64,000 bases of DNA from Clostridia bacterium (lineage in GTDB: Bacteria > Bacillota > Clostridia > Christensenellales > UMGS416), in contig JAFGUF010000039.1 in the NCBI GenBank assembly GCA_016938675.1, forward strand, positions 1-64,000. Reading direction: 5' to 3'. The notes under the pieces are model-generated. The model had not been told where the DNA came from. It ran no database searches and saw nothing but the letters and a program-made list of their open reading frames with translations. Shown here one piece after another: positions 1 through 64,000 of this stretch. Position 1 is the stretch's first letter, and every line of letters begins with the position of its first letter. The translations under genes and the position numbers were made by a program.

Positions 1-282
1 AGCTCTGCGAACCTTACCAAGCCTTACTATCTCTATGCTGTCAATTTTAGGGGAATGTACAGGAAATGTCCTCTCCACTCCTATGCCGTAGGATACGCGG
101 CGTACGGTGAATGTCTCACGTACTGATCCGTTTTTCTTGGCTATTACTACGCCTTCGAATGCCTGTATTCTTTCCCTTGTGCCTTCTACGACCTTTACGT
201 TTACCTTTACTGTGTCGCCTATGCCGAACTCAGGGATATCGTCGCGCAGCTGCTCTAGCTCTAATGTCTTAATGTCAATCAT
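1..282 (-). CDS. rplS: 50S ribosomal protein L19 (C-terminus cut by window edge)
   Basis: Component of the large ribosomal subunit at the interface with the 30S subunit. The visible 94 residues begin [11 protein letters not shown] and contain the L19 signatures [31 protein letters not shown] and the [18 protein letters not shown] block. L19 is normally about 115 residues, so roughly 20 C-terminal residues lie beyond base 1. The start at 282 is preceded by GAGG and AAAGGA. A strong promoter lies at 374-402, so the gene is transcribed from its own start and not only from the operon behind it. Identification is secure. Confidence 0.96.
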
Positions 283-373
283 TTTCCTTTTACCTCGTTC
301 ATAGACGTTCATTTCCCGCTTCTCGCGCCAGAGGACCGCCCGTTTTTATTGGCTGCAAATCTGCAACCAACGT

Positions 374-402
374 ATTATAACAAATAGTTTTGCCATTTGC
401 AA
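374..402 (-). promoter_or_regulatory. Sigma-A type promoter of rplS
   Basis: Read on the minus strand, TTGCAA (397-402) and a perfect TATAAT (374-379) are separated by 17 bases. The predicted start near 367 gives a leader of about 85 nt. The leader opens with a hairpin, GGTTGC-AGATTT-GCAGCC. Ribosomal protein L19 leaders are known as autoregulatory elements in Bacilli; whether this is one is inference. Confidence 0.75.
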
Positions 403-426
403 GAAAATTATGCCTTTTAAAAAGGC
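401..426 (-). terminator. Probable intrinsic terminator after yjbQ
   Basis: Just past the yjbQ stop, the minus strand has the stem GCCTTT / AAAGGC with a three-base loop (412-426), followed by ATAATTTTCTT. The stem is short and the T run is interrupted, so termination may be partial. It would separate the hisS-to-yjbQ operon from rplS. Confidence 0.5.
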
Positions 427-430
427 TTTA

Positions 431-820
431 TCATTTAATGTGAACCCAAACTTTTCTGTGCCTCGGGCCGTCATATTCGCATAAATATACGCTCTGCCAT
501 GTGCCAAGGCATAGTTCTCCGTTTTCTATTATCACCTGCAGGCTTACTCCTGTAAGGGTGGATTTCACATGGGCATCAGAGTTGCCCTCAAAGTGATGGA
601 ATTCCTCTGACTGGGGTGCAATTTTCTCCAATTGATACAGAAGGTCTCTCTTTACGTCTGGGTCGCCGTTTTCATTTATGGTTACGCCTGCCGTTGTATG
701 AGGAACAAACACAGTCATAATGCCTTCTTCTATCTTGTTGTCATTTATTATGCTTGCAAGCCTTTTTGTGATATCAATTATCTGGCACCTTTTCTGGGTG
801 GCCACTTCCAATTCATGCAT
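431..820 (-). CDS. yjbQ: YjbQ / UPF0047 family protein
   Basis: Small cytosolic protein of the YjbQ (UPF0047) family; members have been reported to have weak thiamine-phosphate synthase activity, and the physiological role is unsettled. At 129 residues it has the usual family length. Visible family motifs are VPHTTAGVTINEN (residues about 39-51, with the conserved His-Thr-Thr), DAHVKSTLTG (about 82-91), and the C-terminal LGTWQSVYLCEYDGPR block. It lies 23 bases behind glyA and is the last gene of the hisS operon, ahead of a probable terminator. Context adds nothing specific about its substrate. Confidence 0.9.
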   Translation of the reverse strand: MHELEVATQKRCQIIDITKRLASIINDNKIEEGIMTVFVPHTTAGVTINENGDPDVKRDLLYQLEKIAPQSEEFHHFEGNSDAHVKSTLTGVSLQVIIENGELCLGTWQSVYLCEYDGPRHRKVWVHIK

Positions 821-843
821 TTATGGCTCCTTATAAAATAATC

Positions 844-2097
844 CTACTCTGTTATTTTTCCGTTATAGAGTTCATATTTATTGCAAAGCTCTATTACCTG
901 CTCTTTAACCTGCGGCAGGCAGCTTTCGCCTTCTTTTATAACCCTTGCTATCAGCTTACCCACAATTTCCATAGCATCCTCTTTCATGCCTCTGGATGTA
1001 AGAGCCGGCGTGCCTACCCTGATTCCCGATGTTATAAACGGGCTTCTCTCTTCAAATGGTATTGTGTTCTTATTGACTGTTATGTTTGCTTCTCCCAGCA
1101 TAGCTTCCAGTTCTTTGCCTGTTACTTCTGTATTTCTAAGGTCAATCAGCATCAGGTGGTTGTCTGTTCCGTCTGATACCAGCTTGATTCCCTCTTTTTT
1201 CAATGCTTCTGCCAATGCCTGCGCATTATCGATTATCTGCTTTTGGTATGCCATAAATTCGTCAGTCAGCGCTTCCTTAAAAGCTACTGCTTTCGCGGCT
1301 ATTATGTGCATCAGCGGGCCGCCCTGAGTCCCTGGGAAGATTGCGCTGTCTATTTTTTTTGCATACTCAGCCTTGCACATTATCATTCCGCCCCTTGGGC
1401 CGCGCAGTGTTTTGTGAGTAGTTGTTGTCACGAAGTCTGCATAAGGCACAGGGTTCGGGTGCAGCCCCGCTGCCACCAGCCCTGCTATATGCGCCATGTC
1501 AACCATCAGGTATGCCCCTGATTCATCTGCAATGTCCCTGAATTTCTTGAAATCAATTGTCCTAGGGTAGGCACTCGCTCCGGCAACTATCATTTTCGGC
1601 TTGGATTCCAGTGCCAGTTTTCTTAGCTCATCGTAATCAATTGTTTCCGTGTCTTTATTTACGCCATATGGAACAATATTAAAATATTTTCCGGATATAT
1701 TAACCGGGCTGCCATGTGTCAGGTGACCGCCGTGGGATAAGTTCATGCCCAGTATTGTATCTCCCGGATTAAGCATTGCAAAGTAAACTGCAGTGTTTGC
1801 CTGCGCTCCTGAATGGGGCTGTACGTTTACATGGTCACATCCAAATAGCTGCTTAGCTCTGTCCCTTGCCAGATTCTCTGCTACATCTACGAATTCACAT
1901 CCGCCATAGTACCTTTTGCCCGGATATCCTTCCGCATATTTGTTTGTAAGGTGCGTTCCGGCAGCTGCCAGCACTGCTGGGCTTACAAAATTCTCCGAGG
2001 CGATAAGCTCCAAATGCTCTCTCTGCCTTTTCAGTTCTGCTTCCACAGCGTCAGCTATTTCGCTGTCCACTGCTCTGATTTCTTTGATATCAATCAT
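844..2097 (-). CDS. glyA: Serine hydroxymethyltransferase
   Basis: PLP enzyme interconverting serine and glycine with tetrahydrofolate, the main source of one-carbon units; it links to folD at 49430. At 417 residues it has the standard bacterial length. Visible are SENFVS (34-39), the substrate and cofactor region [15 protein letters not shown], the [12 protein letters not shown] block and the PLP-lysine motif [14 protein letters not shown] with Lys229. A strong AGGAGG ribosome site precedes the ATG. Part of the hisS-aspS-tcdA-orf-rseC-glyA-yjbQ run, with a 77-base gap upstream that could hold an internal promoter. Confidence 0.98.
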
Positions 2098-2174
2098 TTT
2101 GGCCTCCTGACTATATATAAAAATTTATTTAGTACTAATTGAATAGTGCATCCCGGCACTTATACAAACTGATT

Positions 2175-2606
2175 CTATATCTTCGTATATTTCATATACT
2201 TTTTCTTTATTTTCTCAAAATACCCGTCATACCTTTTCAGCACAAAATATGTGCCTACGCATAATGTGAATCCTATAAGTGCCGCAAGCAGCTGCCCATA
2301 GCCATCGTTGAAAAATATTGACGATATTCCTATGCCGGCAAGCAGCATTACAAGGGGAATGCCATACAGCAGAAAGGCCGACAAAAGAAAAAACTTTTCG
2401 TCCACATATACGCCCACTGCCTCGCCTTTTTCAACCTGTTCCTCATAATCAAACTCTAAAAACATTTCACCAGTTTCTTTAAGCAGTCCGCATGCTTCGC
2501 ATTTTCCACATGCTGACGACCTTCTGAATATCACGGTTACCCTGTTGTCCTTTATTTCTTTTACCACTCCTAGCGGATGGTCTTTTACTAATTCCTTATT
2601 ACTCAT
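2175..2606 (-). CDS. rseC: SoxR-reducing system protein RseC family
   Basis: Small membrane protein of the RseC/MucC family; in enterobacteria RseC works with the Rsx/Rnf membrane electron-transfer complex, and a link to redox regulation in Clostridia is inferred only. The 143 residues contain an N-terminal soluble part with the cysteine cluster C33-x2-C36-x2-C39 (ACGKCEACG), typical of the family, and two hydrophobic helices at about 72-100 and 103-125. The basic C-terminus ends in the cytosol. No Rnf gene lies in this window. The gene sits 27 bases after the unknown gene at 2634. Confidence 0.8.
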   Translation of the reverse strand: MSNKELVKDHPLGVVKEIKDNRVTVIFRRSSACGKCEACGLLKETGEMFLEFDYEEQVEKGEAVGVYVDEKFFLLSAFLLYGIPLVMLLAGIGISSIFFNDGYGQLLAALIGFTLCVGTYFVLKRYDGYFEKIKKKYMKYTKI

Positions 2607-2633
2607 TTTTCTATCCTTTTTACTTGTAAGCCT

Positions 2634-3218
2634 TTAGACAAGAGCGTTTTGTGGCTCTGTGTCTTCCGTTATATTTAGTTCTATCATTCCGTCAATAATA
2701 GCTGAAAACAGATTGTACCATGACTTTAATATCTCAATATCTTTTACTACACCTGTCACTGTCTGGTTCAGCACGCTTTCTTTGTATGTCATTTCTGTAT
2801 TGTCGTAGAATTTCTTTTCAACACTCAAATTAAGGTTCTTAACGCCTATGAGCATCTCCTTAATACTTGGCTTTGAAAACAAATCTACCGCCAAGTATTC
2901 AACTGGGCTCTTTATTATCAGCTTGTCGTCCACCTGTGCGTCGCCTATTTCAATGTCCGGCATCCCTAGCGCTTTTGCTATCTTCTGAAAAAAACCTTCT
3001 TTATATATTTTGAATCTGAATTCTTCTTTGTTTATAAATACTGTTCTCATGCGCGTATATGTTATTGTGCTTTTGCCAGTAGAGACCGTATATGTATCAA
3101 TAAGAAACCTGAAACTTTTGTAGTTAAGCTCAACTTTAGGTACTTTTAATAATTTCGTAGCAATATAGTTTCCGCCCATTTCATCAGCGAGTAGCTTCCA
3201 ACTGTCTTTTTGATTCAT
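2634..3218 (-). CDS. Hypothetical protein between tcdA and rseC
   Basis: I do not recognise this 194-residue protein. It has no signal peptide or clear membrane helix and is probably cytosolic. It opens with WKLLADEMGGNYI, followed by alternating beta-type stretches such as TYTVSTGKSTITYTRMR and FRFKIYKEGFFQKIAKALG, and ends with a helix near LKSWYNLFSAIIDGM. The pattern suggests a mixed alpha/beta domain. Its start codon overlaps the tcdA stop by four bases, so the two are translationally coupled. It could be a partner of tcdA or a passenger in the synthetase operon; no function can be given. Confidence 0.75.
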   Translation of the reverse strand: MNQKDSWKLLADEMGGNYIATKLLKVPKVELNYKSFRFLIDTYTVSTGKSTITYTRMRTVFINKEEFRFKIYKEGFFQKIAKALGMPDIEIGDAQVDDKLIIKSPVEYLAVDLFSKPSIKEMLIGVKNLNLSVEKKFYDNTEMTYKESVLNQTVTGVVKDIEILKSWYNLFSAIIDGMIELNITEDTEPQNALV

Positions 3219-3904
3219 ATTTGTTCCTCTCTCTTGTTTTCTATCAACGCGTGCACCACATATTCACTCAGCAGCAGACCACATGCTCCAACGGAAAACA
3301 TCGCGCTGCCTATTGTGTCCTCCGCCTTCATTGGCTTCTCCTTTGAATATACCACATCCAGGCTGTCTATGCCTCTTTCTTTTAGCAGTCTGCGCATTTT
3401 CTTTGCCAGAGGGTCATTAAATGTCCTGAATATATCCGCCGCTTCAAACATATTCCCGTGATGCCGAAGCCCTGCGCCCATAGAAGAAATTATCTTTATT
3501 CCCTTTTCCTTGCACATGCATATCAAATCAACTTTATTCGGCACATTGTCAATTGCATCCACAACATAATCAACATGCTCACCAAGCAGAAAATTATCTT
3601 CAGCCGTCCAGTTTTTATCTATTGCTTTTATTTCAGCAGCAGGGTTAATATCCTCCAGGCGGGTTTTTAGCGCAATCGCCTTATTAACCCCTATCGTTGA
3701 CTGCAGTGCAGCTATCTGCCTGTTTATGTTGCTGGGCTCCACTTTGTCGCCGTCACATATATATAAAGTGCCAATCCCGCTTCTTGTCAGGCTCTCTGCA
3801 CATATTCCCCCTACTCCGCCGAGGCCAATTACGGCAACGGATGAGCCGCACAGAATATCTGTGTTTTTTTGCCCGATCAGTATCTCTAGCCTGCTTAAGT
3901 CCAC
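3215..3904 (-). CDS. tcdA: tRNA threonylcarbamoyladenosine dehydratase
   Basis: E1-like ATP-dependent enzyme that cyclises t6A at position 37 of ANN-decoding tRNAs to ct6A. The 229 residues show the ThiF/HesA/MoeB fold: nucleotide loop G27-x-G29-G30-V31-G32, the DGDKVEPSNINRQ ATP/Mg segment, and the VVDAIDNVPNKVDLI and VYSKEKP regions seen in TcdA (YgdL/CsdL). Other ThiF-family activators carry a C-terminal cysteine motif that I do not see here, which supports TcdA. It starts three bases after aspS, giving a tRNA-charging and tRNA-modification operon. Confidence 0.9.
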   Translation of the reverse strand: MDLSRLEILIGQKNTDILCGSSVAVIGLGGVGGICAESLTRSGIGTLYICDGDKVEPSNINRQIAALQSTIGVNKAIALKTRLEDINPAAEIKAIDKNWTAEDNFLLGEHVDYVVDAIDNVPNKVDLICMCKEKGIKIISSMGAGLRHHGNMFEAADIFRTFNDPLAKKMRRLLKERGIDSLDVVYSKEKPMKAEDTIGSAMFSVGACGLLLSEYVVHALIENKREEQI

Positions 3905-3907
3905 TTT

Positions 3908-5689
3908 CTAGCCCTTCTTTTTCTCTACAACTGCAATCCCCAGTTCATCCAGCTGCGCTTCGCTGACTAAGCTTGGAGCGTCTGTCATCAGGCATGCAGC
4001 AGATTTTATTTTAGGGAACGCTATGGCATCGCGGATGTTGTCGCTCTTTGTCATAACCATTATCATTCTGTCCAGTCCGTACGCCAGCCCGCCATGAGGA
4101 GGCGTTCCATATTTGAACGCGTTAAGCAGAAATCCAAACTGATTATTTGCCTGCTCTTTAGTAAATCCCAGCGCTTCAAATACCTTTTCCTGAACCTCCG
4201 CCTTATGTATCCTTATGCTGCCTCCGCCTATCTCGTTGCCGTTCAGCACGATGTCATATGCCTTTGCCCTCACCTTTTCAGGGGCAGTCTCAAGCAAATC
4301 AAAGTCCTCATCCATCGGCGAACAGAAAGGATGGTGCTTGGCTGTATACCTTCCCTGCTCCTCGTTATATTCAAGAAGCGGAAAGTCCACAACCCACAAG
4401 AAATTATACTTATCATTGTCTATCAGGTTAAGCTTCCTTGCAACCTCCAGCCTCAGCTGGCCCATGGCATTCAGCGCCCTTTCCCATTCATCTGCGACAA
4501 TCAGTATTATGTCTCCTGCTTTGGCTGCAAGTTTATCAATGATGCTTTTTATTTCTTCTTCGCTTAGGAATTTTGCAATAGGCGAGCGTACCTCATTTTC
4601 ATCTATTGCTATCCATGCCAGCCCCTTGGCTCCGTATAGCTTTGCAACATCTGCCAGCTTGTCGATTTCTTTGCGGGAAAACCCTGCCTGGCTGGCGTTT
4701 ATTGCGCATACTGTGCCGCCTGCCTCGCAAGCATCTGTAAATACCTTAAATCCGCATTTTTCCACCAAGTCATTAATTATAGATATTTTCATGTCAAATC
4801 TAGTGTCCGGCTTATCGGAGCCATATGTTTCCATGGCGTCCTTGAATGTAAGCCTTCTGAATGGAATTTCAATTTCCATGTCCATTGTTTCGCGGAACAC
4901 ATGCTTCAAAAGCCTTTCATTGACACTAATTACATCTTCCATGTCAACAAAAGACATCTCCATGTCTATCTGGGTAAATTCCGGCTGCCTGTCGGCTCTT
5001 AGGTCCTCATCCCGGAAGCACCTTGCCAGCTGATAATATTTGTCAAATCCCGCCACCATCAGCAACTGCTTAAATAGCTGCGGCGACTGGGGTAGCGCAT
5101 AGAATGAGCTTTCGTGTATCCTTGAAGGCACAAGGTAGTCTCTCGCCCCTTCCGGAGTGGATTTCGTTAGTATAGGCGTTTCGATATCTATAAATCCGTC
5201 TTTATCCAGAAAGCTGCGCACCGATGATGCTACCTGAGCCTTTTTCATTATTGTGCTGCGCACCTTTTCCCTGCGCAGGTCCAGATACCTATACTGCAGC
5301 CTAAGAGTCTCCGATACTGTCTCATCCTCTATTCCAAAAGGCGGTGTCTCTGATTTGTTTAATATCTCAATTTCTTCTGCTATTACTTCTATTTCGCCGG
5401 TCTTAAGGTCGCGGTTTATGTTCTTTTCATCCCGCAGTTCTACATTGCCGGATACTTTTATTACGTATTCGCTTCTCAGGTCGGATGCCACATTCAGCAG
5501 CTTTTCGTCCCTTGCGCTGTCGAATACCACCTGAACTATGCCGGTTCTGTCGCGCAGCCACAAAAATATCAGCGAGCCTAAATCTCTGCGGCGCTGCACC
5601 CATCCTAATAGTACAACCTTTTTGCCTTTTTCGGCGGCAGTCACTTCGCCGCACATATTGGTTCTGCCAAATGAATTACTTACCAGCAT
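3908..5689 (-). CDS. aspS: Aspartyl-tRNA synthetase
   Basis: Class IIb synthetase of bacterial type, 593 residues, with the N-terminal OB anticodon-binding fold, the catalytic core and the GAD insertion. Motif 2 is FRDEDLRADRQPEFTQIDME and motif 3 GLAYGLDRMIMVM near the C-terminus; the YALPQSPQLFKQLLM loop is intact. The anticodon-domain segment RRRDLGSLIF carries Leu as in the discriminating E. coli enzyme. The start overlaps the end of hisS by 14 bases, the common hisS-aspS pairing of Firmicutes. Confidence 0.98.
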   Translation of the reverse strand: MLVSNSFGRTNMCGEVTAAEKGKKVVLLGWVQRRRDLGSLIFLWLRDRTGIVQVVFDSARDEKLLNVASDLRSEYVIKVSGNVELRDEKNINRDLKTGEIEVIAEEIEILNKSETPPFGIEDETVSETLRLQYRYLDLRREKVRSTIMKKAQVASSVRSFLDKDGFIDIETPILTKSTPEGARDYLVPSRIHESSFYALPQSPQLFKQLLMVAGFDKYYQLARCFRDEDLRADRQPEFTQIDMEMSFVDMEDVISVNERLLKHVFRETMDMEIEIPFRRLTFKDAMETYGSDKPDTRFDMKISIINDLVEKCGFKVFTDACEAGGTVCAINASQAGFSRKEIDKLADVAKLYGAKGLAWIAIDENEVRSPIAKFLSEEEIKSIIDKLAAKAGDIILIVADEWERALNAMGQLRLEVARKLNLIDNDKYNFLWVVDFPLLEYNEEQGRYTAKHHPFCSPMDEDFDLLETAPEKVRAKAYDIVLNGNEIGGGSIRIHKAEVQEKVFEALGFTKEQANNQFGFLLNAFKYGTPPHGGLAYGLDRMIMVMTKSDNIRDAIAFPKIKSAACLMTDAPSLVSEAQLDELGIAVVEKKKG

Positions 5690-6944
5690 TGTGTATCTCT
5701 CCTGCTATATTTTCTATTTTTATCTTTGCTTCATTGCCTTCTATCATATCTTTAAGCAATGCGTTGCCCTCTTTTATGTCTTCATCCCATAATATGGCTA
5801 CATGCCTGCAGCTTAACTTATTGGCATACTTCATCTGCGCCTTAAGCGATCTTTTTATGTGCGGTGCTTCCACCTTTATGCCTTCTCCGCGCAGCTGCCT
5901 TGCAATGCTCATAGCCTTTATTATGGCGTCGTCTTCCACCGCTGCAAGATAAATATCCACGTTCTTAGGTTCAGGTATATCAACGCCGTCATTTTCCATG
6001 ACCAGAAGCAGCCTTTCCATGCCCATGCCGAAGCCCGCCGCCGGAGTGGGCTTGCCGCCGATTTCCTCTACTAGCTTGTTGTATCTGCCGCCGCCGCATA
6101 CCGTGCCCTGCGCTCCTATTGAATTGGTTATTATCTCGAATACAGTTCTTGTGTAGTAATCAAGGCCTCTCACAATTCTCGGATTAACTGTGTATTTTAT
6201 TTTTGTGCTATCTAATGCTTTTTTCAGCTGTCCGAAGTGCTCCGCGCAGTCCTCGCAGAGATAATCAATGGTGGACGGCGCATTGGCAACCACAGTGCTG
6301 CAGCTTTCGTTTTTGCAGTCTAATATCCTCAAAGGGTTCTTTTCGTATCTGTCTTTGCATGAATTGCACATAGAGTCTATTGATGCGCCGATATGCTTCA
6401 GCAGGGCTTCATTGTATTTAGGCCTGCACTTTTCGCAGCCGATTGAGTTGATGTTGAGCTCCAGGTTGCCTACTCCAAGCCTTTTGAATAGGTCAAGCGC
6501 GATTGTTATTATTTCAGCATCAATTGTAGCTTCCTCCGAGCCGAACATCTCCACGCCGAACTGGTGGTGCTCCCTATATCTGCCTGCCTGCGGCTTTTCG
6601 TACCTGAAAACAGGCGAATTAAGATAATACATTTTGATAGGCATAGGGTTATTAAAGATGCTGTTTTGTATAAAACTTCTGGCTACTCCCGCCGTCCCTT
6701 CGGGCTTTAATGTTATGCTTCTTCCGCCCTTATCCTCGAATGTGTACATTTCCTTATTGACTATATCTGTAGTGTCCCCTACCCCGCGCAGAAAAAGCTC
6801 CGTATGTTCAAATGTCGGAACTCTTACTTCACTGCAGTTATACAGGTCACAAACTTCTCTCATCTGTTGCTCTATGTACTGCCATTTGTAGCTTTCCTCA
6901 GGCAATACATCATTGGTGCCCTTCGGGGCGTTAGTAATCAGCAT
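5676..6944 (-). CDS. hisS: Histidyl-tRNA synthetase
   Basis: Class II synthetase, 422 residues. Visible are the N-terminal PKGTNDVLPEES, motif 2 FRYEKPQAGRYREHHQFG, the histidine-specific RGLDYYTRTVFEI and GGGRYNKL signatures, and a C-terminal anticodon-binding domain. A cysteine-rich insertion (CEKCRPKYN, then CNSCKDRYE, then LCEDC) lies before the RGLDYY motif, as in many Firmicute HisRS. First gene of the seven-gene minus-strand operon; the leader is only about 20 nt and holds no T-box. AGAGGG precedes the ATG. Confidence 0.97.
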   Translation of the reverse strand: MLITNAPKGTNDVLPEESYKWQYIEQQMREVCDLYNCSEVRVPTFEHTELFLRGVGDTTDIVNKEMYTFEDKGGRSITLKPEGTAGVARSFIQNSIFNNPMPIKMYYLNSPVFRYEKPQAGRYREHHQFGVEMFGSEEATIDAEIITIALDLFKRLGVGNLELNINSIGCEKCRPKYNEALLKHIGASIDSMCNSCKDRYEKNPLRILDCKNESCSTVVANAPSTIDYLCEDCAEHFGQLKKALDSTKIKYTVNPRIVRGLDYYTRTVFEIITNSIGAQGTVCGGGRYNKLVEEIGGKPTPAAGFGMGMERLLLVMENDGVDIPEPKNVDIYLAAVEDDAIIKAMSIARQLRGEGIKVEAPHIKRSLKAQMKYANKLSCRHVAILWDEDIKEGNALLKDMIEGNEAKIKIENIAGEIHNAGK

Positions 6945-6973
6945 ATTTTCCCTCTTTTTTTTAGTTTTCGTTC

Positions 6974-6982
6974 ATTATAGCA
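6974..6982 (-). promoter_or_regulatory. Extended -10 promoter of hisS
   Basis: The minus strand reads TGC-TATAAT (TATAAT at 6974-6979), an extended -10 with a perfect hexamer about 30 bases ahead of the hisS start. No good -35 is visible 17 bases upstream, as is usual for extended -10 promoters. Confidence 0.6.
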
Positions 6983-7061
6983 TATTTCTTTGATAATAAA
7001 AATAAAATAAAGCATTATATAATTTATATATACATTGCGTTTTTATCATTCATCTGCGCCC

Positions 7062-7092
7062 TTATTTTAATAAAAATACTTTATTAAAATAA
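7062..7092. repeat. Perfect 13-bp AT-only inverted repeat
   Basis: TTATTTTAATAAA (7062-7074), loop AATAC, TTTATTAAAATAA (7080-7092), with no mismatch. It lies between the divergent hisS and vanW promoters. It could be a bidirectional terminator-like hairpin, a regulator site or simply a cruciform; no protein is known to me for this sequence. Confidence 0.8.
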
Positions 7093-7131
7093 ACAAAAAT
7101 TGATAATGAAAATCTAATATTCAGAACGAAT

Positions 7132-7159
7132 TTGAAAAAAACATAAAATGGTATATAAT
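7132..7159 (+). promoter_or_regulatory. Promoter of the VanW-family gene
   Basis: TTGAAA (7132-7137) and TATAAT (7154-7159) are 16 bases apart. The leader then carries ATTTATGC (7167-7174) and its complement GCATAAAT (7194-7201), able to form an 8-bp hairpin ahead of the GGGAGG ribosome site. Confidence 0.7.
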
Positions 7160-7228
7160 ATAATAGATTTATGCAAAGTTGTTTTTGAAATTCGCATAAA
7201 TAATCTAAATTCATCCGGGAGGATATAA

Positions 7229-8872
7229 ATGTCATTTGACGATATAAATAGAAATAATAACACTGAAGAAAAAATCAATAATGAAACCATGCAGGGTGCA
7301 ATAATTCCAGCAGCAGTGAACGGATACAAAAAGGCACCTGTCAGAAAAAAGCTTACCCCTGTGGCGGCATCCATATTAATAGTATGCCTGCTAATAATTG
7401 CCGCACTTGCGGGAATATATTTGTATAGTTTCCTTCAAAATGAAAAATACAGCGAAGTCATTGATAAGGACACATTCTATGAAGGCATATACATAGACAA
7501 TATCAATTTAACCGGCCTCACAAAGGCTGAAGCCATCACAAAAGTCAATTCTCAGCTTAAGGCAGACGAAGGCGACATCATTGTTACTGTAATATGGGAT
7601 GAAAACGAGAAGTACACCTATACAGCAGAGGATGTTAATGTATCCTACAATACCAGCGAGATAATTGAGGAGGCCTATAACCTTGGAAGGAGCGGATCAG
7701 ACTCTGAAAGGTATAACCTGGTGCTTTCGCTCGCTGAAAATAATGTACATATGAATACAACACGCACCATCGACCCATCCCCCATAGAAGACGAAGTTCG
7801 TGAGATAGCGCTTTCTAAGTCAACCATGGCATCGGAGCCCGCAGTTGCATTCCATCCGGATAAAAACATGCCAAAAGAGCAGTGGTTTTCCTATGATGAC
7901 CCTGTGCCGGGAATACAGACCGATGATGAGGCTCTCTGGCAAATGACGAAAGATGCATTCACAGAGCAGACATTCGGCGAAATAGAAGTTCCTAAATGGG
8001 AGATACTCCCTGAAACCAATCTGGATTACAGAGAAATTACGCAGCTTATTGTTTCTTTCAAGACAGTCCAGGCCCGAAACTCAAACAGAGAGCACAACAT
8101 AGCTCTTGCCTGCTCGCTGATTAACGGCTCTGTTGTTCTTCCGGGTGAGGAATTCTCCATGAATAATACAACGGGGCAGCGAACAGCCGCGGCAGGATTC
8201 AAGGAAGCGAACACTATAATCGACGGAAACGAACTTGTGCCGGATATTGCAGGAGGCGTATGCCAGGTGTCGGGCACTCTCTTTAACGCAGCTCTGCTGT
8301 CAGACCTTGAAATAACCGAGAGATTCCACCACTCCTTTGAACTGGGATATCTGAAAAGAGGCCGCGACGCAACAGTTAACTACGGCACTGCAGACCTTAA
8401 GTTCGTAAATACTCTGGATCATCCTATCTATATCGCAATGTATACTGACGGGCTCAATGTGTACGCTGAAATATACGGCCCTCCACTTGAAAACTGCGAC
8501 CATATATCGATATGGGTTAAAACTATAAATACAATACCCGTGGGCGACCCTGTATACGTCAAGGATTCTACCGTACCGGTAGGCGGCGAGCCTGTATTCA
8601 TTGAGGGGCGTCAGGGCATAACATGTGAAGTGTATAAAATATATAATGATAAAGACGGAAATCAAATAGGCAGCGAATATCTCTACACTGACGTGTATAA
8701 GCACTTTTACCCGGAAATCAGAGTTAATCCCAGTGATTATGAAGGATATATCAATCCTACTCCTGAGCCAACTGATGAGCCTACCCCGTCGCCTTCCACA
8801 TCATCATCAGCTACAGCTTCACCAACGGCATCTCCCTCGCCGACGCCGGATGAAGGCAGTGCTATAGGATAG
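7229..8872 (+). CDS. VanW family protein, membrane-anchored
   Basis: Extracytoplasmic protein of the VanW family, 547 residues. A cytosolic tail of about 40 residues precedes one membrane helix (SILIVCLLIIAALAGIYLYSF, about 49-69). An outside region resembling the putative peptidoglycan-binding domain found with VanW follows (about 80-200), then the VanW domain (about 265-400) with GSVVLPGEEFSMN and the hallmark GGVCQVSGTLFNAAL. The C-terminus (about 510-547) is a Pro/Ser/Thr-rich tail likely to sit in the wall. VanW's molecular role is unknown; it is not evidence of vancomycin resistance by itself. The GGGAGG site fixes the ATG. Confidence 0.9.
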   Translation: MSFDDINRNNNTEEKINNETMQGAIIPAAVNGYKKAPVRKKLTPVAASILIVCLLIIAALAGIYLYSFLQNEKYSEVIDKDTFYEGIYIDNINLTGLTKAEAITKVNSQLKADEGDIIVTVIWDENEKYTYTAEDVNVSYNTSEIIEEAYNLGRSGSDSERYNLVLSLAENNVHMNTTRTIDPSPIEDEVREIALSKSTMASEPAVAFHPDKNMPKEQWFSYDDPVPGIQTDDEALWQMTKDAFTEQTFGEIEVPKWEILPETNLDYREITQLIVSFKTVQARNSNREHNIALACSLINGSVVLPGEEFSMNNTTGQRTAAAGFKEANTIIDGNELVPDIAGGVCQVSGTLFNAALLSDLEITERFHHSFELGYLKRGRDATVNYGTADLKFVNTLDHPIYIAMYTDGLNVYAEIYGPPLENCDHISIWVKTINTIPVGDPVYVKDSTVPVGGEPVFIEGRQGITCEVYKIYNDKDGNQIGSEYLYTDVYKHFYPEIRVNPSDYEGYINPTPEPTDEPTPSPSTSSSATASPTASPSPTPDEGSAIG

Positions 8873-8876
8873 AAAT

Positions 8877-9578
8877 TTACTTGAAATTTTCTTTTATGAT
8901 TTCCGCTGCTTCCATCATATCCTGTGCGAAGTAGCGGCAGTCTCCGCTGTCTTTAAATAGTGAATTGCGTACAAGTATCGCAGGGATTCCTGCCGCAGCA
9001 GCGCCCTGTATATCAGCAAGTATGCTGTCTCCAATTACTATTTTCTTTCTTGGCCGACATGTTTTTTTCAGTGCATACTTGTAGAATTTCGGATTAGGCT
9101 TTTCATATCCGATATTTGCTGATGATATAACTTTTCTTATATACTTTCCAAAAGGCATCGCCTTAATAATATCTTTAAGTTCAGGTACATGATTTGAGAT
9201 TATTACGATCTTCCATCCCATTTTTCTGATTTTTATTATTGCTTCAAGCGAATCTTCATATATCAAATATTCATTTGCATCCGTATATAGTTCCCTGAAC
9301 CGTTTCACCATCTGCAGAGCATCCTGTTTATAGCCAAGCTGGGAATAAGCTTCAGCCAGTTTTGCCTCCATATGGCTCCACCATGCTTCAGGCTTGTTGT
9401 ACTGCGGGTGCGCTATTTCGGGGCTGTCCCATAAATAGCTTCCATCCAAAAGGTCCCTGAAAGTGCTTTGGGTATATAAATGATCCGGATGAGCTTCTGA
9501 TAAAACCTGGTGCAACGTATCTGAATATGATTTATACGCAATTGTCCCGTGAAAATCCATAAATACTACTTTTCTCAT
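8877..9578 (-). CDS. HAD family hydrolase with DFHGT motif I
   Basis: Cytosolic haloacid-dehalogenase-fold phosphatase, 233 residues, probably class I with a helical cap (about 20-95). Motif I reads FMDFHGTI: the nucleophile Asp8 is present, but the usual second Asp (general acid) is His10. Motif II is VIISNH (Ser), motif III is in YEKPNPKFYKYALKK (Lys), and motif IV is GDSILADIQGA. Substrate cannot be predicted. It ends four bases from the vanW stop on the opposite strand and starts 242 bases after dnaB, so it may have its own promoter. GAGGAGAG precedes the ATG. Confidence 0.85.
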   Translation of the reverse strand: MRKVVFMDFHGTIAYKSYSDTLHQVLSEAHPDHLYTQSTFRDLLDGSYLWDSPEIAHPQYNKPEAWWSHMEAKLAEAYSQLGYKQDALQMVKRFRELYTDANEYLIYEDSLEAIIKIRKMGWKIVIISNHVPELKDIIKAMPFGKYIRKVISSANIGYEKPNPKFYKYALKKTCRPRKKIVIGDSILADIQGAAAAGIPAILVRNSLFKDSGDCRYFAQDMMEAAEIIKENFK

Positions 9579-9723
9579 ATACTCTCCTCGTATAATGTAT
9601 TTGTATATCTTGCAATTGGTGTCGCTATCTCTTTTCCCGTTTCGCTTGAAAAAGCCCTGGCCTTTTAGTTTGCTATTTATTGTGTTGGAGATTTTGTTTC
9701 ATTAAGCATCCTTTAATACGCCG

Positions 9724-9764
9724 TTAATTATATGTGCAATGAATATATAAACACATATAATTAA
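9724..9764. repeat. Perfect 13-bp AT-rich inverted repeat downstream of dnaB
   Basis: TTAATTATATGTG (9724-9736), a 15-base loop, and CACATATAATTAA (9752-9764), fully complementary. It lies in the 242-base gap between the dnaB stop and the HAD start. No T run follows on the minus strand, so it is not a standard terminator. The rest of the gap is AT-rich and I see no gene in it. Confidence 0.75.
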
Positions 9765-9820
9765 AATAATCATTTTTTAAAATTTTAAATTAAAAAAAAG
9801 GTAAAGATATGAAACACATT

Positions 9821-11185
9821 CTACATTGAATGCCGATTATCTGTATCAACAAACTTTACAGTGTCTCCATGCCACGTCAGCTTTACAACTCCTGTAGGCC
9901 CGCTTCTGTGTTTGGCTACTATAATCTCAGCTTCATTTGCAACTGCGCCCGGCTGTATTTCATGGTTTTCATGCATATAGTAATCATCTCTGTACAGGAA
10001 TATTACCACGTCCGCGTCCTGCTCTATGGATCCTGATTCGCGAAGGTCACTTAATATCGGCCGATGGTTTTGCCTGAGCTCCGGCGCACGGGAGAGCTGC
10101 GACAGAAGCAAAATAGGTACGTCCATATCCATAGCCATAACCTTAAGCATTCTTGTCATTTCGGTTATCTCCTGCAGCCTGGATTCCTTCCTGCCGTATG
10201 TAGAAAGCAGCTGCAAGTAGTCTATTACGACCATATCCATGCCATACTCAGCCTTTAGCCTTCTGCACTTGCTGTATATTTCAGGGATGTTTATTCCCGC
10301 AGTATCATCAATGTATATGTCGCATTCGCCCAGCTCATCGGCAGCCTCGCTTATTTTATCCCAATCCAGGTCTGTTAAGCTTCCCTTTTTTATCTTCATA
10401 AGATCTAGGTCTCCAAGGCTGGACATCAGCCTTTCAACCAGCTGCTCCCTAGGCATTTCCAGCGTGAATACCGCTGTCTTGGTTTTGTCGTAGTAGGCGG
10501 CCTGCTGCGCTATATTCAGCGCAAATGCGCTCTTTCCCATGCCGGGGCGTGCCGCGATAAGCACCAGCTCTCCTCCGTGAAATCCCGTAAGCAAAGAATC
10601 AAGAGATGCAAAGCCTGTTTTTATTCCCGTTATATCATCAGGATGGTTAAACCTGTATTCAACATTTTTAATGACTTCGTTGGCCGTCTGCTTAACATGG
10701 ACAAACCTCTTTTTGTCTTCCGTCTGCGATAAATCGAAAATTGATTTTTCAGCCCTTGAAATGATATCATTTGTTGCTCTTTCGTCGTTGAAGCAGTCAT
10801 CAGTTATTTCCCCGGATATCTCAATAAGCTGTCGCAGCAAAGAATCGTTCTTTACGATGTCGATATATTCATTAATGTTTGAAAGAACCGGCACAAAGTC
10901 CGATAGGTCAGTAAGGTATGCGTAGCCTCCGACAGTTTCGAGCACGCCCAGCATATCCAGTTCATCAGATACTGTAACTACGTCAACATTCTTAGCGGAG
11001 ATATTCAGGTTCATCATTGCAGCATAAATTTTCTGGTGCGCAAGAAGATAGAAATCATTTTCACGAAGTGTTTCCGCTGCACTTGCAACCGCTACGGAAG
11101 AAAGCATCATTGCGCCCAGCACTGATTTCTCAGCGTTTATATTATTCGGCGGTATTCTCCCCGATGTCATCCTTGCTTCGCTCAT
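9821..11185 (-). CDS. dnaB: Replicative DNA helicase DnaB
   Basis: Hexameric 5'-3' helicase that unwinds DNA at the fork and contacts primase (the DnaC of Bacillus). The 454 residues comprise the N-terminal helical domain (PPNNINAEKSVLGAMMLS, about 12-115), a linker, and the RecA-like motor with Walker A ARPGMGKSAFALN (about 210-222), Walker B VIDYLQLL (about 315-322) and the QLSRAPELR loop. No intein interrupts it. It follows rplI by four bases in the widespread DUF2232-rplI-dnaB order. The C-terminus ends in DTDNRHSM. Confidence 0.98.
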   Translation of the reverse strand: MSEARMTSGRIPPNNINAEKSVLGAMMLSSVAVASAAETLRENDFYLLAHQKIYAAMMNLNISAKNVDVVTVSDELDMLGVLETVGGYAYLTDLSDFVPVLSNINEYIDIVKNDSLLRQLIEISGEITDDCFNDERATNDIISRAEKSIFDLSQTEDKKRFVHVKQTANEVIKNVEYRFNHPDDITGIKTGFASLDSLLTGFHGGELVLIAARPGMGKSAFALNIAQQAAYYDKTKTAVFTLEMPREQLVERLMSSLGDLDLMKIKKGSLTDLDWDKISEAADELGECDIYIDDTAGINIPEIYSKCRRLKAEYGMDMVVIDYLQLLSTYGRKESRLQEITEMTRMLKVMAMDMDVPILLLSQLSRAPELRQNHRPILSDLRESGSIEQDADVVIFLYRDDYYMHENHEIQPGAVANEAEIIVAKHRSGPTGVVKLTWHGDTVKFVDTDNRHSM

Positions 11186-11189
11186 TTAT

Positions 11190-11642
11190 CTATTCCTCTA
11201 TGGCTTCCACTATTACATTGATTACTGCCTGCACATTGGGAAAAAGCTTAACTGCGACAGGATAGCTTCCGCATTCTTTTATGTTATCTTTCAATACCAG
11301 CTTCTTTTTGTCCACTTCCATGTTATGCTGCTCATTCAGTGCGTCTGCTATGTCCTTTGTGTTTACAGAACCGAACAGTTTACCGTTGGCGCCGGCTTTA
11401 AGCCTGATCATAACATCTTTTTTATCAATTGTTCCCGCAAGTTCCTTCGCAGCTTTTAAGTCGAGCTCCTGCTGATGCACTACGGCTGCTTTCTGCTGGT
11501 TAACAATATTTATATTTTCATTTGTCGCTTCCTTTGCCATTGCCTTAGGAAACAAAAAGTTCCTTGCGTATCCGTCAGACACATTAACGATATCTCCCTG
11601 CTTTCCTGATCCTTTAACATCCTTTAATAATATAACTTTCAT
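11190..11642 (-). CDS. rplI: 50S ribosomal protein L9
   Basis: Large-subunit protein bound to 23S rRNA with an N-terminal globular domain, a long connecting helix and a C-terminal domain. The 150 residues begin [30 protein letters not shown], the L9 signature, with [10 protein letters not shown] next, and end in the domain containing [23 protein letters not shown]. Normal family length. It sits between the DUF2232 gene (36 bases upstream) and dnaB. AGGAG precedes the ATG. Confidence 0.98.
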
Positions 11643-11678
11643 ATTTTTCTCCTCTTTGTCCGGTTTTGTTTCAGTTAT

Positions 11679-12851
11679 CTATCTTTTATTTTCCGTTCCG
11701 TTTTTCTTCACATGATTCTTTAGCTTTTCTTTCATTTCCCTTGACTTCGCATAAACCAGCCTGAAATTAATGAATAAATCAGCTGTACCCATCATTACCG
11801 GAACTACCCCTATTGTTATTATAGCAATAAAAACCATTATTACAATTCTAAAAAAACTAAATCTTAATATCTCTACCCTTTTAAAGAAGTATTCCATCAC
11901 AGCAAATCCCTGGAAAGAAAATATTACAAACAATATATCCTGCAATATTAGCCCAGCACCTGCAATCAAATCCGATGACTCAGAAATCTGAAGCAAAAAA
12001 GAAAGCACCACTCCGATAATAACCACACCGGTCAGCTTAGCTGGTATCCTAAATGTTGAAAAAGGCTTAGGCTTCATGTTTTTGTCGACAGCTTCGGCTG
12101 TTGATGCTTTGCTATACCTGTAGTTTCCTCGCCACCATGTAATAACAGCTGCGAATGCCGGATATGTAATCAGAATGTGCATTGAAATCCTGTTAACCAT
12201 TCTTTCAATGTTTGGCATAATAAAGGCAATCTGTTCAGCCTTCGACACCTCAATTCCATTGCTAATACTTTCTGAAACAGTCTGCATATACGCTATCATA
12301 TTTACAGTGTCAGAGTTCTTCAAATAGTACTCAGCGCTGTATATTGCATTAATATTTGTGTTTATTAAGCTTGAGTTTGTGCTTATCAGCCATTCTTTAA
12401 CCATACTTACTATTTTAATTGAAAATGGCTCTCTGCCAAATGCGACATAGGCAGCGGCTGAAGCAATTGTTGCAAAAACAATCGAAATCACTATTGCATA
12501 TAAAAATCCGTCTTCAAATTTATCAATTCCTATATACTTCCAAACTATATAGCAAATCATTGCAGATGCTCCTGTGCTTACTGCATAGACCGCATATATA
12601 GGGCTGCTTAAGTCCTTTAATACTATATTGACAGCTAGCACTCCGGCACTGGCAGCGAACATAATTATTGAAAATACGGGTTTTGAGCTTAGCATGTCCT
12701 CTTTGAGTGCAAAAGGAGCCAAAAACAGCATCAGCACTATTGCCGGCGGAAAATATACGCTAAAAACTCCGATAAGCGTAATTCCTGCTGCGAGCCATAT
12801 GATGGCCTGTTCGTTCTTATCATCTCTTCTTGGTGAAGTATTTTCTTTCAT
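11679..12851 (-). CDS. DUF2232 (YybS-like) polytopic membrane protein
   Basis: Integral membrane protein of 390 residues with about eight hydrophobic segments, including AIIWLAAGITLIGVFSVYF near the start, a central loop of about 60 polar residues (about 150-215) and a charged, lysine-rich C-terminus. Length, topology and position directly ahead of rplI and dnaB match the DUF2232/YybS family of Firmicutes, whose function is unknown. The highly charged N-terminus (ENTSPRRDDKNEQ) should be cytosolic. First gene of the dnaB operon. Confidence 0.8.
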   Translation of the reverse strand: MKENTSPRRDDKNEQAIIWLAAGITLIGVFSVYFPPAIVLMLFLAPFALKEDMLSSKPVFSIIMFAASAGVLAVNIVLKDLSSPIYAVYAVSTGASAMICYIVWKYIGIDKFEDGFLYAIVISIVFATIASAAAYVAFGREPFSIKIVSMVKEWLISTNSSLINTNINAIYSAEYYLKNSDTVNMIAYMQTVSESISNGIEVSKAEQIAFIMPNIERMVNRISMHILITYPAFAAVITWWRGNYRYSKASTAEAVDKNMKPKPFSTFRIPAKLTGVVIIGVVLSFLLQISESSDLIAGAGLILQDILFVIFSFQGFAVMEYFFKRVEILRFSFFRIVIMVFIAIITIGVVPVMMGTADLFINFRLVYAKSREMKEKLKNHVKKNGTENKR

Positions 12852-13050
12852 CTATATTTCCTTATTAATTTTCGCAAAAAAAGTTTAATATTCTTAAATG
12901 CTTATTATTATCATTTCACATTATACAATTAAATCACTCAAAATGCCATAAAAGCATTAAGATTTTGATTTTATTATTAAGTCATAGTTCATATATACTT
13001 TATTTATTATTCGCTAAAAGCCCATTACAGGCATATTTCAAAGATTTTTA

Positions 13051-13078
13051 TTGATATAATTATTTTTTGTGCTATAAT
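13051..13078 (+). promoter_or_regulatory. Promoter of the rimP-nusA-infB operon
   Basis: TTGATA (13051-13056) and TATAAT (13073-13078), 16 bases apart, with TGC just before the -10 (extended -10). The predicted leader is about 90 nt. Confidence 0.75.
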
Positions 13079-13112
13079 ATTAAACGTAGATTTAGTAGAT
13101 ATTCGAGGTAAG

Positions 13113-13130
13113 GAGTGGGCAGTCCCACTC
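13113..13130 (+). promoter_or_regulatory. Leader hairpin upstream of rimP
   Basis: GAGTGGG (13113-13119), loop CAGT, CCCACTC (13124-13130), followed by TTTAGTTTT. A G-C-rich 7-bp hairpin stands out in this AT-rich leader. It could attenuate transcription or be a protein-binding leader; the T run is broken, so read-through is expected. Similar GAGTGGG hairpins ahead of rimP in other Firmicutes are a recollection I cannot check here. Confidence 0.6.
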
Positions 13131-13175
13131 TTTAGTTTTGTATCGGAGATATTTGATAAAACAGGAAGTGAAATT

Positions 13176-13640
13176 TTGACAAAAAAATCAGTTAAAGCAA
13201 TTGCCGAGTCTATTATTGAGCCCATTGTTGAGAGCCTTGGCTATGAGCTTGTAGATGTGGAATATAAAAATCCGGGCGGCCCCTGGAAGCTGAGTATATA
13301 TATTTATAAGGAAGGCGGTATAGGATTTGATGACTGCGAGCTTGTCTCAAAGACTCTTGACCCTATACTGGACGCTAATGAAGAAATAGCTGAAAAATAT
13401 GATTTCTTTCAGGTGTCATCCCCTGGTTTGGACAGGGAATTTAAAAACCTTAAAGACTACAAGCGGTATATCGGAAAGAAAATAGAAGTCAGCCTTTATG
13501 CAGCTGTAAACGGAACCAAGAAACTCACTGGCCTTCTTAAGCAGGCAGATGAGGAAAATATAATAATCGAAAGCGATAATGGGGAAATAAAGCTGGACCT
13601 TAAAGACATCGGCAAGGCTTCGCCAGCGATAGAATTTTAA
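13176..13640 (+). CDS. rimP: Ribosome maturation factor RimP
   Basis: Assists 30S subunit maturation. The 154 residues match the family: N-terminal domain with IVESLGYELVDVEYKN and LSIYIYKEGGIGFDDCELVSKTLDPILDA, the YDFFQVSSPGLDREFKNLKDYKRYIGK signature region, and a C-terminal SH3-like domain ending in LDLKDIGKASPAIEF. The start is TTG, seven bases after AGGAAG; no better start lies downstream. First gene of the rimP-nusA-ylxR-ylxQ-infB operon, 19 bases ahead of nusA. Confidence 0.96.
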   Translation: MTKKSVKAIAESIIEPIVESLGYELVDVEYKNPGGPWKLSIYIYKEGGIGFDDCELVSKTLDPILDANEEIAEKYDFFQVSSPGLDREFKNLKDYKRYIGKKIEVSLYAAVNGTKKLTGLLKQADEENIIIESDNGEIKLDLKDIGKASPAIEF

Positions 13641-13659
13641 TTTAGGAAGGAAATTGTAC

Positions 13660-14970
13660 ATGAATGCTGAATTCATAAGCGCACTTGATGCTCTGGAAAA
13701 AGAAAAAAACATAAGTAAAGATTTTTTAATAGAAGCAATAGAAACGGCTATTAATGCCGCCTACAAAAAAAGCGTCGGACCGGCTCACGATTCAAAAGCA
13801 GTTGTAGACCCGGAAACAGGAGACATAAAAATCTATGCGCTTAAAAATGTTGTTGAAGAAGTTATTGACGACGAATGCGAGATTTCCCTGGAAGATGCCA
13901 GGCTTACGAACCCAAATTACGAAATAGACGACATCTGGCAGACGGAAGTAACGGACGTTGACTTCGGCAGAACTGCTGCGCAGACAGCTAAGCAGGTTGT
14001 TGTGCAGAAAATCAGGGAAGCTGAAAGAGAAATAATAACTCAGGAATTCGAAGAAAAGAAAGATGAAGTAATTACAGCTTCTGTTCAAAGAGTTGAAAAC
14101 AACAATGTTTACGTTGAATTAGGCAAAACCGACGGATACCTTCCCCCATCTGAGCAGATGCGCAACGAAAGGCTCTATGCAAACGACAGAATAAAAGTAT
14201 ATGTGATGGAAGTAAGGAAAACAAAGCGTGGCCCGCAGATAATTGTTTCGCGCTCACATCCAGGGCTTGTTAAAAGGCTCTTCGAGATGGAAGTGCCGGA
14301 GCTTCAGACTGGCGTCGTTGAGATAGTCAGCGTGGCAAGAGAAGCAGGCCAGCGCTCCAAAATAGCAGTCTATTCTTCTGATGAAAATGTAGATGCAATA
14401 GGCTCATGTGTAGGCCAGAGGGGCATCCGCGTTGAACGCGTGGTTGATGAGCTGCGTGGCGAGAAAATAGACATAATCGACTGGTCAGAAGACCCTGTTG
14501 AGTTTATAGCGAACGCACTAAGCCCTGCAAGGGTTGTGATGGTTTACCTTTATGAATCGAGTAAAAAGGCAAGGGTCGTTGTGCCTGATAACCACCTTTC
14601 GCTGGCAATAGGAAAAGAAGGGCAAAATGCCCGCTTGGCAGCAAAGCTGACAGGTTGGAAGATAGACATAAAGAGCCAGTCGCAAATAATGGAGCTGGTT
14701 GACGAAAACGGCAACTTCACAGACGACTTCATCAGCGAAGAAGATACTGATATGTTCGATGACGAAATGTTTGACATAGACGATACAGATACGGACGAAT
14801 TTGAAGACGAAGAACAACCTGAGTCATCAGATCAAGATGATGAAGAGAGTGAAGATTACGAGGATTCTGATGAATCATCAGAAGATGATGGCATAAATGA
14901 GCTAGGCGATGAAGAACTCTATGAGGATGAAGACGAAGAGTTTGACGAAGATGATGAAGACAAGGAATAG
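13660..14970 (+). CDS. nusA: Transcription elongation/termination factor NusA
   Basis: Binds RNA polymerase and nascent RNA to control pausing, termination and antitermination. The protein starts [16 protein letters not shown]; the ATG at 13660 sits nine bases after AGGAAGG, better than a TTG six bases upstream. Domains: N-terminal polymerase-binding (1-125), S1 (about 135-200, [21 protein letters not shown]), KH1 and KH2 (about 225-345, with [18 protein letters not shown] and [19 protein letters not shown]). After residue about 345 comes an acidic tail of some 85 residues, nearly all Asp, Glu and Ser, not typical of Bacillus NusA. Confidence 0.97.
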
Positions 14971-14984
14971 CATTAAGCAGTAAT

Positions 14985-15266
14985 ATGAGCAGCAAACAGC
15001 AAAAACCTCAACGCAAAAAGCCCGTCCGCATGTGTGTAGGATGCAGGGAGAGATTCCTGAAAATATATCTTATACGTGTCGTCAGGACGCCTGAAGGCGA
15101 AGTTGTAATCGATGAAAAAGGTAAATTGTCAGGGCGCGGCGCATATATCTGCAGGAATACCGAATGCCTTGCAAAAGCGCATAAGTCAAAGGCTCTGCAA
15201 AGGGCATTGGAAGTAGAAATAAATGATGATTTGCTAAATCAGCTAAAGGAAGATATAATTGAATAG
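14985..15266 (+). CDS. ylxR: YlxR / RnpM family RNA-binding protein
   Basis: DUF448 protein of 93 residues, a small basic RNA-binding protein; the family member in Bacillus (RnpM) has been reported to bind RNase P RNA and modulate its activity. The family hallmark RMCVGCRERFLKIYLIRVV (residues about 15-33) and the GRGAYICRNTECLAKA motif (about 51-66) are both present. It lies 14 bases after nusA and overlaps ylxQ by eight bases in the conserved nusA-ylxR-ylxQ-infB order. No strong ribosome site precedes the ATG. Confidence 0.94.
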   Translation: MSSKQQKPQRKKPVRMCVGCRERFLKIYLIRVVRTPEGEVVIDEKGKLSGRGAYICRNTECLAKAHKSKALQRALEVEINDDLLNQLKEDIIE

Positions 15267-15579
15267 CAAACTTCAGGGAATGATAGGCCTTTCAATAAGA
15301 GCCGGGAAAACATCTTTCGGAACAGACGCTGTAAAAAACTCTATTCGGAAGAAAAAGGCAAAGCTGGTTCTGCTGTCTGATACCGCTTCTCAAAGGTCAG
15401 CAAAAGACGTGAACGACATATGCAGCTATTACAATGTTGAGCTTTTAGCGGGACCGTTCTCGGATATTTTCTATCAGCTCACGGCAAAGGATGCAATGAA
15501 AGTAATATCAATAAATGATGAACAATTCGCCAGGGAGATAAAAAATCTGTCTTTGGAATTAGATAAAGAAATACAATAA
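15259..15579 (+). CDS. ylxQ: YlxQ, L7Ae-family ribosomal-like protein
   Basis: L7Ae/L30e-type protein of 106 residues that is expected to bind kink-turn RNA. Core motifs are IGLSIRAGKTSFGTDAV (about 7-23) and KKAKLVLLSDTASQRSAKDV (about 32-51), followed by the C-terminal extension typical of YlxQ. The start is a TTG inside the end of ylxR, preceded by AAAGGAAG at 15245-15252, so the two are coupled. Sits just before infB as in most Firmicutes. Confidence 0.92.
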   Translation: MNSKLQGMIGLSIRAGKTSFGTDAVKNSIRKKKAKLVLLSDTASQRSAKDVNDICSYYNVELLAGPFSDIFYQLTAKDAMKVISINDEQFAREIKNLSLELDKEIQ

Positions 15580-15599
15580 AAGGAGTGCGTAGGTCTTAA

Positions 15600-18416
15600 A
15601 TGAGCAAAGTAAGCGTACAAAAACTTACAAAAGACACTAAAGGTAGTGCAGGCAACTTATTAGGGAAAGTAAGGATATCGAAGGATAAACTGCACAATCA
15701 AATCGGACAGCTGCAGGAATTGGAAGCGCAGATTTCCAAGAAGCTACAGGATGAAAGAGCTGCTGCCAGAGAGGCAGAAGCTGCGGAAGCTGCAAAAGCA
15801 AAGGCAAAAGCCGCAAAATCCGTAACTGAAGCTGCTGCAAAACAAAAAAAGACAGATGCTCCTCAAACCCCTGAATCAGCACCTGCCAAAAGCAAACCTG
15901 CGGAACCGCCGGTTCAAGCTGAGAAGAAGGAACAGCCTAAAAAAGAGGCTGCTTCTGCCGCAAAGCCAAAATCATCGGCAACTGCTGCAACAAAAGCACC
16001 GACAGCAAAGTCTGACTCTGCTCCTCAAATAGGAATAAGGGTTGTTAAGCGTGCTCCCACAAAAGAAGAAAAACGTCTGGAGGAAGAAAAGCGGAAAGCT
16101 GAAAGAGAAAAATTCCAGCAGAGAAACCAGGATAGAAAAAAGGCTGCTACTGCACCGCCACGAAGAGAATCCGCGCCGCAGAATAACGCAAATCCCAGAA
16201 GCTATTCTTCATCCGATAAACCCTATAGCGGAGGAAACAAGCCATATAGCGGGAATAAACCCTACACTGGGAATAAGCCCTACAGCGGCAACAAACCCTA
16301 TAGCGGAAATAAACCCTATGGCGACAAGTCATACGGCGGTGATAAATCAGACGACCGCCCAGCCGCAACAAGGAGCCCCAGAGATAGCTCAGCCGCAAAG
16401 AAAACTACTGCGGTTAAAGAACCTGCTACCACCGGCATCAGGCCTTCTCGTTCTGGACAATATGTAAATAAGCGCAAAGACAAGGAAAGAGAAGAAAGAA
16501 AAGCAGCCGAACAAGCCAAGGTCAAAAAGACTGCTGTTGACCCAAAGCAAAACAAATACAGCAAAACTTATGCCGTTGGTGATGTTTATATCCCCACAGG
16601 TTCAAGGCGTAAGAAGAACAAAAAGCCTTCTTATAATTCTATTGAAAGAATCAAGATCGAAAAAGCAATTATTACAACTGAAACCGTTGCAATTAAAGAC
16701 CTTGCTGAAAAAATAGGAAAACAAAGCAGCGAAATAGTCGGCCAGCTCTTCAAATTAGGAATTATGGCTACTGTTAATAATACTATAGATTTTGATACTG
16801 CCGAAGTAGTGGCTGCGGAGTTTGGAGTGGAATTGTCTCAGGAACTTGCAAAAACGCAGGAAGAGAAGATGCTTGATGAGCATGAAGAGTCCCATATTGA
16901 TGAGGAGCTTCTCGCAAAGCGCGCCCCAATCGTTACTGTTATGGGTCATGTTGACCACGGAAAGACTTCCCTGCTTGACGCAATACGAAAAGCAAATGTT
17001 CAGGCCGGAGAAGCAGGCGGAATAACACAGCATATAGGTGCATACACAGTAAAACGTAAAGACGAAAATATTACATTTATTGATACTCCGGGTCACCAGG
17101 CATTCACATCCATGCGTGCCCGCGGTGCAAAGGTAACCGATATTGCTATAATTGTTGTAGCAGCAGACGACAGCGTAATGCCGCAGACAATCGAAGCTAT
17201 TAACCACTCCAAGGCTGCGGAAGTACCCATGATAGTCGCTATTAATAAATGCGACCTGCCCGCTGCCAACCCTTCAAAGGTAAAGCAGGAGCTCACGGAG
17301 CACGGAATAGTAGCCGAGGAATGGGGCGGAGACAATATTATATGCGAAGTATCCGCACTTACTCATGAAGGGCTCGACAATCTGCTTGATATGATACTTC
17401 TGCAATCAGAAATGCTCGAACTCAAGGCCAACCCGGAAGGAAAGGCTATAGGAACTATAATCGAATCCCAGCTGGATATTGGCCGCGGCCCGGTTGCTAC
17501 AGTGCTTGTCAAAAATGGTACACTGCATATAGGTGATTCCGTTGTTGCCGGCCTTGCTACAGGCAAGGTTCGCGCCATGATAAACGACAAAGGCGAAAAG
17601 GTGGAATCCGCAGGCCCATCCGTTCCTGTTGAGGTAATAGGCTTTTCAGAGGTTCCCGATGCAGGAGATGCAATCTACGCAGCTGACGACAAGCGCATAA
17701 GAAAGGTTGCCGAGGAAAGAAAGGTGAAAAAACGCGAAGAGATGATTCAGTCATCCTCTGCTATTTCACTTGATGAGCTTTTCGGAAAAATCGAGGAAGG
17801 CAAGCTGAAGGATCTTAACATCATAATTAAGGCTGACGTTCAGGGAAGCGCTGAGGCTCTTAAGCAGTCTCTTGAAAAGCTGACAAACAATGAAGTGCGC
17901 GTCAGGTGCATACATACAGGCGTTGGCGGAATCAATGAAAATGACGTACTGCTTGCCACGGCTTCAAACGCGATCATAATCGGCTTCAATGTCCGCCCAG
18001 ATGTTAACGGACGAAATGCCGCTGAAAAAGAAAAAGTCGACGTGCGCACGTACAGAATCATCTATGAAGCGATACAGGATGTGGAAAACGCAATGAAAGG
18101 CCTTCTTGCTCCGGTATTCAAGGAAGAAGTCAGCGGCCACGCAGAGGTTCGCAGCGTATTTAAGGTTACCGGCGTAGGAAACATAGCAGGATGCTACGTA
18201 ACGGACGGAAAAATCAAGCGTTCATCCACTGCACGCGTACTTCGCGACAGTGTAGTTATCTTCGAAGGCGCAATATCATCACTTAAGAGGTTTAAAGATG
18301 ACACTAAGGAAGTCGCGCAAAACTATGAATGCGGAATAGGCATAGAGAACTTCAACGATGTAAAGGAAGGCGACGTAATAGAAGCTTTCGAAAAGGTTCA
18401 GATTGAACACAAATAA
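15600..18416 (+). CDS. infB: Translation initiation factor IF-2
   Basis: GTPase that brings fMet-tRNA to the 30S subunit. The 938 residues include an N-terminal helix, a long Lys/Ala/Pro-rich region (about 50-340) with tandem six-residue repeats of NKPYSG type (about 206-245), a second IF2-N domain (about 350-400), then the G domain with G1 GHVDHGKT (from about 447), G3 DTPGH and G4 NKCD, and C-terminal domains II-IV ([26 protein letters not shown]). Long for a Firmicute, mostly from the disordered linker. Last gene of its operon, followed by a strong terminator. Confidence 0.98.
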
Positions 18417-18427
18417 ATAAATCAGAG

Positions 18428-18457
18428 AGGCTGCTTTTAATAGGCAGCCTTTTTTTA
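18428..18457 (+). terminator. Intrinsic terminator after infB
   Basis: Stem AGGCTGC (18428-18434) / GCAGCCT (18444-18450), nine-base loop, followed by seven T. It starts 11 bases after the infB stop and closes the rimP-infB operon; rbfA and truB do not follow. Confidence 0.92.
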
Positions 18458-18538
18458 TTATACGCAAAGCAAGCAATAACGGTTCCGTGTATTTATTTAG
18501 CAAATTTAATCAAAAATTAATAAATTCGTAATTTTCAC

Positions 18539-18567
18539 ATGACATTTCCGTTCATTTATGATAGAAT
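18539..18567 (+). promoter_or_regulatory. Promoter of rsmD-coaD
   Basis: ATGACA (18539-18544) and TAGAAT (18562-18567), 17 bases apart, with TGA before the -10 (extended -10). About 90 bases ahead of the rsmD start. Confidence 0.55.
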
Positions 18568-18656
18568 ATCCATTGATTATTAATAAATGCGGGCTGCATC
18601 TGGCGGCATAAAAGCATCTATTAGTTATAATAAGAAATGACCGGCTGGTGAGAGCA

Positions 18657-19211
18657 ATGAAAATTATAAGCGGCCGCTTCAAGGGGCGGAATTTTTATCC
18701 GGCCAAAGGAACCCAAGCGAGGCCGACATCCAATAAAGTACGTGAAGCCTTGTTCAATATTCTGTATGACAGCATTGATGAAGCAGTAGTGATTGACCTT
18801 TTTGCAGGCTCGGGCGGGTTCGGCCTGGAGGCATTAAGCAGAGGATGCTCAAAGGTGCATTTCTGCGACAGAGAAAGAAAATCCTGCGGAGCAATAAAGA
18901 GCTATCTTGAAGAATATGGCGTCGAAAAGAAAGAATACGAAATCTACCCTGCTGACTACCTTAGGGCCATCGGCAGAATGGAAACAGAAGGCGTAAAAGC
19001 AGACATCGTTTATATTGATCCGCCTTATAAATCGGCAATTTATGATAGCATCCTTGAGCAGTGCAGGCCTGTTTTGGCGGAGGGCGCTTCAGTGTTGATT
19101 GAGTACAGCAGCAAGGGCAGCATACCGATGCCTGCTGGATATATTAAACTACAGGATAAAAAATACGGAAATACTTCGCTGAGTATTTTCAGGTATGAAG
19201 GTGAAGCATGA
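18657..19211 (+). CDS. rsmD: 16S rRNA (guanine966-N2)-methyltransferase RsmD
   Basis: SAM-dependent methylation of G966 in 16S rRNA. The start MKIISGRFKGRNF at 18657 is the family start and follows GGTGAG by five bases; a GTG nine bases upstream is less likely. The 184 residues show RPTSNKVREALFNIL (about 25-39), SAM motif DLFAGSGGFGLEALSRG (about 51-67) and the catalytic DPPY (in IVYIDPPYKSA, about 121-124). The stop overlaps the coaD start by four bases, the common rsmD-coaD pair. Confidence 0.95.
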   Translation: MKIISGRFKGRNFYPAKGTQARPTSNKVREALFNILYDSIDEAVVIDLFAGSGGFGLEALSRGCSKVHFCDRERKSCGAIKSYLEEYGVEKKEYEIYPADYLRAIGRMETEGVKADIVYIDPPYKSAIYDSILEQCRPVLAEGASVLIEYSSKGSIPMPAGYIKLQDKKYGNTSLSIFRYEGEA

Positions 19212-19693
19212 GCGTTTGGATATACCCCGGCAGTTTCGACCCCATTACGCTGGGACACGAAAATATTATAGCAAGAGGCGCAAAGCTTTGTGATACGCTG
19301 TACGTTGCGGTACTGGAAAATCACTCAAAGCATCCTACCTTTACTACAGATGAAAAAATTGAGCTGATTAAAGAATGTACTAGCCATATGCCCAATGTTG
19401 TAGTAGAATGTTTTAGCGGGCTTTTGGCTGACTATGCTAAGCAAAAGGACGCAGACGCTATACTTCGCGGCATAAGAAACACTGGCGATTATGAATATGA
19501 ACACAACATGTCACAGCTTAATAAAAAGCTCAACAGCAATATTGAAACAGTGTTTGTATGTGCTGAGCCAGAATTAGCGTGTATTTCATCCAGCAGCGTT
19601 AAGGAAATCGCCAAACTAGGCGGGGATTTCAGTTGGATGGTAAATAAAAATATATATAATAAATTGAAAGATTACATAAACAGGAGGAAATAA
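19208..19693 (+). CDS. coaD: Phosphopantetheine adenylyltransferase
   Basis: Transfers AMP from ATP to 4'-phosphopantetheine to give dephospho-CoA, the penultimate step of coenzyme A synthesis. The 161 residues begin MSVWIYPGSFDPITLGH with the nucleotidyltransferase T14-x2-H17 motif; AILRGIRNTGDYEYEHNMSQLN and the C-terminal ISSSSVKEIAKLGGDFSW are canonical. The start overlaps rsmD by four bases and the stop overlaps the next gene by one base, so all three genes are coupled. Confidence 0.97.
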   Translation: MSVWIYPGSFDPITLGHENIIARGAKLCDTLYVAVLENHSKHPTFTTDEKIELIKECTSHMPNVVVECFSGLLADYAKQKDADAILRGIRNTGDYEYEHNMSQLNKKLNSNIETVFVCAEPELACISSSSVKEIAKLGGDFSWMVNKNIYNKLKDYINRRK

Positions 19694-20136
19694 TGAATAT
19701 AGCTGAATTATTACATATTTTGAAAGAAGACTTTGAAGTAGCCCCGGTAAGGCCAATGTCCAATAAAGTGGTCGTGGACAGGGATAAATGCCTAGATATA
19801 GTAAATGATATCTTGGATAACCTTCCGCAGGTGGTGTTGGACTCTCAAAATATAATTAATGATAAAGATACAATACTCTATGATGCAGAAAGGGAAGCTG
19901 AATCCATTATTGCCGACGCAAACCTAAAAGTTGAGCAGCTGGTTGAGCAGGACGAAGTAACCAAAATGGCTTATGAGAAGTCAGAGCAGATTCTTAAGAA
20001 TGCACAGCACCAGGCTGAAGAAATCAGAATGTCTGCCAATGAATATGTTGAGGATATCTTAGCAGACCTTGAAAGCTACATCCAGAGAAACCTGGATATA
20101 GTAAGGCAGAACCGCGCCCAGATGAGGGGTGACTGA
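19693..20136 (+). CDS. Coiled-coil protein coupled to coaD
   Basis: 147 residues, soluble, of unknown function. The first 45 residues are mixed (LLHILKEDFEVAPVRPMSNK). From about 55 to 140 it is one long, strongly charged helix with heptad spacing, including AEREAESIIADANLKVEQL and AQHQAEEIRMSANEYVEDI; this resembles the stalk of F- or V-type ATPase peripheral subunits or a DivIVA-like coil. Similar small coiled-coil proteins follow coaD in other Clostridia. It starts one base inside the coaD stop and is followed by a terminator. It may be structural or scaffold-like; this is inference. Confidence 0.8.
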   Translation: MNIAELLHILKEDFEVAPVRPMSNKVVVDRDKCLDIVNDILDNLPQVVLDSQNIINDKDTILYDAEREAESIIADANLKVEQLVEQDEVTKMAYEKSEQILKNAQHQAEEIRMSANEYVEDILADLESYIQRNLDIVRQNRAQMRGD

Positions 20137-20176
20137 TAAATCTTTTACAAAGATAAATAATGAATTTGTAAATTTG

Positions 20177-20203
20177 AAGGGCTGCGTGTACGCAGCCCTT
20201 TTT
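20177..20203 (+). terminator. Intrinsic terminator after the rsmD-coaD operon
   Basis: GGGCTGCG (20179-20186), loop TGTA, CGCAGCCC (20191-20198), then a run of five T. It is about 40 bases past the coiled-coil gene. Confidence 0.93.
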
Positions 20204-20328
20204 GCTTACGCGGATTATTAAATGTTTTCTTTACGTATATATAATATTATTTTGTTTTTTCCATTACAATCAAATGCTATGTTATATATATAAAAATGCT
20301 GATACTGTTCAGCTTTTAGGAGGATTCT

Positions 20329-20991
20329 TTGCTTATTGCCACACACAAGCTTATCGCCTGCATAGTATATGATATGCTAAAAGCGGAAATGAAGAACCTA
20401 ATTGACCGAGATTCATTTATGGAGGGTTCATATTCCCCGGATACAAACTTAAAATACAGAAAAATACTGCACGATTATGAGCACAGCATGTATATTATAG
20501 ATTCCATAACGAACAAAATGGCAAATTCCCTATACGGAGAAAAATGGCTGGGCAAAAAGCTGGGGATAATTTGCCACTTCATTGCAGACTACTGCTCGCC
20601 ATACCATACCAACGAACAGTTTAAAAATAAGAGCCTTATAAAGCATTTGAGATATGAAACTAAAACGCACAATTCCAGCCTGTGCCTCACCCTGACCGGC
20701 GAATACAGCACACCCCCATTTGATTTCTCGTCTACCCAAACCCTTTCGAGCGATTTGAAAACCTTTATTGATCAATACATGCAAGATGAAAAAAATACAA
20801 TGAAGGAGTTAAGGTTTGCTATATTGAATTCATATAGCATTATATCAATGATAATGAGCGAATATTTGAGCACACACTACTTTGCTCAAGGAAGCGCGGA
20901 AGCCTTTTTCATAGAAGAGACACCAGTCCCCTCCTTCTATCAAAGCAACGATTCCTCTTTAGTTGTGCGAGATATACAAAACGCACAGTGA
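20329..20991 (+). CDS. Zinc-dependent phospholipase C family protein (putative)
   Basis: 220 residues. The arrangement THKLIA (5-10), SYSPD, then HDYEHS and LGIICHFIADYCSPYH matches the zinc-dependent phospholipase C / S1-P1 nuclease-like fold, where scattered His and Asp residues bind a trinuclear zinc site. No signal peptide is present, so unlike clostridial alpha-toxin it should be cytosolic; it is not a toxin gene by any feature I can see. The start is TTG, five bases after a strong TTAGGAGG. It stands alone and faces uvrC with a five-base gap. Family call is moderate, activity unproven. Confidence 0.68.
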   Translation: MLIATHKLIACIVYDMLKAEMKNLIDRDSFMEGSYSPDTNLKYRKILHDYEHSMYIIDSITNKMANSLYGEKWLGKKLGIICHFIADYCSPYHTNEQFKNKSLIKHLRYETKTHNSSLCLTLTGEYSTPPFDFSSTQTLSSDLKTFIDQYMQDEKNTMKELRFAILNSYSIISMIMSEYLSTHYFAQGSAEAFFIEETPVPSFYQSNDSSLVVRDIQNAQ

Positions 20992-20996
20992 ATTAA

Positions 20997-22868
20997 TTAC
21001 ATTTCCTCTTCAGCGCTTTCATTTGTATGATAGTATTCATATATTGTCTGCGCGCTTTTTTTGTTCATTCCCTGCACAGCGCTAAGTTCATCAACTTCAG
21101 CGTTTTTTATAGCTGATATTGTCGGAAAGGCTAAAAGCAGCGCCCTGCGCCTAGCCGGGCCTATGCCTTCAATACCATCCAGTTCGCTTTTTAATCCGCC
21201 TTTCTGCCTAAGGGAGCGGTGATAGGTGATAGCAAAGCGGTGTGCCTCATCCCTTATTCTTTGCAGCAGGTGCAGCGCAGGCGAAGCCTTTGCAATTATT
21301 GCAGGCTCAGATTTATTTGGAAAGAACACCTCTTCTTCTCTTTTAGCAAGGCCGATGGTCTCAATATACCCTACTCCCAGATCCTCCATAGCTTTTCTTG
21401 CCGCCGAAAGTTGCCCCTTTCCCCCGTCTATAACTACTAGGTCAGGGAAATAGCTGAATTTATTTTCTGTGCTGAATTCACCTTTTTCTCTCTCTTCCAG
21501 TCCCCGCTTAAATCTTCTGTGTATTACCTCAGCCATGGAAGCGAAATCATTTGCGCCCTCAACTGTCTTTATTTTAAACCTGCGGTAGCTTTTTTTGCTG
21601 GCGACCCCATCGACGAAGACCACCATGGAAGCAACAGAATCAACCCCTTGGATATTTGATATGTCAAAGGCTTCAATGCGCTTGGGCTGCCGCTTTAGCG
21701 CCAAAGCATTCTGCAGGGCTACTACGGCTCCTCCCGTCCTATCCCATCTGCGCTTATCCTGCTCAATACTTCTGTCTATGCTTGCAGTCGCATTCTCCAA
21801 GGCCATGTCAATAAGCCTTTTCTTCTCTCCCTTTTCGGGCTTCCTGATATGGACAGGCCCGCCTCTTAGCTCCGCTAGGAATTCCTCCATCTCCTGCGCT
21901 TCTTCAATATCATGGCTTATCAGTACATTCAGCGGTATGGCATTTGAATCAGAATAATAGCTCTTTATAAAATACTCGGCTATTTCATTTTCATCGCTAT
22001 CCATCGGCACGTCAATTGATATATTTTCGCTGCCTATTATCTTTCCGCCCCGCAGCACCATTATGCAGGCAATAGCCTTTGTGTTCTTTCTGGCTATTCC
22101 TATTATGTCGAATGTCTCAAGCTTATTTAGTATCACTCTCTGCTGGAAGGACAAGGTCTTTGTGATGTCCTGCAGAATGTCGCGGTATCTGGCGGCCTCT
22201 TCATATTCCTGCCTCTTTGCCGCATCCTGCATGCGCTCCAGTATTTCATTTGTCAGGTTGTCATCGTTGCCGTCCAAAAAATTGCACATCTTTTCAATCA
22301 ATGACTTATATTCCTCAATTGAGACATCTGCCTTGCATGGTGCTATGCAGCGGCCAATGTCATAATTTAGGCAAGGCCTCATCTTGCCCTTTACTGCTGT
22401 TATATTGAGATTGCAGGAGCGTATCGGGAATATTTTTCTTACGGCTTCAATTGTATTTCTCATGCTGGTCGCGCTGAAATACGGCCCGTAATATTTCATA
22501 CCGTCGTTTTTCACTCTTCTTACTACTGTAAGCTTTGGGTAATCGCTTTTAATGTCAATCCTTATATATGGGTAGTGCTTGTCATCCCTCAGCATAATGT
22601 TATACTTTGGCATGTATTCTTTTATCAGGTTCATTTCCAGTGCGAATGCTTCGTTTTCGCTGTCTGTTATGATCCAGTCCACGTTTTCAACGCGCGACAC
22701 CATGACCGCTGTCTTGCTGTCATGGCTTCCGTTAAAGTACGACTTTACCCTGTTTTTTAATACCTTTGCCTTGCCAACATATATCACATTGCCCTCAATA
22801 TCCTTCATCAGGTATACGCCGCTTTTTTCAGGCAAGTCTTTTAATTTATCTTTTAGCTGACTGTTCAA
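20997..22868 (-). CDS. uvrC: Excinuclease ABC subunit C
   Basis: Dual-incision nuclease of nucleotide excision repair. 623 residues: GIY-YIG domain (about 15-95, GVYLMKDIEGNVIYVGKAK), a cysteine cluster typical of UvrC (CNLNITAVKGKMRPCLNYDIGRC region), UVR domain (about 205-240), RNase H-like nuclease domain (IEAFDISNIQGVDSVASMVVF, then DLVVIDGGKGQLSAA) and C-terminal helix-hairpin-helix motifs (GIEGIGPARRRALL). The start is TTG with AGAGGTG six bases upstream. Monocistronic, with its own promoter at 22892-22920. Confidence 0.97.
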   Translation of the reverse strand: MNSQLKDKLKDLPEKSGVYLMKDIEGNVIYVGKAKVLKNRVKSYFNGSHDSKTAVMVSRVENVDWIITDSENEAFALEMNLIKEYMPKYNIMLRDDKHYPYIRIDIKSDYPKLTVVRRVKNDGMKYYGPYFSATSMRNTIEAVRKIFPIRSCNLNITAVKGKMRPCLNYDIGRCIAPCKADVSIEEYKSLIEKMCNFLDGNDDNLTNEILERMQDAAKRQEYEEAARYRDILQDITKTLSFQQRVILNKLETFDIIGIARKNTKAIACIMVLRGGKIIGSENISIDVPMDSDENEIAEYFIKSYYSDSNAIPLNVLISHDIEEAQEMEEFLAELRGGPVHIRKPEKGEKKRLIDMALENATASIDRSIEQDKRRWDRTGGAVVALQNALALKRQPKRIEAFDISNIQGVDSVASMVVFVDGVASKKSYRRFKIKTVEGANDFASMAEVIHRRFKRGLEEREKGEFSTENKFSYFPDLVVIDGGKGQLSAARKAMEDLGVGYIETIGLAKREEEVFFPNKSEPAIIAKASPALHLLQRIRDEAHRFAITYHRSLRQKGGLKSELDGIEGIGPARRRALLLAFPTISAIKNAEVDELSAVQGMNKKSAQTIYEYYHTNESAEEEM

Positions 22869-22891
22869 AATTGCACCTCTTTGTACTATTT

Positions 22892-22920
22892 ATAATACAA
22901 TATTTAATTCCTTCGGGCAA
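22892..22920 (-). promoter_or_regulatory. Promoter of uvrC
   Basis: On the minus strand TTGCCC (22915-22920) and TATTAT (22892-22897) are 17 bases apart, ending about 25 bases before the start codon. Confidence 0.55.
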
Positions 22921-23109
22921 TATATCTTTTGCTGATGTGCATTGATTTTAGATAGCTTCTCCGCCGTTTCTTCCGTTTTTAATACACTATTTTTATGTAA
23001 ACCAAATTAAAATTATTGTTGGCTATTCATCAAATAAACCAGCACATATTGATAATATATGAAAAACCATTATAATTATATATATTACAGCAGAAAGCAG
23101 AGGTGCATC

Positions 23110-24111
23110 ATGGCAAGAATTTCAGTGCTGGGTGACGGCAGCTGGGCCTGCGCGCTGGCGCAGAACTTAAGCAAAAACAATCACGAGGTATTACTGTGCG
23201 GCATAGATGAAGAGCGCATAGGCATGATAAATGAAGGCAGAAGTTTCTATTTCCCTGATATTCAGTTATCAAAGAAAATAAGAGGCACAACCAGCCTTGA
23301 GCAGGTTGCGCTGTTTTCGGATGATATATTAATCGCCCTTCCTTCCCATGCCATCTGGGACACACTAGAGAAGCTTAATAAATATATCACCAGGCCAAAG
23401 ACTTTTATAAACGCCAGTAAAGGCCTTGAGCCGCATTCACTTATGCGAATTTCAGAGGTTGTATATGAGTCCATAGATATTGACAATATAAAAGGCTATG
23501 TCCTGCTGACAGGGCCATCTCACGCTGAGGAAGTAATAGCCGGAGGGCTCACATCCATCGCAAGTATATCCTACAATGCAAAAGAAGCCCAGAGAATACA
23601 GGTGATGTTCTCTACTAATACACTGCGCATATATACAAATAACGACCTTGTAGGCGGAGAGCTATGCGGAGCCATGAAAAACGCTATGGCTATAGGGGCG
23701 GGAATACTGGATGGGCGCGGCGGAGGCGATAACGCGAAGGCGGCATTTATTGTACGCTCCCTAAATGAGATGATGCGACTTGGTGACAAGATGGGAATAG
23801 CTCCGGAGACATTCATAGGCCTTGCAGGCATGGGGGACGCTATAGTAACCTGCATATCAAAACACAGCAGAAATAGAAACACCGGAGAGCTGATAGGAAA
23901 AGGCCTGAGCGTGGATGAAGCAGTAGCCTCATGCAATATGGTAGTCGAGGGTATCGGCGCAATAAAATCAATCTACAGGCTCTCAAAGCAATACAACGTG
24001 GGTATGCCGATAATATCTGAGCTCTACAGCATAATTTATCAGGGCAAGGACGCCACAGACAGCGTAAGCGCGCTGATGGCAAGAGAGCTGAAAAGCGAAA
24101 GAAACGAATAG
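23110..24111 (+). CDS. gpsA: NAD(P)-dependent glycerol-3-phosphate dehydrogenase
   Basis: Makes sn-glycerol 3-phosphate from dihydroxyacetone phosphate for phospholipid synthesis. Starting at the ATG at 23110 (after AGAGGTG) gives 333 residues, the family norm; an ATG 51 bases upstream has no ribosome site and adds an unrelated tail. The Rossmann motif reads ISVLGDGSWACALA, slightly off the usual GAGSWGTALA. The substrate-binding region ELCGAMKNAMAIGAGILDGRGGGDNAKAAFIVRSLNEM with the catalytic Lys is intact, as is GLAGMGDAIVTC. Single gene with its own terminator. Confidence 0.95.
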   Translation: MARISVLGDGSWACALAQNLSKNNHEVLLCGIDEERIGMINEGRSFYFPDIQLSKKIRGTTSLEQVALFSDDILIALPSHAIWDTLEKLNKYITRPKTFINASKGLEPHSLMRISEVVYESIDIDNIKGYVLLTGPSHAEEVIAGGLTSIASISYNAKEAQRIQVMFSTNTLRIYTNNDLVGGELCGAMKNAMAIGAGILDGRGGGDNAKAAFIVRSLNEMMRLGDKMGIAPETFIGLAGMGDAIVTCISKHSRNRNTGELIGKGLSVDEAVASCNMVVEGIGAIKSIYRLSKQYNVGMPIISELYSIIYQGKDATDSVSALMARELKSERNE

Positions 24112-24149
24112 CATAGATATATTTTATTTCGATTTAATCTGCACTTTGA

Positions 24150-24175
24150 CAGGGCCCTATAAGAGCCCTGTTTTT
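24150..24175 (+). terminator. Intrinsic terminator after gpsA
   Basis: CAGGGC (24150-24155), nine-base loop, GCCCTG (24165-24170), followed by five T then ATTAA. Confidence 0.88.
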
Positions 24176-24368
24176 ATTAAGCCTCCAAACTTGAAAAGAC
24201 ATTCTGCCATTGTGTGTTATTTTTATTATTAAAATCATCTAGGAAGTTATTAAGAGCGGCGGGTCCGTATAGATTATCAAGCAATAACAGAGTTCTGCTG
24301 CATATCTATGTTTTTCGCCGGCTAAAAGCTTCAAAACTAGATATCTTCCTTTTATTTTGCATTGCCTA

Positions 24369-24398
24369 TTGTCAAAATGCACTTAGTTATATTATTAT
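24369..24398 (+). promoter_or_regulatory. Probable promoter of rqcP-ispDF
   Basis: TTGTCA (24369-24374) and TATTAT (24393-24398), 18 bases apart, ending about 30 bases before the rqcP start. Confidence 0.5.
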
Positions 24399-24428
24399 TA
24401 TTACGAGAACAATGAAAAGAGATTTTTT

Positions 24429-24692
24429 ATGAGAATAGATAAATTCCTGAAAGTATCAAGGCTGATTAAGCGCCGCTCTCTGGCTCAGGAAGCCTGCGCC
24501 GGAGGCTTGATAACCATCAATGACAAAAAGGCAAAGCCAGGCACAGAAGTAAACATTGGCGATGTAATATCCATTGATATACGAGGATATCACAAGAAAG
24601 TCAAGGTGGTTGATATAAAGGATACCACCATAAAATCTGAGGCTGATACACTCTACGAAACACTTTTTGCTCCGGATGAAAAAGAAATATAA
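24429..24692 (+). CDS. rqcP: S4-domain RNA-binding protein, RqcP (YabO) type
   Basis: 87 residues, one S4 RNA-binding domain followed by a short tail. MRIDKFLKVSRLIKRRSLAQEAC and GLITINDKKAKPGTEVNIGDVISI are typical of the YabO/HslR group. In Bacillus this protein (RqcP) works with RqcH on stalled 50S subunits to add alanine tails in ribosome-associated quality control. In many Firmicutes it neighbours mazG or divIC; here it is the first gene before ispDF, whose start lies inside its end, so the context differs. The ribosome site is weak (AAAAGAGA). Confidence 0.85.
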   Translation: MRIDKFLKVSRLIKRRSLAQEACAGGLITINDKKAKPGTEVNIGDVISIDIRGYHKKVKVVDIKDTTIKSEADTLYETLFAPDEKEI

Positions 24693-25851
24693 AGCCTTTG
24701 CAATAGTGCTGTCTGCGGGCAGCGGCAAAAGGATGGAAAGCGATACACCTAAAACATTGCTTCCTATAAACTCTATACCTGCAATTATATACAGCCTGAA
24801 TGCATTTATTTCCTCTGACTACACAGATGAAATTATTATCGTATGCCCTAAGGGCGAAACCCTGAAGTATGAACAGCTGCTTAAAGAGTATAATTTATTC
24901 GGAAAAGCAGAAATAACAGAAGGCGGCGAAGAAAGATCCGACAGTGTATATTCAGGGCTTCTGGCTGCAGAGGGCAAATGCGACTACGTTATGATACACG
25001 ACGCCGCGCGTCCGATGATTAATGAAGAATGCATAGGCCTCTGTATGGAAAAGTGCATTGAAAAAGGCAGCGCAATAGCGGCAAAGCCTTTGGTTAACAC
25101 GCTTAAAAAAGTCAGCAAAGATAAAATTGAAAATAACATCGACAGAGAAGGATTGTGGGAGGTTTACACTCCTCAGTGCTTCGCATACGCCATGATACGA
25201 AAAGCATACGACAATGTTATCAAGAATAATATCCCTGTTACAGACGACGCCGGAGCAATGGAGAAGATAGGCGCAGCAACCTACGTCGTTGCAATTCCGC
25301 AGAGGGATTTCAAGCTGACTACACCCGATGACATAGAATTGGTGGAAAAACTACTTATGAATAATGATGAAATACGTGTCGGAATAGGCTTTGACGTGCA
25401 CAAATTCGCGGAAAACAGAAAGCTTGTGCTGGGCGGAGTGGAAATACCATATAAAAAAGGGCTTCTTGGGCATTCGGATGCTGATGTATTAACCCACGCC
25501 ATTATGGACTCAATCCTTGGCGCAGCCTCTCTTCCTGATATAGGTTCACTCTTTCCTGATACATCCGATAAATTTAAAGGTATCTATTCAATTAAGCTGC
25601 TTGAGAAAGTATACGAAGAAATAAGCAAACTGGGATTTACAATAAACAATATAGACGCAGTAGTAGCATGCGAAGAACCGAAAATATCCGCATACCGAGC
25701 GGATATGATCAAGCGCATTTCCAATGCACTGCGCTGCGAAGCAGACAGAATCAATATAAAGGGGACAACCACAGAAAAGCTTGGCTTTGAGGGGCGAGGC
25801 GAAGGCATATCCGCTCGCAGCATAGCAAGCCTTAAAAAAACAAAGGGATAA
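24676..25851 (+). CDS. ispDF: Bifunctional IspD-IspF isoprenoid enzyme
   Basis: Fusion of two non-adjacent steps of the methylerythritol phosphate pathway. Residues about 1-228 are IspD (2-C-methyl-D-erythritol 4-phosphate cytidylyltransferase) with the nucleotide loop LSAGSGKRMESDTPK and HDAARP. From about 233 follows IspF (2-C-methyl-D-erythritol 2,4-cyclodiphosphate synthase), starting IRVGIGFDVHKF with its metal-binding Asp and His, then LLGHSDADVLTHAIMD and NIKGTTTEKLGFEGRGEG. Both active sites look intact. The ATG at 24676 overlaps rqcP by 17 bases; a TTG nine bases earlier is possible. Works with ispG (62456) and ispA (51664) in this window. Confidence 0.95.
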   Translation: MKKKYKAFAIVLSAGSGKRMESDTPKTLLPINSIPAIIYSLNAFISSDYTDEIIIVCPKGETLKYEQLLKEYNLFGKAEITEGGEERSDSVYSGLLAAEGKCDYVMIHDAARPMINEECIGLCMEKCIEKGSAIAAKPLVNTLKKVSKDKIENNIDREGLWEVYTPQCFAYAMIRKAYDNVIKNNIPVTDDAGAMEKIGAATYVVAIPQRDFKLTTPDDIELVEKLLMNNDEIRVGIGFDVHKFAENRKLVLGGVEIPYKKGLLGHSDADVLTHAIMDSILGAASLPDIGSLFPDTSDKFKGIYSIKLLEKVYEEISKLGFTINNIDAVVACEEPKISAYRADMIKRISNALRCEADRINIKGTTTEKLGFEGRGEGISARSIASLKKTKG

Positions 25852-25852
25852 C

Positions 25853-26323
25853 ATGAGCAGAGAAATAATTTTCACAAAACAGATAGACAAATTAATAGAT
25901 AACATTTCTAAATATCAGCTGCGGCGCGAGGCATATGTCCATCTTCATGGCGTAGCTGAATGTGCCAGGCTTATTGCATACAAAAGAGGCCTGGATGATG
26001 AGCTGCTGTCAATTGCCGGCCTTCTGCATGATATATACGCCTATACGCAGGATCAGCAGAGGGATCACGCGCATCTAAGCGCTGAGCAGGCAAAAAAGCT
26101 GTTAAGAAACTCAAATCTTTTTAAGAAAAAGGAAATTGATAAAATGTGCACAGCCATTTCGCTGCACTCTGACAAGGCGAAAAAGCATACTAAATTCGAC
26201 GAGGCGCTAAAAGATGCCGATGTGCTGCACCATTTTATGATGGAGCCTTGGGTCAGCCTTGCTAAAAGAAAAGACCGCCGCCTTAAAAAACTGAAACGGG
26301 AATTCAGCCTTCACCTGCAATAA
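25853..26323 (+). CDS. HD domain phosphohydrolase
   Basis: 156-residue cytosolic protein with a single HD domain: the first His in YVHLHGVAECARLIA (about 27-41), the HD pair in IAGLLHDIYAY (about 50-60), and the distal Asp in DADVLHHF. These form the metal site of HD phosphohydrolases or nucleotidases. Substrate unknown; a nucleotide or phosphomonoester is likely for the family. It starts one base after ispDF and shares its transcript. The basic C-terminus (KRKDRRLKKLKREF) may bind nucleic acid; this is speculation. Confidence 0.8.
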   Translation: MSREIIFTKQIDKLIDNISKYQLRREAYVHLHGVAECARLIAYKRGLDDELLSIAGLLHDIYAYTQDQQRDHAHLSAEQAKKLLRNSNLFKKKEIDKMCTAISLHSDKAKKHTKFDEALKDADVLHHFMMEPWVSLAKRKDRRLKKLKREFSLHLQ

Positions 26324-26325
26324 TC

Positions 26326-26772
26326 CTACTCATTAAGGCTTCCCAAAACATTTCTCCGCATCTTCTCTATCGTAATAATTATAGCGTCAATCTCCTCATC
26401 GGGTATTCCGTCAACTATGGTATTTATCAGCATATCCGAAATGCTGCTGAAGCTTTTATTTAGCGACCTCCCCTGCTCTGTCAGCCTGACATACTTGGAG
26501 CGCATATCAGTCGGATTCTTTATGTATTCTGCATATCCGAGCTTAACAAGCTTATTAACCAGCGTTGTAACAGTGGATGGGTCACGCTTTACGCTCTCTG
26601 CTATCTCCTTCATCGTCAGCAGCTCATTGTTCAGCAGAGCATATATTATTCCGCCGTGTGAAGGCGAAATATCCTTCCATCCCGCCTTTTTCATCCTGTC
26701 TACCAGAAATAAATTCATCGCGTGTCTCAATGAACTGACTTTTGAAGGTATTGAATTGTATACTTCTTTCAT
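26326..26772 (-). CDS. MarR family transcriptional regulator
   Basis: 148-residue winged-helix repressor. A helical dimerisation part opens the protein (SSLRHAMNLFLVDRMKKAG). The DNA-binding region follows with GIIYALLNNELLTMKEIAESVKRDPSTVTTLVNKLVKLGYAEYIKNPTDMRSKYVRLTEQGRSLN, the standard MarR recognition helix and wing. It is the last gene of the ABC importer transcript, nine bases after the ATPase gene. A perfect palindrome over the operon start (29108-29125) is the natural candidate operator, suggesting negative autoregulation of uptake by an amino-acid-related ligand; this is inferred. Confidence 0.92.
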   Translation of the reverse strand: MKEVYNSIPSKVSSLRHAMNLFLVDRMKKAGWKDISPSHGGIIYALLNNELLTMKEIAESVKRDPSTVTTLVNKLVKLGYAEYIKNPTDMRSKYVRLTEQGRSLNKSFSSISDMLINTIVDGIPDEEIDAIIITIEKMRRNVLGSLNE

Positions 26773-26781
26773 TTCTATAAC

Positions 26782-27501
26782 CTAATCATATGATACATTT
26801 TTCATAAATGCTTTCAATTTGTCTGTCGAGGGATTATTAAGAATATTTGTTTCACCGTGCTCTGCTATCTTTCCCTCATCAATAAATATTACATAGTCTG
26901 CAAAGTTTTTTACAAAGTTAAGCTCGTGTGTAACGAAAATAAAATCCTTGCCCATAGATTTTAAGTGCTTAATTTCCATAAGAACTTCATGCGTAAGTAT
27001 AGGATCCAGAGAAGCTGTAGGCTCATCCATGATCAAAAGCGACGGCTTGGTAGACAACGCCCTTGCAATAGACGCCCTTTGTGCCTGGCCTCCTGATACC
27101 TTCGCCGGTTTCTTATCCATCTCATCGTGAAGGTGAAGCATATTAAGCAGCTCCTCTGCCCTTGCTTCTGCTTCCTCTTTGCTCTGTCCTTTCACTTTCT
27201 CCAAAATAACAGTTATATTCTGCTTAAGGGTAAGGTGAGGAAAAAGATTGTGTTTCTGGAACACAAACCCCAGCTGGTTCTGATACTCTCTTTTTGTTTC
27301 TTTGGTTGATTTCCAGTCATTAATATGTATCTCGCCTCCCTGCGGAAACTCAATACCGGATATCAGCCGTAGCAGCGTGCTCTTGCCACAGCCGCTTAGG
27401 CCTATAATTGCAACAGCAGAATACCCATCGATATCAATTGATATATCGTCCAGAACCTTTTTATCATAGTATTTTGTTACATTCTTAATCGATATCTTCA
27501 T
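26782..27501 (-). CDS. Amino acid ABC transporter, ATP-binding protein
   Basis: Cytosolic ATPase of a polar amino acid uptake system, 239 residues. Walker A GLSGCGKST (about 34-42), Q-loop GFVFQKHNLFPHLTL, signature VSGGQAQRASIARAL (about 134-148), Walker B LLIMDEPTASLDP, and switch His in FVTHELNF. The length and the closing region fit the GlnQ/HisP/TcyC group. Its start overlaps the permease end by 17 bases. Substrate is undecided; the nearby cysE-cysS operon makes cystine or serine conceivable. Confidence 0.94.
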   Translation of the reverse strand: MKISIKNVTKYYDKKVLDDISIDIDGYSAVAIIGLSGCGKSTLLRLISGIEFPQGGEIHINDWKSTKETKREYQNQLGFVFQKHNLFPHLTLKQNITVILEKVKGQSKEEAEARAEELLNMLHLHDEMDKKPAKVSGGQAQRASIARALSTKPSLLIMDEPTASLDPILTHEVLMEIKHLKSMGKDFIFVTHELNFVKNFADYVIFIDEGKIAEHGETNILNNPSTDKLKAFMKNVSYD

Positions 27502-28261
27502 ATTCTTTTTGCCTGCTTTCTATATATTTATTCAGCAAGGTAAGCGGGATAGTAATCGCAAGGTAGGCCAGCCACAGCACAAGATATCCCTCTGAATACG
27601 CATATGTCTTCGACTGGATAATCTTGATAGCATAGAATATTTCCGTAACAGCAGTCACATATAGAAGTGAGCTGCCCTTAATGGCATAGGATAGGTTATT
27701 CATAAGAGGCGGCATCATGCGTATCGCTATCTGCGGAAGTATGATGTATCTGTACTTCTGAAAGCCCGTAAAGCCGTATAAATCCATCACAATGTATTGC
27801 TGCGGGTCAATGCTCTCTATTGCACCCTTGAACATATTCGCCATGTACGGGCCGATATAGGCCGTCAGCGCTATAATGCCCAATACATAGTCCTCGCTGT
27901 AATTAAAAGCTTCACCGATAAAAAAGGATGTGATGAAAACAAGCACCAAAAGCGGCGTGCCCATCATTACCTCTATAAATATATTCGCAGCGCTCTTTAA
28001 AAAGTATATCCTGCTTTCCCTCAGCAGATACAAAACAAATCCCAGTACTGTGCCGAAAAGCACGGCAAACAAGCTGATAATCATTGTATTTTTGAATGCT
28101 TCCTTCAAGAGGCCTGAATATTCAAATATTCGTGAGATTGAGAAGTTATTAGGCGCAACCCTCAAAATAACAAATGCGATAAACGCAATATAAACCAATA
28201 CAGCCATAAAAAACTGTATTGGTTTGTTTATTGATTGAGTAAATGTTTTTTTAGTTTTCAT
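27485..28261 (-). CDS. Amino acid ABC transporter, permease
   Basis: Integral membrane subunit, 258 residues with about five helices; the first is FFMAVLVYIAFIAFVILRV. The HisMQ-type permease domain begins around LLKEAFKNTMIISLFAVLFGTVLGFVLYLLR, and the cytosolic EAA loop is AIESIDPQQYIVMDLYGFTGFQKYRYIILPQIAIRMM. Pairs as a homodimer with the ATPase encoded next. The start overlaps the end of the binding-protein gene by 11 bases. Confidence 0.93.
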   Translation of the reverse strand: MKTKKTFTQSINKPIQFFMAVLVYIAFIAFVILRVAPNNFSISRIFEYSGLLKEAFKNTMIISLFAVLFGTVLGFVLYLLRESRIYFLKSAANIFIEVMMGTPLLVLVFITSFFIGEAFNYSEDYVLGIIALTAYIGPYMANMFKGAIESIDPQQYIVMDLYGFTGFQKYRYIILPQIAIRMMPPLMNNLSYAIKGSSLLYVTAVTEIFYAIKIIQSKTYAYSEGYLVLWLAYLAITIPLTLLNKYIESRQKEYEDID

Positions 28262-29087
28262 TTATGTAGAAATCCATCGTAGCATCCGGGCCGAATTTTT
28301 CCTGAATTACTTCAAGGTATTTTTCGCGCAGCATGTCGTATACTCCGTCTATTTTATTCAAGTGAGCTATATAATCATTTGCTGCCTCAAGCAGCTCAGC
28401 GTTGCCCTCCGCTACAGCCATTCCTATCGGGCTGATATCAAGCGCATTCCAGAAGATGACTGTTGTATCCGGATTTGCGTTGTGCGCGTCTACAACTACT
28501 TCAGGGCTTATGATCAGAACATCTGCCCTGCCTAATGTAATCTCTGTAATGGCAGCGGATTTATCAGCTGATTCCTGAACTGTAAATCCATACTTTTTGG
28601 GAATGCTTACAGATATCTGCCCTGCAATTCCGATAAAGCGAGTATCGCTTACTGCCCACAAATCATCTGCCGATGATTCGCCTGTCAGTCCGTTTTTGTC
28701 TGCATATTCCTTGTTCATCAATCCTATTATCTTGAAATAGAAATATGGATCTGTAAAATCAACTTTTTCTTCTCTTTCCTCTGTAATTGACATTGAAGCT
28801 ATTACAATGTCTATCCTTCCTGTTTCAAGAGCCGTTATCAGGCTTCCAAAATCCATATTCACAACTTCCAGCTCAAGGCCAAGCTCATCGGCAAGCCCCT
28901 GTGCTACGTCCACACTTATTCCTGTCGGTTGGTTGTCATTGTCAAATGTCTCAAACGGAGGGTACTGCAGGTCCATCCCTACTTTCAATTTTCCCTTTTC
29001 CGTTGTCATTCCCCCGTCTTCCTTCTGGCATGCCGCCATGCTTAACGCTAATGCCAGCGCTAAAACAACAACTATAAACTTCTTCAT
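28251..29087 (-). CDS. Amino acid ABC transporter, substrate-binding lipoprotein
   Basis: 278 residues. A signal peptide with lipobox MAAC ends at Cys20, so the protein should be lipid-anchored outside the membrane. The mature part is a bacterial family-3 solute-binding protein: KLKVGMDLQYPPFETFDNDNQPTGISVDVAQGLA, FGSLITALETGRIDIVIASMSITEEREEKVDFTDPYF. The ligand pocket cannot be read reliably; polar amino acids are typical. First gene of the importer operon, with GAAAGGAGAAAG before the ATG and a promoter with palindromic operator upstream. Confidence 0.94.
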   Translation of the reverse strand: MKKFIVVVLALALALSMAACQKEDGGMTTEKGKLKVGMDLQYPPFETFDNDNQPTGISVDVAQGLADELGLELEVVNMDFGSLITALETGRIDIVIASMSITEEREEKVDFTDPYFYFKIIGLMNKEYADKNGLTGESSADDLWAVSDTRFIGIAGQISVSIPKKYGFTVQESADKSAAITEITLGRADVLIISPEVVVDAHNANPDTTVIFWNALDISPIGMAVAEGNAELLEAANDYIAHLNKIDGVYDMLREKYLEVIQEKFGPDATMDFYINEN

Positions 29088-29107
29088 ATCTTTCTCCTTT
29101 CGAAGTT

Positions 29108-29125
29108 TACTTGGATGTCCAAGTA
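29108..29125. promoter_or_regulatory. Candidate MarR operator palindrome
   Basis: TACTTGGA-TG-TCCAAGTA, a perfect 8-2-8 inverted repeat. It covers about +3 to +20 of the predicted transcript, where a bound repressor would block initiation. MarR-family operators are commonly near-perfect palindromes of 16-20 bases. Assignment to the MarR gene at 26326 is inferred from operon membership. Confidence 0.75.
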
Positions 29126-29134
29126 TATTTATAT

Positions 29135-29161
29135 ATTATAATATACGGGGATGTGTGTCAA
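29135..29161 (-). promoter_or_regulatory. Promoter of the amino acid ABC operon
   Basis: On the minus strand a perfect TTGACA (29156-29161) and a perfect TATAAT (29135-29140), with a somewhat short 15-base spacer. The predicted start is near 29128, immediately before the palindrome. Confidence 0.7.
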
Positions 29162-29268
29162 CTCATTTTTGTAATATTATTCTTTGAAACTCAATTCATA
29201 TTCAATGGTTTATTTTTCAGTTTATTTTTCTTAGTTTTCTATATCCGAGACGCAAAAATAGATTTCTA

Positions 29269-30648
29269 TCACGCTTTCTTTATTTTCTGCCCATCCCTTG
29301 TGTCCTCAACTGTATAACCCATTTTAAGAATTTCATCACGAATTTCGTCGGATTTTGCCCATTCTTTGTTTTTACGCGCTTGCGCCCTGTCATCCAGCAG
29401 AGTCTTTACTTCATCAGGTATTTCTACTTCTGTCTCCCTGTATAGTATGCCAAGCACACTGCATATCTCTATCAATGCCTCATGCGCAGCAAAGGCATTG
29501 GCACTATTTTCATTTTCGCTCAATGATATATTCATCAACTTTACAAATTCAAATATCACTCCAAGGGCTTCTGCCGTGTTCAGGTCGCTGTCCATCGCCG
29601 CCTTGAATCCTTTACGCATCGCATTAATTGCATCGTGTGTTTCTTTGTCGGGCTCACCCTGCTCTGCTATAGCAGCCCATGTATCTCTTGCATTATACAG
29701 CCTCTTTAGCCCTGCCTCAGCCTGCTGCATCAACTCGAATGAGAAATTAACCGGGCTTCTGTAATGAACAGATATCATAAAGAACCTCAATACTTCAAGA
29801 TCGAATTTTTCTCCGATGTCACGCACTGTGAAGAAATTTCCCAGTGATTTGCTCATCTTCTGGTTGTTTATGTTTATGTATCCATTATGCATCCAGTACT
29901 TAACGAATTCTTTGCCCGTTGCTGCCTCGCTCTGGGCTGTTTCATTCTCGTGGTGCGGAAAAACCAAATCCTCTCCGCCGCAATGAATGTCGATTGTCTC
30001 TCCCAGATACTTCATGCTCATAGCTGAGCACTCAATATGCCAGCCCGGCCTGCCCTTGCCCCATGGTGAATTCCATGAAGGCTCGCCCGGCTTTTCCAAT
30101 TTCCACAGCGCGAAATCCATCGGATTTTTCTTGCTGTCATTTACTTTTATGCGTGCGCCTGCCTGCATATCCTCCAGATTCCTCTGGGAGAGCTTTCCAT
30201 AGTCTTCATATGCGTCCGTATCGAAATAAACTCCGTCATCGCTCTTATATGCATACCCCTTCTCTTCTAGGGTCTTGATTATCTTTATAATTTCGCCGAT
30301 GTGTTCTGTAGCCTTTGGTTTGATATCAGCAGGCAGTACATTGAGTCCCACCGTATCCTTTTCAAATTCTCCTATAAACCGCTCCGCCAGTTCCTTTACG
30401 GTTATTCCTTCGTTGTTTGCCCTGGCTATCATTTTGTCGTCTATATCTGTGTAGTTCTGCACAAAGTTAACATTATATCCTGCGTATTTGAGATATCTTC
30501 TTAGTACGTCAAACACTATCAGAGGGCGTGAATTGCCCACATGGATATAATCATATACCGTAGGTCCGCACACATATATATTTGCCTTGCTTTCATTTAC
30601 TGGCTTAAATTCGTCTAAGTTTTTTGTTTTAGTGTTATATATTTTCAT
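29269..30648 (-). CDS. cysS: Cysteinyl-tRNA synthetase
   Basis: Class Ia synthetase, 459 residues. Zinc-site and HIGH-region CGPTVYDYIHVGNSRP (about 27-42), HCGGEDLVFPHHENE with further zinc ligands, and KMSKS (about 264-268) are all intact, followed by the DALR helical domain. Overlaps the cysE stop by four bases, the common cysE-cysS pair of Firmicutes, both placed under the Cys T-box leader at 31312-31538. No strong terminator follows. Confidence 0.97.
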   Translation of the reverse strand: MKIYNTKTKNLDEFKPVNESKANIYVCGPTVYDYIHVGNSRPLIVFDVLRRYLKYAGYNVNFVQNYTDIDDKMIARANNEGITVKELAERFIGEFEKDTVGLNVLPADIKPKATEHIGEIIKIIKTLEEKGYAYKSDDGVYFDTDAYEDYGKLSQRNLEDMQAGARIKVNDSKKNPMDFALWKLEKPGEPSWNSPWGKGRPGWHIECSAMSMKYLGETIDIHCGGEDLVFPHHENETAQSEAATGKEFVKYWMHNGYININNQKMSKSLGNFFTVRDIGEKFDLEVLRFFMISVHYRSPVNFSFELMQQAEAGLKRLYNARDTWAAIAEQGEPDKETHDAINAMRKGFKAAMDSDLNTAEALGVIFEFVKLMNISLSENENSANAFAAHEALIEICSVLGILYRETEVEIPDEVKTLLDDRAQARKNKEWAKSDEIRDEILKMGYTVEDTRDGQKIKKA

Positions 30649-31292
30649 TTTTTGCTTTCTCCCCGCATTAATTTATTTTCAAGCTCAAGAAGCCTTTCCT
30701 TTATGCTCACCAGCTCGTTTTCTATTGGATCAGGTATGTGTATCTGGTCCATTGTGTCCTCAGGCAATTCCATCTTCATGCCGCAGCACCTGACCAGCCT
30801 GCCCGGATTGCCGACCACCGTACAATTAGGCGGCACTTCCTTTAGCACTATTGACCCAGCGCCTATCTTCGCTCCGTCCCCCACCTTGAATGGCCCTAGT
30901 ACTTTCGCCCCTACACCAATCAGAACATCGTTGCCTATGGTCGGATGACGCTTTCCTGTCTCCTTGCCCGTTCCGCCCAATGTGACTCCCTGATATATCG
31001 TTACATTGTTTCCTATTTCGCAGGTTTCCCCTATTACGACCCCCATGCCATGGTCAATAAAGAAACCGCCGCCTATTTTTGCGCCCGGGTGTATTTCAAT
31101 GCCTGTCCAGAACCTTGTCGCCTGGCTCACCATTCTAGCAAGCAGTTTCATCTTGTGTGTGTGCAAAAAGTGCGACAGCCTGTGCCATATTATGGCGCGT
31201 ATGCCGGGGTAGCACAGCATTACCTCCAGCTTGCTCCGTGCTGCAGGGTCTCTTTGCAACGCTGCCTCTATATCTGACTTAATAATTTTCAT
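30645..31292 (-). CDS. cysE: Serine O-acetyltransferase
   Basis: Acetylates serine with acetyl-CoA to give O-acetylserine, the first step of cysteine synthesis. The start MKIIKSDIEAALQRDPAA at 31292 follows GGAGG; longer upstream frames run into the T-box terminator and are not real. The 215 residues comprise a short helical N-terminal domain of the Firmicute type and a left-handed beta-helix: HPGAKIGGGFFIDHGMGVVIGET (catalytic Asp-His), VTLGGTGKETGKRHPTIGNDVLIGVGAKVLG. No cysK lies in the window. Confidence 0.96.
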   Translation of the reverse strand: MKIIKSDIEAALQRDPAARSKLEVMLCYPGIRAIIWHRLSHFLHTHKMKLLARMVSQATRFWTGIEIHPGAKIGGGFFIDHGMGVVIGETCEIGNNVTIYQGVTLGGTGKETGKRHPTIGNDVLIGVGAKVLGPFKVGDGAKIGAGSIVLKEVPPNCTVVGNPGRLVRCCGMKMELPEDTMDQIHIPDPIENELVSIKERLLELENKLMRGESKK

Positions 31293-31311
31293 ATTTCCTC
31301 CATAATACATC

Positions 31312-31538
31312 AAAAAGCCGCCTTCATATAACTGAAGACGGCATTGCCGTGGTTCCACTTCATTTCCCTAACAATAAATCAGGGCACTCATAGCAGCTAT
31401 ATAGGGCTTACCCTGTCTGCCTCCGCAACGCACTTTCCTTATCCGTTCCACAGAGCGCTTACAGCCGGCGGCGCCCACTCTCTATGTGTCTTCGTTTAAG
31501 TACTCTTTTGCTTCATTGGCACATTTTTCTCTTATTAT
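31312..31538 (-). ncRNA. T-box leader, tRNA-Cys specific
   Basis: Cis-acting antitermination leader of cysE-cysS. On the minus strand: basal stem GCAA (31508-31511) with TTGC (31425-31428); AGTA motif on the 5' side of the specifier loop; specifier TGC (31430-31432, Cys) followed by G; an apical GGCTGTAAG segment; T-box core AAGTGGAACCACGG (31347-31360); terminator GCCGTCTTCA-GTTATA-TGAAGGCGGC with five T (31312-31342). The UGGA of the T-box bulge pairs with a tRNA ending in UCCA, and tRNA-Cys carries U73. Uncharged tRNA-Cys should favour read-through. The specifier reading is mine from base pairing. Confidence 0.92.
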
Positions 31539-31544
31539 CTGCAT

Positions 31545-31573
31545 ATTATATTATAAAAATGCAATATGCACAA
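31545..31573 (-). promoter_or_regulatory. Promoter of the cysE-cysS T-box transcript
   Basis: TTGTGC (31568-31573) and TATAAT (31545-31550) on the minus strand, 17 bases apart. A second overlapping TATAAT lies at 31550-31555. The -10 region lies just past the ribF stop. Confidence 0.65.
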
Positions 31574-31576
31574 GTG

Positions 31577-32461
31577 CTAAATTAAAATATCCCTTGCGTG
31601 TTTTTCATCAAGCGCAAGCTGGTTTTTAAGCTCTTCAAGACTGCTGAACTTTTCCTCATCACGTATCCGTTTTACGAACTGTACGCATATTTCCCTGCCG
31701 TAGAGCACCTCTTCAAAGTCAAATATGTTGGTTTCTATCATCCTTCTGTGCTCCTTTGTTACAGTTGGATTGTATCCCACATTTGTCATGGATGGGTATG
31801 ATTTTCCATCCAGAATTGTCCTTGTGGCGTATACTCCCTGTTTCGGATACTGATTAAAAGGCTCTGTTTCTAGGTTAGCTGTAGCGTATCCAATGGATTT
31901 TCCAACGCCTTTTCCCTGGCTGCATGTGCCCGATACGCAGAATTCCCTGCCAAGCAGCTTTGCCGCCACCGATACATTGCCGCTGTCTAAATTCTGCCTT
32001 ATCCTCGTGGATGAAACCACCTTGCCGCCTATTTTAAGCTCCTTAACTACATAAACATTGAATGAATGCTCCCTGCCCAGCCTTTTTAGGTCCTTCGTTG
32101 AATAGCTTGCTTTATTGCCGAAGTAATAATTAGCTCCGACAACAACATTGTCTATGTCAAATTGGCTGAGTAGCTTCTGAATGAACTCTTCGCCCGTAAG
32201 TACCGCCATCTTTTTATCAAACTTCATAGCGTAATACTTCGCTCCGAATTCCTGTTCAATTATCCTAACTTTTTCTTCAGTTGGCGTCAGTATTTTAGGA
32301 GGATTATCCGTAAGAACCCGCAGCGGGTGCGGCTCAAATGAGCACACATATACATTCCCGTTTTGAGACACTTCAAAAGCCTTTTTTATTATCTTTCTGT
32401 GCCCCAGATGCAGCCCGTCGAAATTGCCCAGCGCTAAAGTTGATTTGTTTTTCTTATTCAT
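31577..32461 (-). CDS. ribF: Bifunctional riboflavin kinase / FAD synthetase
   Basis: Makes FMN from riboflavin and then FAD. 294 residues: an N-terminal nucleotidyltransferase (ALGNFDGLHLGHRKII, about 10-25, with the HxGH-type motif) and a C-terminal riboflavin kinase (about 180-290, with GTCSQGKGVGKSIGYATANLE and GVYATRTILDGKSYPSMTNVGYNPT). Overlaps truB by eight bases; last gene of the rbfA-nrnA-truB-ribF run. Confidence 0.96.
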   Translation of the reverse strand: MNKKNKSTLALGNFDGLHLGHRKIIKKAFEVSQNGNVYVCSFEPHPLRVLTDNPPKILTPTEEKVRIIEQEFGAKYYAMKFDKKMAVLTGEEFIQKLLSQFDIDNVVVGANYYFGNKASYSTKDLKRLGREHSFNVYVVKELKIGGKVVSSTRIRQNLDSGNVSVAAKLLGREFCVSGTCSQGKGVGKSIGYATANLETEPFNQYPKQGVYATRTILDGKSYPSMTNVGYNPTVTKEHRRMIETNIFDFEEVLYGREICVQFVKRIRDEEKFSSLEELKNQLALDEKHARDILI

Positions 32462-33323
32462 GAAACTTTTTCTTTATTTTCAGGTATCCGCGCTTAATTG
32501 AGCCGATACCAATAAATTCTCCCCCGCAGTATACTCTTGTGTTTTCGATGTCTTCATCGCTTGTTTTTATGCCTGCTCCGTTGAGCACAGCACTTTGTTT
32601 CTCTATCGGTACATGTATTTCCGAAAAATGCCCTATCGGCTTATCTACGGCAATCAGGTACTTTTCTATTTCGCCGGATTCCTTTAGCATTTCCAGCTGT
32701 TCCAGCGTTATGGATTCATTAATGGCGAAATACCCCGATTTATCGCGTATTAGAAAGCTTACATAGGCGTACGTGCCAAGCTCCGCCGCTAAATCCCGAC
32801 AAAGGCTCCTAATATATGTCCCTTTGGAGCATTCAACCCTGAATAAATAGGATTTCTCACCAGTCTTTCTCAGCATATCAATGCTGTAGATAGTAACTGC
32901 TCTGGGCTTCATCTCGAATTCCGCCCCTGCTCTGGCCAACTGATATGCTCTTTTCCCATTAATGCTTATTGCAGATATTTTGGGAGGCGTCTGCAATATA
33001 TCCCCTGTAAATCTGCTGAATATGCATCTTATATCATCTTCACTGGGTATTTTATCAGCTCTGCCTAATACCTCGCCCTCTATATCCTGCGTATTGGTAT
33101 CAAGTCCGAAAGTAAACTCCGTGGTATATACCTTCCTGTCAAGATTAAGATAATCGAACATCTTTGTCGCTCTCCCAATCATAATGGGAAGCACCCCTGC
33201 AGCAAGAGGGTCCAGCGTGCCTGCATGCCCAACCTTTTTTATCTGTAGTACGCGCCTTACCATGGAGACGACATTGCTTGATGTCATCCCTGGGGGTTTT
33301 AATATATTCAGGTATCCGTTCAT
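32454..33323 (-). CDS. truB: tRNA pseudouridine-55 synthase
   Basis: Forms pseudouridine 55 in the T-loop of tRNAs. 289 residues. The N-terminal GYLNILKPPGMTSSNVV and the catalytic motif KVGHAGTLDPLAAGVLPI (with the nucleophilic Asp, about 37) are intact, as is the TPPKISAISINGKRAYQLARAG loop, and a small C-terminal domain follows. Overlaps nrnA by four bases and ribF by eight. Confidence 0.96.
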   Translation of the reverse strand: MNGYLNILKPPGMTSSNVVSMVRRVLQIKKVGHAGTLDPLAAGVLPIMIGRATKMFDYLNLDRKVYTTEFTFGLDTNTQDIEGEVLGRADKIPSEDDIRCIFSRFTGDILQTPPKISAISINGKRAYQLARAGAEFEMKPRAVTIYSIDMLRKTGEKSYLFRVECSKGTYIRSLCRDLAAELGTYAYVSFLIRDKSGYFAINESITLEQLEMLKESGEIEKYLIAVDKPIGHFSEIHVPIEKQSAVLNGAGIKTSDEDIENTRVYCGGEFIGIGSIKRGYLKIKKKFHE

Positions 33324-34276
33324 AGTATACCTAGTTGATATATCTGCTTTACCACCTGTTTTTTCACGTCCTCAAGGCTGCCGGTAAACCTGCATCCCGC
33401 GGCCTGCTTGTGTCCGCCGCCGCCGTTTGCCAAAGCGAGCTTGCTGATATCATAATCCCTTGTTGAGCGCAAGCTGGCCTTGAAGGTTGATTCATCCACC
33501 TGCTTCAGCAGCACACATATCTTCATTTTATCTATGCTGGTTAGGTGGCTTATGAGGCCTTCGCTGTCATTGTAGGATGAATTGCTGTCAATAAAGTCCT
33601 GCTCGGTTACATAGGAAATAACTATCTGCCCGTCTACTATCTCCATGTTGTTGTATAGTTTGCCTGTTAGCTGCGCTGTTCCTATACTTACTGTTCTAAA
33701 AAGAATCTTGCCGATCATCTCAAAATCAGCACCGAATTCCATCAGCCTCGCTGCAGTATAGTGCGTCTCAGGCGTAGTGTATCCGTGTACGAAAAGACCC
33801 GAATCGCTTGCAACGCCCATATATAGGTAATCCGCTGTTTTCTTGCTGATACTCTCCTTTATATAGGTCAGTATATCAAATACAAGTTCACAAGTTGATG
33901 ACCTTTCGTATACATAATTATAATCAGAGTAGAATGTATTGCTGACATGATGGTCAATATTCACAGAGGCTATGCCTTCCTTTAGTTGTTCACTTATCAG
34001 TTCACCGCAGCGGTATTCATCGGCGCAGTCCAGAAAAACATAAAGATCTGCATCATAGCCCTTAATGTCCGTAATTGTTCCTTCCACGCCCAGGTCACTA
34101 AATGGCCAGTAGACTTGCGATGCGCACGCAATCGGGCAGCATTCCATTTCCATCCCTGCCCTTATTCCGAAAGCGGCTCCGTATGTGTCCCCGTCCGGGT
34201 TTTCATGGCTGATAAAGAGCGGTTTCTTCGCTTTTTTCAGTATCTCCGCAATTTCTTCTATGCTGCTATTTTTCAT
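33320..34276 (-). CDS. nrnA: Bifunctional oligoribonuclease / PAP phosphatase NrnA type
   Basis: DHH/DHHA1 phosphoesterase of 318 residues that in relatives degrades nanoRNA and converts 3'-phosphoadenosine 5'-phosphate to AMP. Metal motifs: FISHENPDGDTYGAAFG (about 18-34), FLDCAD, NIDHHVSNTFYSDYN (the DHH motif), and the C-terminal DHHA1 signature NGGGGHKQAAGCRF. A cyclic di-AMP phosphodiesterase without the GGDEF part is the alternative. It lies between rbfA (11-base overlap) and truB, as in many Firmicutes. Confidence 0.92.
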   Translation of the reverse strand: MKNSSIEEIAEILKKAKKPLFISHENPDGDTYGAAFGIRAGMEMECCPIACASQVYWPFSDLGVEGTITDIKGYDADLYVFLDCADEYRCGELISEQLKEGIASVNIDHHVSNTFYSDYNYVYERSSTCELVFDILTYIKESISKKTADYLYMGVASDSGLFVHGYTTPETHYTAARLMEFGADFEMIGKILFRTVSIGTAQLTGKLYNNMEIVDGQIVISYVTEQDFIDSNSSYNDSEGLISHLTSIDKMKICVLLKQVDESTFKASLRSTRDYDISKLALANGGGGHKQAAGCRFTGSLEDVKKQVVKQIYQLGIL

Positions 34277-34625
34277 TTTCTTTATGCTCGATTTCTTCCA
34301 GCTTCTGCGCTATGTCAATGCTGTATAATATGGAATTATCCGCTATAAATTTAAGCGTAGGTACGCTTCTTGTCGCCATTATTTCGCTCAGCCTATGCTT
34401 AATAAAGCCTGCCGCCTTGTTAAGCGCCTTGGCTGCTGCTTCATTTTCCTCTACATTGCCCATTGTACTTACGTATACTTTTGCGTATTTCAAATCCTTG
34501 GTGACGTCCGCTCTTATCACTGAGCACATCTTTGGTATCTGCGGGTCATTGACGTCACTTCTTATTATTTCGCTTATTAGTCTTTGTATATCATGGTTTA
34601 CTTTTTCTGTCCTGTAGTTTGCCAT
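34266..34625 (-). CDS. rbfA: 30S ribosome-binding factor A
   Basis: KH-type fold protein needed for 16S rRNA 5'-end maturation and cold adaptation. The start MANYRTEKVNHDIQ at 34625 is preceded by GGAGG; an ATG 30 bases upstream has no such site. The 119 residues show the family pattern ISEIIRSDVNDPQIPKMCSVIRADVTKDLKYAKVYVS and KHRLSEIMATRSVPTLKFIAD. First gene of the rbfA-nrnA-truB-ribF operon, here not linked to infB. Confidence 0.95.
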   Translation of the reverse strand: MANYRTEKVNHDIQRLISEIIRSDVNDPQIPKMCSVIRADVTKDLKYAKVYVSTMGNVEENEAAAKALNKAAGFIKHRLSEIMATRSVPTLKFIADNSILYSIDIAQKLEEIEHKENEK

Positions 34626-34654
34626 TTTGCTATCCTCCAATACTGTGTAAACCA

Positions 34655-34684
34655 ATTATAGCAGATTGCAGACGAAAGTTGCAA
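34655..34684 (-). promoter_or_regulatory. Promoter of the rbfA operon
   Basis: TTGCAA (34679-34684) and TATAAT (34655-34660) on the minus strand, 18 bases apart, with TGC before the -10. This independent promoter is expected since rbfA is separated from infB. Confidence 0.72.
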
Positions 34685-34763
34685 GGAATTACGCTTCCCT
34701 AATAATAAAGAAGTGGATTGGTACGTTTATATTTGCTCCGCCTTTATGTTTTACATGAATTAA

Positions 34764-35648
34764 TTAAAAAAATGAAATCTGCTCTTTGTTGTATCCTGAG
34801 CGGGAATATTCAATAATATCTTTCATTCTGTATATAATGCCGTATTTATCGCAGCGTTCCCTGAAGGCCTTCGAAATCTGTTCGTAGTTTTTTATGCTGC
34901 ACTCATATCTGTTTCCGTATTCTTCAATATATTTCTGCTTAAGGCCGGGGAAGTTCTTATCAAGAGCATAGTAATACCATGCTCTTTGGTTCTGCCGCAA
35001 TGTTACGCCGAACCCGGGGTAGATAAACTTCCCTCCGTTTTCATATGTCATATCTACAATAGAAATAATATTTTCAACGTTATCTTCAATAAACGGCAGT
35101 ATGGGCATCATAAGCAATCCGGAAAATATGCCTGCAGACGATATCTCCTTGAGCGCACTGAACCTGTCTGAGGTCAAGCTTGCTCTGGGCTCAATAACTT
35201 TGCACAATGCATCATCCGCCGCTGTCACCGTAAACATTGCAAGAACCGGGGAATGCCGGGAGATGCTTTTGAAAACGTCAATATCTCTGGTTATCAGGGT
35301 GCTCTTTGTGGATAGGCCGACTCCGTATCGGTATTTGTCAATTAATTTCAGGGCTCCCCTTGTTATTTCAAGCTCTTTTTCAAACGGATTATATGTGTCG
35401 CTCATCGCTCCGACGCCTATCGTGCCATTCTTTCTTTTTGCCGCTAGTTCCCCCTCAAGAATTATCAGGGCGTCCTTTTTCGCGCGCACCCTGTCAAATT
35501 CCTCAATACGGTAGCATTCGCTTCTACTGTCGCAGTATATGCATCCATGGCAGCAGCCTTTATAGAGGTTCATATTATAATTCAGTCCGAACCAATTATT
35601 GCTCTCAGCATATCCTGATAAAATAGTTTTTGCCTCAATGTATTCCAC
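34764..35648 (-). CDS. Radical SAM protein, SplB-related
   Basis: Iron-sulfur radical SAM enzyme of the spore-photoproduct-lyase-like group. From a GTG at 35648 it has 294 residues beginning MEYIEAKTILSGY, 11 bases after AAGGAG; an ATG at 35669 gives seven more residues with a poor ribosome site. The cluster motif C32-x3-C36-x2-C39 (CCHGCIYC) follows NYNMNLYKGC. GVGAMSDTYNPFEKELEITRGALKLI and LSTKSTLITRD are conserved in this group. The reaction of these relatives is unknown; true SplB repairs spore photoproduct, but this is not a canonical SplB. Single gene, divergent from the 35780 pair. Confidence 0.82.
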   Translation of the reverse strand: MEYIEAKTILSGYAESNNWFGLNYNMNLYKGCCHGCIYCDSRSECYRIEEFDRVRAKKDALIILEGELAAKRKNGTIGVGAMSDTYNPFEKELEITRGALKLIDKYRYGVGLSTKSTLITRDIDVFKSISRHSPVLAMFTVTAADDALCKVIEPRASLTSDRFSALKEISSAGIFSGLLMMPILPFIEDNVENIISIVDMTYENGGKFIYPGFGVTLRQNQRAWYYYALDKNFPGLKQKYIEEYGNRYECSIKNYEQISKAFRERCDKYGIIYRMKDIIEYSRSGYNKEQISFF

Positions 35649-35779
35649 TTGACAAAGCGCTCCTTGCATCTTTGCATATATTTTATCATATTATCCGATT
35701 AAATAATAAATATTTACATTATTTCAGAATAATTATATTATAATGTTATTGCGCAAGGTAAATAAATCTGGAGATTTTA

Positions 35780-37408
35780 ATGAATTCAAAAACAAAATTA
35801 ATTCTGATAATTATTGTTATTGTAATGCTTGCAACAGTTTTGCTGCTGCTTATTAACCATATGGCCTGCGCCGACGGAGAAGCACCGCAGAGCCTGCTAT
35901 CTATAGATGCAAAGATGTCAGCCCTCTATCAGGCCGTGATAAAGCCCTTCGTTAAAGCATTTGACTACGTAAAATACGTATTCCAAAAAGCATCTGCCAT
36001 TCAAACCGCTGAATACCCCTCGGGTTACCTTCCTCTTTATCCTGATAGCAGAGTGCTTGAATATTCATTTGACCCAATTACAAATTCACTGAGCATTGTT
36101 TCCGGCACAAATGACAGCTTTAGTCAAATAAGTTCATTCTATGACGGTTTGTTTTCCGGTCAGATTGCCGCTGACTACCTGAGGCAGTTTAAGAACGAAA
36201 GCAGCTATACAATATACGGAATGATAGGCAATTTCGCTTTTTTGTCCGAAATTCAGCCTTCCGACAGCAAAAAATACGGATACGAAATTGACACAGAGCT
36301 TCACTATCTCAAAGGTGGGGAGCTTGCAATGGAGAACTTTTTCCGGAAGCTAAACAGCTCTTCCGCGTTTATATATTCAAACCCTTATATTTATATGTAT
36401 CAGAAAACCGGCGATGAGCAGAGTATATACCTGCAATTAAGGGATTATAAATCCCAATTGCTTAACCTAAATACTAGTGTTGAACTATATATTGATAATG
36501 AGCTTTATGCCAAAAGGTATTACGGTGACACTATAAGAATGTCAATCTCGGAGCTTTCTTCTATCCATAGAATAATGATGGTGGCATATGACAGCTATAA
36601 CTGTATACGCGCAGTTGATGTAATGGAGAATGCTCTTTGCTATGATGCGTCAGGACAAACGGATTTTTACGCGCTTGTATCAGATTTTTCAAAAGCTGAT
36701 CATCTCTATATATACAATACAGAATCTATAGTCGATATTTCATACCTGATATATTTTTCAGAACTAAAAAGCCTCTTTCTCGAAGGCGGAAATGAAGCAA
36801 AAAACTATACAACAATTTTAAGCCTGCCCAGTTTAAAAAGGCTTTTCATCAAAGATATCAGTGATCCAATGATATATAAGCTGAATGTACTCAACGGCTT
36901 GGAAGTGCTTCAGATTGATACCTGCGGTCTTAATCTAAGCCTGGGAGACGATTTCGCCGCCCTTGCCTGCAGGGATATTGAATTAATTAACTGCCCCTAC
37001 TTAACCTTTGATGCAGGCGGAATACTGCCCGGCAATATGGAAAGGCTTTCGATTTCGCGCAATTATTCGCTTTCTGATATAGCATTTGTATCAGCATACC
37101 CGAATATGCATGTATTGGAGTTATCCGACTGTGACGGTATGATAACATTGCTGAATACATCCAGCCTTCCAAATCTCAACATGCTGACTATCTCCGGCTG
37201 CCGGGTTTTTGATCTTTCGCAGCCCCTTTCCGGCATGCCAATGCTTATGAATACAGCTTTGAAGAACAATCCTACTTTAGCATCCGCTGATGATTCCTTC
37301 CTCAATTCATTCTGGGCCAGCGAAAACGTGATTGCTTTCTCCGTGTCAGGCTGCGGCAACGGAAGCGACATAGAGTATTCTGCGGAGCCCTGGAAGGAGG
37401 CGCAATAA
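35780..37408 (+). CDS. Hypothetical membrane-anchored protein with leucine-rich-repeat-like region
   Basis: 542 residues, function unknown. A single N-terminal hydrophobic helix (LILIIIVIVMLATVLLLLI, about 6-24) after MNSKTK suggests a membrane anchor or signal peptide, the rest lying outside. Residues about 30-310 are unlike anything I recognise and rich in Tyr and Ser. From about 312 to 520 the sequence falls into irregular leucine-rich-like units: LKSLFLEGGNE, LKRLFIKDISD, LEVLQIDTCGLN, MERLSISRNYSLSD, MHVLELSDCDG, LNMLTISGCRV. It has an unhurried start after TGGAGAT and is coupled to the next gene by one base. Possibly a surface interaction protein; inference. Confidence 0.8.
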   Translation: MNSKTKLILIIIVIVMLATVLLLLINHMACADGEAPQSLLSIDAKMSALYQAVIKPFVKAFDYVKYVFQKASAIQTAEYPSGYLPLYPDSRVLEYSFDPITNSLSIVSGTNDSFSQISSFYDGLFSGQIAADYLRQFKNESSYTIYGMIGNFAFLSEIQPSDSKKYGYEIDTELHYLKGGELAMENFFRKLNSSSAFIYSNPYIYMYQKTGDEQSIYLQLRDYKSQLLNLNTSVELYIDNELYAKRYYGDTIRMSISELSSIHRIMMVAYDSYNCIRAVDVMENALCYDASGQTDFYALVSDFSKADHLYIYNTESIVDISYLIYFSELKSLFLEGGNEAKNYTTILSLPSLKRLFIKDISDPMIYKLNVLNGLEVLQIDTCGLNLSLGDDFAALACRDIELINCPYLTFDAGGILPGNMERLSISRNYSLSDIAFVSAYPNMHVLELSDCDGMITLLNTSSLPNLNMLTISGCRVFDLSQPLSGMPMLMNTALKNNPTLASADDSFLNSFWASENVIAFSVSGCGNGSDIEYSAEPWKEAQ

Positions 37409-37409
37409 G

Positions 37410-38933
37410 GTGGAAAAATTTAAAAAAGCCCTGCTTGCACTCGCTGTCCTCTCGGGCTGCTTTATTGTTACTTCATTCAGCTATTATCTGCTCCTTCCCT
37501 TTGCAGATAATCAGCCGAGAAGCAATAGCGATATATACGCACAAAGGCTTTATGCCATAATGAACGCCACGGAGGATATATGCCCGATATATACTGACAT
37601 AAATAATCCCGTAATTGAGGAACTCAGCTGTATACTCGCATCTAATATGATAATTGACTATGGCACGCTTTCAGAAGAGTCTGTATTGGGTGAAATAGTC
37701 ACAGTGTCTGCCATGTTTATAGACCCGGAACTGGTGAAAATTGAAAATACCGCGGACTTTAACTACTCCGCTTACAACGAATACATCCCGCTGCTTGAAA
37801 AAAGAGCTATGGAGCAGCTCTATGGATTTGTAGGTGATGAATCACTGTATACAAAAGAATATACATTGCGTATAAAATTCGATGACGCAATTGACCCTCT
37901 TAACCCTAAAGCACAGGTAATCGCCGAAGACATTGAAAACATACAAAATGACAGCTATCAGGCAGCAGAAAATATATACTCAGATTACATAAGTAAGTCT
38001 GATATTTCAACGGCCTATTTCTGCCAGGCGATTAAGGAACTACCCCTTGATAATATCGCCGAAATATATAATGAAAACAACCCTGAAAACCAACTGACAG
38101 AGGAATGGCAAAAGTCGCTTTTCGCTGAGTACTCCAAGCAATACATTGATAACCTGATAATCGACGGAATAATTAAAGCGGGCACAAACAATGCAACCGC
38201 CAAGGCAACTATAAACTACAGCGCAGAACGCGGCGATGAAACAATAGACAAAGTATGCAATATGCTGCTTGAGTTTTATTATGAAAACAAACAGCCGCAA
38301 GTTGATAAATCGCAAGTGATCAAGGATTTCGGAAACCAGCTTATATCCTATCAATATAATAGTCAAACCGCTCTTTATGCAAAAAGCTTTGACTTCACTT
38401 ATTCTCAGCATCTAAATGAGTTTACAATAAATGATGATTTCTATGCAGAAATTGTGAATAATATATATGAAGAGTTCATATACTTTGAAGATATTTTTAA
38501 TTCATATTACCCTGTTATTGAAGAAAAATACTTCTTTACTGAAAGGCCGTTTGATGCAACCACCATCATTACTGACAATGCAGCAGGCAGCAGATACCGA
38601 GAAGTCAACATCAGCGTAAACAGCCTGTTCGACTGCTATATTAAGCTCTATTCATACGATACCACAAATGACAGCCTCAATTCCCTGATGCTTGAAGCCT
38701 ACATCAAATCCGGAGATTCACTGCAGGTTTTCATTCCTGAGGGAGATTATGTTTTCAAATACGCTACCGGCCCTGTATGGTATGGCAGCCTGTATCTTTT
38801 CTCTGACAGCGGACAGTATTTTGCGGCCTCAAATGTAATAAGCGTCCATGAATACATGATGACTACAGCCATTGAGCTGGGCAGCTCGGCTAGCAGCATA
38901 CCTGTTAATTCACAGACGCCTGATATTTTTTAA
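37410..38933 (+). CDS. Hypothetical membrane-anchored protein, partner of the LRR-like protein
   Basis: 507 residues, function unknown. The N-terminus KKALLALAVLSGCFIVTSFSYYLLLPF is a membrane segment; LSGC at 14-17 resembles a lipobox but the hydrophobic run continues, so a transmembrane anchor is likelier. The outside part is acidic and Asn/Tyr-rich. The last 130 residues hold a beta-rich domain with NISVNSLFDCYIKLYSYD and PEGDYVFKYATGPVWYGSLYLF, a pattern I recall from the C-termini of other uncharacterised Firmicute proteins. The GTG start is nine bases after GGAGG at the end of the previous gene, so the two are coupled. It faces pmbA. Confidence 0.8.
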   Translation: MEKFKKALLALAVLSGCFIVTSFSYYLLLPFADNQPRSNSDIYAQRLYAIMNATEDICPIYTDINNPVIEELSCILASNMIIDYGTLSEESVLGEIVTVSAMFIDPELVKIENTADFNYSAYNEYIPLLEKRAMEQLYGFVGDESLYTKEYTLRIKFDDAIDPLNPKAQVIAEDIENIQNDSYQAAENIYSDYISKSDISTAYFCQAIKELPLDNIAEIYNENNPENQLTEEWQKSLFAEYSKQYIDNLIIDGIIKAGTNNATAKATINYSAERGDETIDKVCNMLLEFYYENKQPQVDKSQVIKDFGNQLISYQYNSQTALYAKSFDFTYSQHLNEFTINDDFYAEIVNNIYEEFIYFEDIFNSYYPVIEEKYFFTERPFDATTIITDNAAGSRYREVNISVNSLFDCYIKLYSYDTTNDSLNSLMLEAYIKSGDSLQVFIPEGDYVFKYATGPVWYGSLYLFSDSGQYFAASNVISVHEYMMTTAIELGSSASSIPVNSQTPDIF

Positions 38934-38944
38934 AAGCTGTTATT

Positions 38945-40246
38945 CTAGAAGGATATTTTAGCTCCCTTGATTTTTATTATTCTTGGATGCTGATAATGTC
39001 CCGTTATGTCACTTTCTGCACAAAGAATCATACCTTTTTGTATATCTTCAATATTGCCTGTTACCGAGCCTCCTGTAATAGGCTTTTCAGTGCCGTCTGC
39101 CATGTGGTGCACGGCAAGGCGTATCTCTCCGCCGAAGTCCCCGGTCACTGCATCCATCTGGAAGTCTGAAAATCCAAATACTTCTATGCACTCGCCTTTC
39201 AGCATTTCATCATAATTGCCGCTTCCTGCATGTATACATACATTTGGTATTTCTCCTGTTATGTCAACATTGCAGTACTGGCTGTATCTGCTGCTTCCGT
39301 GATAGGCTAAGAGCCTGCCGTCCTTAATTAATGGCAGTTCTTTTAAAATAACGCCGTCTGCATCCACATATGCGGAATCTACAGAGTTTTTGATCTCCGG
39401 CTTCAATGTTATTGATATTTTATCCCCTGCAATATCGCTGCCCTGCACTTCGTCGCCTATCTTGGCCTGAGAATACTTTTTGTATACTGCCAAAGTATCC
39501 GACTTAAAAGTATAGTATGAAAATATCTCACACACGGCAGCTCCTCTTAAGACAACCGGAACCTCCTTGTTTATCTGAACTTTTTCTGCAATTGCCCTTT
39601 TTTCAACATTGATAAAATCGCCTTCAATTTTTCTCTTAAGGAATTCTTCATCAAATGAAGACACCTTTATCATGTCATATAGCTCTACGCTCTCTTTTTC
39701 GCCTTCGCAGTCAACCACCAGCTCTATAATAAGCTCCGGCTTTGTGTATGCTAAATCGACACCTTCGCTGTTAGCTACCCTTATGCTCTTTTGCTGCAGA
39801 AATATTTCCATGGAGTTCACACTGGCAGTGCGTTCACCGTCAATGCCGTATACCAGCTTTATTGTTTTTTCAATAGTTTCCATTCCGTTTTCGAAGTCAA
39901 TATTGCTTTCTATCTGCGGCAGTTGGCTATCGGACGGCTTTGCTAGGCTGTACACTTGGTTTTTGACCAGTCCGGCACTGTATATGCTGTCTTTTATGCA
40001 TTCTGCTATTTCCTCGTCACTCATGCCTGGAGCAGCCTTAAATACAGACGAGCCCAAAAATCTCTGCCCTGCATCCTCAATCTCTTTATATACTGTCACT
40101 CTGCAGTGCTCCACGCTTTTTGCGCGGTTCATGTCCATCCTGTCTTTAATGAAAAAAAGTTCCTTGGATTTAACCTGCTCATAGTTTATCAGCCATTTAT
40201 TGCTGCCGATCTCTTTTTCCAATATTTTTTTAAGTCTCTCAACCAT
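38945..40246 (-). CDS. pmbA: TldE/PmbA-type metalloprotease subunit
   Basis: 433 residues of the TldD/PmbA family, without the HExxxH zinc motif, so this is the non-catalytic PmbA (TldE) partner. C-terminal barrel motifs YSQYCNVDITGEIPNVCIHAGSG and GGEIRLAVHHMADGTEKPITGGSVTG are typical. In E. coli the TldD/E heterodimer degrades unfolded peptides and matures microcin B17. The start overlaps the tldD stop by one base, the usual tldD-pmbA pairing. Cytosolic. No peptide precursor gene is visible nearby. Confidence 0.9.
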   Translation of the reverse strand: MVERLKKILEKEIGSNKWLINYEQVKSKELFFIKDRMDMNRAKSVEHCRVTVYKEIEDAGQRFLGSSVFKAAPGMSDEEIAECIKDSIYSAGLVKNQVYSLAKPSDSQLPQIESNIDFENGMETIEKTIKLVYGIDGERTASVNSMEIFLQQKSIRVANSEGVDLAYTKPELIIELVVDCEGEKESVELYDMIKVSSFDEEFLKRKIEGDFINVEKRAIAEKVQINKEVPVVLRGAAVCEIFSYYTFKSDTLAVYKKYSQAKIGDEVQGSDIAGDKISITLKPEIKNSVDSAYVDADGVILKELPLIKDGRLLAYHGSSRYSQYCNVDITGEIPNVCIHAGSGNYDEMLKGECIEVFGFSDFQMDAVTGDFGGEIRLAVHHMADGTEKPITGGSVTGNIEDIQKGMILCAESDITGHYQHPRIIKIKGAKISF

Positions 40247-41673
40247 TATCCCAGCCTCGCTTTCGCCTTCAGGTATGTTCCTCCGATGGATGTCTTCACG
40301 AATTCCTTGTAGCCCTTTCCGCAGTATCCGCTGCCCGCCGTCTCAAGCTGCGTATCAGAAACCATAGATATTGATTTCAATATGTCAGGCACATATCCAG
40401 ATAAAAGTATGGGGCCAACTACCTTTCCGGTCAGTTTGCCTTCCTTTATTTCTCTTCCCCTCGATATCATGCACTGTATTCCCCAGTTCTTGGGGTCTTC
40501 CATTCCGCTGTCGTACTTCTCTAAAAGGTATCCGTACTTTATTGAGCCTATCATTTCATCAAGTTTGTCCTTGCCCGGCGCAAAGAAAGTATTCGTCATT
40601 CTGGCGTATGCCTTTCTTTCGAAGGATTCTCTTCTGCCATTGCCGGTTGGTTTGGTTCCCAGCTGCATTGCAGAGAGCAAATCGGAAATTCCGGCTTTTA
40701 ATATGCCGTTGTCTATAATCAGCGTATCACCGCCCTGTGTTCCTTCATCGTCAAATAAATAGCTTGCTACGTCCACAGCGCTCGTTGCTCCGTCATGCAT
40801 TCTCGTTACCTCAGATGCTACATATTTGTTCATGTATTCAGCACCCTTGGCCCTGTTTTTGACGAACATGTCCATCTCCACGCCGTGCCCGAACGCTTCG
40901 TGTGCAATCAGCCCTGCTACATCCGGGTCGCAGATTACGTCATATTCGCCCGGCTCTACAGGAGATGCGTCCAGCATCTCAATTGCTGTATCAATAGTTT
41001 TTTTGTATTTCTCTTTTACCTGTCCGAAGGTTGTCGCAGTCTCTCTTGCAGAGCTTGTATCATATGCGTATTTAAGCTTGCCCTCCCGCATTACAAAGCA
41101 GATTATCATCGCCGTTGAGAACGCATATGCCTGCTCAAGCTCCTTTTTTGAGCTGTAGAAGGCCTTTGATACAAATGTATCTTCATACCTTATGCTTGCA
41201 TTAACCAGAAGCTCGCTATACCCTTTAGCTTCCTCGATAATTCCTGTCATCTCATCCATTATCTTCTGTGGAGCCAGCTCTCCGCCGCCTGCTTCATACT
41301 CCGCTCTTTCGTTAAGTTCATCTTCTTCAACAAGGGGGTACTTAGTTATCGGCACGTTATAATCAGACAGCTGGTTTACTTCATTTTTCGCCGTCTCAAT
41401 TACGCCTTTTTTTACTTCGTCATAATTTTCTTCGTCAAATACGTCAAATGAATACTCGCTGTAGCATAAGCCGTTATATACTCTTGCTACATAGCCTCTT
41501 TCAAAAATCATGATGTCTGATATTCCGCTTGTTGAGAAATCTTTTTCGTATCTTTTGCCCTTCACGTCTGTTGCCAATACTGAAACGTATTCAAACTCCT
41601 CCGAAAGGTCAGCTATCAGTTTCTTAAGAAGGCTTTTCTTCTTTTTTATGTGTTCACTGAATTGTGCTTTCAT
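40246..41673 (-). CDS. tldD: Metalloprotease TldD
   Basis: Catalytic half of the TldD/TldE protease, 475 residues. The start MKAQFSEHIKKKKSLLKKL at 41673 follows AGGAG; a frame 54 bases longer lacks support. The zinc motif HEAFGH (HExxxH) is at about 257-262 in DVAGLIAHEAFGHGVEMD, with GGDTLIIDNGILKAGISDLLSA further on and the C-terminal Cys and Gly-rich segment GSGYCGKGYKEFVKTSIGG. It lies about 25 bases behind the mannosyltransferase gene. Substrate unknown. Confidence 0.93.
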   Translation of the reverse strand: MKAQFSEHIKKKKSLLKKLIADLSEEFEYVSVLATDVKGKRYEKDFSTSGISDIMIFERGYVARVYNGLCYSEYSFDVFDEENYDEVKKGVIETAKNEVNQLSDYNVPITKYPLVEEDELNERAEYEAGGGELAPQKIMDEMTGIIEEAKGYSELLVNASIRYEDTFVSKAFYSSKKELEQAYAFSTAMIICFVMREGKLKYAYDTSSARETATTFGQVKEKYKKTIDTAIEMLDASPVEPGEYDVICDPDVAGLIAHEAFGHGVEMDMFVKNRAKGAEYMNKYVASEVTRMHDGATSAVDVASYLFDDEGTQGGDTLIIDNGILKAGISDLLSAMQLGTKPTGNGRRESFERKAYARMTNTFFAPGKDKLDEMIGSIKYGYLLEKYDSGMEDPKNWGIQCMISRGREIKEGKLTGKVVGPILLSGYVPDILKSISMVSDTQLETAGSGYCGKGYKEFVKTSIGGTYLKAKARLG

Positions 41674-41696
41674 TTTTTTCTCCTTATTTTTTATTT

Positions 41697-44600
41697 TTAG
41701 TATGTAAACCACCATGTAGGCATCCATTTAAGTATGCTGCCATAGGCGCTAGATATCTCTGCTCCTGCGATAACCGGATAGAACAGCACGAACAACGCCA
41801 GAACTATCGCCATATATGCATATGTATACTCTTTTCGGTATCTTTTCTTTTCTTCAAAGGTTCTTATCATCATTACTGTCATCAATATTATAAAAGGTAC
41901 TGAAGCAAAATAATGATATATAAATGTAGACCTAGTTATAAACATCCACGGCACATACTGCGCCAGGAATGCTATCGTCAGAAAGAGCTTCATCTTGTCC
42001 GTCTTCCGCGTTCTAAACATTGTAATGAGCATCCATAGAAATGCCAAAACTCCTGCCCACCAGACTGCCGGGTTGCCTAATGCCGCTATCGATGTCATTC
42101 TGCCCATGCCCTGCAGTGAATTATCCGAGTAATACCACATTGGCTTTATGATCAGCGGCCATTCATACCACGGAGATGCAAACGGGTGCTCGGAATTCAG
42201 CCCGCTGTGGTAGCTAAACATATACTTTTGCGAGTTAATAATGTACTCGATGCCTCTGCCCTCTTCAACCTTGAGGATAGGTATGTAGGACGCCGCGTAG
42301 ATAGCTAGAGGTATTACTATGAAGAAAACAATGCATAACGTGATTGTTATCAACGTATTCTTTTTAAAGCTTTTTCTTATGTGCTCTGCCTGCTCTTCGT
42401 CAATCCCTGTTTCTTCTGCTTTGCTTCTGTTTACCATATTGTACTCAATGTATCTTCTGATAATCGTATAGAAGAAAATAACTGCAAGCCCAGCTCCTGC
42501 GTATAGCCCTATCCATTTGCTCGCTGCACCAAGTCCAAAAAATACTCCAGAGAAAAACAGCGGTATAAGTGTCTTAAAAAGCGATGTCTTATAAAAGCTC
42601 ATTCTGTAGTATATTCCCATGCAAAGGAACATAAGCATAATGAAGAATACTCCATAGCTGTCTATCGTGGCTATCCTTGTCTGGGTAAAGTGCATAAAGT
42701 CAAATGCCATCAGAAATGCGGCTATCGTGGCATATCTGGTCTTTTTAAACACGACCATTCCCAGCAGATACATAACAGGTATCATGAGTATGCCCACAAT
42801 CGTACCCATAAACCTCCAGCCAAATGGGTTCATTCCGAACATCCTTATCCCCAGGCTCATTATCACTTTCCCCAGAGGCGGGTGTGTGGTCTCGTATGGG
42901 TTGTAGTACATTATGTGCTCCCAGGCTGTACCAGCATGGTATATCTCATCAAAATATGTTGAGTTCATGTATGTATTTCTGTCGGGCACGGTGCCTTGCT
43001 CGTCGAACAAAAGTATCGCGTCCGCTGCATCAGGGCTTGATATTATTATATCGCTGATTGGTATCGCCTTCCCGTCAGCACCGATGAAAACCATCTCAAC
43101 CAGCCTCAAAAGCGGCTTATGCAATGTTATTCTGGCATACCTTGCAGTATCCTGCCCATCCATCTCATACCATTTGAATATCGCGGGATAATTAGAAAAC
43201 ATTATCTCGGAGTCTGACCAGGACAGATTGTACTCGTCCACTATCTCCGGCCTCAGGTTTTCAAGCTTGCTCTCATCGTCAATCCTGTAATAGTATGAAG
43301 TATGGTACGCATCTTCCATGTTTTCATCCGCAAAATCTACAGTGAAGTTCGATCCATTGGTGCCCTGGGCCCTGAAAAACATAATCTTGTCTATTTCAAC
43401 TTCTTCGCCAAAATCAACAATAACTTCCTGTTCAAACTGGGTAACATTCCACATCGTTTCAGGGCCGTAATTATTGCCGAGATGATAAAATGCGACTACT
43501 GCGTAAACCAAAGACAATACGCCCATTATAATCCAGTCCTTTTTGCCAAGCGACTTGAATAGCCCTGTATACTTCGGGCTGTTTATTTCTTCTATTGTGC
43601 TTTCTTTTGCCGCCTGCCTGGCCGAACTTCTCTCTTCCTTCATTATACGGTCATTTTCTTCCTGTCTTTTTGCGTCCACAGGCTTTAGTCCTACATATAT
43701 CATGTATATGTATCCTGCCAACGCAGACAGGGATATGACAGCCGTCCATAGGAACATACTGTTTGTCGAAATCCACTCTGCAAAGCTCTGCTTAGCCATC
43801 ATGCTCTGCATAAATCCGCCTAGACGGAAGCCAAACATATACTGATTAGCCAGCACTATTGATGTATTTGCAAACTGAGTAAGCGTGAATATGCCAAACA
43901 AAACAAAGTGCCTTCTGTCCTTTGTATAGATATACGAAATCAGCAGCAGTGCCATAGCAGTATACATATACCTTTCATGCATCTTGCCTGCCAGCATAAA
44001 TATGCCTGTCACCAGAAGCGCAGCATTGAAGAATATGTTTTTCCTGCTCCTGTCTTTGAAGGACACTACGAAAAATATAATGACCGCAATGCCCATTCCT
44101 ATCCATCCCCATACGCTGTATGTGGCGCCAAGGAAAGCCGCGTCTACTCTCTCCCACATTCCGCCCATTAATGGCCAGATGTTACAAGCATTCAATGATA
44201 CGGATGAATATGACGAAAGAATCTCGATAAACAGGTTTATAATATACAGAGGGCCTCTTGAAATAATTACCGGAATGGATATTAGTGCGAATGCCGCTAT
44301 TCCCGCAGCCGTCCCCTTTAAAAATTCCAGCACACCTTTCCAGAAGCCTTTTTCTTTCATGTAGAATATAACTGCCGTAATGTATACAAACACGAAAAAG
44401 CCCATCTGCGGCTTAATCAGGACACCTGCTCCCAGAAAAGCGCCTGCGGCGACGAAATTTTTCTTGTTAAGGAATACTACATAGCCGGTTACCATCAGTG
44501 CCAGAACGCTGTCTATCTGTCCCCACGCTGCTGAGTCCGTGATAATCGCAGGGGAAAGGTAATATATTGATGCAAGCAGCAAAGCAGCTTTTTCATTCAG

Positions 44601-45653
44601 CTTGCTTTTTGCAATTTTGTATATAATCAAAGACATGGCTATGTCCGCTAAAATCGGAGGAATCTTTACAGTGGCTGCAGCGTTCTCAGCAAAGAACGGT
44701 ATTTTATTCAGCCAGCCTATTACGTAAAGGACATACATATATCCCGGCGGATAGTCAACAAAGGAGCTTCCGTCATAAATCCCCGCTATGCCCCTGTCCG
44801 CTGCAATAGACGACCAGCCCAGCCAGCAGCCGATATCGTTGGGATATCCCGCCACAGCCACAGCTAAGACTGACCTGATTAAAAGCCCCATGAGAATGAT
44901 TACCGCGAACATGGCCCTATATAGCCTGCCGTCTTCTTCTTTTGTCAGCTTATCTTCATCATAATCCAAAGATTGCTTTATGAAAAAAAACGCTGCAATA
45001 AAGATAATTGAAATCAATACCATCCAGCCGGAAAACTTCACTTTTCCTTCTTCGCTTACTGCGGCTTTCTGCGGCTTGCTTTCCTCCAGGCTGTATACAG
45101 CGACGCCCTCAGGCGCTTCCTCCACCTTTTCAAGCCTGATGTCATCGAACCAGGCTGTTCCCATGCTTTCATTGGAGTATCCGCCCAGCCTTGCAAACAC
45201 AGTAAGGGTTTCCTGACCTTTTGCGGTCTTTCCGTAAAGCTCCACATATCTGTACTGCCCATCCGTATCGAATAGTTCCTCAGTATAAAAGAACATATTC
45301 TCATATGATAGGTTTGCGCCCTTTCCGTAGCTTGAATCTTCAACCTTTATATATCCGGAAAGTTTATATACCTGCTTTGGTTCAACCTTTACAGTCTGCT
45401 TCATCTTTGCATCATTAAGGGATGTATTTTCAATTTTCAGCACATGGTTTCCGCCCTCATCCTCTATGCTGATATTGGTGAAGCCCTCTATCTGTACCCA
45501 GACGTCCTTATCCCAGAATTCATACAAGTCGCCTTCAAATCCGCCGTCACTTATTAAATTGACGCCGTAATCCTGCACCTCTGCCTTGCCGCAGCCTGAT
45601 AGTAATATTAAAATTGCCGAAAATAATATAATGAAAATTAATCTTCTCTTCAC
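41697..45653 (-). CDS. Giant fusion: carbohydrate-binding-like lipoprotein, GT-C glycosyltransferase and protein mannosyltransferase (PMT) domain
   Basis: 1318 residues. The N-terminal signal ends in lipobox LLSGC (Cys21). Residues about 30-175 resemble a CBM_4_9 carbohydrate-binding domain (LISDGGFEGDLYEFWD). A polytopic GT-C module spans about 205-690, with the loop YPNDIGCWLGWSS and VDYPPGYMYVLYVIG. An F5/8-type-C-like outside domain follows (about 725-860). The C-terminal GT39 (PMT) module has DEIYHAGTAWEH (about 901) and THPPLGK (about 922), the dolichyl/polyprenyl-phosphate-mannose transferase motifs. Predicted role: O-mannosylation of exported proteins. The GTG start follows GGAGG. Substrates unknown; two transferase modules in one chain are unusual. 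Confidence 0.85.
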   Translation of the reverse strand: MKRRLIFIILFSAILILLSGCGKAEVQDYGVNLISDGGFEGDLYEFWDKDVWVQIEGFTNISIEDEGGNHVLKIENTSLNDAKMKQTVKVEPKQVYKLSGYIKVEDSSYGKGANLSYENMFFYTEELFDTDGQYRYVELYGKTAKGQETLTVFARLGGYSNESMGTAWFDDIRLEKVEEAPEGVAVYSLEESKPQKAAVSEEGKVKFSGWMVLISIIFIAAFFFIKQSLDYDEDKLTKEEDGRLYRAMFAVIILMGLLIRSVLAVAVAGYPNDIGCWLGWSSIAADRGIAGIYDGSSFVDYPPGYMYVLYVIGWLNKIPFFAENAAATVKIPPILADIAMSLIIYKIAKSKLNEKAALLLASIYYLSPAIITDSAAWGQIDSVLALMVTGYVVFLNKKNFVAAGAFLGAGVLIKPQMGFFVFVYITAVIFYMKEKGFWKGVLEFLKGTAAGIAAFALISIPVIISRGPLYIINLFIEILSSYSSVSLNACNIWPLMGGMWERVDAAFLGATYSVWGWIGMGIAVIIFFVVSFKDRSRKNIFFNAALLVTGIFMLAGKMHERYMYTAMALLLISYIYTKDRRHFVLFGIFTLTQFANTSIVLANQYMFGFRLGGFMQSMMAKQSFAEWISTNSMFLWTAVISLSALAGYIYMIYVGLKPVDAKRQEENDRIMKEERSSARQAAKESTIEEINSPKYTGLFKSLGKKDWIIMGVLSLVYAVVAFYHLGNNYGPETMWNVTQFEQEVIVDFGEEVEIDKIMFFRAQGTNGSNFTVDFADENMEDAYHTSYYYRIDDESKLENLRPEIVDEYNLSWSDSEIMFSNYPAIFKWYEMDGQDTARYARITLHKPLLRLVEMVFIGADGKAIPISDIIISSPDAADAILLFDEQGTVPDRNTYMNSTYFDEIYHAGTAWEHIMYYNPYETTHPPLGKVIMSLGIRMFGMNPFGWRFMGTIVGILMIPVMYLLGMVVFKKTRYATIAAFLMAFDFMHFTQTRIATIDSYGVFFIMLMFLCMGIYYRMSFYKTSLFKTLIPLFFSGVFFGLGAASKWIGLYAGAGLAVIFFYTIIRRYIEYNMVNRSKAEETGIDEEQAEHIRKSFKKNTLITITLCIVFFIVIPLAIYAASYIPILKVEEGRGIEYIINSQKYMFSYHSGLNSEHPFASPWYEWPLIIKPMWYYSDNSLQGMGRMTSIAALGNPAVWWAGVLAFLWMLITMFRTRKTDKMKLFLTIAFLAQYVPWMFITRSTFIYHYFASVPFIILMTVMMIRTFEEKKRYRKEYTYAYMAIVLALFVLFYPVIAGAEISSAYGSILKWMPTWWFTY

Positions 45654-45666
45654 ATTAACCTCCGTA

Positions 45667-46020
45667 TTAAAATGCGTTTTCTATATGCGTTATTTTGCTT
45701 GCAAAAGAGCTGTTTATCTCAATTACGTCGAACCGGCACGCTGGCTCGGCCTCGTAGTTTTTGCTGATGTAGGCAATGGCTATCTGCTGTATCTTTGCTG
45801 CCTTTTTCTGTGTGACTGCCTCTATTCCCCTGCCGTAGGCTGATGATGTGCGGAGCTTCACCTCTACAAATACCAGCGTGTCGTCGATCTCCGCGATAAG
45901 GTCGATTTCTCCGTTTCGGGTTCTGTAATTTTTTGCAAGGATTCTGTATCCCTTGCCTATCAAAAAATCTGCGGCTCTTTCTTCGCCGGCGCTGCCCAAG
46001 GATTTTCTATTCATAGGCAT
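45667..46020 (-). CDS. yraN: UPF0102 / YraN family nuclease-like protein
   Basis: 117-residue protein with an endonuclease-like fold. Typical sequence: LGSAGEERAADFLIGKGYRILAKNYRTRNGEIDLIAEIDDTLVFVEVKLRTSSAYG, where the E-I-D and V-E-V-K residues match the restriction-endonuclease-like active site. Physiological role uncertain. The start overlaps the rnhB end by 14 bases; an ATG at 46014 (MNRKSLGSAGEE) is an equally good start. The rbgA-rnhB-yraN order is widespread. Confidence 0.9.
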   Translation of the reverse strand: MPMNRKSLGSAGEERAADFLIGKGYRILAKNYRTRNGEIDLIAEIDDTLVFVEVKLRTSSAYGRGIEAVTQKKAAKIQQIAIAYISKNYEAEPACRFDVIEINSSFASKITHIENAF

Positions 46021-46627
46021 CGCCCAGTATTTTCTTCAGGAAGCTCTTCCTGTGTATCTCACAGGGGCCATATTTTTTAAGGGCAGCTATGTGCTGCTTC
46101 GTGCCGTAGCCCTTGTGCTGAGCAAATCCATATTCGGGGTATATTTTATCGTATTGAATCATTATATCGTCCCTTGTTTCCTTGGCAATTATAGAAGCTG
46201 CCCCTATTGAATAAGAAAGGCTGTCTCCTTTTATAATTGCTTCCTGCCGGACTGGAATATTTAAATCCTTCACCGCGTCGCAAAGCACGTATTCTGGCTT
46301 TATATCCATGTGCTCATATGCTTCTACCATAGCGAGCTTAGTGGCGTTGAGTATATTGATTTTTTCAATCACCTCTATATCAACTATACCGACACCATAT
46401 GAAACTGCACTTTTCTTTATCATTTCAAGCAGTATAGCTCTTTTTTTATGCGATAACTTCTTGGAGTCATCTACGCCCTCTATTATGCTGCTTAAGTCCA
46501 TTATCGCACATGCGGCGACAACCGGCCCTGCCAGAGGGCCTCTCCCGGCCTCGTCAATTCCGCCGATTTTTGTATATCCCTGCTTTATAATCTTTCTTTC
46601 ATAGTCCAGCTTATCAATATCTATCAC
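46007..46627 (-). CDS. rnhB: Ribonuclease HII
   Basis: Cleaves the RNA strand of RNA-DNA hybrids and removes single ribonucleotides from DNA. 206 residues. Active-site motif GGIDEAGRGPLAGPVV with Asp25 and Glu26; the third acidic residue is Asp117 in LCDAVKDL, with a further Asp in ASIIAKETRDDIM. GVDDSKKLSHKKR is also typical. Overlaps rbgA by four bases and yraN by 14. Confidence 0.97.
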   Translation of the reverse strand: MIDIDKLDYERKIIKQGYTKIGGIDEAGRGPLAGPVVAACAIMDLSSIIEGVDDSKKLSHKKRAILLEMIKKSAVSYGVGIVDIEVIEKINILNATKLAMVEAYEHMDIKPEYVLCDAVKDLNIPVRQEAIIKGDSLSYSIGAASIIAKETRDDIMIQYDKIYPEYGFAQHKGYGTKQHIAALKKYGPCEIHRKSFLKKILGDAYE

Positions 46628-47475
46628 AGTATTTCCTCGGGATTCTCCAGCACAGCCTTACCCCATACTCCGTTTTTGAATTCTGTTATTATCATCTGCG
46701 CAGTTCTGTCCAGATCGTATTCACCGCCCTTTAGCAGAAATCCTCTTTTTTTTGCTATCTCCTGGATTGTTGCAGCAGGGTCGCTGCCGATTTCCTCCAG
46801 ATTATACCTTTGCTTTATCTGCTCTTTTATTCTTTCCGGGCTCTCCGATACAAGAAAACTAGCAAGCTCCCAAATGTCCAGCACCTGCTCTTTGATAGCG
46901 CCGGTTAATGCCAGGTTCATTGCCTGCCTTTCGCTTTGGAATTTCGGCCATAGCACTCCGGGGGTATCCAAAAGCACAATGCCCTCTGCCACCCTGATTA
47001 TCTGCTGGCCTCTCGTCACTCCCGGCTTATTTCCGGTTTTTGCGGAGGCCTGGCTCGCCATTAGGTTGATAATTGTGGATTTTCCTGAGTTGGGTATCCC
47101 TGCAACCATGAGTTTGATATCTTTATTGATGCCTCTTTTTTTATTGCGCTCCAGTCTTTCAGATAAGGATTTTTTAATAAATTGAATTAATTTCGCTTTG
47201 TCGTTTTTCCTTGTTGCGCATATGTCTATTGCGTCTATTCCGATAGATTGATAGTATTCAATCCATGCCTTCATCATACCAGCGCCAGCAAGGTCAGCCT
47301 TATTGAGCACTATCATTCTTTTTTTATGTGCAAATATCTCGTCAAAGTCCGGGTTTTTCGATGAATGCGGTATTCTCGCGTCCAGCACCTCCATCACGGC
47401 GTCCACCCTTTTGGCGTTGTCTATCATTTGTCTTTTTGCTTTGGTCATATGACCCGGATACCATTGTATACTCAC
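46624..47475 (-). CDS. rbgA: Ribosome biogenesis GTPase RbgA (YlqF)
   Basis: Circularly permuted GTPase for late 50S assembly. 283 residues beginning MSIQWYPGHMTKAKR, with motif order G4 NKAD (58-61), G1 GIPNSGKS (126-133), G3 DTPG (170-173), which is the hallmark of the permuted class. The ANTAR-like C-terminal helical domain follows. The start is GTG, eight bases after AGGGA. First gene of the rbgA-rnhB-yraN-PMT-tldD-pmbA run, with a good promoter at 47511-47539. Confidence 0.96.
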   Translation of the reverse strand: MSIQWYPGHMTKAKRQMIDNAKRVDAVMEVLDARIPHSSKNPDFDEIFAHKKRMIVLNKADLAGAGMMKAWIEYYQSIGIDAIDICATRKNDKAKLIQFIKKSLSERLERNKKRGINKDIKLMVAGIPNSGKSTIINLMASQASAKTGNKPGVTRGQQIIRVAEGIVLLDTPGVLWPKFQSERQAMNLALTGAIKEQVLDIWELASFLVSESPERIKEQIKQRYNLEEIGSDPAATIQEIAKKRGFLLKGGEYDLDRTAQMIITEFKNGVWGKAVLENPEEIL

Positions 47476-47510
47476 TTATTTTTTCCCTGTCTTTTATTTT
47501 ATTCGTATCC

Positions 47511-47539
47511 ATTATAAAGTAATTGGTTGCATTATACAA
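47511..47539 (-). promoter_or_regulatory. Promoter of the rbgA operon
   Basis: TTGTAT (47534-47539) and TATAAT (47511-47516) on the minus strand, 17 bases apart. Confidence 0.7.
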
Positions 47540-47639
47540 CCTTAAAAGCTCCCTCTGAATATGCGGAAGACTGCACCCGAATTAATGGAGATAGTTTTTT
47601 TAACAATTCTTCACAAGTGGTGTAATTTTCAAAAAGTTA

Positions 47640-47648
47640 TGCTATAAT
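47640..47648 (+). promoter_or_regulatory. Extended -10 promoter of the asp23 operon
   Basis: TGC-TATAAT with the perfect hexamer at 47643-47648, 39 bases before the start codon. No convincing -35. No sigma-B-type GTTT/GGGTAT pair is seen. Confidence 0.6.
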
Positions 47649-47686
47649 GTTAATTAGCAAATAATAATTATAAAGGAATGTTTATA

Positions 47687-48085
47687 ATGAGTAATGAAGT
47701 TAAGGATACAAAGCAGATAACACAGAACATAGTTGCAGACGACACAGGAAAAGTCACCTATGCAAATGACGTTATCGCAAAAATAGCTGCGCTTGCCGCA
47801 GGAGAAGTAAAAGGAATACTCGGAACAACAGGAGGATCTATTCAGGAAATGCTGGGCGTAAAAAACCTGACAAAGGGCCTGAAAGTAACCGTAAATAATC
47901 AGACTGCTGCTGTCGAGCTGCACGTCATCGTGGAATACGGCGCGCATATACACAAAGTCTGCGCTGAAGTTCAGGAGAGCATAATAAAGGCCATTGAGAG
48001 CATGACAGACCTCAAGGTAACCAGCGTGGATGTTCATGTGGACAGCATAAAGCTTCCTGAAAAGGCAGAAAAAACAAAAGAATAA
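47687..48085 (+). CDS. Asp23/Gls24 family envelope stress protein
   Basis: 132 residues. MSNEVKDTKQ starts at the ATG at 47687, eight bases after AAAGGAA; an ATG nine bases earlier overlaps that site. The domain (about 25-118) has VIAKIAALAAGEVKGILGTTG, VTVNNQTAAVELHVIVEYGAHI and VQESIIKAIESMTDLKVTSVDVHV, standard for Asp23. In Staphylococcus Asp23 coats the membrane through AmaP, and the amaP-like gene follows here. Housekeeping copies of this family also sit ahead of nusB in Clostridia, as here. Confidence 0.93.
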   Translation: MSNEVKDTKQITQNIVADDTGKVTYANDVIAKIAALAAGEVKGILGTTGGSIQEMLGVKNLTKGLKVTVNNQTAAVELHVIVEYGAHIHKVCAEVQESIIKAIESMTDLKVTSVDVHVDSIKLPEKAEKTKE

Positions 48086-48136
48086 TTGAAAGCTTCAAAA
48101 GACCCGAACCCGGGGAAGATAGAAAGGACATATAAT

Positions 48137-48700
48137 ATGAAAGTCGGATTTTTTAACAGGCTAATTTTTATACTGGCGGCAATAATAATTCTTGCAGCAA
48201 CCTTGGTAATGATGCTCTTTTCCTGGCAAATACCTATTTTCACATTCAGGGATATAAACGATGCCACAGCATCAGTATTATATAACCTCTATCATGAGGA
48301 TGTGAACTTCATTCCAGCAACTGTCGGCATTGGCATCGGCCTGATTATCAGTGTATGGCTGCTTGTACTGGGATTCAAAAAAAGAAGAGGCCCTAAAGCA
48401 AAGCCAATCGAATATATCAAAGTTGGCACACCGGAAAATGGACAGATAAAGATAGCTGCTTCAACAATCAACAGCATGATATGCAAATATGTCAATGAAA
48501 TCACCGGAGTAATAGACTCCAAGGCCAAAGCCAATATAGTTGATAACAAGACATTTGTTGTTGTCGGAGTATCCGTGGAAGACGGAGTTATAATCCCCAA
48601 AGTATGCGAAGAAATACAAACAACTACAAAAGAAAAGATTCAGCAGATTACAGGCATGGAAATAGCTGAAATAAACGTACTTGTAAACAATAAGGCATAA
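48137..48700 (+). CDS. amaP: AmaP-type membrane anchor for Asp23
   Basis: 187 residues. Start at the ATG 48137 (MKVGFFNRLIFIL) after AAAGGA. Two membrane helices: about 6-31 (NRLIFILAAIIILAATLVMMLFS) and about 58-79 (IPATVGIGIGLIISVWLLVLGF). The C-terminal part (about 105-187) is itself Asp23-like: IKIAASTINSMICKYVNEITGVID, EDGVIIPKVCEEIQ and MEIAEINVLVNNKA. This fits alkaline-shock membrane anchor AmaP, which recruits Asp23 to the membrane. Lies between asp23 and the DUF2273 gene. Confidence 0.9.
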   Translation: MKVGFFNRLIFILAAIIILAATLVMMLFSWQIPIFTFRDINDATASVLYNLYHEDVNFIPATVGIGIGLIISVWLLVLGFKKRRGPKAKPIEYIKVGTPENGQIKIAASTINSMICKYVNEITGVIDSKAKANIVDNKTFVVVGVSVEDGVIIPKVCEEIQTTTKEKIQQITGMEIAEINVLVNNKA

Positions 48701-48712
48701 GGCGGGAATGAA

Positions 48713-48913
48713 ATGAAAGATTTTATAATGAAGCATAAAGGCGCTTTTGCAGGCGGCTTGATTGGTATGGTTGTTGCGGTTCTTATGCTGCTTCTCGGAT
48801 TCTGGAAAACCATACTCGTTATTCTCTTTATTGGCATTGGTGTAGTAGCAGGCATGTCAATGGACGGCAATAACGTAATAAAAGACTATATAGAAAAACT
48901 AAAAAATAAATAA
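48713..48913 (+). CDS. DUF2273 small membrane protein
   Basis: 66 residues with two short helices separated by Lys-Thr (AGGLIGMVVAVLMLLLGFWKTILVILFIGIGVVAGMSM), typical of DUF2273, which regularly accompanies amaP and asp23. Likely an inner-membrane component of the same envelope complex; no direct function is known. A GGCGGGA site precedes the ATG. Confidence 0.9.
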   Translation: MKDFIMKHKGAFAGGLIGMVVAVLMLLLGFWKTILVILFIGIGVVAGMSMDGNNVIKDYIEKLKNK

Positions 48914-48928
48914 AAAAAGGTAAAACAT

Positions 48929-49321
48929 ATGAATAGGCGCGATGCACGCGTGGGCCTTGTAAGGTGTGTATACTCTTTGGATTTCAACCCGAATGCCACA
49001 CAGTTACATTCGGTGCTGGACGATTTGGATTTGGACACAAATGCTCTCGATTACATTGAAAAATCAATAAAAGATATCAGAACAAAGCTTGATGACATTG
49101 ACCTTATAATTGAGCCCCATCTGAAGAAATGGGTAATAGACAGGCTTCCTAAGGTGGATTTGGCGATATTAAGGGTAGCAGTCTACGAAATTAAATACTG
49201 TGATGATATCCCGCAGGGGGTATCCATCAATGAAGCGGTGGACATAGCAAAAGAGTATTCCACGGAGACATCGGGCAAGTATATCAATGGGGTTCTCTCC
49301 AGTATACTTAAATCAATCTAA
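48929..49321 (+). CDS. nusB: Transcription antitermination factor NusB
   Basis: All-helical RNA-binding protein that with NusE(S10) and NusA prevents premature termination in rRNA operons. 130 residues: MNRRDARVGLVRCVYSLDF at the start and RLPKVDLAILRVAVYEIKYCDDIPQGVSINEAVDIAKEYSTETSGKYINGVLSSI at the end are canonical. Follows the DUF2273 gene by 15 bases and is followed by a terminator-like hairpin before folD. Confidence 0.96.
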   Translation: MNRRDARVGLVRCVYSLDFNPNATQLHSVLDDLDLDTNALDYIEKSIKDIRTKLDDIDLIIEPHLKKWVIDRLPKVDLAILRVAVYEIKYCDDIPQGVSINEAVDIAKEYSTETSGKYINGVLSSILKSI

Positions 49322-49327
49322 AAACAA

Positions 49328-49364
49328 AGCCATTTATATCCTTTTTAGGTATGATGGCTGTTTT
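49328..49364 (+). terminator. Possible terminator after nusB
   Basis: AGCCAT (49328-49333) pairs with ATGGCT (49354-49359), followed by GTTTT; the 20-base loop can fold internally (CC/GG around a T5). The flanking AAAAC and GTTTT extend the stem. Weak to moderate. Confidence 0.5.
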
Positions 49365-49429
49365 CATTGAAAGACATAAATAAATTACTGCAAAAATACT
49401 GAATCGTAAGAAAGAAAGGACCTGATAAT

Positions 49430-50269
49430 TTGTTTCAACTAATTGACGGAAAAGAGATGGCGCGGCAGGTGCGAGTCGCCATAAAAAATGAAGTGGAGCA
49501 GCTAAATGGCGTGCCAAAGCTTGTGGTTGTGCTGGTAGGTGAAGACCCGGCATCGCAAATATATGTACGCAATAAAGAAAAGTTCGCAGGACGCGTAGGA
49601 ATGGACTCAGAAGTTATCAGGTTCCCTGAAAGCACCTCTGAAAATGAGCTGCTTGATTTAGTGTCCAAGCTGAATGATGATAAAAAGGTAAACGGCATTC
49701 TTGTTCAGTTTCCTGTACCCTCGCATATCAGCCAGGAAAAGGTGATGAACGCAGTCAGCCCCGCCAAAGATGTGGATGGGCTTACCCAGATAAATATAGG
49801 CAAGCTTGTTGCAGGCGAAAAGGGCCTTACTCCTTGCACGCCGACCGGAATAATCGAAATGATTAAAAGCACGGGCACTGATATATCCGGAAAGAACGCT
49901 GTTGTAATAGGCAGAAGCCTGCTGGTAGGCAAGCCCGTAGCTATGCTGCTATTAAAAGAAAATGCAACCGTCACAATATGCCACTCCAGGACGCAAAACA
50001 TTGGCGAAATAATTTCCCGCGCGGACATAGTGGTCGCCGCACTCGGCAAAGCGGAGTTCGTAAAAGGCGATATGATAAAGAACGGTGCAATAGTAATTGA
50101 CGTGGGTACGAATAAAATAGGTGACAAGCAGGTGGGCGATGTGGAGTTCGACGCCGCCAAGGAAAAGGCATCCTTCATTTCCCCTGTTCCCGGCGGAGTG
50201 GGCCCGATGACAATTGCAATGCTGCTAAAAAACACCCTTCTTGCATATAAAGAGCAAAACAACGAATAG
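49430..50269 (+). CDS. folD: Bifunctional methylenetetrahydrofolate dehydrogenase / cyclohydrolase
   Basis: NADP-dependent oxidation of 5,10-methylene-THF to methenyl-THF and hydrolysis to 10-formyl-THF. 279 residues: LIDGKEMARQVR, SQIYVRNKEKFAGRVGM with the catalytic Lys, GILVQFPVPSHI, TPCTPTGIIEM and GRSLLVGKPVAMLL are all canonical. The TTG start is nine bases after AAAGGA. Starts a run folD-xseA-xseB-ispA-DUF212 seen in many Firmicutes. The xseA ATG comes directly after its stop codon. Confidence 0.96.
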   Translation: MFQLIDGKEMARQVRVAIKNEVEQLNGVPKLVVVLVGEDPASQIYVRNKEKFAGRVGMDSEVIRFPESTSENELLDLVSKLNDDKKVNGILVQFPVPSHISQEKVMNAVSPAKDVDGLTQINIGKLVAGEKGLTPCTPTGIIEMIKSTGTDISGKNAVVIGRSLLVGKPVAMLLLKENATVTICHSRTQNIGEIISRADIVVAALGKAEFVKGDMIKNGAIVIDVGTNKIGDKQVGDVEFDAAKEKASFISPVPGGVGPMTIAMLLKNTLLAYKEQNNE

Positions 50270-51463
50270 ATGCTAACCTATACAGTAAATGACCTGAATA
50301 CTCATATTAAAAGACTATTTGAATATGAACATTCATTAAAAAATATAAAAGTACGAGGCGAGGTTTCAAATCTTTCAGTCTCTTCCGCAGGGCATCTTTA
50401 TTTCACACTGAAGGATGAAGACGCCAGCGTTCGCTGCGTATGGTTCGGCGTAGGCCAAGATGTGCTTTTTAAAAATGCTGATAACATTATAGTAACAGCC
50501 AGCGTATCATTATATGTCAGGGGCGGTGACTATCAGCTTAATGTATCTGATGCGGAATACTCAGGCATAGGCTACTGGTATGAGAAATTCCATCAGATAA
50601 AGACAAAGCTCGAAAAGGAAGGCCTCTTTGACGATATCCATAAAAGGAAGCTTCCTTTGTTTCCTCAAAAAGTGGGTGTCATTACATCCGAGACAGGCGC
50701 AGCCATAAAGGATGTTGTTCGGGTCGTTGAGGAAAGATACCCAATATGTGAGGTGCTGCACTATCCTGTTATGGTTCAGGGAGCCGGAGCATCCAAAACC
50801 ATTGCCGCTGCTATCGACTACATGAGTGAAAACAATCTCTGCGATGTCATCATCCTCACCCGCGGCGGAGGCTCGCAGGAAGATTTGTGGGAGTTCAATG
50901 AAGAAATCGTTGCACGTGCTATTTTCAACTGCAAAATCCCTATAATCAGCGCTGTGGGACATGAAAGGGATATATCCATCTGCGACTACACTGCAGATGT
51001 CCGTGAATCTACTCCATCAACTGCGGCTGCAAGAGCCGTGCCGGATGCTGACGAGCTTCGCAGCATACTTAGCGGGCATTTATATAGCCTGAATGTACTG
51101 ATTGAGCAAAAAATTGATGCACTTAAATCATCATTAGAAAAAAGCAGGCTTCGTTTATCAGCCGTATCGCCTACAAATCGGCTTAATGAATACAGTCAGA
51201 GACTTGATTACATGCAGCAGAAAATGAGCGTATTAATTGAAAAAACGCTCATCAGCAAGCAGAACCGGATCTCCCTTTGCGAGAGCGCTCTGTCGCCTCT
51301 TCACCCCCTGCTCCCCCTAGAAAAGGGATATATGATAGCAATGGATGAAGATGATAATATAATAAACACCACCGAACAGATATTGAGGCTAAGGAAAGCA
51401 CGGCTGAAAGCAAAGGACGGCACCATTGGCATCATCCCTATTGATAAGGAGAAGGTAGAATAA
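50270..51463 (+). CDS. xseA: Exodeoxyribonuclease VII large subunit
   Basis: Catalytic subunit of the single-strand-specific exonuclease VII. 397 residues: N-terminal OB domain (KNIKVRGEVSNLSVSSAGHLYFTLKD, about 21-46), central nuclease domain with KVGVITSETGAAIKDV, ILTRGGGSQEDLWEFNEE and SAVGHERDISICDYTADVRESTPSTAAA, then a coiled region that binds XseB. Starts immediately after the folD stop and ends one base before xseB. Confidence 0.97.
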   Translation: MLTYTVNDLNTHIKRLFEYEHSLKNIKVRGEVSNLSVSSAGHLYFTLKDEDASVRCVWFGVGQDVLFKNADNIIVTASVSLYVRGGDYQLNVSDAEYSGIGYWYEKFHQIKTKLEKEGLFDDIHKRKLPLFPQKVGVITSETGAAIKDVVRVVEERYPICEVLHYPVMVQGAGASKTIAAAIDYMSENNLCDVIILTRGGGSQEDLWEFNEEIVARAIFNCKIPIISAVGHERDISICDYTADVRESTPSTAAARAVPDADELRSILSGHLYSLNVLIEQKIDALKSSLEKSRLRLSAVSPTNRLNEYSQRLDYMQQKMSVLIEKTLISKQNRISLCESALSPLHPLLPLEKGYMIAMDEDDNIINTTEQILRLRKARLKAKDGTIGIIPIDKEKVE

Positions 51464-51464
51464 A

Positions 51465-51671
51465 ATGGCTAAACAGACATTCGAAGAAAAAATCGGGAAA
51501 ATTGAAGAAATTATCAGCGAACTGGAAGGCGGCGCATCATCCCTGGATGAAAGCGTTAAGCTATATAACAGCGGAATGAACCTTGCGCAGGAATGCCAAA
51601 AAGAGCTTGACGAAGCAGTGCTGAAAGTGAAGAAAATAAGCGGCTTAGAAAAAGAAGAACAGGATGAATAG
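51465..51671 (+). CDS. xseB: Exodeoxyribonuclease VII small subunit
   Basis: 68-residue helical hairpin: TFEEKIGKIEEIISELEGGASSLDESVKLYNSGMNLAQEC is the family pattern. Several copies bind each XseA. GAGAAGG precedes the ATG. Overlaps the ispA start by eight bases. Confidence 0.96.
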   Translation: MAKQTFEEKIGKIEEIISELEGGASSLDESVKLYNSGMNLAQECQKELDEAVLKVKKISGLEKEEQDE

Positions 51672-52548
51672 TTTCTCCGAGAAATACAGCCGGATAAAAA
51701 CCGGATTTGAACAGTATCTTTATGATTTTACTGATTCATTTGATTATTACGCTCCCTTAAGCGAAGCGATGAAGTATTCTCTTAACGCAGGGGGCAAAAG
51801 GCTGCGCCCTGTAATTATGATTGCCAGCGCGCAGATGCTTGGGCTTGACTCAAGCAGGGTTATGCCTCTTGCAGCTACCATAGAGTGCATCCATACATAT
51901 TCCTTAATTCACGACGACCTGCCCTGCATGGATGACGACAGCCTGCGCCGGGGCAAGCCCACAAGCCATGTGGTTTTCGGCGAGGATATGGCCATGTTGG
52001 CAGGGGACGGGCTGCTGAACTTGGCAATGGAAACTGCGCTAAAGAGCATAGAAAAGGATAACTGCGAAAATTATTTGAAAGCTGTTGAGCTTCTGTTTGA
52101 ATCCTCCGGACCATTGGGTATGGTGGGAGGCCAGGCAATTGATGTAAAAAACACGGGCAGTTTTCAGACCTTTGAAGAGCTTAAAAACATGCACAGCAAA
52201 AAGACAGGAGCGCTTTTTTTAGCGTCCTGCCTATGCCCAGCCTTGATTTTAGGCTGCAATAGTGATATCATTAGTCGTTTGTACAGCTACGCAGAAAATC
52301 TGGGGCTTCTGTTCCAGATAAAAGACGATATACTGGATGTAACCGGCGATGTGCAGAGCATGGGAAAAAGCATAGGCAAGGATGCTGCCGAAGGCAAATC
52401 CACATTCATCAGCCTAATGGGTGTAGCAGAAAGCACGCTCTATGCAGGGAAAATTGCAGACGAGGCAAGAAAGGCATTATCATACTTTGGTGATAAAGGC
52501 GAATTCCTGTCTGAGCTTATACAATACATATTGGAGAGGAAAAACTAA
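51664..52548 (+). CDS. ispA: Farnesyl diphosphate synthase (polyprenyl synthetase family)
   Basis: Condenses IPP with DMAPP and GPP to C15 diphosphate. 294 residues, typical of IspA. LNAGGKRLRPVIMIA, the first aspartate-rich motif DDLPCMDD (about 81-88, followed by DSLRRGKPTSH), MVGGQAIDV, and the second motif FQIKDDILDVTGD (about 218-230) are present. Follows xseAB as in most bacteria. Uses precursors from IspDF and IspG, both encoded in this window. Confidence 0.96.
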   Translation: MNSFSEKYSRIKTGFEQYLYDFTDSFDYYAPLSEAMKYSLNAGGKRLRPVIMIASAQMLGLDSSRVMPLAATIECIHTYSLIHDDLPCMDDDSLRRGKPTSHVVFGEDMAMLAGDGLLNLAMETALKSIEKDNCENYLKAVELLFESSGPLGMVGGQAIDVKNTGSFQTFEELKNMHSKKTGALFLASCLCPALILGCNSDIISRLYSYAENLGLLFQIKDDILDVTGDVQSMGKSIGKDAAEGKSTFISLMGVAESTLYAGKIADEARKALSYFGDKGEFLSELIQYILERKN

Positions 52549-52995
52549 ATGCACTGGAACTTCTGGATAATGTTCAAGCACCCCATTTTTATTGTCGCCT
52601 TCACCTCATGGTTTCTGGCCCAGTTTCTAAAAATATTTACTGGCGGAAACATCAGGCTAAAGGATTTCTTTTCATCAGGCGGCATGCCAAGCTCACACAG
52701 CTCCTCCACTATGGGGGCAACTGTTGCTGCAGGCATTTTTATGGGTTTTGACAGCCCGATTTTCCTTATAGCTTTTGTCTTTACAATGGTTGTAATGTAT
52801 GATGCCGCTAATGTGCGCCTAGAGTCGGGCAAACATGCGGAAATAATAAACGATCTGGTGGATTTTGTACGCGACAACAATGACTTCGACGCAGAAAAAC
52901 TTAAGGAGATAATCGGCCATGAACCATTCGAGGTACTCATGGGCGCAGTGCTCGGCATAGCTGTTGCCGCAGCATACTTCAAATTTATATTTTAG
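52549..52995 (+). CDS. Divergent PAP2 family membrane protein (DUF212)
   Basis: 148 residues with about four hydrophobic segments; AQFLKIFTGGNIRLKDFFSSGGMPSSHSSSTMGATVAAGIFMGF and VMYDAANVRLESGKHAEIINDL are the signature of the YuiD/DUF212 family, a divergent branch of acid phosphatase/vanadium haloperoxidase-like proteins. A lipid phosphatase role, for instance on undecaprenyl or prenyl diphosphate, is plausible next to ispA but unproven. The ATG directly follows the ispA stop. Confidence 0.9.
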   Translation: MHWNFWIMFKHPIFIVAFTSWFLAQFLKIFTGGNIRLKDFFSSGGMPSSHSSSTMGATVAAGIFMGFDSPIFLIAFVFTMVVMYDAANVRLESGKHAEIINDLVDFVRDNNDFDAEKLKEIIGHEPFEVLMGAVLGIAVAAAYFKFIF

Positions 52996-53002
52996 AATAA
53001 TC

Positions 53003-53039
53003 ACTGTTCAGCTAAGAGATGCTATCTCATTAGAACAGT
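53003..53039 (+). repeat. Nested hairpin ahead of rnjA
   Basis: ACTGTTC (53003-53009) pairs with GAACAGT (53033-53039); inside it TAA-GAGAT (53013-53020) pairs with ATCTC-A-TTA (53024-53032) around a GCT loop. About 15 base pairs in all. Only TTTAA follows, so termination is doubtful; it ends 22 bases before the rnjA ATG and just ahead of its AGGAGAT site. Confidence 0.7.
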
Positions 53040-53061
53040 TTAACAGACACAGGAGATAAAA

Positions 53062-54717
53062 ATGGCAAAAAACTTAAAAATAATACCTTTGGGCGGTATA
53101 GACGAGATAGGAAAAAACTGCACCGCTATTGAGTATGGAAAAAATATCATTATTATTGATATGGGCCTAACATTCCCGGATGAGGAAATGCTGGGCATCG
53201 ACATCGTTATTCCGGATATATCATATCTGGAAGAGAACAAAGAAAAGGTAAAAGCGCTTTTTGTTACCCACGGACATGAAGACCATATAGGCGCGATACC
53301 CTATTACATTGAGGGATTAAATATCCCCGTTTACGGAACAGAGCTTACCATAGGGCTTATTGAATCCAAGCTGAAAGAGCACAATATTAACGGAACAAAT
53401 CTTAATATAATCACCCCTAGGCAGAAAATCAAGATCGACTGTTTTATAGTGGAGCCAATTCAGGTGAGCCACTCTATACAGGGCTCGGTAGCCTTCGCAA
53501 TTGATACCCCTGTAGGAAAAATCCTGCATACGGGTGATTTTAAGGTGGATTTCACTCCCGTTGACGGCCAGGTTATGGACTTGGCTGGCTTTGCAAAGCT
53601 GGGCGAAGAGGGTGTCTTATTGATGCTGGCTGACTCAACTAATGTTGAGCGCCCCGGCTACACCCAATCCGAAAGCACAGTAAGCGGCAATCTTGAGGAA
53701 ATATTTCACGAGGCAGAGGGCAGGATAATTGTTTCTACTTTCTCGTCAAATATCCACAGGCTGCAGCAGATAATTGACCACTCCGAATTCTTCGGAAGGA
53801 AAGTCTGCTTTGCGGGCAGGTCAATGCTGAGGATTAGCGAAGTAGCAGCAAATATTAATCAGCTCAAGCTTAACCCGAATATCATGATAGACATATCACA
53901 GATTAATAATTATGCTAACAACAAGCTGACCATAATAACAACGGGTTCACAGGGCGAGAACATGAGCGGCCTTGTGCGCATGGCCTCTGGCAACCACTCG
54001 CATGTCAGCATCGTTCCCGGCGACACTGTGGTGCTCTCGGCAAGCCCCATACCCGGAAATGAAAAGCTGGTCTATAGGCTGATAAACCAATTATTTAAAA
54101 AGGGAGCCGACGTAAAATACGGCAGCCTTGAGGATATCCATACATCCGGGCACGCATGCCAGGAGGAACTAAAGCTGATGCATTCTTTAATAAAGCCTAA
54201 GTTCTTTATCCCCGTTCACGGAGAATACAGGCACCTAAAGCTGCACGGGCAGCTAGCCGAAAAGCTGGGGATGGACAAGGAAAATATTGTGATACCTGAA
54301 TTGGGAAGAAGGTATATACTGACGGAAGACAGCATAAAGCAGGGAAACATGGTTCCAAACGGCGCGGTGCTTGTGGACGGGCTTGGAATCGGCGATGTAG
54401 GCGAAGTGGTGCTGCGTGACAGGAAACATTTATCGCAGGACGGACTTATAATCGTCGTTCTCACCATATCAAAAAGTGAAGGCATCCTGCTTGCAGGGCC
54501 GGATATCATATCCCGCGGATTCGTATATATGAAAGAATCTGAAGAGCTTATTGACCAGATGCGCGAAGTAGTGCAGTCGGTAGTAGACAACGCATCACTA
54601 AAAGAAATGATGCAGTGGCAGGATATGAAGGCAAAAATACGCAAGGATCTAAAGAAATTCCTATACGGCAAAACACGAAGGAAACCCATGATTCTTCCGA
54701 TATTTATGGAGATTTAA
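53062..54717 (+). CDS. rnjA: Ribonuclease J
   Basis: Metallo-beta-lactamase/beta-CASP RNase with 5' exonuclease and endonuclease activity, central to mRNA decay in Firmicutes. 551 residues. The zinc motif is H70-x-H72-x-D74-H75 (THGHEDHIGAIPY); GDFKVDFTPVD, the beta-CASP part with STFSSNIHRLQQI, and FFIPVHGEYRHLKLHGQLAE complete the site, followed by the C-terminal domain. AGGAGAT precedes the ATG. Whether it is the J1 or J2 type cannot be told alone. It is followed by lysO after four bases. Confidence 0.95.
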   Translation: MAKNLKIIPLGGIDEIGKNCTAIEYGKNIIIIDMGLTFPDEEMLGIDIVIPDISYLEENKEKVKALFVTHGHEDHIGAIPYYIEGLNIPVYGTELTIGLIESKLKEHNINGTNLNIITPRQKIKIDCFIVEPIQVSHSIQGSVAFAIDTPVGKILHTGDFKVDFTPVDGQVMDLAGFAKLGEEGVLLMLADSTNVERPGYTQSESTVSGNLEEIFHEAEGRIIVSTFSSNIHRLQQIIDHSEFFGRKVCFAGRSMLRISEVAANINQLKLNPNIMIDISQINNYANNKLTIITTGSQGENMSGLVRMASGNHSHVSIVPGDTVVLSASPIPGNEKLVYRLINQLFKKGADVKYGSLEDIHTSGHACQEELKLMHSLIKPKFFIPVHGEYRHLKLHGQLAEKLGMDKENIVIPELGRRYILTEDSIKQGNMVPNGAVLVDGLGIGDVGEVVLRDRKHLSQDGLIIVVLTISKSEGILLAGPDIISRGFVYMKESEELIDQMREVVQSVVDNASLKEMMQWQDMKAKIRKDLKKFLYGKTRRKPMILPIFMEI

Positions 54718-54721
54718 AAAT

Positions 54722-55705
54722 ATGTTCGGAGCAATACTGGCCGCCATTATAATAGGCGGCTTTATACTGGGAAAACTGGCACATAAATATATCAATTCAG
54801 ACAGGCACAGCGCATTTGCAAAGACAATTTCCAGCCTGCAGATGCTGTCTGTTTTTTTACTGCTTGCAATGATGGGCTACAAAATAGGAAGCAATAAAGA
54901 GCTTATTGCCGGCTTTGGCTCTATTGGTTTGCATTCTGCGCTTTTTGGCATATCAGCACTTGCCTTCAGCTCCATTTTTACATGGCTTCTTGTTGCAGGC
55001 GCTAATAAGCTTCACCTAAAAAAACGGAACAAATCGCTGACCAGCCACGCTGACTTCATCGTGGAAAACACAAATGAATCACAGAGCCACAGCTTTGTAA
55101 TCATTCTGCTATTTTTGGCTTTTGTCGCAGCAGGCGGAGTGATCGGCTATTTTCAACTAATAAGGTTTGATGCACTTATTCTTTCAAATATTGTAGACGG
55201 CTCTCTTTATGCTCTCGTTTTCTTTATAGGGATAGACATGGGACTGTCGCAGCTAAATCTTGCTCACCTTAAGTCAATAAGCATCAGTGTTGTTTTAATA
55301 TGCCTGGGTGTAATGATCGGCTCAATAGCTGGCGCTGTAATAGTAGGATACATTCTAGGCTACAATCCGCTGTATTCAGCGGCAATCGGAAGCCCGATGG
55401 GATGGTATTCCCTAGCAGGAATTATGCTTGCCAAAATAGATGAGAAGATGGGCGCAATTGCCTTTACCGCAAATCTAATAAGGGAGCTTACAGCAATTGC
55501 ATTCGTTCCGCTCATTGGAAAAGTGCTATCCAAAGAGGGCGCTATAGCTGCCTGCGGCGCTACGGCCATGGACACCTCCCTGCCCTCAATAATAAAAGGC
55601 CTTGGCAGGCAATACGCAGTAACAGGATTTGCTGCTGGTATAATTATTTCATTTATCGTTCCATTTTTCCTTTCCATAATTCAGATTATTTATGGTATAA
55701 TGTAG
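54722..55705 (+). CDS. lysO: LysO family transporter (DUF340), putative lysine exporter
   Basis: 327 residues with about eight membrane helices, beginning MFGAILAAIIIGGFILGKLAH. The C-terminal part GWYSLAGIMLAKIDEKMGAIAFTANLIRELTAIAFVPLIGKVLSKEGAIAACGATAMDTSLPSI is the DUF340/LysO signature. In E. coli LysO (YbjE) exports L-lysine and thialysine; the substrate here is inferred. No lysine riboswitch lies upstream; the gene is coupled to rnjA instead. Confidence 0.9.
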   Translation: MFGAILAAIIIGGFILGKLAHKYINSDRHSAFAKTISSLQMLSVFLLLAMMGYKIGSNKELIAGFGSIGLHSALFGISALAFSSIFTWLLVAGANKLHLKKRNKSLTSHADFIVENTNESQSHSFVIILLFLAFVAAGGVIGYFQLIRFDALILSNIVDGSLYALVFFIGIDMGLSQLNLAHLKSISISVVLICLGVMIGSIAGAVIVGYILGYNPLYSAAIGSPMGWYSLAGIMLAKIDEKMGAIAFTANLIRELTAIAFVPLIGKVLSKEGAIAACGATAMDTSLPSIIKGLGRQYAVTGFAAGIIISFIVPFFLSIIQIIYGIM

Positions 55706-55743
55706 CTTAAGCATTATTTGTATGCAATCTGGAGGTTATATCC

Positions 55744-56946
55744 GTGAGCAATTACAATTACAGAAACAACCGAAGAAATGACTATGACAGGGGCTCATCA
55801 GGGCGCTACCCCAGCTACAGCAGGCGCGACGTTTATCATGGCATTTGGAAATTCTTAAGGTCAATTTTAATTGTCCTTTCAGCATTTCTTCTGGTTCTCT
55901 CAGGTATATATTTCGGTACTGACTATTTTCTTAACCATTATTGGCTGCCCACATCAGAAACTGACACTACTCCGGTTGTAATTGAGATACCTAAGGGGAC
56001 GGCAGTCAGCTCAATTGCACAGATATTGCATGAAAACGGGCTTGTAAACAACGCTAAAGTATTCGAATACTATATTGATTTCTCCGGTTACAGCAAAAAG
56101 ATGCAGGCGGGAGAATATATTTTCAATAAAACCATGTCCATGCAGGAAATAATGGAGATGCTCGCAGAGGGCAACGGCCCTATGCAGGTGACAGAGTTCC
56201 TGATAATAGAAGGCTCAAGCATAACCGTGACTGCTCAGAAGCTATTAAGCGACGGAGTAATAAGCGATGTTGACGCATTCCTAGCTGCAGCTTCTGATGT
56301 TAATGAATATACATCCAGCTACAATTTTATAGCTGATGTTGCCGCTATTGATAACCCTGACAGGCCATATCTGCTGGAAGGTTATCTATATCCCGCCAAA
56401 TACGAAATATATGTGGGTTCATCTGAGTCTACAATTATCAAGAAAATGCTGAATAAATTCTCCGAGATTTTCAATGAAAAGCGTCTTGCCCGTGCTGAGG
56501 AACTTGGACTTACAGTTGACGAAGTTGTAATCCTCGCTTCTATTATAGAGCGTGAATCAAGGCCGAATGACTTCTCGAAGGTAAGCGCAGTGTTCTACAA
56601 CCGCATAGTAAACGGCATGAAACTGGAATCATGCGCCAGCGTACAGTATATACTCGGAACAAATAAGATTAAGCTTTCAAATGAAGATATATCAATAGAC
56701 TCAAAGTACAACACTTATCTATATGCAGGCCTCCCTGCAGGGCCAATATGCTCGCCCTCTGAAAGGGCAATAGATGCAGCTCTATACCCGGATGAAGCTT
56801 TTATGGACGAAGGCTACCTTTTCTTCGCCACAAAAGACCCTGAATCAGGGGAACTAGCATTCAGCAAAACAGCTGATGAACACGCAGCGGTGGTTGCTCA
56901 ATATGAAGACCTATGGATAGAATATGATAGGGAACATGGAAACTAA
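55744..56946 (+). CDS. mltG: Endolytic murein transglycosylase MltG
   Basis: Membrane enzyme that cuts nascent peptidoglycan strands and sets glycan length. 400 residues: a basic, Arg/Tyr/Asn-rich cytosolic tail (1-35), one helix (ILIVLSAFLLVLSGIYFG, about 41-58), a LysM-like region, then the YceG fold with LLEGYLYPAKYEIY and the catalytic Glu in LASIIERESRPNDFSKVSAVFYNR (about residue 268). The GTG start follows GGAGG. The stop overlaps hemW by 23 bases. Confidence 0.95.
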   Translation: MSNYNYRNNRRNDYDRGSSGRYPSYSRRDVYHGIWKFLRSILIVLSAFLLVLSGIYFGTDYFLNHYWLPTSETDTTPVVIEIPKGTAVSSIAQILHENGLVNNAKVFEYYIDFSGYSKKMQAGEYIFNKTMSMQEIMEMLAEGNGPMQVTEFLIIEGSSITVTAQKLLSDGVISDVDAFLAAASDVNEYTSSYNFIADVAAIDNPDRPYLLEGYLYPAKYEIYVGSSESTIIKKMLNKFSEIFNEKRLARAEELGLTVDEVVILASIIERESRPNDFSKVSAVFYNRIVNGMKLESCASVQYILGTNKIKLSNEDISIDSKYNTYLYAGLPAGPICSPSERAIDAALYPDEAFMDEGYLFFATKDPESGELAFSKTADEHAAVVAQYEDLWIEYDREHGN

Positions 56947-58084
56947 TAAAAAATTTGGGCTCTATGTTCATATTCCATTCTGCGTATCAAAATGCCTGTA
57001 CTGCGACTTCGCATCAGTAGTAAAAAATAATACCCTAATCGATGAATATACGGCTGCTTTGTGCAAAGAAATGGAGATGTACAGGCAGCCATTTTCACAG
57101 TCTGCCTTCGACACGGTTTTTATTGGCGGAGGCACGCCAAGCTGCATTCCCATAGATAACCTTCGCAGGATTATTGAATCAATTTATAAAAATTTCAATA
57201 CTGAAATAAAGGAATTTTCAATTGAGGTTAACCCCGGAACGGGCAGCAAAGAGCTTTTTAGAATGCTGTATGAGATGGGTATAAACAGAGCATCACTTGG
57301 GCTGCAGTGCGCAGATGACGCGATTCTGAAATCCATTGGACGAATTCATAATGTCCCGCAGTTCATACATACATTTCAGGAGGTATATTCAAGCGGCATT
57401 AAAAATATAAATGCTGACATAATAAGCGGACTGCCGGGACAGACTAAAGAGCACCTTATAAAATCAATTGACCTCGCCGCTTCTCTTAATGCGCAGCATA
57501 TCAGCATGTATACCCTGAAGCTTGAGGATAACACTCCACTTAAGGAATCAGTCATGAAAGGCGACACTATTCTTCCGTCAGAAGACGAGGAATACATTAT
57601 GTCCGCCGCCGCCAGAGGCCATCTTTTATCGCTCGGTTACCAAAGGTATGAAATATCCAATTACGCTAAAGAAGGCTATGAATGCGTTCATAACCTCAAG
57701 TACTGGAAAAGGTATCCTTACCTAGGTCTTGGCACTGCAGCGGCCTCCATGTATTTGGATTTCCGCTTTACCAATACCCCGGATATAAAAAAGTATATCG
57801 AAAAAATAAACAGTGATAAATTCGCAATTGAAGAAAAATCAACACTTCAAGACGATGAATTCTTCTTTGAGATGATCATGCTTGGGACCCGGCTTGCAGA
57901 AGGCATGGAATACAGAAAATATGATTCCTTTTCGCCTTTCCGTTTCAAAGATAAGTATGCAGACATAATAAAAGGCCTTGCTGATGAAGGCCTAATTGTA
58001 CCCAGTGATACCCATCTTATTCTTAGCGAAAAAGGCATGGATATGCAAAATAATGTATTGCTGCGCTTTATGGACGAAGATTAA
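56924..58084 (+). CDS. hemW: Radical SAM HemW-like heme chaperone
   Basis: 386 residues. HIPFCVSKCLYCDF carries C20-x3-C24-x2-C27 for the 4Fe-4S cluster, then VFIGGGTPSCIP, EVNPGT, and NADIISGLPGQTKEHLIKSI as in HemW. HemW binds heme and is not the oxygen-independent coproporphyrinogen oxidase HemN, which lacks this pattern and is longer. A second ATG at 56936 is possible. The gene ends four bases inside the polC stop on the other strand. Confidence 0.92.
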   Translation: MIGNMETNKKFGLYVHIPFCVSKCLYCDFASVVKNNTLIDEYTAALCKEMEMYRQPFSQSAFDTVFIGGGTPSCIPIDNLRRIIESIYKNFNTEIKEFSIEVNPGTGSKELFRMLYEMGINRASLGLQCADDAILKSIGRIHNVPQFIHTFQEVYSSGIKNINADIISGLPGQTKEHLIKSIDLAASLNAQHISMYTLKLEDNTPLKESVMKGDTILPSEDEEYIMSAAARGHLLSLGYQRYEISNYAKEGYECVHNLKYWKRYPYLGLGTAAASMYLDFRFTNTPDIKKYIEKINSDKFAIEEKSTLQDDEFFFEMIMLGTRLAEGMEYRKYDSFSPFRFKDKYADIIKGLADEGLIVPSDTHLILSEKGMDMQNNVLLRFMDED

Positions 58085-61000
58085 TCGAAAAAAGATATCT
58101 GGTTTTCCTTGGGGAGGTTTTCAAGGCATCTTGCCATCTCCAATGATTCAAGCGCGGATTTATTTACTCCCGCTCTTTTCTGCAGGTCAGATATTGTCCT
58201 GAACATCTCCTTTTCCCTCTCCTGCTCTATTGAAATTGCAGCCGTTGTGCCTATATTGGGAAGCCGGTTTAGAGGCGGCAGTATTTTTCCGTCAACTATC
58301 TGGAATTTGTCCGCCTTGCTTCGCTTCAGGTCAACTTTGAGGAATTCAAATCCTCGCGCGAGCATTTCAAGCACCATCTCCCATACTGTGAGCTGCCCTT
58401 TTTCTTTTGCGCTGATGTCGTTTCCCATATCCCGGAGTCTTTCCACATTCTCTTTTGCCTTGCTGCGGCTGCATGTCATGGATAGTGCGTCAAAGTCCTC
58501 TCCTCTTATTGTGAAATAAGCAGTGTAGTACTCAAGAGGATAGTGAACCTTATAGTATGCCACCCTGAATGCCATTATGACATAGGCCGCCGCGTGAGCC
58601 TTAGGGAACATGTATTTAATCAGCTTACAGGAATTTATAAACCACGGCGGCACTTTCGCGTCCGTCATCGCCTGTTCCATCTCTGCATTTAGTCCCCTGC
58701 CCTTACGGACGTTTTCCATTATGTCAAATGCCATTTTAGGCTCTACATTCCACCTTATCAGCGCAAGCATAATGTCATCTCTTGTGCATATGGCTTCAAG
58801 CAGAGTAGCTGTCTTGCTGCGTATCAAATCCTGAGCGTTGCCCAGCCACACGTCTGTGCCGTGGGACAGTCCGCTTACGCGCACCAGTTCAGCTATTGTT
58901 TTGGGCTTGGTGTCCTTCAGCATTCCACGTACGAATCCTGTGCCGAATTCCGGAACGCCGTATGTGCCCATTTCGGCCAAAATATCATCCTCTTTTACCT
59001 TTAGACTTTCAAGAGATGAAAAAATCTGCATTGTTTCCTTGTCGTCCAACGGGATAGTAAGCGGGTCTAACCCTGTAAGCTCCTGAAGCATCCTGAGTAT
59101 TGTCGGGTCGTCGTGCCCTAATATATCCAGCTTTACCAGCCTGTCATGCAGCATGTTGAATGTAAAGTGCGTTGTTATTACGCCGCTGTCCATATCGTCT
59201 GCCGGATACTGAATAGGCGTGAAGTCGTAGATATCGTATTCGTGCGGCACAACTATTATGCCGCCGGGATGCTGCCCTGTGGTTTTTCTAACTCCGACAC
59301 AGCCGGATACCAGCCTGTTGACTTCCGCCTTGCTTGCATCTCTGCCAAGGTGCTCCAAGTACTTCATTACGTATGCATAAGCAGTCTTGTTTGCTACGCC
59401 TGATATTGTGCCTGAGCGGAAAACATTTTCCCTTCCAAACAATACTTCCGTATATTTATGTGCGTCTGCCTGATTTTCACCTGAAAAGTTAAGGTCAATA
59501 TCCGGCACCTTGTCGCCCTTGAACCCTAGAAACACCTCAAACGGTATGTCAAAGCCGCGCTTTATCAGCATGCTGCCGCATTCCGGGCACTCCTTGTCAG
59601 GAAGGTCCGGCCCGCAGCCGTACTCAGCTGTGTTTATTTCAAAATCCGAATAACGGCAATTTGAACAGGTATAGTGCGGCGGCAGAGGGTCAACCTCTGT
59701 GATTCCTGTATAGTTGGCAACCAAAGATGAGCCAACAGACCCCCTGGAGCCGACGATGTACCCGTCGCTGTTTGATTTCTTTACTAGTTTGTGCGCTATC
59801 AAATAGAGCACTGAATAGCCGTAGCCTGTAATTGAATTAAGCTCCTTATCCAGCCGCTTCTGAACAATATCCGGCAGTTTATCGCCGTAGATTTCTTTTG
59901 CTGTCGCGTATGTCATCTCTATTATCTGCTCTGCTGCGTTGTCCATCTCCGGGGCGTATAGCTTCTCCTCCGGAAGCGGTTCTATCTCATCTATCATATC
60001 GCAGATTTTATTAGGATTTGTTACAACCACCTCATGCGCCGTCTTTTCATCAAGGTAATCAAACTCCTTTAACATCTCTTCGGTGTTCCTGTAATATAGC
60101 GGAGCCTGCTTGTCCGCGTCATCGAAATCCTTGGAATACATCAGTATTGCTCTGAATATGCTGTCCCTCTCCCGAAGAAAATGTACATCGCCTGTCGCTA
60201 CGACAGGTTTATTCAGCTTTCTGCCTATTTTTATAACCTTTTTATTAAAGGCAATTAAATCATCTTTGCTTCCTGCCTGCTTTATTTTTTCATCCGCTAT
60301 CATGAAGGCGTTATTGCCCAATGGCTGAATCTCCAGATAATCATAGAATGAAGCTATCTGCTGCAGCTCATCATCCTTTGCCCCGTGCACTATCCCCCGG
60401 AATAGCTCGCCCGCTTCACATGCTGAGCCTAGAATAAGGCCTTCTCGCATATTCATAAGCTCGCTCTTTGGTATATGAGGGTTGCCCCTGAAAAGATATT
60501 CAAGGTTGCTTATTGATACAAGCCTGTAGAGGTTTTTTAGCCCCGTTTTATTTTTGGCGTATATTACAGCATGATATATGTTTCTCGGCTGTATGTTTTT
60601 GTTTTTTATGCTGTCTATTTTATCTACTGTTTCTATGCCTTTATCCTTAAGCATTCTGAATAAAATAAGCATCAGCTTGGCCGTGGCTTCGGCGTCATCA
60701 TTTGCCCTGTGGTGCGACCTTAATGCAATGTTATAATCCTTGCACAGCTTATCCAGCCTGAAAATTCTCTTTTCTGGGGTCAGTCTCTTTGCCAACTGAA
60801 TGGTATCAATAGCGGCGAACGTTTCATCTATACCGAGCCGCTTAAGTGACGCATTTAAAAACCCCATGTCAAAGGACGCATTATGCGCCGCAAGCACGCT
60901 GCCTCTGGCAAATTCCACAAATCTCCCAATAGCCTCGTCTTCAGTTGGCGCCGCGGCAACCATGCTGTTTGATATTCCTGTCAGCTTCTGAATCTCAGCA

Positions 61001-62274
61001 GTAATATTTCTCTTTGGGTTTACAAAGCTCTGGAATTTATCTGTTATCTCGCCGTTTTCCACCTTTACTGCGCCAATTTCTATGATTACATCATTTTCAG
61101 AATAGAGCCCGGTGGTTTCAAAATCAAAGACCACAAATGAACCCGTCAGTTTCTCATTAGATTGGCCTGTGAGCGCAGTCTCTGTGTCGTCGAATAAATA
61201 TGCCTCAACTCCGTATAATAGCTTTATGCCCTTTCTGCTGGCTGCTATGTGGGCATCCGGAAAGGACTGCACTGTTCCGTGGTCAGTTATGCCTACAGCT
61301 TTATGCCCATATCTGCTGACAGTATCCATCAGCTCATCTATATCCACAAGTCCGTCCATTGTGCTCATTTTTGTATGCAGATGAAGTTCGATCCTTTTTT
61401 CTTCCGACTCGTCTTTTTTCTTCTCATCTTCTAATGCAGCAATGCTCTGAATCTTTATTATGTTTTCGCGCCTGTATTTATTGTATTCGCATTGGCCCTG
61501 CACCTGAACAAAAAGCCCCTTTTTAAGGTCATTAATAAACTGTACTTTCTTTTGGCTTTTTTTTGCTTCTCGGAAGTATCTTTCGCATGTTATTGAGTTT
61601 TCATAGTCCGTAATATCTATGCTTAAAACCTGGCTTACATTGTCTTTAAGGTCTTTTAATTCGATATTTGTAATGTATCCGTGTATCGCCGCATTGCCGG
61701 TGAACTCGTTTAGCATGGCAATAGGTGTCAGCTCCGCCTTGGTGTCCTTGCCAAATAGGTATCCGCCATTTGTTTTATCCTTTGCCTTCTTGTTTTCTTG
61801 TGCAGCTGTTGTCTTCGCGATGGTCTTTTTCGCCTTTTCAAATGTACACTCGGCGTTCACTCTGCCTGCCACATATGCTACTGCTTCCTTCAGAGATTTT
61901 TCCTGAGCCTCCGTGATATCCCAGTGGTAAAAAGCATTTAGCACTCCATTTGTATTGCTGAGCTTCATAGTTTTCAGCTGCGCTGTGCAGCCTTTTGCGA
62001 TATGGTTTACATTGGTAAGAAAAAGGCTTGCATTCCCAAAAAGAATATCAAGTTCTGTAATCTGTTCATAATCTATTTCTATTATTGATGTTGAAATGTG
62101 GTCTTTGAAATAGTCAGCGATTTTTGCGGTAAGCTCTTCGCACTTTTCCGCAAACCCATTGACTTTTATGCATATTTTTTTGTCAGCTGGATATGGCATT
62201 ACAGATAAAATCTGAAAATACTTCAATTGGTCTGTATGTTCAATATAGAAAAACTTGTCGATCTGTGCTGACAT
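58081..62274 (-). CDS. polC: DNA polymerase III, PolC-type alpha subunit
   Basis: Main replicative polymerase of Firmicutes, 1397 residues. Order: N-terminal domain (1-190), OB domain (about 195-280), PHP domain with H298-x-H300 (ELHLHTKMSTMDGL), the inserted 3'-5' exonuclease with D384 and E386 (VVFDFETTGL), the rest of PHP, then the polymerase palm with VGSRGSVGSSLVANYTGITEVDPLPPHY, the PolC zinc module C-x2-C ... C-P-E-C-G, PDIDLNFSG, and a C-terminal region. GGGAGAT precedes the ATG. Followed by no accessory gene; its promoter is at 62401-62429. Confidence 0.98.
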   Translation of the reverse strand: MSAQIDKFFYIEHTDQLKYFQILSVMPYPADKKICIKVNGFAEKCEELTAKIADYFKDHISTSIIEIDYEQITELDILFGNASLFLTNVNHIAKGCTAQLKTMKLSNTNGVLNAFYHWDITEAQEKSLKEAVAYVAGRVNAECTFEKAKKTIAKTTAAQENKKAKDKTNGGYLFGKDTKAELTPIAMLNEFTGNAAIHGYITNIELKDLKDNVSQVLSIDITDYENSITCERYFREAKKSQKKVQFINDLKKGLFVQVQGQCEYNKYRRENIIKIQSIAALEDEKKKDESEEKRIELHLHTKMSTMDGLVDIDELMDTVSRYGHKAVGITDHGTVQSFPDAHIAASRKGIKLLYGVEAYLFDDTETALTGQSNEKLTGSFVVFDFETTGLYSENDVIIEIGAVKVENGEITDKFQSFVNPKRNITAEIQKLTGISNSMVAAAPTEDEAIGRFVEFARGSVLAAHNASFDMGFLNASLKRLGIDETFAAIDTIQLAKRLTPEKRIFRLDKLCKDYNIALRSHHRANDDAEATAKLMLILFRMLKDKGIETVDKIDSIKNKNIQPRNIYHAVIYAKNKTGLKNLYRLVSISNLEYLFRGNPHIPKSELMNMREGLILGSACEAGELFRGIVHGAKDDELQQIASFYDYLEIQPLGNNAFMIADEKIKQAGSKDDLIAFNKKVIKIGRKLNKPVVATGDVHFLRERDSIFRAILMYSKDFDDADKQAPLYYRNTEEMLKEFDYLDEKTAHEVVVTNPNKICDMIDEIEPLPEEKLYAPEMDNAAEQIIEMTYATAKEIYGDKLPDIVQKRLDKELNSITGYGYSVLYLIAHKLVKKSNSDGYIVGSRGSVGSSLVANYTGITEVDPLPPHYTCSNCRYSDFEINTAEYGCGPDLPDKECPECGSMLIKRGFDIPFEVFLGFKGDKVPDIDLNFSGENQADAHKYTEVLFGRENVFRSGTISGVANKTAYAYVMKYLEHLGRDASKAEVNRLVSGCVGVRKTTGQHPGGIIVVPHEYDIYDFTPIQYPADDMDSGVITTHFTFNMLHDRLVKLDILGHDDPTILRMLQELTGLDPLTIPLDDKETMQIFSSLESLKVKEDDILAEMGTYGVPEFGTGFVRGMLKDTKPKTIAELVRVSGLSHGTDVWLGNAQDLIRSKTATLLEAICTRDDIMLALIRWNVEPKMAFDIMENVRKGRGLNAEMEQAMTDAKVPPWFINSCKLIKYMFPKAHAAAYVIMAFRVAYYKVHYPLEYYTAYFTIRGEDFDALSMTCSRSKAKENVERLRDMGNDISAKEKGQLTVWEMVLEMLARGFEFLKVDLKRSKADKFQIVDGKILPPLNRLPNIGTTAAISIEQEREKEMFRTISDLQKRAGVNKSALESLEMARCLENLPKENQISFFD

Positions 62275-62400
62275 TTCTTATCTCCCTTTTTCAAATGTGG
62301 TTCTAACTTAAACCTTCAGGCTGCCTGTTCGCTGCTTTTCGCATCGGAGATTCCGCCTTGCTTAATCTCACTATTTATGCATAAAAAAATATGTATTTAT

Positions 62401-62429
62401 ATCATAAGAAACACATATCTTTAAGTCAA
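62401..62429 (-). promoter_or_regulatory. Promoter of polC
   Basis: TTGACT (62424-62429) and TATGAT (62401-62406) on the minus strand, 17 bases apart. The leader is about 120 nt with several small hairpins, for example CGGA-ATC-TCCG and GGTT-TAAGTTAG-AACC; I do not recognise a riboswitch. Confidence 0.68.
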
Positions 62430-62455
62430 TAGAAATAGCTGACTATTCCATAGTT

Positions 62456-63505
62456 TTATTTTTCGCTTTCTAGTATTTCATCTATTTTTTCGCATAATGC
62501 GCTAAAGGCCTTGTCATTATTTATCTTCTGCTGCTTTTCACCCTTCGCGAATATTATGGAGTATTCCTTGCCGCCCGCTATGCCGACATCAGCATCCTTC
62601 GCTTCGCCCGGTCCGTTTACAATGCAGCCCATTACCGCAACTTTTAGATATCTGCTTTCACCTGCATACTTTTGCTTTATTTTTTCTGCCAGGCTCTCAA
62701 CATCTATGCCTTTGCGGCCGCAAGTCGGGCAGGAAACTATGTTAATCCCCCTGTGCCTTAGGTTGACCGCATTCAATATATCCCAAGCAGCATATACTTC
62801 CTGCAGAGGGTCTCCACTTAAGGATACTCTCAATGTGTCGCCCACACCTTTGTAAAGCAGGGTACCGATACCTATAGCTGCATTTATATATCCCTGCCTT
62901 GCAGAGCCCGCTTCAGTTACGCCGATATGCTGAGGATAGTCATACTTTTTTGCGAACTTCAGGCAGCTGTCTATTGTCTTTACCACGTCTGAGGACTTAA
63001 TTGAAACAACAATATCATTGAAATCAAGTTTTTCAAGCATCTTAACCTGACGGGACGCAGCCTTAACCAATGCCTTCGCGCCGTTTCCATGTTTTTCTAG
63101 TATGTCCTTAGGCAATGAACCCGAATTCACCCCTACTCGTATAGGCACATGATGGCTCTTTGCGCAGTCTACCACCTTTTTTACCCTGTCCTTGCCGCCT
63201 ATGTTGCCGGGGTTGATGCGGATTTTATCTGCTCCGTTTTCCATGGCCGCTATTGCAAGCTTATAGTCAAAATGAATATCCGCAACCAAGGGTATTTTTA
63301 TCTGGTCTTTAATTTTTTTAAAAGCCATAGCGCAGTCTTCATTGTAAACAGACGCCCTGATTATCTCGCAGCCTGCATTCTCAAGCTCATTTATCTGCTT
63401 AACTGTAGCTTCAATATCAGCGGTATCGGTGTTTGTCATCGACTGAACCAGCACAGGGTTGCCTCCGCCTATTATTTTGCTGCCTATTTTTATTTCTCTG
63501 GTCAT
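62456..63505 (-). CDS. ispG: 4-hydroxy-3-methylbut-2-enyl-diphosphate synthase (IspG)
   Basis: Iron-sulfur enzyme of the methylerythritol phosphate pathway making HMBPP. 349 residues, the short bacterial form: TIM barrel with LVQSMTNTDTADIEATVKQI, ADIHFDYKLAI, KIRINPGNIGG, and a cluster domain with SCPTCGRKGID and VMGCIVNGPGEAKDADVGIAGG. These are the ligand cysteines and the Glu of the active site. It follows rseP by two bases, as in Bacillus and Clostridia where dxr-rseP-ispG is conserved. Confidence 0.97.
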   Translation of the reverse strand: MTREIKIGSKIIGGGNPVLVQSMTNTDTADIEATVKQINELENAGCEIIRASVYNEDCAMAFKKIKDQIKIPLVADIHFDYKLAIAAMENGADKIRINPGNIGGKDRVKKVVDCAKSHHVPIRVGVNSGSLPKDILEKHGNGAKALVKAASRQVKMLEKLDFNDIVVSIKSSDVVKTIDSCLKFAKKYDYPQHIGVTEAGSARQGYINAAIGIGTLLYKGVGDTLRVSLSGDPLQEVYAAWDILNAVNLRHRGINIVSCPTCGRKGIDVESLAEKIKQKYAGESRYLKVAVMGCIVNGPGEAKDADVGIAGGKEYSIIFAKGEKQQKINNDKAFSALCEKIDEILESEK

Positions 63506-63507
63506 TT

Positions 63508-64000
63508 TTATCCGCCTGTTATCAGCCTTACTACATCTCTGTACATAAGTATAATTGAAAGCCCGAAGAGAACTATAAATCCTGCAACCTGAATCTTCAT
63601 CTGAGTTTCAAAAGATATCTTCTTTCCTCTTATACCTTCAAATAAGTACATCAGCACCTTGAACCCATCACATGGAGGTATTGGCAAAAGGTTAATGATG
63701 CCTAGGTTAATTGAAATAAACGCCAGAATGTAGAGAAAGTAATATATATCCATCTGCTGGGCTACATCGCTCATAACCGCTACTGCGCCTATAATGCTGC
63801 CCATGTCCTTTGCGCCTTCACCTGTTGATACAAGCCTGCCAAGATAGACAACCAACTCCTTTGTCATGGAGAATACTGCAACAGTTCCTGCTCGTGCAGC
63901 CTCAAAGAAAGATACTTTCTCTCTCTGGTATCTGTTTGCAACCCCTATGTCGATTTTATATTTTCCTTCAGATTCTACATACTCCGGCAATAAAAACAGC
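63508..64000 (-). CDS. rseP: RIP metalloprotease RseP (site-2 protease), 3' part only
   Basis: C-terminal 163 residues; the frame runs open through base 64000, so the N-terminal HExxH region lies outside. Visible are the membrane segments YFLYILAFISINLGIINLLPIPPCDGFKVLMYLFEGI and IQVAGFIVLFGLSIILMY. LLPIPPCDGF replaces the usual LLPIPALDGG but keeps the metal-binding Asp. Cleaves membrane anti-sigma factors or signal peptides in relatives. A TTG at 63990 is not a real start. Two bases separate it from ispG. Confidence 0.92.
   Translation of the reverse strand, partial: LFLLPEYVESEGKYKIDIGVANRYQREKVSFFEAARAGTVAVFSMTKELVVYLGRLVSTGEGAKDMGSIIGAVAVMSDVAQQMDIYYFLYILAFISINLGIINLLPIPPCDGFKVLMYLFEGIRGKKISFETQMKIQVAGFIVLFGLSIILMYRDVVRLITGG

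Follow-up and report, generated by a model that had tools for sequence, protein, structure and literature searches.

Two adjacent genes for membrane-anchored proteins, one of them with leucine-rich-like repeats, raise the question of whether they encode an undescribed surface system that is conserved as a pair, or a local combination of parts that also occur without each other. The genes lie in a stretch of 64,000 nucleotides (the window), which corresponds to contig C17 in a draft genome of 2.62 Mb. We refer to their products as P1 and P2.

A closely coupled gene pair

The two open reading frames agree exactly with their description in an earlier note, in coordinates, lengths, strand, the gap of a single base (37409) and the GTG start. 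The layout is as follows.

35713..35741, plus strand: candidate sigma-70-type promoter for the pair (TTTACA-17-TATTAT)
35770..35773, plus strand: Shine-Dalgarno sequence GGAG of gene 1, read from the sequence
35780..37408, plus strand: gene 1, 542 residues, with a transmembrane anchor, a membrane-proximal alpha/beta domain, a beta-rich linker and internalin-type leucine-rich repeats (LRR)
37394..37400, plus strand: Shine-Dalgarno sequence AAGGAGG of gene 2, read from the sequence, inside the end of gene 1
37410..38933, plus strand: gene 2, 507 residues, GTG start, with a transmembrane or lipobox-like N-terminus, a helical orphan region and a WYG domain

This arrangement is a direct observation, and the close coupling that had been proposed was upheld by the 1-base gap and by the position of the gene 2 Shine-Dalgarno sequence within gene 1. 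The spacing between AAGGAGG and the start codon at 37410 is 9 nt, and translational coupling is therefore plausible. The candidate promoter is proposed from its position alone; sigma-70-type sites were as numerous in the region as in shuffled sequences.

Genes 1 and 2 form a plus-strand unit, with a radical-SAM gene pointing away on one side and converging TldE/TldD-like genes on the other. For both reading frames, codon usage and GC3 fell inside the spread shown by the remaining genes of the window, toward its lower side. The TldE/TldD-like metallopeptidase pair that adjoins gene 2 lies at 38945-41727, and its TldE-like protein was not found in any of the seven other genomes of the family. 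On the minus strand, 41697-45653 encodes a protein of 1318 residues, the C-terminal part of which matches protein O-mannosyltransferase (PMT E 7.7e-15, PMT_4TMC E 2.9e-24) and the N-terminal half of which weakly matches GT87. Judged by these matches, the chain would seem to combine two glycosyltransferases of GT-C type.

Domains of protein 1

The single N-terminal membrane segment that the earlier note had assigned to each protein was confirmed (mean KD 3.6 over residues 7-25 of P1, KD 1.9 over about residues 7-29 of P2). The features of P1 are listed below.

35798..35854, plus strand: hydrophobic anchor, residues 7-25, a single segment without a clear lipobox
36005..36307, plus strand: N-domain, residues 76-176, lineage-restricted and membrane-proximal (alignments A1 and A7), with a weak fold resemblance to DcrB/EagT6
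36452..36646, plus strand: predicted beta-rich linker, residues about 225-289, also aligned in the relative L031
36692..37348, plus strand: predicted LRR solenoid, residues about 305-523, with a 23-residue period, of internalin/SDS22 type

The N-domain, with the order beta-beta-alpha-beta4 predicted in the AF2 model, had no match in Pfam or NCBIfam, and its alignment is too divergent to support a pattern scan. A profile built from six domains, P1 among them, identified 9 copies in the genome itself, 1 in G004 and 4 in G002. P1, itself contained in the model, matched this profile with E 9.6e-30, and an independent single-sequence match reached E 9.7e-7. Outside the family, the profile found five N-domains in tandem in G027 and one weak match in G120, on an unrelated-looking protein, which may be due to chance. 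The G027 copies, in another family of the order, belong to five tandem lipoprotein-like genes (L073, G027:C13:5000-20000), most of which carry repeated outer parts that look beta-rich.

The sharing of this domain is likewise observed directly. The other N-domain proteins of the genome are lipoproteins with lipobox-like GC motifs at their start, and their outer parts differ, being made of Sel1 repeats, of a periplasmic sugar-binding domain or of beta-rich stretches without assignment, among them one suggestive of a solute-binding protein. In P1 and in the lipoproteins of alignments A1 and A7 (own genome, G002, G004 and G027), the same membrane-proximal domain follows soon after the anchor. P1 differs from them in having a transmembrane helix, where HMAC comes after a long hydrophobic run and does not form a clear lipobox, and in being coupled to a second gene. 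Single-sequence searches of 61 relatives and 396 genomes of the order returned only domain-level matches to P1 and none over its full length. The only LRR relative with the same domain architecture is L031 (G002, contig C54), which shares N-domain, linker and LRR with P1 (24% identity over 485 columns), carries a lipobox and matches LRR_4 with E 3.7e-21.

The LRR-like units that had been noticed at about residues 312-520 correspond to a predicted solenoid at about 305-523, which was recovered by sequence pattern, AlphaFold and Foldseek. The pattern itself is plain from the sequence: LxxLxLxx[N/C] sites occur 8 times in residues 300-530, as compared to 1.15 +/- 1.0 in shuffles, and none of 20,000 shuffles had as many. 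The 8 sites and two looser ones lie on a 22/23-residue grid (329, 352, 374, 420, 443 and 466, with 397 missing). In the AF2 model, strands lie at 308, 331, 354, 376, 422, 445 and 468, mostly every 22-23 residues. The mean pLDDT of the model is 67, with values below 50 at 384-404 and 484-518, which are parts of the LRR. Pfam LRR_4 matched P1 with E 7.5e-5, below the gathering score; a match to FNIP_C was also below threshold and was rejected. Comparison by VIA gave Z scores of 12-14 to many LRR chains, although for repeats a Z below about 13 may mean merely a common arrangement.

P1 thus has the tandem LxxLxLxxN units of 20-29 residues and the predicted beta/alpha solenoid that define LRR proteins of SDS22/internalin type. 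Its best Foldseek matches were InlA and other internalins (E 2.1e-5), with InlA, InlC2 and InlF of Listeria and LRR proteins of Leptospira at the top, all of which are, like P1, surface proteins with an LRR solenoid of 22/23-residue period. We nevertheless rejected membership in the Listeria-type internalins, which are characterized by an N-terminal helical cap, LRR, an Ig-like inter-repeat region after the LRR and a wall anchor. In P1, an alpha/beta domain and a linker precede the LRR, the anchor is an N-terminal transmembrane segment, neither an internalin cap nor a C-terminal wall anchor was seen, and about 20 residues separate the last LRR strand from the end of the protein.

Protein 2 and the WYG domain

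At the N-terminus of P2, LSGC (residues 14-17) is lipobox-like, yet more hydrophobic residues follow, so that the sequence would fit either a lipid or a transmembrane anchor. Two regions follow.

37530..38543, plus strand: orphan region, residues about 41-378, predicted with low confidence to be mostly helical
38550..38880, plus strand: WYG domain, residues about 381-490, predicted Ig/FnIII-like beta-sandwich (alignment A2)

No relatives of residues 41-378 were detected in the genomes of the order or in further searches, and no full-length P2 was found by single-sequence search in the 61 relatives and 396 order genomes. Outside the WYG domain, the model of P2 is of low quality (mean pLDDT 53.8). 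P2 was also absent from the genome contigs, plasmids and phages searched, and neither P1 nor P2 matched PHROGs; an origin of the pair from a phage or plasmid is unsupported by these searches. A possible P2-like region (G000:C29, E 0.016) was dismissed, as the stretch reads as an electron-transport (rnf-like) operon.

The beta-rich C-terminal domain with the YATG..WYG pattern was found where it had been expected, at about residues 380-480, with pLDDT blocks of 78-94 over 401-480. The predicted sandwich is FnIII-like, with VIA Z scores up to 7.2, which alone may mean merely a common arrangement; Foldseek gave no match below 1e-3. The motif P.G.Y......G..W[YF]G....F within it is common to P2 and 17 proteins outside its own genome. 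WYG domains were detected in 13 of 396 genomes of the order and 6 of 245 of the class, the own genome being counted in both. They matched no Pfam or NCBIfam family, and nothing was found in the literature on either the WYG domain or the N-domain.

The carriers are otherwise unrelated anchored proteins with zinc ribbons and TPR-like repeats, SH3, peptidoglycan-binding, DUF3048 or J domains. What P2 shares with these WYG beta-sandwich proteins of Clostridia type is the motif; for the region upstream of its WYG domain, no counterpart was detected among them. BLASTP of P2 against L020, which is of similar length and also carries a WYG domain, aligned that domain only. We also note that L045 and L046 (G404 and G539), which apparently span the membrane, have a J-domain-like start and a C-terminal WYG domain; NCBIfam DnaJ models confirmed the J domain of L045. 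The J domain would presumably be inside and the WYG domain outside. The earlier note had recognized neither P1 nor P2 as a whole, but neither is wholly unknown: the N-domain recurs in the genome and the WYG domain across the class.

Distribution and possible role of the pair

An undescribed system with conserved pairing was not supported, because the two genes did not co-occur in any other genome searched. Among the eight family genomes covered, several of them incomplete, no WYG domain was found in G002 or any other besides the pair's own. A simple pattern scan detected no LRR-rich reading frame in the examined neighbourhoods of 17 WYG genes. As no other searched genome pairs gene 1 with gene 2, the functional partnership of P1 and P2 is suggested by the gene arrangement alone. 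Of the proposed surface pair, the coupling, the membrane anchors, the probable outward orientation and the LRR solenoid of P1 stand, and the conserved system finds no support.

The explanation that we prefer, with about even confidence, is an operon of two surface-protein genes specific to the lineage: P1 would be an anchored LRR protein for binding or adhesion and P2 a co-produced accessory, possibly an interacting partner. A single helix would anchor P1 in the membrane, and after it would come the membrane-proximal alpha/beta domain that recurs in several of the bacterium's surface lipoproteins, then the linker and finally an LRR predicted to face outward. The LRR may bind a protein or glycan ligand on the cell's own envelope, a neighbouring cell, a host or a food matrix. 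P2, anchored at its N-terminus and ending in an outer module of many unrelated anchored proteins, would be made in step with P1 by translational coupling and could sit beside it as an accessory subunit.

A less probable, though serious, alternative is that co-transcription is all that links P1 and P2, surface proteins with roles of their own, and that the LRR protein acts alone. L031 argues for it: this protein, with the same N-domain, linker and LRR as P1, is the product of a lone lipoprotein gene, flanked by no gene in the same direction, and appears to act without a partner in a genome in which no WYG domain was found. G002, however, is only 68% complete, even if the immediate neighbourhood of L031 was read, and tight coupling of the kind seen here, with a Shine-Dalgarno sequence inside the upstream gene, often accompanies linked function.

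It is unlikely that the pair monitors or maintains the envelope, with a DcrB-like domain in P1, a WYG partner and an LRR that binds a component of the cell's own envelope. The resemblance to the Mog1p/PsbP/DcrB-like fold (Foldseek probability 0.99, E 9.6e-3 to DcrB, 6e8a; E 0.01-0.04 across DcrB and EagT6) most likely runs via the P1 N-domain and is a weak lead from model comparison. It would also fit that WYG domains occur on SH3 or peptidoglycan-binding proteins and on transmembrane proteins that carry a zinc ribbon or a J domain. However, the domain scan found no signalling domain in P1 or P2, and the N-domain profile detected no sequence similarity to DcrB among PDB sequences; the VIA table for P1 is filled by LRR chains, and the absence of DcrB from it is uninformative. 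We consider it improbable that P1 and P2 form an obligate anchored complex, private to the lineage and drawn from a modular surface-protein toolkit, in which LRR and WYG domain jointly recognize a specific partner on another cell or host. A self-contained recognition system in which the LRR of P1 binds P2, for example between neighbouring cells, follows the earlier note's idea of parts that bind each other and would suit two closely coupled genes with probably outward-facing products, but is highly improbable given that the pair is not conserved and that L031 has no partner.

On the preferred reading of an accessory-bearing surface operon, P1 and P2 look like fairly ordinary surface proteins built from modules found elsewhere. 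For the pair itself to be of importance, both a complex and a ligand would have to be demonstrated. The interest of the locus is mainly that it illustrates how surface proteins of little-studied Clostridia-like bacteria evolve by modules, with one membrane-proximal domain unmatched in Pfam and NCBIfam that carries outer modules of LRR, Sel1, sugar-binding or unassigned beta-rich kind. Both this N-domain and the scattered WYG domain could be described as families.
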